Assembly: GCA_902765595.1 (NCBI GenBank)
Contig: CACXAQ010000021.1
Coordinates: forward strand, 1-33,906
Direction of reading: 5' to 3'
Origin: Oscillospiraceae bacterium
GTDB taxonomy: Bacteria > Bacillota > Clostridia > Oscillospirales > Oscillospiraceae
Length of the DNA: 33,906 bases
Shown in pieces: positions 1-33,906 of this stretch (position 1 is the first letter of the stretch; the number at the start of each line of letters is the position of its first letter). The translations under genes and the position numbers were made by a program. The notes beneath the pieces are model-generated. The model saw nothing but the letters and a program-made list of their open reading frames with translations, ran no database searches and had not been told where the DNA came from.

Positions 1-339
1 GCTCTGCGCGCCATTGGAATGCAGACATGGCAATCGAGATTGTAAATAGTGAGCTACGTAAAAGTACAGGCGACGAAGAAAACTCTTCGCCGCCTGTACT
101 TATCCTTGGCATAGTTAGCCTAAGCCATAGTATTACACAGCTTCCCGTTATGTTCAGCGCGGGAAGAGGGGCTCCTCCGGGCACTTGCCAGAACCGGCAG
201 AGGGGGTTTTTGCCCGGATGCGCCAGGCTCTGCGATGAGATCATGATGCAATGGACGGATCGATCCCTGCCGATCTCTCGGGCATCTTTCGTGCCGGATC
301 AGACATAAAGGAAAGGCCGCGTCTTTTTCACCGAGCAGA
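1..339. other. Gene-free, structured leading region
   Basis: I see no convincing gene here. The open frame at 27-308 has no ribosome binding site and no recognisable motif. The stretch holds several inverted repeats: 62-78 with 85-101 (17 bp, one mismatch), 141-147 with 160-166 (CTTCCCG/CGGGAAG), and 177-183 with 211-217 (CCGGGCA/TGCCCGG) enclosing a smaller GCC/GGC stem. This could be the end of a structured RNA or a regulatory leader. I compared it by eye with tmRNA, 6S, RNase P and cobalamin-riboswitch signatures and could not match it. Confidence 0.4.
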
Positions 340-368
340 TTGCATTATCCGCGGCTTTCGACTATAAT
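340..368 (+). promoter_or_regulatory. Sigma-A-type promoter for the acyltransferase pair
   Basis: A TTGCAT box at 340-345 is followed after 17 bases by a perfect TATAAT at 363-368. Transcription would start near 375, about 55 bases ahead of the MBOAT start codon. Confidence 0.6.
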
Positions 369-374
369 AAAAAA

Positions 375-393
375 CCGGGCCTGTTCGGCCCGG
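375..393 (-). terminator. GC hairpin with A/T flanks
   Basis: CCGGGCC (375-381) pairs with GGCCCGG (387-393). It is flanked by A runs on both sides, so on the minus strand it is a terminator shape with a T tract. On the plus strand it would be the first structure in the mRNA from the upstream promoter and could protect the 5' end. Which role is real cannot be decided from the sequence. Confidence 0.4.
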
Positions 394-430
394 AAAAAAA
401 GCTTCGGTACAGAAACAGAGGATCACAGGT

Positions 431-1771
431 ATGGTCTTTAACAGCTACAGCTTTTTGTTTCTCTTTTTCCCGATTTTCTTTATCCTCTACCGGAAGCTGC
501 CCGCCAGATGGCGCGCGGCCGCGCTCTGCGTCGGCAGTCTGGTGTTTTACGCCGTTGGCGTGTGGGGGCGGCTCTGGCAGCTTCTCCTGCTGCTGGGGAT
601 GACGGGCTTCGGCCTTCTGGGCTGCCTGCTGTTCCAGAAGGAGAGCCTGCGCAAAAAGGGCCTGCTGGCCCTGTGGGTGACCGTCACGGCGGCGCCGCTT
701 GCCTATGTGAAGCTGGCGGGGCTTTTCCTGAGCGAGACCCCCGGCCTGCCCCTGGGCCTGAGCTTTTACACCTTCCAGCTGATCGCCATGCTGGTCTACG
801 CCTGGAAGGGCGGCTGGGCCGGGGCGGTGGAGCTGGCTGCGGGGGTCCTGATGTTCCCCAAGCTGATCTCCGGGCCGCTGGCGGAGCCGGAGGAGCTGCT
901 GGCGGAGCTGGACGAGCCGAAACGGAACCGGGCCCTGCTGGACGAGGGCCTGGAGGAATTCATCCTGGGTCTCGGGTGCAAGGTGGTCATCGCGGACCAC
1001 CTGGCGGGCATCCTGGGGCAGATCCGGGTCCGGGGCGCGGGCGGCATCTCCGTGACGCTGGCATGGCTGGGCGTCCTGGGCTACGCGCTGCAGCTCTATT
1101 TCGACTTCTGGGGCTATTCCCAGATGGCCGTGGGCCTGGGGAAAATGCTGGGCATCCGGCTGCCGGAGAACTTTGACCACCCCTACTGCTCCAAGAGCGT
1201 GGTGGAATTCTGGCGGCGCTGGCACATCACCCTGGGCCGCTGGTTCAAGACCTATGTGTATATCCCCCTGGGCGGCAGCCGCCGGGGCTTTGGCCGGATG
1301 GTGCTGGCCACCTTCACAGTGTGGCTGCTCACCGGCGTCTGGCACGGGGCGGGCTGGAACTACGTCCTCTGGGGGCTGATGATGTTCGTGCTGATCCTGC
1401 TGGAGCGGCTCTTCTACGGCAGGGCGCTGAACAGGCTCCCCCTGCTGGGGCACCTCTACCTGCCGCTGGTGATCGCCCTGTCCTGGGTGTTCTTCATCAC
1501 CCCCGGGCCCAACGAGGCCTTTGCCTATTTTGCCCGCCTCTTCGGCGGCGGGGGCGCGGCCGCGGACCCCGGGGACTGGATCGCTGTGCTGCGCCGCTGC
1601 TGGCCCTATCTGGCGCTGGCCCTGGCGGGCAGCACCCCGCTGCCCGGACGGCTCTGGGCCAGACTCTCCGGCCGGGGCTTTGCCTGGGCGCTGCTCTTCG
1701 GGCTGTTCTGGCTGTGCGTCTATTTTATCGCCACCGCGGCCGGCGACCCGTTCCTGTACTTCAGCTTTTAA
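431..1771 (+). CDS. MBOAT family O-acyltransferase (AlgI-like)
   Basis: This 446-residue polytopic membrane protein belongs to the membrane-bound O-acyltransferase family, which moves acyl (usually acetyl) groups across the membrane to cell-wall or secreted polymers. Visible signatures are the FYTFQ segment (about 112-116), the KLISGPL motif (144-150), the WRRWHITLGRW block (His265) and GVWHGAGWNYVLWG with the likely catalytic His305. The AGAGGA at 417-422 supports the ATG at 431. The next gene starts 15 bases downstream and encodes a membrane-anchored SGNH protein, the usual extracytoplasmic partner in AlgI/AlgJ- or DltB/DltD-like pairs. The acceptor polymer cannot be read from sequence; dltA and dltC are absent nearby, which argues against D-alanylation here. 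Confidence 0.9.
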   Translation: MVFNSYSFLFLFFPIFFILYRKLPARWRAAALCVGSLVFYAVGVWGRLWQLLLLLGMTGFGLLGCLLFQKESLRKKGLLALWVTVTAAPLAYVKLAGLFLSETPGLPLGLSFYTFQLIAMLVYAWKGGWAGAVELAAGVLMFPKLISGPLAEPEELLAELDEPKRNRALLDEGLEEFILGLGCKVVIADHLAGILGQIRVRGAGGISVTLAWLGVLGYALQLYFDFWGYSQMAVGLGKMLGIRLPENFDHPYCSKSVVEFWRRWHITLGRWFKTYVYIPLGGSRRGFGRMVLATFTVWLLTGVWHGAGWNYVLWGLMMFVLILLERLFYGRALNRLPLLGHLYLPLVIALSWVFFITPGPNEAFAYFARLFGGGGAAADPGDWIAVLRRCWPYLALALAGSTPLPGRLWARLSGRGFAWALLFGLFWLCVYFIATAAGDPFLYFSF

Positions 1772-1786
1772 GGGAGGGGGAGAGCA

Positions 1787-2761
1787 ATGCGGAAACCGAA
1801 ACAGAAAAAATACTACGCTCTCGCCTGCATGAGGGCGATCCTGGTCCTGGCGGTGCTGCTGACGGCGGGGGGCTTCTTCCTGCGCCGGACCCTGCTGAAG
1901 GGGCTGCCCCAGTATGAGGGCGTGCCGTCCATCTCCGTGCCCATGATGCTCATCCAGGACAGCGGCCCCCTGCGCCAGGCCCGGGAGCGGGCCGCCTGGG
2001 AAGCGGCCCAGGCCGCCAGAGAACAGGCGGCAGCCGCGGAAGTGACGCCGGCCCCGGCGACGCCGGAGCCTACCGTGGAACCGACCCCAGAGCCTACCGT
2101 GGAACCAACGCCGGAACCTACCGTGGAACCAACGCCGGAACCTACACCCGAGCCCACCCCGGAGCCCACGCCCGGGGAGATGGTGCCGGAGAGCTTTTTT
2201 GACCACACCCTCTTCATCGGGGACTCCAAGATCGACGAGATGCGCAAGGCCGTGCGGATCGGCCAGGCCCAGTACTTTGCCGACACCAACTACAGCGTCT
2301 ACAACGTCTTTGACAAGCAGGCCACAGACCGGGATTTCACCGACGCCAAGCTGGAGTGGGTGCTGCAGAACTGGCAGTACGACCAAATCTATATCGCCCT
2401 GGGCTACAACGAGTGCGGCTATCCCTACGCGGGGCTGATGGACCAGTTCGACTACGTGCTCCGCCGGGTCCACGAGGCCCAGCCCCAGGCCCGCATCATC
2501 CTCCACGCGGTGATGCACGCCAACAAGTACGTCAGCAACTCCTACGAATACTATTCCGTGGAGAACCTGGAAAAGGTCAACAGCGGCCTGCGGGAGCTGG
2601 CGGACAGCTACGATTGGGTCTGGTTTGTGGACTGCAACGGCCCCTTTGTGGATGAGGACGGCTATCTCTACGACTATATGTCCATGGACGGGGAGCATCT
2701 GCTGCCGGACTACTCCCTGATCTGGGCGGAGGAGCTCCGCCGGCAGGCCATCACGGACTGA
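1787..2761 (+). CDS. Membrane-anchored SGNH/GDSL hydrolase-like protein
   Basis: This 324-residue protein has an N-terminal membrane segment (about 14-32), an alpha-helical Ala/Arg/Glu-rich stretch, a Thr-Glu-Pro repeat linker (about 92-129) and an extracellular SGNH domain. SGNH blocks are visible: GDS with Ser147, a GYN element with Gly206 and Asn208, and DGEH with Asp301 and His304. A strong GGGAGG sits before the ATG, immediately after the MBOAT stop, so the two are co-transcribed. By family precedent it would finish or edit the O-acylation begun by the MBOAT partner. Substrate unknown. Confidence 0.85.
   Translation: MRKPKQKKYYALACMRAILVLAVLLTAGGFFLRRTLLKGLPQYEGVPSISVPMMLIQDSGPLRQARERAAWEAAQAAREQAAAAEVTPAPATPEPTVEPTPEPTVEPTPEPTVEPTPEPTPEPTPEPTPGEMVPESFFDHTLFIGDSKIDEMRKAVRIGQAQYFADTNYSVYNVFDKQATDRDFTDAKLEWVLQNWQYDQIYIALGYNECGYPYAGLMDQFDYVLRRVHEAQPQARIILHAVMHANKYVSNSYEYYSVENLEKVNSGLRELADSYDWVWFVDCNGPFVDEDGYLYDYMSMDGEHLLPDYSLIWAEELRRQAITD
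2060..2173 (+). repeat. Tandem repeat coding a Pro-Thr-Glu linker
   Basis: About 114 bases encode repeated EPTP/EPTVEPTP units. The first copies share the 24-base period CCTACCGTGGAACC..., and later copies collapse to 12-base units. This type of linker spans the cell wall, and its length probably varies between strains by slippage. Confidence 0.8.
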
Positions 2762-2775
2762 AAAGAATAAAGGCA

Positions 2776-2811
2776 TCAACGCGGACGGGACCCCGTCCGC
2801 GTTGACTTTTC
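2776..2811 (+). terminator. Rho-independent terminator of the acylation pair
   Basis: A perfect 14-bp stem (2776-2789 with 2792-2805) with a minimal loop is followed by CTTTTCC. It lies 15 bases after the SGNH gene stop. Confidence 0.8.
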
Positions 2812-2830
2812 CGGCCGGAAAGGCTACAAT
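2802..2830 (+). promoter_or_regulatory. Promoter of the transporter gene, overlapping the terminator
   Basis: TTGACT (2802-2807), a 17-base spacer and TACAAT (2825-2830) form a near-consensus promoter. Its -35 box lies inside the 3' arm of the preceding terminator stem. Confidence 0.7.
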
Positions 2831-2865
2831 AAAGGCATCCAAATAAAGACAAAAGGGGCGAGCGC

Positions 2866-4197
2866 ATGAATAAAAAGCGGTCCGGTTTCAGCATGTGGCT
2901 GCTGATCTGGGGCCTGGGCCTGGCAGGTCAGATGTGCTGGAACGTGGAAAACCAATGGTTCAACACCTTCGTCTACGCCAAGATCGGCAAGGACCCGTCC
3001 ATCATCACGGGGATGCTGATCTGGTCCGCAGTGGCCACCACCTTCGCCAACTTCTTTTTCGGCACCTGGTCCGACCGTACCGGCAAGCGGCGGCACTTCG
3101 TCACCTGGGGCTACATCCTCTGGGGCATTTTCACCATCGCCTTCGGCCTGACGGAATTCATCAGCAAGGAGGTCTATACCCTGGTGGCCGTCACCGTGGT
3201 GCTGGCCGACAGCGTGATGAGCTTTTTCGGCTCCATGGGCAGCAGCGCGGGCTTCAGCACCTGGACCACCGACCTGCTGACGGATAAGAACCGGGGCGGC
3301 ATCGGCGCGGCCCTGGCCACCCAGCCGGTGCTGGGCACCCTGATCGGCACGGTGGTGGGCGGCATCTTGGTGGGGAAGGACGACAACTATATGCGCCTGT
3401 TTGTGGTGATGGGCCTGTTCGTGATCCTCTTCGGCGTGATCTCCCTCTTCACCATGGACGAGCGGGACGACGCGCCCGCCCATAAGGAGGGCTCCTTCTG
3501 GAAGCAGTTTTTCAGCGTGTTTGACTTCAAGCGCTTCTTCGCCCTGAAGGAGCTGGTGCTGGTGCACGTGGCCATCGCCATCTTTACCATCGGCTTCAAC
3601 GCCTATTTCGCCTACATCGGCAATTACCTGATCCACTACCTGGGCTACTCGGCGGCCCAGATGGGCATCATCGAGGCGGTGCCCCTGGTCTTCGCCATGC
3701 TCAGCGCCATCCCCATCGGTATGCTCATCAACCGGGACAAGCACCCCTATGTGGGCATCGCGGCGGTGCTCTTCAACGTCATCGGCCTGCTGATCATGTA
3801 CCCCGTCAAGGCTGCGTCCGTGGACCCCTCCCAGCTCTTCAATCTGCGGATCTGGCTGGGCATCTTCATCATGGGCATCGGCTATGTGGGCATCCTCCAG
3901 GTCACCAAGGTCTGGGCCAAGCAGCTCTATCCGGAAAACGCCAAGGGCCAATTCGAGGGCATCTGGACCATCTTCTTCGTCCTGATCCCCATGGTGGGCG
4001 GCTCCCTCATCGGGGAGGCCGTGGTCAAGACCGGCGGCGAGACCTTTGTCAACGCCACCAGCGGCCAGACCGAGTACATCCCCAACGGCAACATCTTCCT
4101 GGTGGGCGCCATCGTGGTGCTCTTCACCCTGATCCCGCTGCTGCTGTCCATCAAGTATCACAGGCAGCGCCAGGCGGAGAAAACCAGCGCCGCCTGA
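2866..4197 (+). CDS. MFS / GPH-type sugar:cation symporter
   Basis: This 443-residue protein has about twelve membrane segments. The first cytoplasmic loop reads WSDRTGKRRHF (about 67-77), a form of the loop 2-3 motif of glycoside-pentoside-hexuronide symporters (MelB/LacS relatives), and the short N-terminus and lack of a regulatory tail also fit. A charged central loop (DERDDAPAHKEGSF, about 199-212) separates the two six-helix halves. It is a single-gene unit with its own promoter and terminator. A sugar or glycoside is the likely cargo, but no catabolic gene adjoins it, so the substrate is unknown. Confidence 0.8.
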   Translation: MNKKRSGFSMWLLIWGLGLAGQMCWNVENQWFNTFVYAKIGKDPSIITGMLIWSAVATTFANFFFGTWSDRTGKRRHFVTWGYILWGIFTIAFGLTEFISKEVYTLVAVTVVLADSVMSFFGSMGSSAGFSTWTTDLLTDKNRGGIGAALATQPVLGTLIGTVVGGILVGKDDNYMRLFVVMGLFVILFGVISLFTMDERDDAPAHKEGSFWKQFFSVFDFKRFFALKELVLVHVAIAIFTIGFNAYFAYIGNYLIHYLGYSAAQMGIIEAVPLVFAMLSAIPIGMLINRDKHPYVGIAAVLFNVIGLLIMYPVKAASVDPSQLFNLRIWLGIFIMGIGYVGILQVTKVWAKQLYPENAKGQFEGIWTIFFVLIPMVGGSLIGEAVVKTGGETFVNATSGQTEYIPNGNIFLVGAIVVLFTLIPLLLSIKYHRQRQAEKTSAA

Positions 4198-4212
4198 TCC
4201 ATAAAGCATAGA

Positions 4213-4260
4213 AAAGGACCGGGCTCCGACAGCACAGCTGCCGGAGCCCGGTCCTTTGTT
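4213..4260. terminator. Bidirectional terminator between convergent genes
   Basis: A 16-bp stem (4213-4228 with 4242-4257) carries A and T flanks on both sides and an inner CAGC/GCTG stem. It serves the plus-strand transporter and the minus-strand flavin reductase-like gene. Confidence 0.85.
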
Positions 4261-4282
4261 TGCCCGCTTAGGGCGTGTTCGC

Positions 4283-4807
4283 TTATCGCCGATCCAGCAC
4301 CTGGAGCACTTCTCCTACGAAGACCCAGTGGGGCTGCCACTGACCGTCTTCGTCGGGGGGATAGACCTTGGGATTGGCCTGGTAGTATTCTTGCACCGCC
4401 GGCACCAGATCCTCCTTCGAGAAGGGGTGCTGGTAGAGCTTGCGGCAGAGGAACGAGAGCTCCGCCTCCCGGAAGCCCACGCTCTCGCCCAGAGGGACGG
4501 GTGTGAGGCCCGATTCCGCCACCTTGTCCCCGTCCCGTCCGGAGCGGGAGCCCAGGATCCCCAGGGCCTTCCGGCAGCTCTCGGGGAAGAAGCTGACGGT
4601 AAAGGTGTCGTTTTCCATCAGAAATTCCCGGGTGTAGCGGCTGGGGTGCAGATACACCGTCACCACGGGCCGGCTCCACAGGGTGCCCATGCCGCCCCAG
4701 CTCAGGGTGCAGCAGTTAAAACGCGTCGGATCGCCGGCGGCCACCAGGGCCCACTGCTTCTCAAACAGTTCAAATACCCGGTAGTCCTGTTCCTCAAAGT
4801 TCGCCAT
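4283..4807 (-). CDS. Flavin reductase-like (FMN-binding split barrel) protein
   Basis: This 174-residue protein resembles the flavin reductase-like domain family. The pattern NCCTLSWGGMGTLWSRPVVTVYLHPSRYT (written here in parts: NCCTLSW..., then RPVVTVYLHPSRYT) is the typical FMN-contacting strand-turn region, followed by NDTFTVSFF and CRKALGILGSRSGRD. Such proteins bind FMN and either reduce flavins with NAD(P)H or act as small flavoproteins in anaerobes. An AAGGAGGA ribosome site sits six bases before the ATG and overlaps the end of the upstream YdcF-like gene, so the two form an operon. Confidence 0.85.
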   Translation of the reverse strand: MANFEEQDYRVFELFEKQWALVAAGDPTRFNCCTLSWGGMGTLWSRPVVTVYLHPSRYTREFLMENDTFTVSFFPESCRKALGILGSRSGRDGDKVAESGLTPVPLGESVGFREAELSFLCRKLYQHPFSKEDLVPAVQEYYQANPKVYPPDEDGQWQPHWVFVGEVLQVLDRR

Positions 4808-4819
4808 ACAGTTTCCTCC

Positions 4820-5848
4820 TTACGTGATCAGCCCATAGAGGATGGGGCTGATGAAAAGCAGCCAGCCCAGCAGCGCCCAGCGCAGAAAGCCCGGGGTCAC
4901 AAAGACCGCGATGAATTCCCGGATCAGGGCGGAGGGCCAGTAGTAGAAGGCCACCCGTGCGCCGATGCCGGTGCACTTGAGCCCGATCTTCCTCGCCAGG
5001 CGCAGGCAGCGGTAGATGTGATAGTTGCTGGATACCAGGGCGGTCTTCCTCCGCCCACCCCGGGCGTCAATGATCTTACGGGAGTTGATGAGGTTTTCCT
5101 CCGTGGTGGCGGAGCGGTCCTCCGGCAGGATGTGGTCCTCCGGGATCCCGCGGAGAAGGAGGTAGTCCTTCATCGCCTGAGCCTCGCTGCGCTTCTCGTC
5201 GGGGCCCTGCCCGCCGCTGGGGATGAGCATGGGCTTGACGCGGCATTTTTCGTAGATCTCGATGGCCTTGTCCACCCGGGCGGAGAGGAGCCGGGTCATC
5301 CGTTCGCCGCCCGCCAGGCCGCAGCCGTGGATGATCACATAGTTGAAGTTCATCCGGTGGGGCATGATCTGAATGAAAACGGTGTAGACCACGAAGCTCA
5401 GCACCAGAAAGCTGAAATAGAACACCGTGACCGCAAGCAGCAGGAGCCACAGATCCGCGTGCCCTTCCACCGGGGAGCCGTACAGGTCCAGCACGTAGAC
5501 CACGGTGGCGATCTCTCCGATCCCCACGACGACGCCGAGCCCCAGAGACAGGAGATGGGCCGGGCTGAGGGACTCCCTGCGGATCAGGCGCACGCCGTTG
5601 ATGATCAGCAGCACGGGGACCAGGAACAGGGCCAGCATCACCAGCAGGAAGCACACCAGCAGGAAGACGGGGCCCGCCTCCCCGAAAAAGCCGGAGAGGA
5701 AGATCATCGTGACCATCAGGGCCAGCATGAGCAGAAAGCTGTTGAAGTAGCGCTGGGGCCGCAGCAGCGTCAGCCCGACGGTCAGGATCCAGATGCCCGC
5801 GAAGGCCGGGCCCAGGACCTGGATATTTTCCACAATGTCGTTTATCAT
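4820..5848 (-). CDS. YdcF/DUF218 family membrane protein
   Basis: This 342-residue protein has about five to six N-terminal membrane segments (to roughly 165), then a DUF218 (YdcF/SanA/ElyC) domain. Seen are VIIHGCGLAGGERMTRLLSAR (the GxG/RL entry in parts), PMLIPSGGQGPDEKRSEA, IPEDHILPEDRSATTEENL and SSNYHIYRCLRLAR. The ATG at 5848 was chosen over the longer frame because AGGAG lies eight bases before it. Relatives act in envelope or carrier-lipid metabolism, but the reaction here is unknown. It heads the operon with the flavin reductase-like gene. Confidence 0.85.
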   Translation of the reverse strand: MINDIVENIQVLGPAFAGIWILTVGLTLLRPQRYFNSFLLMLALMVTMIFLSGFFGEAGPVFLLVCFLLVMLALFLVPVLLIINGVRLIRRESLSPAHLLSLGLGVVVGIGEIATVVYVLDLYGSPVEGHADLWLLLLAVTVFYFSFLVLSFVVYTVFIQIMPHRMNFNYVIIHGCGLAGGERMTRLLSARVDKAIEIYEKCRVKPMLIPSGGQGPDEKRSEAQAMKDYLLLRGIPEDHILPEDRSATTEENLINSRKIIDARGGRRKTALVSSNYHIYRCLRLARKIGLKCTGIGARVAFYYWPSALIREFIAVFVTPGFLRWALLGWLLFISPILYGLIT

Positions 5849-5901
5849 CACGAATTCTCCTGTACGGCCAGCCAAAGCGGGATCGAGGATGGTACGCCCT
5901 C

Positions 5902-5930
5902 ATTATATCGAATTCTCCCCGGGAAGACAA
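5902..5930 (-). promoter_or_regulatory. Promoter of the YdcF-flavin reductase operon
   Basis: Reading the minus strand, TTGTCT (5930-5925) and TATAAT (5907-5902) are 17 bases apart, about 55 bases before the start codon. Confidence 0.7.
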
Positions 5931-5984
5931 GGGCGGGGGAGGGCTTTCCCGCCGAAAGACGGGAGGATCGGCAGACATCGGCCC

Positions 5985-6013
5985 TTGTGGTCGGCGGGCC
6001 GGGATGGTACAAT
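5985..6013 (+). promoter_or_regulatory. Promoter ahead of the relic oxidoreductase gene
   Basis: TTGTGG (5985-5990) and TACAAT (6008-6013) are 17 bases apart. The box pair is intact although the gene behind it is broken. Confidence 0.55.
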
Positions 6014-6065
6014 GACAACGAGAGAGAAACCCGGAGACCCGGAAATCTGCAACGAGGTGAAGAGA

Positions 6066-6541
6066 ATGAGACCGCTGATCGTGAAAACCGCCCGTATGCT
6101 GACCGACTGCATGGACGTTTCCCTGGGACTGACGAAGATGGATGAAAGCCGCCCGGAGTACCGCATGCTGGACGCCATCCTCACGGACGACATGGCCCGG
6201 GCCGCGCTGAAGATGGGCGTGCGCAAGCCCACCACGCCGGAGGAGCTGGCGAAAAAGCTCCGCTGGACCACGCCTTCGACAAGGGCGATCTGGCCATCAC
6301 GCCCCGGCAGGCCAGGGAGCACCGCTGCCTGGGCTGCGGCGTGACCTGGGTGGACCCGAACCGCTGCCTGGGCTGCGGGATCTGCACCACCCGGTGCATG
6401 TTCGGCGCCATCCGGCTGGAGCGCAGCCACCCGGAGTTTGAAAACTACGTCCCCTACGAGCGGGCCAAGCTCAACACCGCCATCAACGGCGCAAAGCAGA
6501 TGGGGAAGCTGGTCATCCGGGAACTGCGCCCGAAAAAGTGA
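6066..6541 (+). pseudogene. Internally deleted FAD-dependent/iron-sulfur oxidoreductase relic
   Basis: A GAGGTG ribosome site precedes ATG 6066. The first ~65 codons (MRPLIVKTARMLTDC... to EELAKKL) read in one frame and run out of frame after about 6258. In the +2 frame the sequence continues as LDHAFDKGDLAITPRQAREH, then RCLGCGVTWVDPNRC and CLGCGICTTRCMFGAIRLE, and stops at 6541. The C-terminal part matches my memory of the cysteine-rich tail of large clostridial FAD-dependent oxidoreductases, and the N-terminal part matches their start. Most of the gene, including the FAD and NAD domains, is therefore missing, and a frameshift marks the junction. A functional small iron-sulfur protein from the 3' part is possible but unlikely. 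Confidence 0.65.
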
Positions 6542-6560
6542 GCGGGGGAGAGCGAGAAAC

Positions 6561-6594
6561 AAAAAACAGACAGGCAATTGCCTGTCTGTTTTTT
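6561..6594. terminator. Perfect palindromic terminator
   Basis: The palindrome A6-CAGACAGGC-AATT-GCCTGTCTG-T6 works in both directions, between the relic gene (plus) and the next minus-strand gene. A similar GACAGGC/GCCTGTC stem recurs at 10052-10083 and 16918-16950. Confidence 0.85.
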
Positions 6595-6632
6595 CTGCTT
6601 GACAAGAAAGGAGATGGATGCGATGCGTTCGC

Positions 6633-7145
6633 TCAAACAGGGAGCGTACAGCTGCCGCAGGCCTCCAGCAGAGCGGGCTGGTCCCACTCGCTGAAATTGT
6701 CCGTATGAATAACGGTATTGCCGTTCCGGGAAGCCCAGAATCGGAGCGTTAAGGAAAAGAAGCCATTGGGATAGTCATCTTGATTTTCAAGCTCTTTTCC
6801 GTCGTCATAACTTGCAAGAATAAAAAAGCCGGTTTCCGGAAAGCTTTTCTTCAATTCCTGAGTCCAGAACTTAAGGATACCGATTCCTTTTTTCAGGATC
6901 TTTGGGACGTCGTCCTTTGAGTAAGCATCAAGATGTACCTCGTTTCCGTCCCATTCAAGCTGAGAAAGATCTTCGCCCGCAGAAATGCCCTTCCCGTCCA
7001 GGTTCCAAAAGTCGGCGGTTCCCCAATAGGGCCTTCCCGCCCGGTCCTTCTTTTGCCAGATCGGGTAGGAATCGTCTGCTGCAACCGCATCCGCGCAGAT
7101 TCCGTTTTCCTGAAGCAAAAGAGCCATATTGTCGTTCACTTTCAT
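6633..7145 (-). CDS. Hypothetical protein, soluble, 170 residues
   Basis: I do not recognise a family. AAGGAG nine bases before ATG 7145 decides the start, rather than the longer frame. The protein is acidic and rich in Trp and Asp, with no signal peptide or membrane segment. It sits downstream of another small acidic protein of similar size, with 56 bases between them. Such pairs of lone acidic proteins are often immunity or cytosolic accessory genes, but nothing here proves that. Confidence 0.7.
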   Translation of the reverse strand: MKVNDNMALLLQENGICADAVAADDSYPIWQKKDRAGRPYWGTADFWNLDGKGISAGEDLSQLEWDGNEVHLDAYSKDDVPKILKKGIGILKFWTQELKKSFPETGFFILASYDDGKELENQDDYPNGFFSLTLRFWASRNGNTVIHTDNFSEWDQPALLEACGSCTLPV

Positions 7146-7201
7146 GGGGGAGATCTCCTTGCTGCATAAGCTTATTGCAGAGCTGCCGCGCCGCTCTCGG
7201 G

Positions 7202-7735
7202 TCACCGCCAGTCTTGCGGCTTGTATCGCGAAAGATCCCGGCTCCCCGGGATCGCGTCCAGAAACATGTCGACAATGTCCTTCCGGGTGCTGAATACCAG
7301 GGTCATACTACTGTCGAAGGGGACGATCTCGATCTCGGCAAGGGGATGCTGCATCGATAACGGAGTTTTCCAGAAGCTCTCATACCCGTCCAAATAAGGC
7401 AGAGGATATTTGAGGATCTCCTCCAGGGGAATGCTTTTGTCGAAGCCGGACAAAACCGCCCAGATCCACTGGAAGTCCTCCTTGCGGATGATCTCGGTCA
7501 GTTCATCACCCGACAGAAAGCAGTATTTGCGGGAAGGGATTCTTTGAATGTCGCTTTCATCCTCAAGGTACAGATCCCCGGTGAAAAGCTTTTTCGCTTC
7601 CTCAAGCTCCGGGTAGATCTCACTGTCCGTGATGAGCCAATTGTAATTTTTTTGCTCCTGATGAATGGCCGCGAACACTTCGCTCAGATAGGTGTAGTAC
7701 TTATTCCCTTTTTCATCGATCGCGCCGTAGACCAT
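7202..7735 (-). CDS. Hypothetical protein, possible DUF2691-like
   Basis: This 177-residue soluble protein has segments such as YNWLITDSEIYPE, FLSGDELTEII and FQWIWAVLSGF. They recall the uncharacterised DUF2691 family, but this is from memory and weak. ATG 7735 is chosen because AGGAGG lies eight bases upstream; the in-frame GTG at 7744 overlaps that site. It is probably co-transcribed with the following 170-residue gene. Confidence 0.7.
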   Translation of the reverse strand: MVYGAIDEKGNKYYTYLSEVFAAIHQEQKNYNWLITDSEIYPELEEAKKLFTGDLYLEDESDIQRIPSRKYCFLSGDELTEIIRKEDFQWIWAVLSGFDKSIPLEEILKYPLPYLDGYESFWKTPLSMQHPLAEIEIVPFDSSMTLVFSTRKDIVDMFLDAIPGSRDLSRYKPQDWR

Positions 7736-7868
7736 GGAAATCACCTCCTGATCAGCATACCACGAAAAGGATGGGGGTCGAAATGGGAGACCGCCCTAAA
7801 ACCATCGCCGGAGAAAGAATCATGGCCTGTTGACAGGAGAAGACCGGCCGCTCTTCGTCCGGGCCGTC

Positions 7869-8753
7869 TCACTTAGTCCTCCCAAGCGCCGGATTCTTCA
7901 GCATCACATATTCATCCGCAAACAGCAGCTCCAGGCTTTTGGCTTCCGGAGTCAGATAAAAACCTACCCAGCCGACGAGGGATTCCTGGGGGCGAAGCAC
8001 GACCTTTTTGAGGCCCTTTGTATACAGGGGCGGCTCAAAGATCTTGTTGTTTTCCTCGTGATGATCAAAAAACGGGACCAGCTTGCAGCCCTCCATTTTG
8101 ACGCCGTCGGCATTCAAACGGACGTGATAGCCTCCCAACTCATTGGCGTCCGCGAAAAATTCATCGTTGAGGGTGAACGCTATTCTCTGACCGCTTCCAT
8201 TGGTAATGCTGACCTTACATGCGATCTGCTGGAGGCCTTCCTTATAGCAACCTTCATTCGTCATGGTTGTATCGTTGATCATTTTATATAGCTGAACGTC
8301 TTCGCAGGTAAAGAGTATTTTACCGGAAAGGCCCGATATTCTCTTGTACAGCAGGCGCCTTTCAGCAAAATTATTCCGGATGTCTATTATGCCTGTGACA
8401 AGATAGATCGCGCACGCCAGTGCGAGCACCGTGAAAATGGTGATCTTCACGGACCTCTGCCTGACATACAGAAACAGGAGGACCGACAGGACGACCAATG
8501 CAAGCAAAGCGCAGACAATGCCGATGACGCGGTGTCTTCGCTTGCTGTCGAGGCTGTCCATCAGCGCCTTGGAGTGCTCTGCTTCGGCCTTTTTCGCCTC
8601 CATGTATTTATTGATGGAACTGGCGGTTTCGGCTCCGCAGTGCGGGCACTGCGTATCGCTTCGGTTGAGGATGTTATTGCAATAAACACAGGTGAATCTT
8701 GCAATGTGGGTTGAGGACGAAAACCCGTCCCGGCTGTCAATTTTCATTTTCAT
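7869..8753 (-). CDS. Zinc-ribbon membrane protein, function unknown
   Basis: This 294-residue protein has a Cys4 zinc ribbon near the N-terminus (CVYC at about 22-25 and CPHC at about 37-40), a charged helix, two membrane segments (about 74-94 and 100-122) and a ~170-residue C-terminal beta-rich domain (VSITNGSGQRIAFTLND, VGWVGFYLTPEAK). The ribbon and membrane arrangement resembles other clostridial zinc-ribbon proteins with DUF4352-like exterior domains; this is inference. Its start overlaps the upstream gene's end by 17 bases, so translation is probably coupled. AAGGAG lies four bases before the chosen ATG; the ATG two codons later is also possible. Confidence 0.75.
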   Translation of the reverse strand: MKMKIDSRDGFSSSTHIARFTCVYCNNILNRSDTQCPHCGAETASSINKYMEAKKAEAEHSKALMDSLDSKRRHRVIGIVCALLALVVLSVLLFLYVRQRSVKITIFTVLALACAIYLVTGIIDIRNNFAERRLLYKRISGLSGKILFTCEDVQLYKMINDTTMTNEGCYKEGLQQIACKVSITNGSGQRIAFTLNDEFFADANELGGYHVRLNADGVKMEGCKLVPFFDHHEENNKIFEPPLYTKGLKKVVLRPQESLVGWVGFYLTPEAKSLELLFADEYVMLKNPALGRTK

Positions 8754-9201
8754 GATTCTCCTTTTCGCCTGTATCTTTTTTCTTCCTGGAATACTTCTGA
8801 AGCGAGAAACGAAAAGTTATATAAGCAAGCATGCCTATGCTCCCCAAAGCGATCGGCGCAGCCAACAGCTCTTGCCACACATAATCTCCCGTGATCAGTT
8901 TCCTTATGTAGTACACAAGCGCGGCTATTCCGAAAGCCACAAGCAGCAGAAAGAACAGACCGGAAAGGATCGGTGTCCCGTAGGATTCATATTTCGCATA
9001 TCGGTCCGGATCGACCCAGCAGTAAGCGGTAAACAGGAAAAACACAGCTCCGGCCAAACAGATCCAGAACAGGAACTCTTTCGGCTCATAGGCAAAGACC
9101 AGGAAGAACAGGTTGAGCAAAGCGGCTGTGATGAAAACGCCGAGGATCAGCCAGAACTGAAACGGCTTGGCATCCGAGCTTTTGTTCCTTCTTTTCATCA
9201 T
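8737..9201 (-). CDS. Small integral membrane protein, function unknown
   Basis: This protein of about 154 residues has four predicted membrane segments, an N-terminal basic start (KRRNKSSD) and a charged C-terminal tail. No family is recognised. The start is uncertain: a weak GGCGG precedes adjacent ATGs at 9201 and 9198. It forms a coupled pair with the zinc-ribbon gene downstream. Confidence 0.7.
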   Translation of the reverse strand: MMKRRNKSSDAKPFQFWLILGVFITAALLNLFFLVFAYEPKEFLFWICLAGAVFFLFTAYCWVDPDRYAKYESYGTPILSGLFFLLLVAFGIAALVYYIRKLITGDYVWQELLAAPIALGSIGMLAYITFRFSLQKYSRKKKDTGEKENHENEN

Positions 9202-9240
9202 ATCGCCGCCTGACATGTTTCTGCTTATGAACCGATGATC

Positions 9241-9269
9241 ATTATATCACAGCGCAGCAAAAAACACAA
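9241..9269 (-). promoter_or_regulatory. Promoter of the membrane-protein pair
   Basis: On the minus strand, TTGTGT (9269-9264) and TATAAT (9246-9241) are separated by 17 bases. Confidence 0.7.
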
Positions 9270-9581
9270 TTTGCAGAAAGCCTTCATCGTTTTTTCGAAT
9301 TTGGTGCTCCAGCGGGGATTCGCATGCATTTCATTTCGCCTTGCGGGGAGCGGCAAAATGAAATAAAAGAATCAGCCAGTGTTTGCACTGGCTGATGCAC
9401 ATTCCACCTTGCGGGGCCCGAAAAACGCATCGGGCTTACGCCGATCCTCGCGTTTTTCGACCGCTGCGGAAATTGCGGCCTTGCTTTTTCTGCCACTGGC
9501 AGCGCAAAGCCGCACCACTGGCAGCGCAAAGCCGCAATTCCCCCGGGGCTTTCGATTTTGATTCGAATCCCCTTGAAGAAA

Positions 9582-9613
9582 AGAGACAGCCCCCCAAGGG
9601 GGACTGTCTTTTT
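9582..9613 (-). terminator. Repeat unit 1 terminator-like hairpin
   Basis: AGACAG-C-CCCCC / GGGGG-A-CTGTCT with flanking A and T runs, directly downstream (minus strand) of a tRNA-Lys-like CCA tail. Confidence 0.6.
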
Positions 9614-9640
9614 CTGGTGCTCCAGCGGGGATTCGCATGC

Positions 9641-9831
9641 ATCTCTTTTCCCCTTGCGGGAGACGGTGAAAAGAGATAAAGGAATTCGCCAGTGTCCGCA
9701 CTGGCTCATGCACATTCCACCTTGCGGGGCCCGAAAAACGCATCGGGCTTACGCCGATCCTCGCGTTTTTCGACCGCTGCGGAAATTGCGGCCTTGCTTA
9801 TTCTGCCACTGGCAGCGCAAAGCCGCAATTC
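9641..9831 (-). ncRNA. Structured body of the tRNA-tail repeat (unit 2)
   Basis: Four stems are visible: ATCTCTTTTC (9641-9650) with GAAAAGAGAT (9668-9677); GCCAGTG/CACTGGC (9688-9705); CGAAAAACGC (9732-9741) with GCGTTTTTCG (9763-9772); and the GGAAATTGCGGC region (9781-9792) with GCCGCAATT (9822-9830) around TGCCA/TGGCA. The same stems occur in unit 1. Whether the RNA is stable or functional is inference. It would be transcribed as the trailer of the tRNA operon if the intervening terminators leak. Confidence 0.35.
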
Positions 9832-9871
9832 CCCCGGGGCTTTCGATTTTGATTCGAATCCCCGTGAAGAA

Positions 9872-9906
9872 AAGAGACAGCCCCCCAAGGGGGACTGTCT
9901 TTTTTT
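9872..9906 (-). terminator. Repeat unit 2 terminator-like hairpin
   Basis: The same stem as in unit 1 (9875-9880/9882-9886 with 9889-9893/9895-9900), again placed directly after a tRNA-Lys-like tail on the minus strand. Confidence 0.6.
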
Positions 9907-10051
9907 CTGGTGCTCCAGCGGGGATTCGCATGCATCTCTTTTCCCCTTGCGGGAGACGGGGAAAAGAGATAAAGGAATTCGCCAGTGTCCGCACTGGCTC
10001 ATGCACACGCCCCCGGCGTGCGCAATTTTGATTCGAATCCCCTTGAAGCAG

Positions 10052-10083
10052 AAAAACAGACAGGCAAAAGCCTGTCTGTTTTT
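10052..10083 (-). terminator. Terminator of the tRNA operon after tRNA-Lys
   Basis: AAAAACAGACAGGC (10052-10065) and its perfect complement (10070-10083) flank a four-base loop, one base beyond the tRNA-Lys CCA. On the minus strand it ends in a T run. Confidence 0.75.
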
Positions 10084-10084
10084 C

Positions 10085-10160
10085 TGGTGCTCCAGCGGGG
10101 ATTCGAACCCCGGACACCCTGCTTAAAAGGCAGGTGCTCTGCCTGCTGAGCTACTGGGGC
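10085..10160 (-). tRNA. tRNA-Lys (anticodon TTT)
   Basis: 76 bases with encoded CCA. The anticodon arm is CCTGC-CTTTTAA-GCAGG, and the T arm is CGGGG-TTCGAAT-CCCCG. The acceptor 5' strand is GCCCCAG against CTGGAGC, which leaves a C3-A70 mismatch, unusual for a working tRNA. The 3' 21 bases are copied exactly in the three downstream repeats. Confidence 0.9.
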
Positions 10161-10206
10161 GTGTCGTCGGAGCCGGGATAAACCGGCGCGGAAAAAAGAC
10201 GGATAG

Positions 10207-10237
10207 GCGTTCGATGTGGCTCCGCCACATCGAACGC
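10207..10237 (-). other. Perfect hairpin between tRNA-Gln and tRNA-Lys
   Basis: A 14-bp perfect stem (10207-10220 with 10224-10237) has a three-base loop and lies immediately after the tRNA-Gln CCA. On the minus strand a T6 run follows about ten bases later. It may be a weak terminator or a processing/stability element. Confidence 0.6.
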
Positions 10238-10311
10238 TGGCTGGGATGGCGGGACTCGAACCCACTATATCGGAGTCAAAGTCCGGTGTGTTACCATTAC
10301 ACTACATCCCA
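10238..10311 (-). tRNA. tRNA-Gln (anticodon TTG)
   Basis: 74 bases with encoded CCA. The acceptor TGGGATG/CATCCCA is perfect, the anticodon loop is CTTTGAC and the T loop TTCGAGT. Confidence 0.93.
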
Positions 10312-10332
10312 ATGTGGCAGATCGTCTCTGCT

Positions 10333-10358
10333 AAAACAGGCCGGCACCGCCGGCCTGT
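10333..10358 (-). terminator. Terminator-like hairpin after tRNA-His
   Basis: ACAGGCCGGC (10336-10345) pairs with GCCGGCCTGT (10349-10358). On the minus strand TTTT follows the stem. It lies inside the tRNA cluster, so tRNA-Gln and tRNA-Lys either depend on read-through or on processing. Confidence 0.6.
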
Positions 10359-10368
10359 CATCTTTAAG

Positions 10369-10444
10369 TGGGGTGGGATATGGGGCTCGAACCCACGACA
10401 CCCGGAACCACAATCCGGTGCTCTACCAACTGAGCTAATCCCAC
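10369..10444 (-). tRNA. tRNA-His (anticodon GTG)
   Basis: 76 bases with encoded CCA. The acceptor is GTGGGAT/ATCCCAC, discriminator C73, and the genome supplies the G-1 residue (10445) typical of tRNA-His. Anticodon arm CCGGA-TTGTGGT-TCCGG. Confidence 0.93.
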
Positions 10445-10515
10445 CATAAAGTTTGTCCGCCAGGAGGGTGGACAATCAAAACCGATGCGCTGAAACAGCC
10501 GCCACCCTCTGACGT

Positions 10516-10592
10516 TGGCACGCCAAGAGGGATTCGAACCCCCGACCTACTGCTTAGAAGGCAGTTGCTCTATCCTGCTGAGCTATTGGCGC
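10516..10592 (-). tRNA. tRNA-Arg (anticodon TCT)
   Basis: 77 bases with encoded CCA. Anticodon arm ACTGC-CTTCTAA-GCAGT. The acceptor GCGCCAA/TTGGCGT has a terminal G-U pair. Confidence 0.92.
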
Positions 10593-10618
10593 ATGTGCGC
10601 TGCACCCACTCGCTCTTG

Positions 10619-10692
10619 TGGAGCGGGTGATGGGAATCGAACCCACGTATCCAGCTTGGAAGGCTGGTGTTCTACCATTGAACTACACCCGC
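10619..10692 (-). tRNA. tRNA-Gly (anticodon TCC)
   Basis: 74 bases with encoded CCA. The acceptor GCGGGTG/CACCCGC is perfect, anticodon arm CCAGC-CTTCCAA-GCTGG. It is the first gene of the minus-strand tRNA cluster. Confidence 0.93.
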
Positions 10693-10719
10693 ATGGCCGG
10701 TTCCTTATTCAGCCATGAG

Positions 10720-10749
10720 ATAATATCACATTCGAACTGGGCCTGTCAA
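10720..10749 (-). promoter_or_regulatory. Promoter of the tRNA cluster
   Basis: A perfect TTGACA (10749-10744) and TATTAT (10725-10720) are 18 bases apart on the minus strand, about 28 bases before tRNA-Gly. Confidence 0.75.
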
Positions 10750-10768
10750 TATTTTTTTCGGAAAAACC

Positions 10769-10802
10769 GAAAAAAACAAGGGAGCGGCACCTGACCGCTC
10801 CC
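10769..10802 (-). terminator. Terminator of the Ig-like protein gene
   Basis: On the minus strand GGGAGCGG pairs with CCGCTCCC around a seven-base loop, followed by TTGTTTTTT. It starts about 13 bases after the stop codon. Confidence 0.85.
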
Positions 10803-10814
10803 CGATGTGCTTCG

Positions 10815-12152
10815 TCAGTCCTTTTTCCGGCGGAACAGATCCCGGATGGACTCGGCAAAATACTCCTGCCCGTTCCGATTCATCACATATACATAGACCG
10901 CCAGAATGCCCAGGGCCAGTACCGCGGCGGCCACGATCACGGCCGCCAGCAGCTTTCCGGACTCCTGCCGGGGCATGCGCTCCACGGGCTGCACCGGCGC
11001 GGGGACGGGCTCCGCCCCCGGGGTTGGGAGAGGATAGGGCGCGGTGGTCGCCTCCGGGGAGGGGAGCGGCCTTGCGGTGGGCGACGGCAGCGGTGTGGCG
11101 GGCGGTTCTTTCACCGTCACACGGAAGAGGCACTGGAGATCCTCATAGCGCACGGTGATCTCCTGGGTGCCGGTATGGTCCAGCACAATGGGCTCGCAGG
11201 TATAGCCGGAGTCCAGATAGTCCACCGAGCTGCGGCTGCCGGTCAGGATGAGGACCAGGCCTCTGGGGTCCAGGGTCTCGCCTACGGTGTACTCCAGCTT
11301 ATCCGGCAGGCGGAACACCGCCATACCGGCGGCCTCCTCCTCCAGGACCTGGACGGTAAAGGCGCAGGTCTTCTCCCCATAGCGTACGGTGATCTGCTGG
11401 GCACCCGGGGTCTCCAGCACCATGGGGCTGCAATCCAGCTCCTCCGCGCCCACGTCCCGGGTGCCGTTGTTGGTGTAGACCCGGACGATGAGCCCGTCAG
11501 GCTCCAGCCGCTCTCCCGGCTCATAGACGATCTTGTTCGGCAGAACCGCCACGCCGATGCCCTCGATGACCTCCGGCGCGGGCTCCACCTCCACCTCAAA
11601 GTAACAGAGCTGGCCCAGGTAATTCACTTCAATGCGCTGGGTCCCGGCCTTCTCCAGCCGTGTGGGGTAGAGGGAGAAGCCCTCCGTCACCGTCTCGCTG
11701 CTGCCGTCGCTCATCTCCAGGAGGACACTCAGCCCCGTGGGGTCCAGCGTGTCGCCGGCGGTGTAGTGGGTCAGCAGGGGCGGTGTGGCCACCGAGACGC
11801 CCGAGAGCACGGGCGCCGAGGTCTCTCCCGGCAGAATATTCAGAGAACAGATGCTGCTGCTGCCGCTGTAGTTGATCACCAGGTCATAGGCTCCCGGGGC
11901 GGTGGGGACGCCGCGCAGATACACGTTGATGCCGCCGTCAAACTCCTCCGTCTCCAGACGCAGGCCAGGGGGCATCAGGTCCGGATTGGTCCAGACCGTG
12001 CCCTCCGGGTCCAGGACGGCAAGCAGATGATCCACATTCTCCCCCACGGTGATGACGCCAGGCGCCGGGAAAATCACATCCGCGCTGGCCATGACCGGTA
12101 TCAGAAGTATCAGCAGCACCGCAAGCGCCGCTGAGATCCAATGCTTTTTCAT
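10815..12152 (-). CDS. Secreted/membrane-anchored protein with bacterial Ig-like domains
   Basis: This 445-residue surface protein has a signal peptide (MKKHWISAALAVLLILLIP...), a first beta domain (about 25-115), three Ig-like domains of the Big_3 type, each ending in a GTQ/GAQ-I-x-V-x-Y strand (about 117-195, 200-280, 285-355), a Pro-rich stalk, a C-terminal membrane helix (about 405-430) and a short basic tail. Such proteins are wall-spanning stalks or adhesins, and no enzymatic domain is seen. ATG 12152 is chosen for the AAAGGG seven bases upstream and the signal peptide. It is monocistronic. Confidence 0.85.
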   Translation of the reverse strand: MKKHWISAALAVLLILLIPVMASADVIFPAPGVITVGENVDHLLAVLDPEGTVWTNPDLMPPGLRLETEEFDGGINVYLRGVPTAPGAYDLVINYSGSSSICSLNILPGETSAPVLSGVSVATPPLLTHYTAGDTLDPTGLSVLLEMSDGSSETVTEGFSLYPTRLEKAGTQRIEVNYLGQLCYFEVEVEPAPEVIEGIGVAVLPNKIVYEPGERLEPDGLIVRVYTNNGTRDVGAEELDCSPMVLETPGAQQITVRYGEKTCAFTVQVLEEEAAGMAVFRLPDKLEYTVGETLDPRGLVLILTGSRSSVDYLDSGYTCEPIVLDHTGTQEITVRYEDLQCLFRVTVKEPPATPLPSPTARPLPSPEATTAPYPLPTPGAEPVPAPVQPVERMPRQESGKLLAAVIVAAAVLALGILAVYVYVMNRNGQEYFAESIRDLFRRKKD

Positions 12153-12220
12153 CGAAATACCCTTTCCTATCCGTGATCCCGGCAAAAAGGCCGGGATAAA
12201 GACCGGTTTCCACGGTATAC

Positions 12221-12247
12221 ACGGTTACCATAACACATTTTAACCGT
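12221..12247. promoter_or_regulatory. Inverted repeat overlapping the Ig-like gene promoter
   Basis: ACGGTTA (12221-12227) and TAACCGT (12241-12247) are separated by 13 bases and cover the -10 box and spacer of the promoter below. It is a candidate operator; no regulator is encoded next to it. Confidence 0.4.
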
Positions 12248-12255
12248 TTTGTCAA
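12227..12255 (-). promoter_or_regulatory. Promoter of the Ig-like protein gene
   Basis: On the minus strand, TTGACA (12255-12250) and TATGGT (12232-12227) are 17 bases apart. Confidence 0.65.
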
Positions 12256-12302
12256 CATTTGAAAACTTTTTGGAAATTTGCCGAAGTGTGGACGGTTTTC
12301 GG

Positions 12303-12331
12303 TTGCGAAGCGGGGGCGGGCGTGGTAGACT
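12303..12331 (+). promoter_or_regulatory. Possible promoter of the glucosidase-ispE operon
   Basis: TTGCGA (12303-12308) and TAGACT (12326-12331) are 17 bases apart. The match is moderate; this is the best candidate in the divergent region. Confidence 0.4.
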
Positions 12332-12416
12332 GTAGAAAAAAGCGGAGGAAACGCGGATCCGGTCGGCCCGTGGGGATCGGCGTTTCTTTCGACGCCGCCA
12401 GAAGGAGGAGAGGATC

Positions 12417-14096
12417 ATGGCGAAAACACCCTGGTATAAGGAAATGGCGGTCTATCAGATCTGGCCCCGCAGCTTCTGCGACGGCAACGGGGACGGCATC
12501 GGTGATCTGTGGGGCGTGCTGAAAAAGCTGGACTATATCAAGAGCCTGGGCGTGGACGCCATCTGGTTCTCGCCCCTCTATCCCTCGCCCAACGCGGATT
12601 TCGGCTATGACATCTCGGATTACAAGAATATCCATCCGGACTACGGGGATCTGGAGCTGTTCAAAAAAGTGCTGGACGAGGCCCATAAGCGGGGTCTGCG
12701 GGTGTTCATGGACCTGGTGGTGAACCACAGCTCGGATGAGCATCCCTGGTTTCTGGAGAGCAAAAAGGGGAAAGATAACCCCTATCACGACTATTACTAC
12801 TGGCGGCCGGGCCGGAAGATCCGGGGCCTGCGCCTGCCGCCCAACAACTGGACCAGCCTCTTTGAGGGCGGGGCCTGGGAATATGACCAGGGGCTGGATG
12901 AATATTATCTCCATCTCTTCGCCAAAAAGCAGCCGGACCTGAACATGCACAACCCCAAGGTGCGCCAGGAGGTGAAGGACATCCTCCGCTTCTGGCTGGA
13001 CCTGGGGGTGGACGGCTTCCGGGAGGACGTGGTCACCTTCATCGCCAAGGCCGATGGCCTGCCCGACTGCCACCCCTGGATCCCGGTGGCCAACGGCATG
13101 AAGTACTACTCCAACCTGCCCCAGGCCCACGAATTCCTGGCGGAGTTCAAGCGGGACGTGCTGGATCATTACGACTGCTTCACCGTGGGGGAGAGTCCCA
13201 TGACGACCCCGGAGACGGCCCTGCGCTATGTGACCGAGGGGGAGGATCAGGTCCTGGACGAGATGATCGCCTTCTCCCACATGGAGGCCGACTGCGTGGC
13301 CACCGACATGATCCGGCGGCCCTTCAGCCTGCGGAAAATGAAAAAGGCTTTTTCCGACTGGCAGATGAAGCTCCAGGGGAAGGGCTGGAACGCCCTGTAC
13401 ATCGAAAACCACGACCATCCCCGCATCATCAGCCGCTACGGCAGCGAGCGCTGGCACGACGAGAGCGGCAAGATGCTGGCGGCCATGTACATCCTCCAGC
13501 GGGGCACGCCCTTCATCTACCAGGGGCAGGAGATCGGCATGACCAACCTGCGCCTGGAGAAGACCGAGCAGTACCCGGACGTGATGACCCAGAACAGCGT
13601 ACGCATCCTCTCCAGGCTCCTGCCCAAAAAGCAGGTGCTCCGGGTGATCCGGGAGGGCGCCCGGGACAACGCCCGCAGCCCCGTGCAGTGGTCGGCGGAA
13701 AAGAACGCCGGCTTCACCGAGGGCGAGCCCTGGTTCACGGTCAACGAGAACTATACCGAGATCAACGTGGCCGCCCAGGAGGCGGACCCCGGGTCCCTGC
13801 TGAACTTCTATCGGCAGCTCCTGCGTTTTCGGAAGGAGCACCCGGTGGTCCTTTGGGGCGACTATGTGGAGCATATGCCGGAGGATAAGAACCTGTACGT
13901 CTATGAGCGCAACTATGAGGGGAAAAAGCTGCTGGTGATCTGCTCCTTTACCGACAAGCAGCTGCGCTTCGAGGCCCCCGCCGGCATCGAGCTGGAGGAA
14001 AAGGCCCTGGTCCTGGGCAACTATGACACCAACTTCGTCATCGCAAACGGCTTTACCACCCGGCCCTATGAGCTGCGGGTATACTTATTCGGATAA
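12417..14096 (+). CDS. GH13 alpha-glucosidase, oligo-1,6-glucosidase subgroup
   Basis: This 559-residue cytoplasmic enzyme of glycoside hydrolase family 13 hydrolyses terminal alpha-glucosides such as isomalto-oligosaccharides. The (beta/alpha)8 signatures are all present: DLVVNH (99-104), GFREDVV with nucleophile Asp204, FTVGE with acid/base Glu259, and NHD with Asp333. The QPDLN segment (about 172-176) is the region V marker of the oligo-1,6-glucosidase subgroup, as opposed to MPDLN in neopullulanase-like enzymes. There is no signal peptide. AAGGAGGAG supports the start. Trehalose-6-phosphate hydrolase is the main alternative, but no PTS or treR is near. ispE starts 25 bases downstream. Confidence 0.9.
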   Translation: MAKTPWYKEMAVYQIWPRSFCDGNGDGIGDLWGVLKKLDYIKSLGVDAIWFSPLYPSPNADFGYDISDYKNIHPDYGDLELFKKVLDEAHKRGLRVFMDLVVNHSSDEHPWFLESKKGKDNPYHDYYYWRPGRKIRGLRLPPNNWTSLFEGGAWEYDQGLDEYYLHLFAKKQPDLNMHNPKVRQEVKDILRFWLDLGVDGFREDVVTFIAKADGLPDCHPWIPVANGMKYYSNLPQAHEFLAEFKRDVLDHYDCFTVGESPMTTPETALRYVTEGEDQVLDEMIAFSHMEADCVATDMIRRPFSLRKMKKAFSDWQMKLQGKGWNALYIENHDHPRIISRYGSERWHDESGKMLAAMYILQRGTPFIYQGQEIGMTNLRLEKTEQYPDVMTQNSVRILSRLLPKKQVLRVIREGARDNARSPVQWSAEKNAGFTEGEPWFTVNENYTEINVAAQEADPGSLLNFYRQLLRFRKEHPVVLWGDYVEHMPEDKNLYVYERNYEGKKLLVICSFTDKQLRFEAPAGIELEEKALVLGNYDTNFVIANGFTTRPYELRVYLFG

Positions 14097-14121
14097 GAGC
14101 AAGCCGCCACAAGGAGAAAAC

Positions 14122-14994
14122 ATGAGAGAGTGCACCGAAAAAGCCTATGCCAAGCTGAATCTGTCCCTGGACGTGACCGGGCGGCGGGAGGACGGCTACC
14201 ACGATCTGGCCATGCTGATGCAGACCGTGACGCTTCACGACGAGCTGAGTCTGCGCTTCCGGGAGGACGGACAGGTCTGCGCCAGCTCCAACCTGCGCTT
14301 CATCCCGGGGGATGAGCGGAACCTGGCGGTGCGGGCGGCCCTGGGCTTTCTGGAGGCTGTGGGCGAGCAGGGCCAGGGGCTGCAGATCGACATCCGCAAG
14401 GAGATCCCCGTGGGCGCCGGTATGGGGGGCGGCTCCGCCGACGCCGCGGCGGCCCTGCGGGCCCTGAACCGGCTCTACGGCGGGCGATTGAGCCGGGAAG
14501 AGCTGGAGCGGATCGCCCAGCAGGTGGGCTCGGACGTGGCCTTCTGCGTGGCGGGGGGCACCGCCCTGGCAAAGGGGCGGGGCGAGCTTTTGACGGAGCT
14601 GAAGCCCATGCCGGACTGCGTGTTCGTGATCTGCAAGCCGGGCTTCTCCATCTCCACCCCGGAGCTGTATCAGAAGCTGGACCGCTCCCCGGTAGGGATC
14701 CATCCGGACACCGCGGGCCTTTTGGCGGCGGTGGAAGCCGGAGATCTGCGGGCCCTGTGCCGGAGGATGTACAACGTCTTTGAAGAGGTGGAGGACCGGC
14801 GCATGCGCACCGTGGCCCAGATCAAGGGCCGCCTGCTGGACTATCGGGCCCTGGGCGCGCTGATGACCGGCACCGGCTCCGCCGTTTTCGGCGTCTTTGA
14901 CGACCAGGCCGCCGCCGAAGCCGCCTGCGCCGCGCTGAAAAAGGAAGTCAAGTTCTGCTGCACCGCCCGCCCAGCGCCGCGGCTGCTGGAATGA
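14122..14994 (+). CDS. ispE: 4-diphosphocytidyl-2-C-methyl-D-erythritol kinase
   Basis: This 290-residue GHMP-family kinase phosphorylates CDP-ME to CDP-ME-2-phosphate with ATP, the fourth step of the MEP isoprenoid pathway. Seen are AYAKLNLSLDV with Lys11, DGYH (24-27), the glycine-rich ATP loop PVGAGMGGGSAD (96-107) and GSDVAF with the catalytic-type Asp138. AAGGAG before ATG 14122 sets the start; the longer frame runs into the upstream gene. It is in operon position behind the glucosidase, as commonly happens by gene packing rather than shared function. Confidence 0.95.
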   Translation: MRECTEKAYAKLNLSLDVTGRREDGYHDLAMLMQTVTLHDELSLRFREDGQVCASSNLRFIPGDERNLAVRAALGFLEAVGEQGQGLQIDIRKEIPVGAGMGGGSADAAAALRALNRLYGGRLSREELERIAQQVGSDVAFCVAGGTALAKGRGELLTELKPMPDCVFVICKPGFSISTPELYQKLDRSPVGIHPDTAGLLAAVEAGDLRALCRRMYNVFEEVEDRRMRTVAQIKGRLLDYRALGALMTGTGSAVFGVFDDQAAAEAACAALKKEVKFCCTARPAPRLLE

Positions 14995-15010
14995 ATTGGT
15001 TAAAAAGGGG

Positions 15011-15058
15011 AAACACCGTCCATACTATGTGCATCTACATAGTTTGGACGGTGTTTTT
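15011..15058 (+). terminator. Long hairpin terminator abutting the spoIIR start
   Basis: 12 bp (15011-15022 with 15045-15056) plus 7 bp (15024-15030 with 15037-15043) enclose a six-base loop, with one T/T mismatch. The T run ends at 15058 and the spoIIR ATG begins at 15059. Confidence 0.75.
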
Positions 15059-15652
15059 ATGAAAAATCAAAGATTCAGAACCTGGGAGACGGCGGCGCTG
15101 ATCGCCCTGTGCCTGACGCTGCTCTGGGGCTGCTGGGCCCAGGGACGGCAAAGCGACATCGCGGCGGGTCTGGTGCGGCTGCATGTGCTGGCGGTCTCGG
15201 ACGACGCGGCGGAGCAGGCCCTGAAGCTGCGGGTGCGGGACGCGGTGCTGGACTACCTGCGGCCAAGACTCGCGGAGGCGGAGGACGCCGGGGCGGCCCG
15301 GGAGATCCTCCGGGAGGAGCTTCCCGGCGTGGCGGCGGCGGCGCAGACCGCCGCGGAGGGTCGAGAGGTCCGGGTGAGCCTGGGGCAGGAGGATTATCCC
15401 GCCCGGGATTACGGCGGCTTCACCCTCCCCGCGGGGCGCTACGAGTCCCTGCGCGTGGTCCTGGGCGCGGGGGAGGGCCACAACTGGTGGTGCGTGGTGT
15501 TCCCGCCGCTGTGCCTGGAGGCGGTGGAGGGTGAGCCGCTGCAGAGCGCCATGAGTCCGGAGGATTACGCCATCGTCAGCGGTAGAGAGGGCTATGAGCT
15601 GCGCTTCTGGCTGGTGGATCTCTGGGGCGAGCTGATGAACCGTCTGCGGTGA
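15059..15652 (+). CDS. spoIIR: Stage II sporulation protein R (SpoIIR)
   Basis: This 197-residue secreted sporulation protein is made in the forespore under sigma-F and signals across the septum to switch on SpoIIGA processing of pro-sigma-E. Visible are one N-terminal membrane segment, the VRLHVLAVSDDAAEQALKLR entry typical of the family (RLHVxANSDxxxDQxLK in others), and the NWWCVVFPPLC block near the C-terminus. The start is ambiguous: ATG 15059 follows a terminator T run with no clear ribosome site, while an in-frame TTG at 14996 would read through the hairpin and has no good site either. ATG 15059 fits family length. Confidence 0.9.
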   Translation: MKNQRFRTWETAALIALCLTLLWGCWAQGRQSDIAAGLVRLHVLAVSDDAAEQALKLRVRDAVLDYLRPRLAEAEDAGAAREILREELPGVAAAAQTAAEGREVRVSLGQEDYPARDYGGFTLPAGRYESLRVVLGAGEGHNWWCVVFPPLCLEAVEGEPLQSAMSPEDYAIVSGREGYELRFWLVDLWGELMNRLR

Positions 15653-15724
15653 GCACAGCGGCGCAGACCTCCCGGAGCGGGAGGGCAAAAGCCCGGAAAG
15701 CCTTGGAAAACCTGGGATTCTACT

Positions 15725-15759
15725 GGGCGTAGAGTGGTGTTTTTTCCCATTCTACGCCC
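15725..15759. other. Hairpin between spoIIR and degV
   Basis: GGGCGTAGAGTGG (15725-15737) pairs with CCATTCTACGCCC (15747-15759) with one G-U, and a T-rich loop. No T run follows, so it is not a standard terminator. Nearby GCGTAGGGCG (15771-15780) is a partial echo of the stem. Confidence 0.5.
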
Positions 15760-15798
15760 CGGAGAAGCCAGCGTAGGGCGGGGATCGCCGCCAGTAGC

Positions 15799-15828
15799 TT
15801 GCCTTTGGACATGGGAAGGGGCTATCAT
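15799..15828 (+). promoter_or_regulatory. Possible degV promoter
   Basis: TTGCCT (15799-15804) and TATCAT (15823-15828) are 18 bases apart, about 56 bases before the start codon. Confidence 0.45.
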
Positions 15829-15884
15829 AAGCCTGTAAGCTGCGCCGACTCTGCGCGGCCAGCACGGCAAGGAGGATTCGAGCC

Positions 15885-16766
15885 ATGAGCTTTGTTGCGA
15901 TCACCGATACTTCTGGCAATCTCCCCAATGAGCGGATCCGAAAGGCGGATCTGAAGGTCATTGCCTTTCCCTATTTCATAAACGGCAAGGAGTACACCTG
16001 TCTGGATACCGACAGCTTCTGCGGCGACGCCTTTTACGCCCAGATCAAGGACGGCATGAAGGTCACCACCTCCCAGATCTCTCCCCAGCAGTACGCGGAT
16101 TTCTTTGAGCCCTTCCTGAAAGAGGGGAAGGACATCGTGTTCGTGTGCATGTCCTCGGGCATCAGCGGCTCCTGCAACTCCGCCCGGATCGGCGCGCAGA
16201 TGTGCCTGGAGCAGTACTCGGATCGGCGCATCGAGGTGGTGGACACTCTGGGCGCGTCCCTGGGCGAGGGGCTGGTGGCGCTGGAGGCGGCCCGTCTGCG
16301 GGACCAGGGCCTGGATGCCGGGGAGGCCGCCGGAAAGCTCCGGGACCTGGTGCGGCGGATGTTCAACGTGTTCACCGTGGACGACCTGATGCATCTGCGC
16401 CGGGGCGGAAGACTCTCCAACGTGGCCGCCATCGTGGGGATGGTGCTGAACATCAAGCCCCTGCTCAAGGGCAACGAGGAGGGCAAGATCGTATCCTTCG
16501 CCAAGGTCCGTGGCCGGAAAAAGGCCATCGAGGCCCTGGCCGAGCGCTATGACAAGCTGGTGGTGGACCCGGAGACGCAGACCGTGGGCATCGCCCAGGC
16601 CGGCTGCCGGGAGGACGCGGCCTATCTGGAGGAGCTCCTCCGCCGCAAGCGCCCGCCCCGGGAGATCCTGACCGTGGAGTACGAGCCTGTCACCGGCTCC
16701 CATGTGGGCCCCGGCGCCCTGGCGCTGTTCTTCGCGAGCCACGACCAGGTCCGCAGCGAAAACTGA
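15885..16766 (+). CDS. DegV family fatty-acid-binding protein
   Basis: This 293-residue cytoplasmic protein belongs to the DegV (FakB-like) family, which holds fatty acids, in known cases for phosphorylation by FakA. Family marks are ITDTSGNLP (6-14), VTTSQISPQQY (60-70) around the lipid headgroup, MSSGISGSCNSAR (about 88-100) and RRGGRLS (about 172-178) followed by LNIKPLL. AAGGAGG precedes ATG 15885. It is a single gene between its own promoter and terminator; no FakA kinase is visible nearby. Confidence 0.92.
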   Translation: MSFVAITDTSGNLPNERIRKADLKVIAFPYFINGKEYTCLDTDSFCGDAFYAQIKDGMKVTTSQISPQQYADFFEPFLKEGKDIVFVCMSSGISGSCNSARIGAQMCLEQYSDRRIEVVDTLGASLGEGLVALEAARLRDQGLDAGEAAGKLRDLVRRMFNVFTVDDLMHLRRGGRLSNVAAIVGMVLNIKPLLKGNEEGKIVSFAKVRGRKKAIEALAERYDKLVVDPETQTVGIAQAGCREDAAYLEELLRRKRPPREILTVEYEPVTGSHVGPGALALFFASHDQVRSEN

Positions 16767-16773
16767 AAACCGA

Positions 16774-16803
16774 AACCGGCGGCCCGCAAGGCCGCCGGTT
16801 TTT
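16774..16803 (+). terminator. degV terminator
   Basis: AACCGGCGGCC (16774-16784) pairs perfectly with GGCCGCCGGTT (16790-16800), followed by TTTT. Confidence 0.9.
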
Positions 16804-16807
16804 GCGG

Positions 16808-16882
16808 AGCGGACGCCCGCCGGAGCTGAAGACCAGCGTGCGCCGGACCCTCATCAACGGGGAGGTCGTCTGGGAAAACTGA
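16808..16882 (+). pseudogene. Possible 3' remnant of an amidohydrolase-type gene
   Basis: An open stretch of 24 codons ends in ELKTSVRRTLINGEVVWEN-stop. The V-x-x-T-x-(I/V)-NGE-VVW ending resembles the final strands of amidohydrolase-superfamily proteins. There is no start or ribosome site, and the stretch begins right at the degV terminator. It is probably a leftover of a deleted gene; chance cannot be excluded. Confidence 0.3.
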
Positions 16883-16917
16883 CGGCAAAGCACAGCGTCT
16901 AAAAATGGCCCAGCAAC

Positions 16918-16950
16918 GAAAAAAGACAGGCTCAAAGCCTGTCTTTTTTC
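16918..16950. terminator. Strong palindromic hairpin, terminator-like
   Basis: A 15-bp perfect stem (16918-16932 with 16936-16950) has A6 and T6 edges. The complementarity continues outward (16910-16917 with 16951-16958, one mismatch). It lies between degV and the minus-strand lipoprotein gene. Confidence 0.75.
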
Positions 16951-16954
16951 GTCG

Positions 16955-16987
16955 CTGGAGAGCTGCGGGACCGAATCCCTAAAGGGA
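16955..16987 (-). repeat. Orphan tRNA-tail-like sequence
   Basis: Read on the minus strand it gives TCCCTTTAGGGATTCGGTCC then CGCAGCTCTCCAG, a T-arm and acceptor-like end without a tRNA body. It matches 18340-18374 closely and sits next to a terminator hairpin, as the Lys repeat tails do. Confidence 0.5.
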
Positions 16988-17025
16988 TCAGGGCTTTTAA
17001 AGGCCCGATGCTCGGTGTGCCACAA

Positions 17026-17952
17026 TTATTTTTCGATGAGCGAGAGAGTGTGCATCATATAGGCGAAGCGTCTCCCGACGCCTTCGGCGCTCTCGATTGA
17101 GCAGTGCTCCGTGGCAACGATGCAGCCGTCACCCGCGGGGATGACGTAAACCGTCTGCAGATGCTCGGGCGAGTAGTCGCCGCCCTTGACCGAGGCGGTG
17201 GTGATGTAGATGCAGCGGCCCGCATGCTCAAGCATGAAGGAATCGTCCCGGTAGAGTTCATACTCCGCAGAGAGCGCTTCACTGATCGCACCGGCGGCAT
17301 TTTCGGCACTCTCCGGGCTGCAGCTGAGCTCAAGATAGTATTCGGGGTTCGCGGGATCATCCCAGACCAGCACGAAGCGTTCGCGATCCGCGTCACTGCT
17401 GCGAGAGAAGGATTCATAGTCGTAGTCCATCTCAAAGCCGAGCGCCTCGTTCCGGATGTGCTCGTAGTTGACGGTCTCCTCCATGCCCTCCATGACGATG
17501 ACCGCTTCAAAGCGCTCGCCGTCCTGTCTCGCGATCACCGGAGCGGTGCCGGCTGCGTCTTCGGGGGCGGCCGCCTTGGCCGCAAGGTCGTTGATGTAGA
17601 GATCTTCAAAACCCTCGGCGCGGAGCATACCGTCATTGCCCAGATAATAAACGGTACCGGCCTCGGTCGTAAAGACCCCGTCCGCGCCTTTCAGGATCAC
17701 GGGCTCACCGCCCGCTCGGTAGGCGGTCATGGTGTAGACATCAACTTCCGTTTCGGAGGAAGTGGGGGCTTCGGCCGCGTCGGCGGCGGGCTGTTCGGCG
17801 TCCGCTTCAAGGCTCTGCTGCGGCGCGTCCGTCACGAGCGGCGCGTCGGCCCCGGCGTTTTCCTGGGGCTGAGCAGCCGGAGCGCTTCCGCAGGCGGCCA
17901 GCAAAAGCGCAAGCGCTGGGATAATAATCAAAGTAAGTACAGTCTTTTTCAT
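17026..17952 (-). CDS. Lipoprotein, function unknown
   Basis: This 308-residue secreted lipoprotein has signal peptide MKKTVLTLIIIPALALLLAA with lipobox LAAC (Cys21), then a low-complexity Ala/Glu/Asp linker (about 24-70) and a soluble domain. I do not recognise the domain. It contains ESFSRSSDADRERFVLVWDD and PEYYLELSCSPE, and it ends ...MMHTLSLIEK. ATG 17952 was chosen for the GGAGG six bases upstream; the upstream frame has no ribosome site. A single gene with a promoter at the edge of the hairpin element. Confidence 0.85.
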   Translation of the reverse strand: MKKTVLTLIIIPALALLLAACGSAPAAQPQENAGADAPLVTDAPQQSLEADAEQPAADAAEAPTSSETEVDVYTMTAYRAGGEPVILKGADGVFTTEAGTVYYLGNDGMLRAEGFEDLYINDLAAKAAAPEDAAGTAPVIARQDGERFEAVIVMEGMEETVNYEHIRNEALGFEMDYDYESFSRSSDADRERFVLVWDDPANPEYYLELSCSPESAENAAGAISEALSAEYELYRDDSFMLEHAGRCIYITTASVKGGDYSPEHLQTVYVIPAGDGCIVATEHCSIESAEGVGRRFAYMMHTLSLIEK

Positions 17953-17983
17953 GCTTGTCCTCCATTTGTTTGATGCAAGGCTC

Positions 17984-18013
17984 ATTATAATGACCATCGG
18001 ATGGTGAAATCAA
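17984..18013 (-). promoter_or_regulatory. Promoter of the lipoprotein gene
   Basis: On the minus strand TATAAT (17989-17984) lies 18 bases from TTGATT (18013-18008). The -10 box overlaps the left end of the seven-hairpin element and the -35 box lies inside its first stem. Confidence 0.5.
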
Positions 18014-18191
18014 TCGAGAATTCGATTGATTTCGCTGCCAAACGACAGGTTTGGCAGCGAATGATTCTCAAAATCATTCGCCCGATGCTCATAGCAATGA
18101 GTATATGGCAAAACAGCCGTGCTGTTTTACCGCGCAGCAAAGCTGCGCGGCGAAAAGCTTTTTTGCTTTTCGCCATCATGAAATCATTATA
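17986..18191. repeat. Seven-hairpin element with short terminal inverted repeats
   Basis: Seven stems follow one another with almost no spacing: 18006-18016/18023-18033, 18033-18043/18049-18059, 18057-18066/18072-18081, 18088-18092/18097-18101, 18110-18117/18121-18128, 18131-18138/18142-18149 and 18150-18158/18165-18173. The whole is bounded by TATAATGA (17986-17993) and TCATTATA (18184-18191). Each stem has a different sequence. This looks like a non-autonomous interspersed element (MITE- or REP-like); open frames across it are incidental. Confidence 0.7.
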
Positions 18192-18295
18192 GTCCCGCAC
18201 AGGAAAAATGCAAGCGGCCGGGCATGCAGATTAATGATTATTAAGAAATCTCTTTATATACTTATTTACCCATTATATGTAGTTTTAGAAAAGGG

Positions 18296-18327
18296 AAAGG
18301 CTTGTTTTCTTACGAAAACAAGCCTTT
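18296..18327. terminator. Hairpin of terminator shape
   Basis: AAAGGCTTGTTTT (18296-18308) pairs perfectly with AAAACAAGCCTTT (18315-18327). It lies just downstream (minus strand) of the tRNA-tail-like sequence at 18340. The rest of 18192-18295 is AT-rich and shows nothing further. Confidence 0.65.
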
Positions 18328-18339
18328 AATCACACCCTT

Positions 18340-18374
18340 TGGTGGAGAGTTGCGGGATCGAATCCCTAAAGGGA
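18340..18374 (-). repeat. tRNA-tail-like sequence with CCA
   Basis: The minus strand reads TCCCTTTAGGGATTCGATCC then CGCAACTCTCCACCA: a T-arm/acceptor-like end including CCA, followed by a terminator hairpin. No tRNA body precedes it. It closely matches 16955-16987 and mirrors the Lys repeat arrangement. Confidence 0.55.
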
Positions 18375-18438
18375 CTAGGCGCTTTCAAGGAAGGGCTTCG
18401 CCCATTTGATGCGCCGTCGCCGCCTTTTGTGGAAAAAG

Positions 18439-18550
18439 CAAGAGGTCAGCGGTGTACGAACTGCCCATTTCACCAAACAAAAAACCGAGGACTTTTGTCC
18501 TCGGTTTCTGTTTGGTGGAGATAAGCGGGATCGAACCGCTGACCTCTTGA
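18439..18550. repeat. Imperfect inverted duplication of the tRNA-Ala 3' end
   Basis: CAAGAGGTCAGCGGT on the plus strand (18439-18453) through ACCAAACA and AAACCGAGGAC (to 18492) is mirrored by 18497-18550, which is the tRNA-Ala tail plus terminator. The 54-base arms match well at both ends and diverge in the T-arm region. Confidence 0.6.
18477..18506 (-). terminator. Terminator downstream of the tRNA-Ala fragment
   Basis: AACCGAGGAC (18483-18492) pairs with GTCCTCGGTT (18497-18506). On the minus strand TTTTTTG follows the stem. Its presence suggests the adjoining tRNA tail once belonged to an expressed tRNA gene. Confidence 0.7.
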
Positions 18551-18557
18551 ATGCCAT
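18513..18557 (-). other. tRNA-Ala(GGC) 3' fragment, putative attachment site
   Basis: Read on the minus strand, the 45 bases give the anticodon loop ATGGCAT, stem TCAAG, V loop, T arm AGCGG-TTCGATC-CCGCT, acceptor 3' strand TATCTCC, discriminator A and CCA. The 5' half is missing: upstream sequence departs from a tRNA-Ala right after the anticodon loop. A tRNA 3' fragment at the edge of a mobile region is what a tyrosine recombinase leaves at the distal end of an element, with the intact tRNA expected at the other end. Simple decay of the gene is the alternative. Confidence 0.65.
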
Positions 18558-18672
18558 TGAGCGCCTCATAACGTTTTATAGTAAAAAAGTTCGCGAAATC
18601 GTAAATATCAAATCATTTTAAAAACTATTTTTAATGGTCAGAACATTGTGTTTCTTCTTCATTCCAGTCAAA

Positions 18673-18702
18673 TTTACAGTCGGTTTTTTCGGCTCTTATA
18701 AT
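18673..18702 (+). promoter_or_regulatory. Promoter of the TnpV operon, in the AT-rich element edge
   Basis: TTTACA (18673-18678) and a perfect TATAAT (18697-18702) are 18 bases apart. The 18558-18868 interval otherwise holds no gene. It has an ATTCCAGTC/GACTGGAAT inverted repeat (18661-18669, 18737-18745) surrounding the promoter, a possible operator, and the direct repeats listed next. Confidence 0.6.
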
Positions 18703-18793
18703 GATATATAGAGACTCCTAAAGCCCACGAAAACCCGACTGGAATCATTCGACAATCAACAAATTCGGACAGATCATAATTGAATCCCAAGTT

Positions 18794-18829
18794 TTGATTC
18801 AAGAGGTCAGCCGACTTGATTCAAGAGGT
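18794..18829 (+). repeat. 14-base direct repeats resembling tRNA-Ala
   Basis: TTGATTCAAGAGGT occurs at 18794-18807 and 18816-18829. The first copy continues as CAGC, so ATTCAAGAGGTCAGC matches 15 bases of the tRNA-Ala anticodon-stem/V-loop region, in the opposite orientation to the fragment at 18513. Integrase binding sites are a possible reading. Confidence 0.5.
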
Positions 18830-18868
18830 GACTGTAAATGTCCAACAAGAATTACAAAGGAGAAGAAA

Positions 18869-19243
18869 ATGACCATCCAATACCATAAATCCGGGGATTA
18901 TTATCTCCCCAATCTTGTGCTCGAAGATACCGAAGCAAAGCCCATCGGCAAGTATGGCCGGATGCGGAAACGCTATCTGAAAGAGCATCGGCCGGTGCTG
19001 TATACCAATCTGCTGCTGTCCGGGGAGTTGTTTCAGCACTTGGAAGAGATTGATAAGACCTGCGAGGAGCACATGGAACTACTCACTCGCCAGATGGCCA
19101 TACGCGAAGGTGTGACCGAACAACTGAAAGCGGCCAATCAAATAGAATGGGTGCGCCGCATGAACAGCATCCAGAACCGGGCGGAAGAAATCGTGCTCCA
19201 TGAACTGGTCTACGCCGAGGAGGCCCAATATGCAAATACTTGA
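18869..19243 (+). CDS. tnpV: Transposon-encoded protein TnpV
   Basis: This 124-residue protein matches the TnpV family found on Tn4451-like and other clostridial mobile elements: GDYYLPNLVLEDTEAKPIGK, then RMRKRYLKEHRPVLYTNLLLSG and EGVTEQLKAANQIEWVRRMN, ending HELVYAE. Its biochemical role is unknown; it is a marker for mobile elements rather than a transposase. AAAGGAG before ATG 18869 sets the start, since the frame extends upstream without a site. The next gene starts inside its last codons. Confidence 0.85.
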   Translation: MTIQYHKSGDYYLPNLVLEDTEAKPIGKYGRMRKRYLKEHRPVLYTNLLLSGELFQHLEEIDKTCEEHMELLTRQMAIREGVTEQLKAANQIEWVRRMNSIQNRAEEIVLHELVYAEEAQYANT

Positions 19244-19511
19244 AGACCTTTACATCGGAGAAGTGAGGCCGAGTGAACGGTGCGGCAGCAGAAATCGGCA
19301 ACATGTGAAAGCCTTGAATGAACTCGTCAAAGTCGAAGAAGAGTTTAGTGCTTCACTCAATGATGAGCAGAAGAAGCTCTTTGCGGACTTTGAGGATGCC
19401 CAAAGAGAGGTAAGTGTCCTGACTGACATCGAAACTTTTACCTACGCCTTCAAGCTCGGAGCAAAGATCATGCTCGATGTGTTGACCGATAGTCCGATGA
19501 AAGAAATCTGA
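19230..19511 (+). CDS. DUF6809 family small protein
   Basis: This 93-residue soluble, acidic helical protein has the pattern ILEDLYIGEVRPSE, LNDEQKKLFADFEDAQREV and ETFTYAFKLGAKIMLDVL, which fits the small DUF6809 family common on clostridial mobile elements. ATG 19230 overlaps the end of tnpV by 14 bases and has GAGGAGG upstream, so the two are translationally coupled. Function unknown. Confidence 0.75.
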   Translation: MQILEDLYIGEVRPSERCGSRNRQHVKALNELVKVEEEFSASLNDEQKKLFADFEDAQREVSVLTDIETFTYAFKLGAKIMLDVLTDSPMKEI

Positions 19512-19521
19512 ATATCTACGA

Positions 19522-19563
19522 ATGTGCCGGAAAGAGTTGAGAGGCTCCTTCCGGCACATTTTC
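19522..19563 (+). terminator. Terminator of the tnpV operon
   Basis: AATGTGCCGGAA pairs with TTCCGGCACATT around a 16-base loop, followed by TTCTT. It directly borders the stop codon of the convergent HipA-like gene. Confidence 0.75.
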
Positions 19564-20655
19564 TTATTTGAGAATCAAACTGATCTGGCGCTGAACAAGA
19601 GAACTGAGCAATTCGAGCCTGCTTTCGCTGATCGGGATTCTCGGATGGTTTTCAAACTGGAAGTCCTTTAGCTTTTCCAGGTCGGCGCGGATTTCATCTG
19701 TCATCAGACCGCGCGCGGTGATGATGAAATCACGGCCCAGCTTCGGACGGCAATGGTCGATATACCAATCCGGCGCGGCCAAGGCATCCTCGTCCAGTTC
19801 CGGGAACAAGGCACGGTTGTTATCAAATACCGGCGCCATCCCGACGATCGCCATGGTTTGGTTATCAAACAGGAAGCCAAAGTTTCCGTAGTGGCGATCC
19901 GGGTTCAGCGTCAGCGCATCGAGAACACACATCCGGCGGAAGTCGCCATCGCTGCCAAGAGCTTGGCAATAGTCCAGCAGGCGCGGGATCGTCTGCTCTC
20001 CGCGGAATACAGCGCTAGCCTTGGCCAGACCGGTCGCTTCCGTTGTGAACAGCGGGCATTTGCTCACGAGCTTATCGTGATAAAGCTCCAGATCATACTG
20101 CACTGCATTCGGGCATACGCGCTGCGCAAGCTGGGAAACCAGAAACTCGGATACCGGCTCGATCACATGCAGGCCGCTGCCGCTCTTGTAAAGCCAGATC
20201 CCGCCTTCATCCCGTACCCAGCACTTGGCGTAATAGCCGTCTGTTCCAAACTCCGGCGAGGTCGAAGAGAGATCCGTCTCGCTGATCACGCCGTCAAAGG
20301 CAGCCTCGCTCACAAGCTGGTCAAACTCGTTTTGATACAGGGAAACGCTGTCCCAGCAGAGATCACTGTTCGACTCCTTCACCCAGAAAGTGTCATTCAG
20401 AGATAGGGCGTGGGTAACGCGGAGAAAGCCCTCCAGATCGTCACAACCGTATCGTTCCAGCAGCTCTTTGATATGTTTGCGGTGCTTGGGGGCCTGTCGT
20501 CGAGCAAGGAAATCGCCGAGCTTGCCGTAGCCGATCGGTCGCAGATCAGTCAGCCATTCATTCTCCATGAACTCCGGCTCGTCAAATGCGTTGCGCTCGC
20601 AGGTAAAGCGGAGCACGGGCAGATCCCGGTTCATTAACACATATTCTCTTGTCAT
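19564..20655 (-). CDS. HipA-like kinase domain protein
   Basis: This 363-residue protein carries the signature of HipA-type Ser/Thr kinases. LNPDRHYGNFGFLFD (about 250-264) has the catalytic Asp253 and Asn258, and MAPVFDNNRAL (about 273-283) has the metal-binding Asp278; Lys157 in WLYKSGS is a candidate ATP lysine. The N-terminal ~120 residues are not a standard HipA N-domain. HipA toxins phosphorylate glutamyl-tRNA synthetase and are paired with HipB, but no HipB-like gene is adjacent, so this may be a solitary element-borne kinase. ATG 20655 follows GGAGG by seven bases. Single gene with its own promoter. Confidence 0.8.
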   Translation of the reverse strand: MTREYVLMNRDLPVLRFTCERNAFDEPEFMENEWLTDLRPIGYGKLGDFLARRQAPKHRKHIKELLERYGCDDLEGFLRVTHALSLNDTFWVKESNSDLCWDSVSLYQNEFDQLVSEAAFDGVISETDLSSTSPEFGTDGYYAKCWVRDEGGIWLYKSGSGLHVIEPVSEFLVSQLAQRVCPNAVQYDLELYHDKLVSKCPLFTTEATGLAKASAVFRGEQTIPRLLDYCQALGSDGDFRRMCVLDALTLNPDRHYGNFGFLFDNQTMAIVGMAPVFDNNRALFPELDEDALAAPDWYIDHCRPKLGRDFIITARGLMTDEIRADLEKLKDFQFENHPRIPISESRLELLSSLVQRQISLILK

Positions 20656-20676
20656 GCTTCCACCTCCCTCCATTCT

Positions 20677-20705
20677 ATTGTAGCGTATTTTTGCCCTTTA
20701 TACAA
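20677..20705 (-). promoter_or_regulatory. Promoter of the HipA-like gene
   Basis: On the minus strand TTGTAT (20705-20700) and TACAAT (20682-20677) are 17 bases apart, about 22 bases before the start codon. Confidence 0.65.
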
Positions 20706-20735
20706 TGTTTTTCAATGATATATAGCGCGCCCTAC

Positions 20736-23700
20736 TCATTCCTTTAGCATCCAATACCCGTTGTCAGATTTACTGATTTTGCCTTCTTTCTCAGCCCACA
20801 CAAGTCCGCCCATGAACAGTGCACTCACAGCGGAGCCCATTCTGCTGATGCCCATCAGGTTTGCTGCAGCTCGAATCAAGTCTTCCTGAGGCAAACTGAA
20901 CTGTTCCTCCAAAGCCCTGAGCACTGCGTTCGCAGCCTCTTGCACAGAGATGTCCTTTGCATCACGCTTATTTTCTCCGTCACCATTGGCGCGGAACTCA
21001 GCATAGGTGCGAGGATCCTGCGCAGACTTCCAGAAGAAACGCTCTCCGCCTTGCGTCGTGTAGTTCAGATTCATGGACTTGTAAATGTTGCTCATGAATG
21101 ACTGAATACGGCTTCCGGCTCTCGCAATGGAATAACTCTGCACTACACGCCTGGTCAGCAGCGTTTCACTGATCGGGCTCTCATTCGCCAGCACGGTTAA
21201 GACTCTTTGCGCTACATCATTACGATGCCTGTATGTAGGCGTAATAAAGTCATCGGGAGACATGTAGCTCCCGGGGAGCCTTGTAGCTTTATAGACCGTG
21301 ATGGGTTTCTTCTCTACCGCAACATTTTTGACTACACCCTTAAGCACTATACCATCATCAGTTTTGGGTGCCGGCACCGTCTTTTCGGCTTTCTTGGAGG
21401 GATTATCTTCTGCTTTGGCGGGCGAAACAGTCTTTTCCACAGGTTTCTTTTCAGAAGTGGCTACGGCTGTAAACTCATCCGGTGAGGGTGTCTGCTGGGC
21501 TTCATTTTCAGCATCGTGAATTTCATCAAGAATGCGGGAAATTTCCTTTTCGCTGTTATCCCACCAGTCCATCGTCCAAACGCGAGTAACGCGCCAACCC
21601 AGACCCTGAAGCACATTGATCTGCGCAAGTTCACGGTCTCTTGTCGTCTTGGCCGCTTCATATCCGCTGCCATCGAGAAGGATGCCGATCAGATACTTCT
21701 CCGGATTGGACGGATCAACAACTCCGATATCGATCTTATAGGCGGACTCGCCGATTGAACGATCCGTTTCATAGCCGCGTTCTTGCAGTGCCTTGCAGAT
21801 AGCGTCAGCGATTCCGGACGCATTGTTCGTACCGGAGCTGGCGCTGCTTTCCGTCTCTGCGAGGTGGTTGCCAGCAGCAAATTCCATAAACTCTTTCAGT
21901 GCAGCAACGCCTTCTGCGCTGGTTCGCGACAGGTTTATCTGATCCGGTGTCAGTGTTGCGTACACGATCATCTCATACCGCGCACGAGAAACCGCAACAT
22001 TGAGCCGTCGCCATCCGCCCTCTCTGTTGAGCGGCCCGAAGTTCATGGACACTTTGCCATCCTTGTCAGGCCCGTAGCCTATGGAGAAGAGAATGACATC
22101 ACGCTCATCACCCTGTACGTTCTCCAGGTTCTTGATAAACAGAGGTTCCTTCGAGTTGTAGGCCCAGTCTTCCAGCTGAGCGTCATCCTTGCATGCTTCC
22201 GTCAAAAGGTCATCAATCAGATTCTGCTGCGAGATGTTGAAGGTCACCACACCAACGCTTCTCTCGGAACAGGCCGGATCGTGGCAGCGGCGCTTCAGTT
22301 CAGCGACGACGGCCTCTGCTTCAGCTCGGTTGGTTCTCTTGCCACCGCGCTCAAAGACGCCGTCCACATGGACGAGATGCACGTGTGACTCTCTGTCGTT
22401 CACCGACGGGAACGTATAGAGCTTGTTGTCATAGAACTGGCTGTTGCTGAAGGCAATCAAGCTCTCATGACGGCTGCGGTAATGCCACAGGAGGTGGGTC
22501 TGGGGCATGTTCAGTGCGAGGCAGTCATCCAGAATGCTTTCCATATCCTCTTCGTCCAGGTGGTCATCGTCCGTTGTGCTGGATGCAAAGAAAGACGTGG
22601 GAGGCATCTGCTTGGGATCCCCGACTACGATGGCATTAACACCGCGTGCAAGCGCTCCGACAGCTTTGGCGGTTGGCAGCTGAGAAGCTTCGTCAAATAC
22701 AACCAGATCAAAGGGCGTTCTGTTGGGGTCAAGGTACTGAGCGACTGAGATCGGGCTCATCAGCATGCAGGGGCAGAGCTTGGGAAGCAGATTCGGGATC
22801 TGTTCAAACAGCTTGCGGATACTCAAGCCGCGGCCGCTGCTTCTGATCGCTCTTTGCAGAATACCGGTCTCAGAACTGCCCACAGATGCGGTTGTGAAAT
22901 TCGGGACTTTTGCAGCAAGCCTGCAATAAATCTCGCTTTTTGAAAGATCGGTCAGTTCCTGGTCGATTTTGCGGAACTGAGCGATCTTGCCGTTGAAATC
23001 GTTCCCGGAGAACAGATTCAAGGCGTCATCGGCCTCAATGGCCTCGATGGCAAGGCCCTTGTACATGGCTTTCTTATACGCCGGAGCGACGTCGTTGTGC
23101 TCCATGCCATTGCCATAAGCTTTTACAACAGGCTCCAACCCGGCGTCACATGCATCTGACGCCGCTTTGTTCCACAAAACCCATTCTCTGAGCTTGTCGG
23201 CATTGGTGCTGATCTGCGCACAGATCTTCTTTTCACCTTCGATCCAGTTGTCTTCTTCCGCAGCCTGGATCTCAAGCAGAGTGTGGAAGTCTTTCTTTGC
23301 TTGGAGCATGTCGTTCCAGGCAGCAAGGAACTTGTTCGCCTGCGCAATCGCTTTCTGGCTTGTGCCATACTCCGTGCGCAAAGAATCGTCCTCGCTGATA
23401 AAGTGAGCTCTCTTTACCGTATTCCTTGCTTTTTCGGCGAGATCCGCAACAGCTGTCCAGTCGGTATCTTGCCCCTTGTCCAGGAATTCGAGTTCCTTCC
23501 CAAGCTCACGATACATGGCCTCAGCGGCGGCCTTTTCCTGCTGATATGCAGCGAGGTCGGCAAGGTCTTGTCCGAGGACTTCATCACTCACAGCACCTTT
23601 TGAGGCAGAAGATAGCTGTTGACGAAGCTGCTTCATGCCACGGAGCTTGCCGAAGATCCATTTCACAGAATTCTGGTTGAATTCATCAAGCTTTTTTTGC

Positions 23701-26700
23701 CCGTCTTGCTCAAAAAGCGCTTCGGTCCAGTGCTCCATCAACCGGGCCTTGTAGGCAGAAACATTGAGCTCGTGCTCGGCCAGCATCCTTATCTTGCCGA
23801 GGTATGCATCGGGATCTGACGCGTTAACCCACGCTTTAGGGTAAGTATCAAACGCACTCAGGCACTGCGCCGCAAAGGAAAGGCGGCCGATCTCATCAAA
23901 CGAAATGGCCGGCTGCTTGTTCAGCGCATTGGAGAATGCAATGATCTCTTCCCTCAGGGTATCGAGAGCCTCTTTATATGCGTCTGCCTTTTCAACGGCA
24001 GTTCTCCTCAACTGCTGAGAATAGGTAGTGCAGCGGACTGCGGAGAGCGGGTGATCATGCGGATGGCCGGCGGATTTCCCGGCAGAGATGAGACTATCCA
24101 CCAGGGCATCGAGATCATACAGCTTTTCGGCTGTGATCCCATCGAAAAATGCACTCTTCCAGCCGCTGATATCGGGAGCATCTTGATAGGACTGATACTC
24201 ATTGATGAGCGTAAAGAGCGTTTTGCCGCACTTTTGCTGCCGGTGAAGTGCCGTCGCGTACTTATTCAGGTCTTTCCGCAAAGAGGCGATCCTTCGGATA
24301 GACGCCTCATATTCGCCCGAGGAGCGATACTTCGTGACCTCGGAAGCCTGACGAAGCTGCTCCAGCACGTCTTTTTTCTTCGCCTTGTTGGAATGCAGCT
24401 CAAGGCAGAACGGCGCCAGACCGATCGCTGCAAGTCGCTTTTGAACGACCTCCAAGGCCGCCATCTTCTCGGCCACAAACAAGACCGTCTTCCCCTCGGA
24501 AAGTACGTTTGCAATGAGTGCTGTAATGGTCTGTGATTTGCCGGTTCCCGGGGGCCCGTGAAGCACGAAACTCTTGCCCTCGGCGGCAGATTCAATGGCA
24601 AACAGCTGCGAGGCGTCCGCGGGGATGGGCAGAAGGACCTCGTCCTCGGAGACCGGCCCGTCAATATGCATATCTTCCGCCTGCCAGGTCAGATGACCCT
24701 CCATCAGGCTGCGAACCACCTTGCTTCTGGCAAGATCTTCGGCGCGGTTGTGAATGTCGTTCCACATGACGAACTGCGAGAAGGAGAAGATACCAAGGCA
24801 TGCGGATTCCAGCACGTCCCAGCGCTTCTGATTCATGATTGCATGACGAATCGTTGCGTAGACGCGCCGGGTATCGACGCCCTTGTTATCCTGCGGGAGC
24901 GGATCTAATCCGTTGATCTCGATGCTGAAGTCCTGCCGCAGCTTCTCCAGCAGCGTGATATTCATTTGAACTTCATCGTCGCGCAGACGAATGACATAGC
25001 CTTCGGCTGCGTTTTTGCGAACCATTTCTATGGGAACAAGCAGTAAGGGAGCATAGCGTGCCTGCGTGCTTCGGTTGGTTTCATACCATTTCAGCAGGCC
25101 GAGCGCGAGGTACAGCGTGTTCGCGCCGTTTTCCTCCATGTCAGTCTTTGCCGAACGATACAGGGCCTTCAGCGCGTTATTCAGTTCGGATTCTGTGAGG
25201 GCGGAGCGGAGCCGACCGCTTTTGAATTCCGACTGGAGCAGGGCGGAATAGCCTTCCACAATGTGGAGATTCTCAAAACCGACTTTTCCGTTAACAGGCG
25301 TCCAGTCTGCGGGACGGGGACGGATCGAGAAGTCTCCGCCAGCAGAGAGTGCGTCTTCCAGATCATCCAGGGACGCCGAGAGGAGCGGGACCATGGTCTT
25401 GGTAAGGCGCAGGTTCAGCAGCGTGTTGCGCATGCCGAGATCAAGCAGCTTTCGCTCCCACAAAGCCTTCTTTGAAAACTCCTGCTTGTTGTTGTCCGAA
25501 ACCGCGATCGGTGCCGAAACATGCTCCGGAGCGTTGGTCAGCTGGTCTTTGTCTGCGTTGGGTCTCTCGACGCGCCAGCCGTCCGGGGTCAGAATTCTGG
25601 CAGGCAGAGGCGAAATATGGCTGAGCCGGGCACGGCGAACATCAATAAAGTATTCTACGGTATCCTTGCTCTTCAGTTCATATTCAGCGGTCCGGCAAGC
25701 ATCATCAAATTTGGTGTTCTTTCCGGCTGTTAAAAGAGTGCACTCTACGACCGCCAGCACTTTGGAGCCTTCTGCAAGGCGTTTCGTGAGGAGTGAAACG
25801 TCGTCCTGCACGCTTTCCGGGAAGGTAGACTCCTCCAGCCACAGGCCGGCAAAGATGTGACCCTTCTGTAAAACGAGGAGCGGGTTCAAGCCGATCGCTT
25901 CAAGGCAGCTTGCATACAGTACCGTGAGATCCATGCAGGTGCCCATCTTCTGATCAAGAACCTCATCGCAAAGCCGGATCCGCTGCCCGGCGGTTTCAAA
26001 ACTGGCAGGGGGCTCCGCGTAAACGATGTTCTGTTCCTGCAGAGCTTTATAGATTGCCGCAGCCTGCGTAAGCACACGGTTGGTATCTTTGGACTGATAG
26101 GCGTCAAGCGATGGATCGCGCGTCCACTCCTCCAAAAACTCAACGGCGCGCGCAATGATCTTGCTGACCGCCGGGTGATTCGGGGTAACGAACGCCGCCA
26201 GCAGCTCCGGGAAAATGCGGTACCCGTGCCACTCGTTAAACGCCAGAACGGAAACAGCGACATTCTCGGAGCAAATGACCTTCTCTTCCGTGCCGAGTTC
26301 AACCGTGAGATTTCCGGTGACTTTTTCCGTCAGGCCTGCCAGATACTCCGCGTCCATGACGATATCGACGTCTTTGACCTCGACCTGTGTTTTCGCCGGA
26401 ATGATGCTGATGATCTTCTGATACCCTTTGCAGAAAGCAGGAGAGGCTGAGATCTGAATACGTGCGTCAAAGATATCTTCGGCGGTATTGTTGTCGATCC
26501 GGATGGAGCGGATCACAGGCAAGCCGTTCTGCTGCAGCGCAAAATTGATCACAGGAAGGCAGGAGACGTCCATGCGGACCTGTTCTCCGTCGAGATATGT
26601 AGATTCATCTTCGGAAAGCTCGATGCCGCTGGCGGCCTCCTCGGCCTTCTCGTGACGATCCGCCGCATCCTCTTTAGACGCAACTGTCGGCATGGATTCT

Positions 26701-27185
26701 ATGATGTGGGTCAAGGCGTCCAGCCGTTCTTCCTGGGCCTGAAGCCGTTCAAGCAGGCTCGCGTCCGGCACGGAAGGCGTCGGCTCGTGATATTCCTCGG
26801 CCTTAAAGCTCCAATCTCCGTAAACCTCCATGAACCAGCAGCATAGCCTGTGCGCCATGCGCAGGAGCGTTTTGGCCCGATCCTGCGAATCCAATCCGCT
26901 GTGGACGGCGTCGTTGCGTCCTTTGCGAAGAGCATACAGGATATCATCGACATTTTGCGGGAGAAGGCCTGCGCGCTTCGCGATCTGGATGCGCTCGGCG
27001 TGCGTCGTCTCCTCAGCCGTTGTAATTTTCTCATAGGCCAGCAGCTCAAGAACGACCCGCTCTCCGAGCTGACCAAGCTTATAGATGCAGGTGTTGGGAT
27101 CGGAAAAGAGGTATGCTTCCGCCGCCTCACCCAGCTGTGCCAGGTCAGGCCAATAGGATTCCAGAAACTGAAAGTTCGACTTCAT
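20736..27185 (-). CDS. Large SF1 helicase/nuclease-like protein (DUF4011/DUF3320 type), 2,149 residues
   Basis: Regions in order: a DUF4145-like helical domain (about 20-125), a linker, a beta-rich region (about 200-320), a transglutaminase-like module (about 330-520; GTCMDL Cys417, GHIFAGLWLEE His443), a DUF4011-type start (LWERKLLDLGMRNTLLNLRL, about 575-595), SF1 helicase motifs (GPPGTGKSQT 876-885; VVFDEASQ 1495-1502; GDPKQMPP 1522-1529; QGDERD 1691-1696; VAVSRAR 1730-1736) with a long coiled-coil insertion (about 1030-1400), a Vsr/DUF559-like nuclease fold (about 1795-1890; Asp1819, LLDG) and a DUF3320-like winged-helix end. Relatives are suspected anti-phage or anti-plasmid effectors (COG1112 group). 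The usual acidic residue before DG in the nuclease motif is Leu here, so activity is uncertain. ATG 27185 is chosen for GAGAGG upstream. Confidence 0.85.
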   Translation of the reverse strand: MKSNFQFLESYWPDLAQLGEAAEAYLFSDPNTCIYKLGQLGERVVLELLAYEKITTAEETTHAERIQIAKRAGLLPQNVDDILYALRKGRNDAVHSGLDSQDRAKTLLRMAHRLCCWFMEVYGDWSFKAEEYHEPTPSVPDASLLERLQAQEERLDALTHIIESMPTVASKEDAADRHEKAEEAASGIELSEDESTYLDGEQVRMDVSCLPVINFALQQNGLPVIRSIRIDNNTAEDIFDARIQISASPAFCKGYQKIISIIPAKTQVEVKDVDIVMDAEYLAGLTEKVTGNLTVELGTEEKVICSENVAVSVLAFNEWHGYRIFPELLAAFVTPNHPAVSKIIARAVEFLEEWTRDPSLDAYQSKDTNRVLTQAAAIYKALQEQNIVYAEPPASFETAGQRIRLCDEVLDQKMGTCMDLTVLYASCLEAIGLNPLLVLQKGHIFAGLWLEESTFPESVQDDVSLLTKRLAEGSKVLAVVECTLLTAGKNTKFDDACRTAEYELKSKDTVEYFIDVRRARLSHISPLPARILTPDGWRVERPNADKDQLTNAPEHVSAPIAVSDNNKQEFSKKALWERKLLDLGMRNTLLNLRLTKTMVPLLSASLDDLEDALSAGGDFSIRPRPADWTPVNGKVGFENLHIVEGYSALLQSEFKSGRLRSALTESELNNALKALYRSAKTDMEENGANTLYLALGLLKWYETNRSTQARYAPLLLVPIEMVRKNAAEGYVIRLRDDEVQMNITLLEKLRQDFSIEINGLDPLPQDNKGVDTRRVYATIRHAIMNQKRWDVLESACLGIFSFSQFVMWNDIHNRAEDLARSKVVRSLMEGHLTWQAEDMHIDGPVSEDEVLLPIPADASQLFAIESAAEGKSFVLHGPPGTGKSQTITALIANVLSEGKTVLFVAEKMAALEVVQKRLAAIGLAPFCLELHSNKAKKKDVLEQLRQASEVTKYRSSGEYEASIRRIASLRKDLNKYATALHRQQKCGKTLFTLINEYQSYQDAPDISGWKSAFFDGITAEKLYDLDALVDSLISAGKSAGHPHDHPLSAVRCTTYSQQLRRTAVEKADAYKEALDTLREEIIAFSNALNKQPAISFDEIGRLSFAAQCLSAFDTYPKAWVNASDPDAYLGKIRMLAEHELNVSAYKARLMEHWTEALFEQDGQKKLDEFNQNSVKWIFGKLRGMKQLRQQLSSASKGAVSDEVLGQDLADLAAYQQEKAAAEAMYRELGKELEFLDKGQDTDWTAVADLAEKARNTVKRAHFISEDDSLRTEYGTSQKAIAQANKFLAAWNDMLQAKKDFHTLLEIQAAEEDNWIEGEKKICAQISTNADKLREWVLWNKAASDACDAGLEPVVKAYGNGMEHNDVAPAYKKAMYKGLAIEAIEADDALNLFSGNDFNGKIAQFRKIDQELTDLSKSEIYCRLAAKVPNFTTASVGSSETGILQRAIRSSGRGLSIRKLFEQIPNLLPKLCPCMLMSPISVAQYLDPNRTPFDLVVFDEASQLPTAKAVGALARGVNAIVVGDPKQMPPTSFFASSTTDDDHLDEEDMESILDDCLALNMPQTHLLWHYRSRHESLIAFSNSQFYDNKLYTFPSVNDRESHVHLVHVDGVFERGGKRTNRAEAEAVVAELKRRCHDPACSERSVGVVTFNISQQNLIDDLLTEACKDDAQLEDWAYNSKEPLFIKNLENVQGDERDVILFSIGYGPDKDGKVSMNFGPLNREGGWRRLNVAVSRARYEMIVYATLTPDQINLSRTSAEGVAALKEFMEFAAGNHLAETESSASSGTNNASGIADAICKALQERGYETDRSIGESAYKIDIGVVDPSNPEKYLIGILLDGSGYEAAKTTRDRELAQINVLQGLGWRVTRVWTMDWWDNSEKEISRILDEIHDAENEAQQTPSPDEFTAVATSEKKPVEKTVSPAKAEDNPSKKAEKTVPAPKTDDGIVLKGVVKNVAVEKKPITVYKATRLPGSYMSPDDFITPTYRHRNDVAQRVLTVLANESPISETLLTRRVVQSYSIARAGSRIQSFMSNIYKSMNLNYTTQGGERFFWKSAQDPRTYAEFRANGDGENKRDAKDISVQEAANAVLRALEEQFSLPQEDLIRAAANLMGISRMGSAVSALFMGGLVWAEKEGKISKSDNGYWMLKE

Positions 27186-27217
27186 GATCGTATGCCTCTC
27201 TATCTGTAGAATCGCCT

Positions 27218-27472
27218 TTATAGCTTTGCGCCACACTTGGTACAGAAAGCCGATTGATCCGAATTGGCCGTCCCGCAGGAAGGGCAAAACCGCAAATTCT
27301 TTCCGGATCTGGCCGGAAGCTCCTCGTCCTTCATCTCCGGCAACGTGATTTTTTCATTCGCTACCGGCGGCTTATAGGTCTTCTTCGCTTTGCTCTCGCT
27401 GGTGATCTTCCATACAAAGATACCGATCACAAGCAGGGCTACAAGAATCGCAATAATTACTACAGGACTCAT
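27218..27472 (-). CDS. Small membrane protein with C-terminal zinc ribbon
   Basis: 84 residues: one N-terminal membrane segment (about 3-22), a basic linker, and a CPSC...CTKC zinc ribbon (about 63-80). GGGGTG lies seven bases before the ATG. It ends 32 bases before the large helicase gene on the same strand and is probably co-transcribed. It could tether or sense something at the membrane for its neighbour; that is inference. Confidence 0.75.
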   Translation of the reverse strand: MSPVVIIAILVALLVIGIFVWKITSESKAKKTYKPPVANEKITLPEMKDEELPARSGKNLRFCPSCGTANSDQSAFCTKCGAKL

Positions 27473-27586
27473 GACATAACACCCCGTTCTTTTATTTCAG
27501 ATCCAATGCGGTTTTATCTCAATCTCTCGCACGGTGGATAGGTTTTCTGGTCGGATTGACTGCGAAACAGTATCAAGGGGTTGTAA

Positions 27587-28489
27587 CTACTGTCCATAGA
27601 ATACTGCAATCGGATGAATTACACACAGGTCGCCCTCAGTAGTCGGCAGTATTTTACGGAGGGCTTCATTGGCGGTAAACTGCATGGTTGCAAATATGTT
27701 GCTGGAATCTCCCGGATCAGTGCTCTCGCCGATTATGTTCGTCACAATTCCTACGCAGGTCATCTCCCCGCCATATTTAAACCCCAGATTGGAGGGGTCT
27801 ATTCTGAAATATTTGTCATCCAAGGGGATAAGATACCCATCTTGAGACATAAGCATTCGGGTGTATGGAATAAGCCCTCGAAATGCTTTGATGATTGCAT
27901 GAACATCATCATACTGCTTATTGTTGCTGACGATTGCTTTTTTCAATTCACTCTTGATCTTGTTGCCCGCTTTCCTTAGTTGCTCCCGATTATAGTTTGA
28001 AGTCAACTGATCTGCTTTTTCTTCAAGCTGTTCTGCAGAAGATTTCTTAATCAAATCAATAACTCCGTCCGCCTGAAACAATCCTTCAAAATAATCAAAA
28101 TCGACGAAATCGAAAACCCGTTTGAGTTCAAGATAGTTGCCTTCTTCATCGCTGTCTTGAGAACCGTACTCTACATTAAATGGCTTTATATAATCATAGG
28201 CTATATCAAATGCAGCATCGTGAAGGATTTTCTCTTTCAGCTCTTTTGTAGACGATTGTGTTGTGCTTCCATCATGCAGTTCTCCTACCAAGGAAGCTTT
28301 TGCTTCAGCCTGAAGAAACTTCCAAAAGCCTCCGCTTCCACTTGCTTCTACAGAAGCTGACCCTGTCTTGTCCTTCGCGCGGGTCGTTTCATTTCCTTTT
28401 TCAATAGTTTGCTGTGTAATATATCCCTTTTCAGCTTGAGCAATAATAGAAGCGACAATATCTGTATCAAGATAAATAAAGTGTTTCAT
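27587..28489 (-). CDS. DUF6414 family protein
   Basis: This 300-residue soluble protein starts MKHFIYLDTDIVASIIAQAEKGY, the entry pattern (written here in part) of DUF6414 proteins found in diverse Firmicutes. It has a Ser/Gly-rich amphipathic stretch (about 42-75), a coiled-coil middle (about 150-205) and a beta-rich end. No catalytic motif is seen and the function is unknown. AAAGAGGG supports the ATG. It follows the ribbon-helix-helix gene by five bases, so it belongs to the restriction-modification operon. A 114-base gap with no clear terminator separates it from the zinc-ribbon gene. Confidence 0.7.
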   Translation of the reverse strand: MKHFIYLDTDIVASIIAQAEKGYITQQTIEKGNETTRAKDKTGSASVEASGSGGFWKFLQAEAKASLVGELHDGSTTQSSTKELKEKILHDAAFDIAYDYIKPFNVEYGSQDSDEEGNYLELKRVFDFVDFDYFEGLFQADGVIDLIKKSSAEQLEEKADQLTSNYNREQLRKAGNKIKSELKKAIVSNNKQYDDVHAIIKAFRGLIPYTRMLMSQDGYLIPLDDKYFRIDPSNLGFKYGGEMTCVGIVTNIIGESTDPGDSSNIFATMQFTANEALRKILPTTEGDLCVIHPIAVFYGQ

Positions 28490-28494
28490 ATGAT

Positions 28495-28680
28495 TCAGCC
28501 CTCTTTATCATTTTCGCTCCGGGAACCATTCTTTTCTCCGTCCAGATGCGCTCTGAGAATCCTCTCCATGGCCATGGTTACCGTCTGGCCCTTTTCCTCG
28601 GCGTATGCCCGGAGATCTTCCATGACCTGGCGATCCACATAGAAGCTGATCTTTTCGCCGTCTTTTTTTGCTCTGGCCAT
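28495..28680 (-). CDS. Ribbon-helix-helix DNA-binding protein
   Basis: 61 residues with the RHH pattern: a beta strand KISFYVDRQV, helix MEDLRAYAEEKG, then TVTMAMERILRAHLDG. Such proteins are dimeric operator binders (CopG/Arc/MetJ fold), often autoregulators. It starts one base after the MmeI-like gene's stop, with its AAGGAGGG inside that gene. It may control the restriction-modification operon. Confidence 0.8.
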   Translation of the reverse strand: MARAKKDGEKISFYVDRQVMEDLRAYAEEKGQTVTMAMERILRAHLDGEKNGSRSENDKEG

Positions 28681-28681
28681 A

Positions 28682-31474
28682 TCAGTTGCCCTCCTTTGCG
28701 GTGAGCTCCTGATACATTTTCATCAGGGCAGCAACACAGTCTGATTCACTTGTGATCGGCCATGCCTTACCATATGCTTCCCAGACAGCCCGGTCATTTT
28801 GATGATGTGCTTTTCTCAGTTCCGGTGGCATTAAGTTATCATCATAAAGGACAGCAAGACTGGCATCGGGATAGAGCGCACGGGCGTCAAGGATGGCTTG
28901 CGCAGTTTGCTCGATTTTTGCTTTCTGTGCATCAGTAGGTTCCGGCCAAGGGAAATTGTTGTAGACAATATCTTTGGAATACCGATAATCGCTCTTTAAC
29001 CGCCCGCAAACCGTTCTCATCCACGCCATGTGAACATTAGATTCAAGAATGCCGAAGTGATATAGATCTGCGTTTGGAATCAAAAACAACAGATTACTTG
29101 CAATTACATCACAGCTCAAAAATCCCATTGGGATATACTTACGACGTCCGGAAGATGTCTCCGGAACAGGAATATAGCTTCCTTCGCTAGGCTGCGCAAT
29201 TTGGCAAAACAGAGACGGAGTATCAGCAAATTTTCTCGTCGCGGCGGCTTTACTAGCAAGGCGAAAATCTCGAACCCGCTGAACTCTTTCTTTTACAGTG
29301 GGGCATTTTGCAATTTCGGCAGGGTTTGCGCCTAAGAGCCAAAGACAATATCGCTTTTTATTCTTCAAGAATTCTTCCGCTCCAAGATACGGATGAATCC
29401 ACTTGGCAGCGGTTGGCTCTTTCTTAATTAGCTCTTCTTTTTCTTCTTCACTTAGGATAAAGCCCCCACCGTCTCGTGGCATGCTTCCAAATCGGATTGG
29501 CGGTACATTACACAAGGGAGCAGACCGGCTTTCAACTATTACCGTTGGACCTTCCGTCAGATACTGGTTGATATTGCTGACAAGCTTCCCGGTTCCTGCT
29601 GCGCTATACAAAACTGTCTTAGAATCGCGATGGAAGGAAAATCCAACTATAATGCAATGAACATGGGCTTTAATTGACGCCTCACTATCCCAGATAAAGG
29701 TCTGATGCCCAAAATTGATAATTAGGCCCCTGCAGAGAAGATTTGCCCAAAGGGTAGTGGCTTGTTGCCCTTGACATATGGAATTTGTGGAAACAAAAGC
29801 TGCATGAATACTTGTATTCTCCATCAAGTCCGCCGATTTCTTATACCATCCAGCAACATAGTCAAGTTCCCCTGCGGATTTGAATCCCTCCATTACATCA
29901 ATAATATCACTCTTCTGTTCTGTGGACATATACATTCCGCCCACAAACGGAGGATTCCCCATGATGTAGTTTAGCCTGGTCTTATCCACCACGCTCTCCC
30001 AATCCAGGCGCAGGGCGTTGCCCTCGACGATGTTGGCGTTGGTTTTCAGCGGCAGGAAGTCCAGATCAAGGAGCAGAATCTTCTCCGTCTCCTTCATCAT
30101 CTGGCTCTCCGCGATCCAGAGGGCGGTCTTGGCAACAGTCACAGCAAAATCGTTAATCTCAATGCCGTGGAATTGGGCGATACTGACCTGAATGGGATCG
30201 GTGACCGCGTCCATGCTGATCTGACCGCGATACAGCTCGGAGATCACTTCGTTTTCCAACCGGCGCAGGCTCAGATAGCTTTCCGTCAGGAAGTTGCCGC
30301 TGCCCGCCGCTGGGTCAAGGAATTCCAGAGAAGCGAGCTTCTTTTGGAAGGCAAGCAGGCTTTTTTCTTTTGTCTTCCAGACGGGAAAGGCCTTGATCTC
30401 TTCCAGCTCCGCCACTAGATCGTTCAGGAAAAGTGGGTCGATGACCTTGTGGATGTTCTCGATGCTGGTGTAGTGCATGCCGCCGCTGCGGCGTGTCTCC
30501 GGGTTCAAGGTAGATTCAAACACGGCGCCGAAAATCGTCGGACTGATCTCCGACCAGTCAAAGTCCGCCGAGGCGCGGCGGAGCAGCAGATCGCGCAGCT
30601 CTTCCGTAAAGGGCGGGATGATGACCGCCTCGTCGGCAAACAGGCCGCCGTTGACATAGGGGAAGGCCGCCAGCAGAGGATCATCGTCTTTCAGATAGGG
30701 GTCGCGCTCTTCGGCCTTTTGGTTGAGCACGCGAAAGAGCTGCGTCAGCCCCTTGCGCATATCCTTCACGGCAAACTGCGCCATGTAGTCATGGAACATC
30801 AGGTGCTTGCCAAAGATGCCCGCGTCCTCGGCATACAGGCAGAACACCAGGCGCACGCATAGCTTGTTCAGGTGTTTCAGCGTCTCCAGGTTCTCAGGAT
30901 CATGGTACTGCTTCAGCAGCCCGTCATACAGCAGCCCAACAACCTCGCCGGCTTTGATGGAGATCTCCATCTCCCGCTGCAGATGCACATTTCCCTTGTC
31001 CACAAGGAAAGACAGGCGGTAGTATTCCTTTTCCAGATCGGCCAGTTTGATTTTCTCCGGATCGCCATGCGGCTTCTCCATATCGTAAACATAGAACTCC
31101 TGGAAGTTGCAGGTAACGACCCAGCGCGGATGCTGGGAGAGCGGGAGCTCTGTAATGTACTTCTTGGCCTGCTGAAAGGGATTGAGCATGGAGCCGTCCG
31201 ACTGCCGGATCGGCTTGTTCAGATCCTTTCCGCTGCCTTTCTGCTCGATCATGACTTTCGTTTCGGCGATATAACCGTCGATAAAGCCGGTGGAGCTGTC
31301 CAGCTTCACCTGATCTTCAAACGTGATGAACTTCTCCGGCTCGGCCACACCGAAGACGTCACGAAGCAGAGAGAGCCAAAACTTCTGGCTTTCTCCCTTT
31401 TCGTAGCCTTTGCCTTCCCAATATTTCGCAAAAGCCTTTGCCGCTGCTTTCTGCTTTGCCTCAGTCAATGCCAC
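28682..31474 (-). CDS. MmeI-like single-chain restriction-modification enzyme (type IIL/IIG)
   Basis: About 930 residues with endonuclease, methyltransferase and specificity parts in one chain, the layout of MmeI (919 residues). The N-terminal PD-(D/E)xK site shows Asp66, then Glu77 and Lys79 (IDGYIA...IEQK). A helical connector follows, then the adenine methyltransferase with GGMHYTS (motif X-like, about 331-337), LDPAAGSGNFL (motif I, 386-396) and GNPPF (motif IV, 506-510). The C-terminal ~330 residues hold the target recognition domain. All active-site residues look intact. Such enzymes methylate one strand of a short target and cut about 20 bases away. GTG 31474 is chosen: GAGG lies eight bases upstream, overlapping the alternative GTG at 31483. 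Confidence 0.88.
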   Translation of the reverse strand: MALTEAKQKAAAKAFAKYWEGKGYEKGESQKFWLSLLRDVFGVAEPEKFITFEDQVKLDSSTGFIDGYIAETKVMIEQKGSGKDLNKPIRQSDGSMLNPFQQAKKYITELPLSQHPRWVVTCNFQEFYVYDMEKPHGDPEKIKLADLEKEYYRLSFLVDKGNVHLQREMEISIKAGEVVGLLYDGLLKQYHDPENLETLKHLNKLCVRLVFCLYAEDAGIFGKHLMFHDYMAQFAVKDMRKGLTQLFRVLNQKAEERDPYLKDDDPLLAAFPYVNGGLFADEAVIIPPFTEELRDLLLRRASADFDWSEISPTIFGAVFESTLNPETRRSGGMHYTSIENIHKVIDPLFLNDLVAELEEIKAFPVWKTKEKSLLAFQKKLASLEFLDPAAGSGNFLTESYLSLRRLENEVISELYRGQISMDAVTDPIQVSIAQFHGIEINDFAVTVAKTALWIAESQMMKETEKILLLDLDFLPLKTNANIVEGNALRLDWESVVDKTRLNYIMGNPPFVGGMYMSTEQKSDIIDVMEGFKSAGELDYVAGWYKKSADLMENTSIHAAFVSTNSICQGQQATTLWANLLCRGLIINFGHQTFIWDSEASIKAHVHCIIVGFSFHRDSKTVLYSAAGTGKLVSNINQYLTEGPTVIVESRSAPLCNVPPIRFGSMPRDGGGFILSEEEKEELIKKEPTAAKWIHPYLGAEEFLKNKKRYCLWLLGANPAEIAKCPTVKERVQRVRDFRLASKAAATRKFADTPSLFCQIAQPSEGSYIPVPETSSGRRKYIPMGFLSCDVIASNLLFLIPNADLYHFGILESNVHMAWMRTVCGRLKSDYRYSKDIVYNNFPWPEPTDAQKAKIEQTAQAILDARALYPDASLAVLYDDNLMPPELRKAHHQNDRAVWEAYGKAWPITSESDCVAALMKMYQELTAKEGN

Positions 31475-31503
31475 TGTAATCACCTCAAAATCATACTATG
31501 GCA

Positions 31504-31532
31504 ATTATATCTCAATTATATAGATAAATCAA
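31504..31532 (-). promoter_or_regulatory. Promoter of the restriction-modification operon
   Basis: On the minus strand TTGATT (31532-31527) and TATAAT (31509-31504) are 17 bases apart. A second TATAAT-like box lies 11 bases upstream. Confidence 0.7.
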
Positions 31533-31592
31533 TCTTTATCTTGATTTAGCCTTGCTTTGTTTGAACGGGGTAAAATAGACGCAGCATAAAAA

Positions 31593-32411
31593 CTACTTTC
31601 GCTTGTTGTTCTTGCCTCGTTTGTTGGGCTGGCTCTTAAGGAGAGAAGACTTTTTCAGAATGTTGATCAGGCTGACGAATTCGTCCTTGGAAAGCTTGCC
31701 GTAATTGATGCCGAGCTGCTTGCAGAACAGGCGGGCCTGGCGCTCCTCTGGGCTGCCCTCATAGCTCATGGCGGCTTCCAGCTCCTGACGCGCCGTATCG
31801 GAGGGATTGACCGCATCGGCGGTGGTCGTGTCTTTCTTGTGCGCTTCCCGGATATCTGCGATGATCTTGTCGAGATCGTCATGCACGACCCGGTTGAAAT
31901 ACTCGTCCTCGTCGATCTGCGCCAGCTCCAGCGTCCGCATGTACAAATCGTTCTCGCCGGGATTGTGCTTTTCCATGACTGCTTTTCGCGCCTCGGCCAG
32001 GACGACATTCATATCATGCACCCGCATGGCTGCGATCCGATCCACGCAGATCTCCGTGTCTACCATCAGGCGCTGAAAAACCGGATGCGTGGCGATCTCA
32101 CACAACAGGCGGTTGTTAATCCTTCCGCTTGCCAATAGCTTCATCATATCATCACTCAGGTGCAGACCCGCCAGGTCTGTGTCTGGGTGATTTTTCATTT
32201 CCGAGACGCCCAGCAGATAATCCGTGGACACGCCGTAGAACTCCGCCAGCGTTACGATGCTGAACGGGCTGATGTCTTTATAATCATCCGCTTCATAGCT
32301 GCCGAGGGCGGATTTGGAAAGGCCGGTTGCCTCGGCTAACTCTTCCAGGGTCAGATGGCGCTCTACGCGCAGATCCTTCAGGCGCTCGGGAATGGACAGC
32401 TTTACGTACAT
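31593..32411 (-). CDS. XRE-family transcriptional regulator
   Basis: 272 residues with an N-terminal helix-turn-helix of the Cro/CI type (LKDLRVERHLTLEELAEATG and LSKSALGSYE, about 10-45) and YGVSTDYLLG (about 60-69), the usual end of XRE domains. The helical C-terminal part, with a charged EDEYFNRVV segment and a basic tail (KRGKNNKRK), is unassigned. ATG 32411 follows AAGGAGA by about nine bases. It diverges from the ParM-side genes and probably controls the element's maintenance genes through the palindrome at 32510. Confidence 0.85.
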   Translation of the reverse strand: MYVKLSIPERLKDLRVERHLTLEELAEATGLSKSALGSYEADDYKDISPFSIVTLAEFYGVSTDYLLGVSEMKNHPDTDLAGLHLSDDMMKLLASGRINNRLLCEIATHPVFQRLMVDTEICVDRIAAMRVHDMNVVLAEARKAVMEKHNPGENDLYMRTLELAQIDEDEYFNRVVHDDLDKIIADIREAHKKDTTTADAVNPSDTARQELEAAMSYEGSPEERQARLFCKQLGINYGKLSKDEFVSLINILKKSSLLKSQPNKRGKNNKRK

Positions 32412-32509
32412 TTTCGTTCTCTCCTTCGCTGAAAAACAAGGCTTTTTAACAGTATACCACATCATTTCCTTGATCGTGGAATTTTTCGCTTTTTGCCCCG
32501 TTTTTCCTA

Positions 32510-32529
32510 CATCCCGGATATACGGGATG
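32510..32529. promoter_or_regulatory. Palindromic operator candidate between divergent units
   Basis: CATCCCG (32510-32516) and CGGGATG (32523-32529) flank GATATA. It lies about 100 bases upstream of the XRE gene, in the divergent control region, and is the right size for an XRE dimer. Confidence 0.5.
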
Positions 32530-32551
32530 AGGCCTATTTTCTTGGTACGAT

Positions 32552-32634
32552 ACGGTCAGAACAAGTGAATGACCGTCCGAACTGAGATAAACCGCCAGGA
32601 TCTCGCAAGAGGGAGCGCGGCCCCTTTGGGGCCG
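32552..32634. other. Inverted repeats in the XRE-ParM control region
   Basis: ACGGTC (32552-32557) and GACCGT (32571-32576) are 13 bases apart. A GC hairpin CGGCCCC-TTT-GGGGCCG (32618-32634) follows and lacks a T run. Together with the palindrome at 32510 these make the 32412-32762 stretch a control or centromere-like region. I see no gene in it. Confidence 0.4.
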
Positions 32635-32762
32635 ACGGCACAGCGCCGAGCAGGGTTGCCTGTCAGGAAACAGGGAGGGGAAAACGGCAAGCGGCAAAGG
32701 AAGATTTCGTTTTTAAATAACTGCTTTCACTTTTCGAGAGCGAACACAAGGAGGTGAACCCT

Positions 32763-32819
32763 GTGACAAGCATTTTTAAGGCCATGCCGGTACGCTGGAA
32801 CAGCGGATCCGTGCCGTAG
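32763..32819 (+). CDS. Leader-type micro-ORF (18 codons)
   Basis: A strong AAGGAGGTG lies seven bases ahead of GTG 32763. The peptide MTSIFKAMPVRWNSGSVP ends at TAG 32819. The ribosome site is the best in this part of the element, which suggests real initiation. A regulatory leader peptide or a decayed gene start are both possible. Confidence 0.35.
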   Translation: MTSIFKAMPVRWNSGSVP

Positions 32820-32838
32820 AACCCAAGCAGACAGCAAA

Positions 32839-32919
32839 ATGGATCAGCCTGAGGAACGCTTGACCTGGCTGACCCAGGAAGAAAACGCAAGCGATAATCA
32901 TTTTAAGGAGGATATTTAA
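32839..32919 (+). CDS. Micro-ORF coupled to the ParM-like gene (26 codons)
   Basis: The peptide MDQPEERLTWLTQEENASDN (then HFKEDI) ends in a TAA that shares one base with the ParM-like ATG. Its own ribosome site is weak, but its 3' end contains the AAGGAGG of the next gene. It may serve translational coupling. Confidence 0.35.
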   Translation: MDQPEERLTWLTQEENASDNHFKEDI

Positions 32920-33845
32920 TGGAACATTACAACTACAACGGAAAAGAAATCATCGGGATCGACCATGGCTTCGGCAATATCAAGTGCCGGCACGTGGTCT
33001 TTCGCTCGGGCGTCAAAGCCTATGACACCGAGCCGGCCATGACGGCGGACGCGCTCTATTATGAGGGCAAGTATTATGTGGTCGGTGAAGATCACAAGGG
33101 CTTTGTCAGCGACAAGAGCCAGGATGAGGACTACTACATCCTCACCGTGGCGGCACTGGCCAAAGAGCTGGAGTTCCGGCACATCACGGAGTGTGAGGCC
33201 GTGCTGGCAGTCGGTCTGCCCATCCAGTGGATCGCAGCCCAGAAGGAGGCCTTCCGCAAGTACCTCATGCGGAATGAGCTGATCGAGTTTCGGTATCATG
33301 GGCAGGATTACCTGGTGCGCATCGACGATGTGCAGGTCTTCCCTCAGGGCTTTGCCGGAGTTGTGCAGCGCCTGGGAGACTTCAGGGGCCTGAACATTCT
33401 GGCGGACATCGGCAACGGGACCATGAACACCATGCTTATCAAGGATGGCAAGCCCATGTCCAGCCGCTGCTACACGGACAAGCTGGGCGTGGAGCAGTGC
33501 ATCATCCGCATGTCCAACGAACTGCTGGCGGTCAGCGGCTTTGCCATGCCCTACGACGTGTGCGAAGACTTCTTGCGCAGAGGGAATGCGGATCTCGCAG
33601 AGAAATACACCTCGGTCATGCGAAAGGCCGCCGAGGAGTATTCGGACACGATCCTTGCCAAGCTCCGGGAGTACGAGTTCAACCCGGAGATCATGCGCCT
33701 CACCGTCATGGGCGGCGGGGCCTGCATCCTCAAGCACTTCTGGAACGGTGATGGCTGTCGTGTGCAGTATATTGAGGATATCTGCGCCACAGCCAAGGGC
33801 TATGAGTTGCTGGCGCTGAACAATCTGAAACGGAGGGATGCGTGA
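32919..33845 (+). CDS. parM: ParM/StbA-family actin-like ATPase
   Basis: This 308-residue protein belongs to the ParM/StbA actin-like family that moves plasmids or excised elements apart at cell division. Actin-fold motifs are seen: IIGIDHGFGNIKC (phosphate 1, about 11-23), LADIGNGTMNTMLI (phosphate 2, about 161-174) and VMGGGACILKHF (adenosine, about 263-274). AAGGAGG lies seven bases before ATG 32919. A short gene starts six bases after its stop, the expected place for the DNA-binding partner ParR. In integrative elements such pairs stabilise the excised circular form. Confidence 0.88.
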   Translation: MEHYNYNGKEIIGIDHGFGNIKCRHVVFRSGVKAYDTEPAMTADALYYEGKYYVVGEDHKGFVSDKSQDEDYYILTVAALAKELEFRHITECEAVLAVGLPIQWIAAQKEAFRKYLMRNELIEFRYHGQDYLVRIDDVQVFPQGFAGVVQRLGDFRGLNILADIGNGTMNTMLIKDGKPMSSRCYTDKLGVEQCIIRMSNELLAVSGFAMPYDVCEDFLRRGNADLAEKYTSVMRKAAEEYSDTILAKLREYEFNPEIMRLTVMGGGACILKHFWNGDGCRVQYIEDICATAKGYELLALNNLKRRDA

Positions 33846-33851
33846 TGTGAT

Positions 33852-33906
33852 ATGAGAAAGAACGAGAAGACGCTGCTTCTCCGCCTCGATCTCTCCCGTA
33901 AAACAG
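33852..33906 (+). CDS. Start of next gene, possibly ParR-like (cut by window end)
   Basis: The frame opens MRKNEKTLLLRLDLSRKT and runs off the window. A GGAGGG lies 13 bases upstream, further than usual. The basic, short-strand start and its place after parM suggest the centromere-binding partner, but too little is visible to be sure. Confidence 0.4.
   Translation, partial: MRKNEKTLLLRLDLSRKT

Follow-up and report, generated by a model that had tools for sequence, protein, structure and literature searches.

Introduction

The closest described layout to the one reported here is that of the RtT repeats behind Escherichia coli tRNA genes, which Rfam (RF00391) classes as cis-regulatory and a RefSeq note describes as 'rtT sRNA, processed from tyrT transcript'. 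A second point of comparison is provided by integrative elements, among which those that employ a tyrosine recombinase are usually recognised by an insert with the tRNA 3' end directly repeated on either side; although essential, tRNA genes are preferred targets of mobile DNA. A third is the REP family, in which, according to PMC6006769, a GTAG or GTGG tetranucleotide lies 5' of the hairpin. In a survey of stem-loop sequences, tRNA-related clusters were removed (PMC2267715). The literature searched, mostly at listing level, yielded neither a description of elements such as those below nor a paper on RtT.

Results

The RtT repeats of E. coli K-12

In K-12, four RtT matches score 133–138 bits. 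The units behind tyrT and tyrV carry copies of their own tail, nucleotides 58–76. Free tail copies with at most two mismatches also lie 79–137 nt behind lysT, lysW, lysY, lysZ, lysQ, argQ, argZ and argV, i.e., at five of five lys genes (L333) and three of four arg genes (L332), and none was found in the fetched tRNA clusters L329, L330 and L335. The RtT model scores the lys units at 47–60 bits; five RtT matches in the lys cluster are without annotation in the K-12 record.

In addition, an inverted piece of the tail precedes the core at tyrV (10 nt exact, reached by 2 of 1000 shuffles) and at tyrT and argV (8 nt, reached by 30 of 1000 shuffles each). The exact pieces in the other E. coli left arms, at 4–5 nt, are at chance level, and near-match left arms can be made out by eye behind the lys genes (CGTGTAGGAT at lysW, for example). 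The K-12 tyrV core is present in 4692 of 5426 E. coli genomes, at 1 to 10 places in each. The last tRNA-Tyr is followed by no unit in one strain, by one in another and by three in K-12, with closely similar flanks after the last tail. The layout is therefore already known in pieces from E. coli, and the remark in the original prediction that no named element of this form was known does not stand.

A three-unit array behind tRNA-Lys

The window, by which we mean the whole 33,906-nt stretch of Oscillospiraceae DNA that was analysed, contains five tRNAs and nothing else at Rfam gathering scores. RtT has no match in it at the gathering threshold and none at E<=5 in 9250–10160; the weak Rfam matches (E<=5) in the array lie far below the tRNA scores. 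The features of the array are as follows.

10085..10160, minus strand: tRNA-Lys (TTT), the host gene, nucleotides 56–76 of which are copied (ARAGORN and Rfam RF00005)
10049..10086, minus strand: terminator-like hairpin T1 at the tRNA CCA, with perfect 17-bp arms, an A-run and a T-run (inverted repeat I1)
9908..10084, minus strand: unit 1, consisting of T1, left arm, core P0-P1-P2 and tail copy (model R2, 134 bits at 9920–10042)
10035..10042, minus strand: left closing arm of unit 1, the reverse complement of tRNA nucleotides 57–64
9908..9927, minus strand: tail copy of unit 1, tRNA nucleotides 57–76 (0 mismatches in 20)
9615..9907, minus strand: unit 2, consisting of hairpin T2, left arm, B insertion, core and tail copy
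9869..9907, minus strand: terminator-like hairpin T2 (read from the sequence)
9856..9863, minus strand: left closing arm of unit 2
9716..9834, minus strand: dispersed repeat B within unit 2, ends approximate (DNA search with unit 2, query 102–220)
9615..9634, minus strand: tail copy of unit 2
9302..9614, minus strand: unit 3, consisting of hairpin T3, left arm, B insertion, core and tail copy
9578..9614, minus strand: terminator-like hairpin T3 (read from the sequence)
9565..9572, minus strand: left closing arm of unit 3
9302..9321, minus strand: tail copy of unit 3, with no hairpin after it

Three exact copies of the 21-mer TGGTGCTCCAGCGGGGATTCG, at 9302, 9615 and 9908, repeat the 3' end of the tRNA-Lys gene, so that each unit closes with an exact copy of tRNA-Lys nucleotides 56–76, CCA included. 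A chance origin of such an exact 21-mer match in 34 kb is not expected, and the predicted tail repeats are thus real. Read in its own direction, the tRNA is followed by a hairpin, unit 1 and its tail, by a second hairpin, unit 2 and its tail, and by a third hairpin, unit 3 and its tail. A hairpin had been proposed after every tail copy; it is present after those at 9908 and 9615, and the last one, at 9302, lacks it.

Every body in the array is flanked by GGGGATTCG and CGAATCCCC. The body starts with GGGGATTC, the reverse complement of tRNA nucleotides 57–64, and ends with GAATCCCC, which is the tail itself. By coordinates, and with both 8-nt arms counted, the bodies measure 123 nt in unit 1, 237 nt in unit 2 and 259 nt in unit 3, in agreement with the stem-rich bodies bounded by T-stem-like arms that had been described. 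Units 2 and 3 contain the extra repeat B (about 9716–9834 and 9403–9541), which, by comparison with other copies, sits in their first hairpin. Repeat B is a separate repeat with many copies in the genome and the genus (L004–L006, L011–L014), lying within the first hairpin of some units.

The acceptor stem of the window tRNA-Lys has a C3.A70 mismatch, which is found in two of 48 distinct tRNA sequences (window and L054–L173), both of them tRNA-Lys. The gene downstream of the array was found only in its own genome among the 102 searched, and its synteny is therefore not usable.

The array belongs to a dispersed family

Covariance model R1, representing the right half of the core, was built from seven sequences and contains one unintended pair. 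It matched in 54 of the 102 genomes of the genus, the window's own included. This kind of search among relatives had been named as the check on the original prediction; it revealed a dispersed family with covarying stems, and a chance local duplication is not borne out. Around the matches listed, 120 loci were fetched and rescanned together with the window, L023 and L010; of the 149 model matches, three (33.7, 33.5 and 28.4 bits) were dropped, leaving 146 copies. Counts of element distances below use 150 places among the matches listed. A DNA search with unit 2 matched 48 of 99 genomes, among the matches listed mostly via repeat B. In named genomes, an exact-pattern search found 15 stretches, in bins of uncultured Clostridia, Clostridiales, Oscillospiraceae and Ruminococcaceae; the title of one refers to goat rumen and that of another to red deer.

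A same-strand ARAGORN tRNA lies upstream in the locus for 110 of the 146 copies, and within 600 nt for 103. The distance behind the tRNA is mostly 77–90 nt. The host tRNAs comprise 16 isoacceptors, including Arg-ACG (20 copies), Ser-GGA (13) and Leu-GAG (9). Some of the 43 copies with no ARAGORN tRNA within 600 nt upstream are at contig ends or behind broken tRNAs. No copy was seen with a gene inside. As the genomes are draft assemblies, tandem copy numbers may be wrong.

Outside the genus, model R2 matched in three of 294 other genomes searched in the order. In G369, of the same family, two units lie 294 nt apart behind a tRNA-Leu, and one further copy ends, by reading, in a tRNA-like tail. 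G215 has a single weak match, and the third genome, G211, is considered in the Discussion.

The ends follow the local tRNA

The right end of the copies matches nucleotides 57–76 of the copy's own tRNA at 17.5 of 20 positions on average, versus 10.65 for tRNAs of other kinds, and in 96 of 103 copies no other isoacceptor matches as well as the own one. The left 8-mer follows the same rule: compared with the reverse complement of nucleotides 57–64, it agrees at 7.62 of 8 positions with its own tRNA and at 5.60 with others. Erosion is greater in the outer left part, which covers the acceptor arm (7.11 versus 5.58 of 12, n = 101). At L071:1047 and L119, the pair at position 64 is altered on both sides relative to the tRNA. 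A model-free check used the first 30 loci each from the tRNA-Lys and tRNA-Arg searches, 56 of them usable and four too short. A free tail copy was present 40–330 nt downstream in 17 of the 56 loci, and in 4 and 1 of the control intervals further downstream and upstream, respectively.

In the fresh-looking copies L115 and L070, the inverted copy extends to TGG with little or nothing missing, and the tRNA end, the hairpin and the inverted tRNA end thereby form one palindrome. The same holds for L074, whose tRNA is absent from the locus. One long palindrome of this type is what would result if the units arose by replication accidents at terminator palindromes, with no mobile element involved: fold-back would give the inverted tail, and slippage between tails would give tandem units. 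The near-perfect Watson–Crick inner stems described below also fit palindrome correction. However, local slippage cannot supply related cores of ~100 bp at many tRNAs and in many genomes, and we regard this explanation as improbable.

Cores are shared between different tRNAs

For 96 copies, both the tRNA and the genome are known. Their nearest core is at the same tRNA in 36 cases, with 8.5 expected by shuffling, and part of the family is thus inherited in place. The nearest core is in the same genome in only seven cases (5.1 expected), and this test gave no sign of recent spread within one genome. In 53 cases, the nearest core differs in both its tRNA and its genome, and cores at different tRNAs reach identities of up to 94%. 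Over time, then, cores have switched from one tRNA to another, and part of the family has remained where it was.

By eye, a family II core with the same tRNA-tail layout is found at L193, L197, L199, L206, L224, L230, L231 and L233, and a third core type, again with this layout, at L205, L247 and the second unit of L230. At L023, the hairpin and left arm of a tRNA-Ala element occur exactly twice (1420–1479 and 2793–2852). In the second copy, this segment abuts the right junction of a tRNA-Lys core in inverted orientation, which hints at an exchange there.

Filled and empty loci

A filled tRNA-Arg locus (L137) aligns cleanly in a flank BLAST with an empty one (L229), the filled locus having 180 extra nt. 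The displaced tail copy of L137 is followed directly by the native terminator and downstream DNA. This is the only clean filled/empty pair, and the filled tRNA is itself truncated. The agreement of L228 and L234 with L137 is less clean, and the pairs L090/L246, L079/L235 and L092/L215 have distant flanks in common, with a junction that alignment does not resolve.

At L080, a second copy lies directly inside the T loop of a broken tRNA-Arg, without the palindrome. The first tRNA-Arg of this locus has its own element, and the second, broken one has another core. Between the two, at 700–3500, is an uncharacterised membrane-protein-like gene (Na/phosphate cotransporter-like, by reading); this segment may represent an island inserted at the anticodon loop.

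A displaced tRNA 3' end beyond an insert could also mark a minimal integrative element of a tyrosine recombinase, with the tails as attachment-site identity blocks and the integrases acting in trans. Such a reading would explain the direct repeats around the unit, and a match to the integrase family PF00589 lies about 0.5 kb from the L137 element (G034:C12) and another 0.4 kb from an element in G137:C13. Among the 74 elements checked in eight genomes (out of 104 matches there), however, only three have a PF00589 match within 5 kb, which speaks against a linked integrase; in the window's genome, none of the 11 PF00589 matches is on the window contig. Furthermore, one core serves 16 isoacceptors and the inverted arm is left without explanation, and we therefore give this reading little weight.

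The inner stems look like DNA hairpins

The R2 structure was drawn by eye on a 15-sequence MAFFT alignment (A2), in which 96.9% of the paired cells are paired. In an alignment of 122 copies (121 distinct) fitted to the structure, the value is 96.2%, compared with 76.0% after shuffling and 33–48% after sliding. Both sides have changed in 949 cells, and such changes affect 34 of the 41 pairs. In alignment A3, the rows of window units 2 and 3 are misplaced at the left side because of the B insertion.

We next consider the mismatches. All element stems together contain 48 G.T and 30 A.C in 4830 cells, divided between the inner stems (25 and 25) and the closing stem (23 and 5). As a control, 48 distinct tRNAs from the fetched loci have 53 G.T and 8 A.C in 576 in their acceptor and T stems. 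Compared with these, the inner stems differ (p 3e-5), as do all stems together (p 0.001), whereas the closing stem does not (p 0.54). Since G.T equals A.C in the inner stems, unlike in tRNA stems, the inner hairpins look kept at the DNA level. They are nearly perfect on both strands, as would be expected of DNA hairpins or palindrome correction, while the closing stem, which contains the tail, behaves like tRNA. P1 has a strand-specific tandem G.A mismatch in about half of the copies (58–59 of 120 at its two pairs), which recalls the imperfect palindromes of ssDNA transposons.

These counts bear on the possibility that the unit is a structured RNA, read through from the tRNA transcript and acting as a regulatory, decoy or trailer RNA, in line with the database labels of RtT. 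The strong stem covariation, the G.T excess of the closing stem and the strand specificity of the P1 mismatch would all agree with this. On the other hand, the mismatch ratios of the inner stems and of all stems depart from those of tRNA stems in the same loci, and each unit starts with a terminator-like hairpin. A structured RNA consequently seems unlikely, and the decoy and trailer-RNA functions suggested in the original prediction are disfavoured, the G.T excess of the closing stem notwithstanding. An argument for RNA function from covariation alone was set aside after the wobble count, which is unfavourable to it in the inner stems, though not in the closing stem.

Candidates for the mobilising enzyme

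A RAYT profile built from nine proteins detected RAYT proteins in 48 of the 102 genomes of the genus, with four matches in the window's genome. Elements and RAYTs occur together in 38 genomes, elements only in 16, RAYTs only in 10 and neither in 38 (Fisher p 5e-7, with kinship and completeness ignored), and the correlation of their copy numbers is 0.56. IS200-type Y1 proteins had no association with the element (p 0.26, kinship ignored).

A RAYT lies within 300 nt of only two of 150 elements, both at tRNA-Thr and neither in the window's genome. These distances were taken with a shorter RAYT list and repeated with 123 RAYT places, giving the same result. In 20 loci from the RAYT search, R1 had four matches at E<=10, the best being a degenerate one beside the RAYT of L282 (31.5 bits). 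The palindromes at the RAYT genes of the genus are of another type (GTAGGGGCG), and this, together with the small number of elements near a RAYT, makes RAYT a candidate rather than a finding. Palindromes of the GTAGGGGCG type lie inside and beside some of the RAYT genes in L279–L298, and the RAYT proteins of these loci contain in-frame stretches resembling translated palindromic repeats (e.g., GDPCGRP and RATARVAPT).

Discussion

Our analyses revealed units that are laid out in the same manner behind 16 tRNA isoacceptors, with ends specific to the local tRNA and with related cores at different tRNAs. We consider it somewhat probable that they are gene-less, hairpin-rich, non-coding DNA elements specialised to tRNA genes, for which the T loop is a safe site and the tail copies keep the tRNA whole. 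The original prediction of a small element spreading beside tRNA genes through the T arm is in accord with the dispersed family, the tRNA-following ends, the empty site and the covarying stems.

According to the mechanism that we propose, a unit would enter a tRNA gene at the T loop, adjoining C56, and the product would consist of the tRNA, the hairpin, the inverted tail arm, the core and a second copy of tRNA nucleotides 57–76. Both the tail copy and the inverted arm would be supplied by the target tRNA, possibly by template switching at the terminator palindrome, which would yield a tail copied both ways, and the inner hairpins would be kept at the DNA level. With the same tRNA tail at its start and its end, a unit can be gained, lost or repeated in tandem and leave the tRNA gene intact; because both ends come from the target, one core can live behind many tRNAs. 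From the comparisons above, we infer true transposition, with the T loop as the putative entry point. An ssDNA transposase that acts in trans is the best candidate for the mobilising enzyme, for example one of the RAYTs encoded in these genomes. Neither excision nor insertion of a unit was observed. Units could be gained and lost, as in the tandem arrays and in the E. coli copy-number alleles, through plain recombination between tails. A tRNA-primed retroelement, with the tail as primer site, and a Cas1-like target duplication were also considered.

More speculatively, the tRNA-tail elements may form an unrecognised, phylum-spanning class of gene-less selfish DNA, in which hairpin cores are placed at the T loop of nearly any tRNA gene by an ssDNA (HUH) type transposase, with the target tail copied once forward and once inverted in the process. 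If this is true, every event leaves the tRNA restored, a single core is able to spread to many tRNAs of the cell, and the E. coli RtT, filed as a regulatory RNA, is a member by design. The units suggest a landing strategy in which both element ends are supplied by the target and nothing is broken. A re-examination of RtT, an annotated sRNA, as DNA is suggested. Units with the same layout occur in K-12, so a laboratory strain is available in which to test the idea. On the larger scale, structure-based RNA discovery could be misled by DNA palindromes, for which the count of G.T versus A.C mismatches provides a simple test.

Among the known systems, the integrative elements (phages, ICEs and islands) share with our units a copy of the tRNA 3' end displaced to the far side of the insert and the identity block of this end on both sides. 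They differ in that the present units have no genes, measure 0.15–0.3 kb, are rarely near an integrase and use one core at many tRNAs. REP/BIME sequences and their RAYTs are similar in being gene-less, dispersed, imperfect DNA palindromes, with RAYT genes in the genus that are associated with the element. However, the element has a tRNA target and tail copies and has a RAYT gene within 300 nt at only two of 150 places, and neither GTAG nor GTGG is found in unit 1 on either strand. Within the order, the dispersed three-hairpin repeats of G211, from another family, have the same P2 apex (TTTTCCCGTCCCCCGCAAGGGAAAA) and the same three-hairpin plan, but show no tRNA and no tRNA-tail ends in the 12 fetched loci (L301, L305, L308, L310, L312, L314, L316, L318, L320, L322, L324 and L326).

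The closest likeness is with RtT. In both cases, units with a hairpin core lie behind a tRNA and each closes with the tail of that tRNA (nucleotides 58/59–76 in E. coli), an inverted tail piece precedes the core (at tyrV, tyrT and argV), and the units are in tandem as in the window array; in E. coli, their copy number varies among strains. On the other hand, the core sequence of RtT is unrelated to that of the Oscillospiraceae family, by reading the terminator-like palindrome between the tRNA and the left arm is absent except at lysQ, and three tRNA kinds are seen in E. coli compared with the 16 isoacceptors here. What our work adds is an unrelated family in another phylum. This family occupies many tRNA hosts, its two ends both follow the target, different tRNAs share its cores, and there is evidence that its inner hairpins are DNA.
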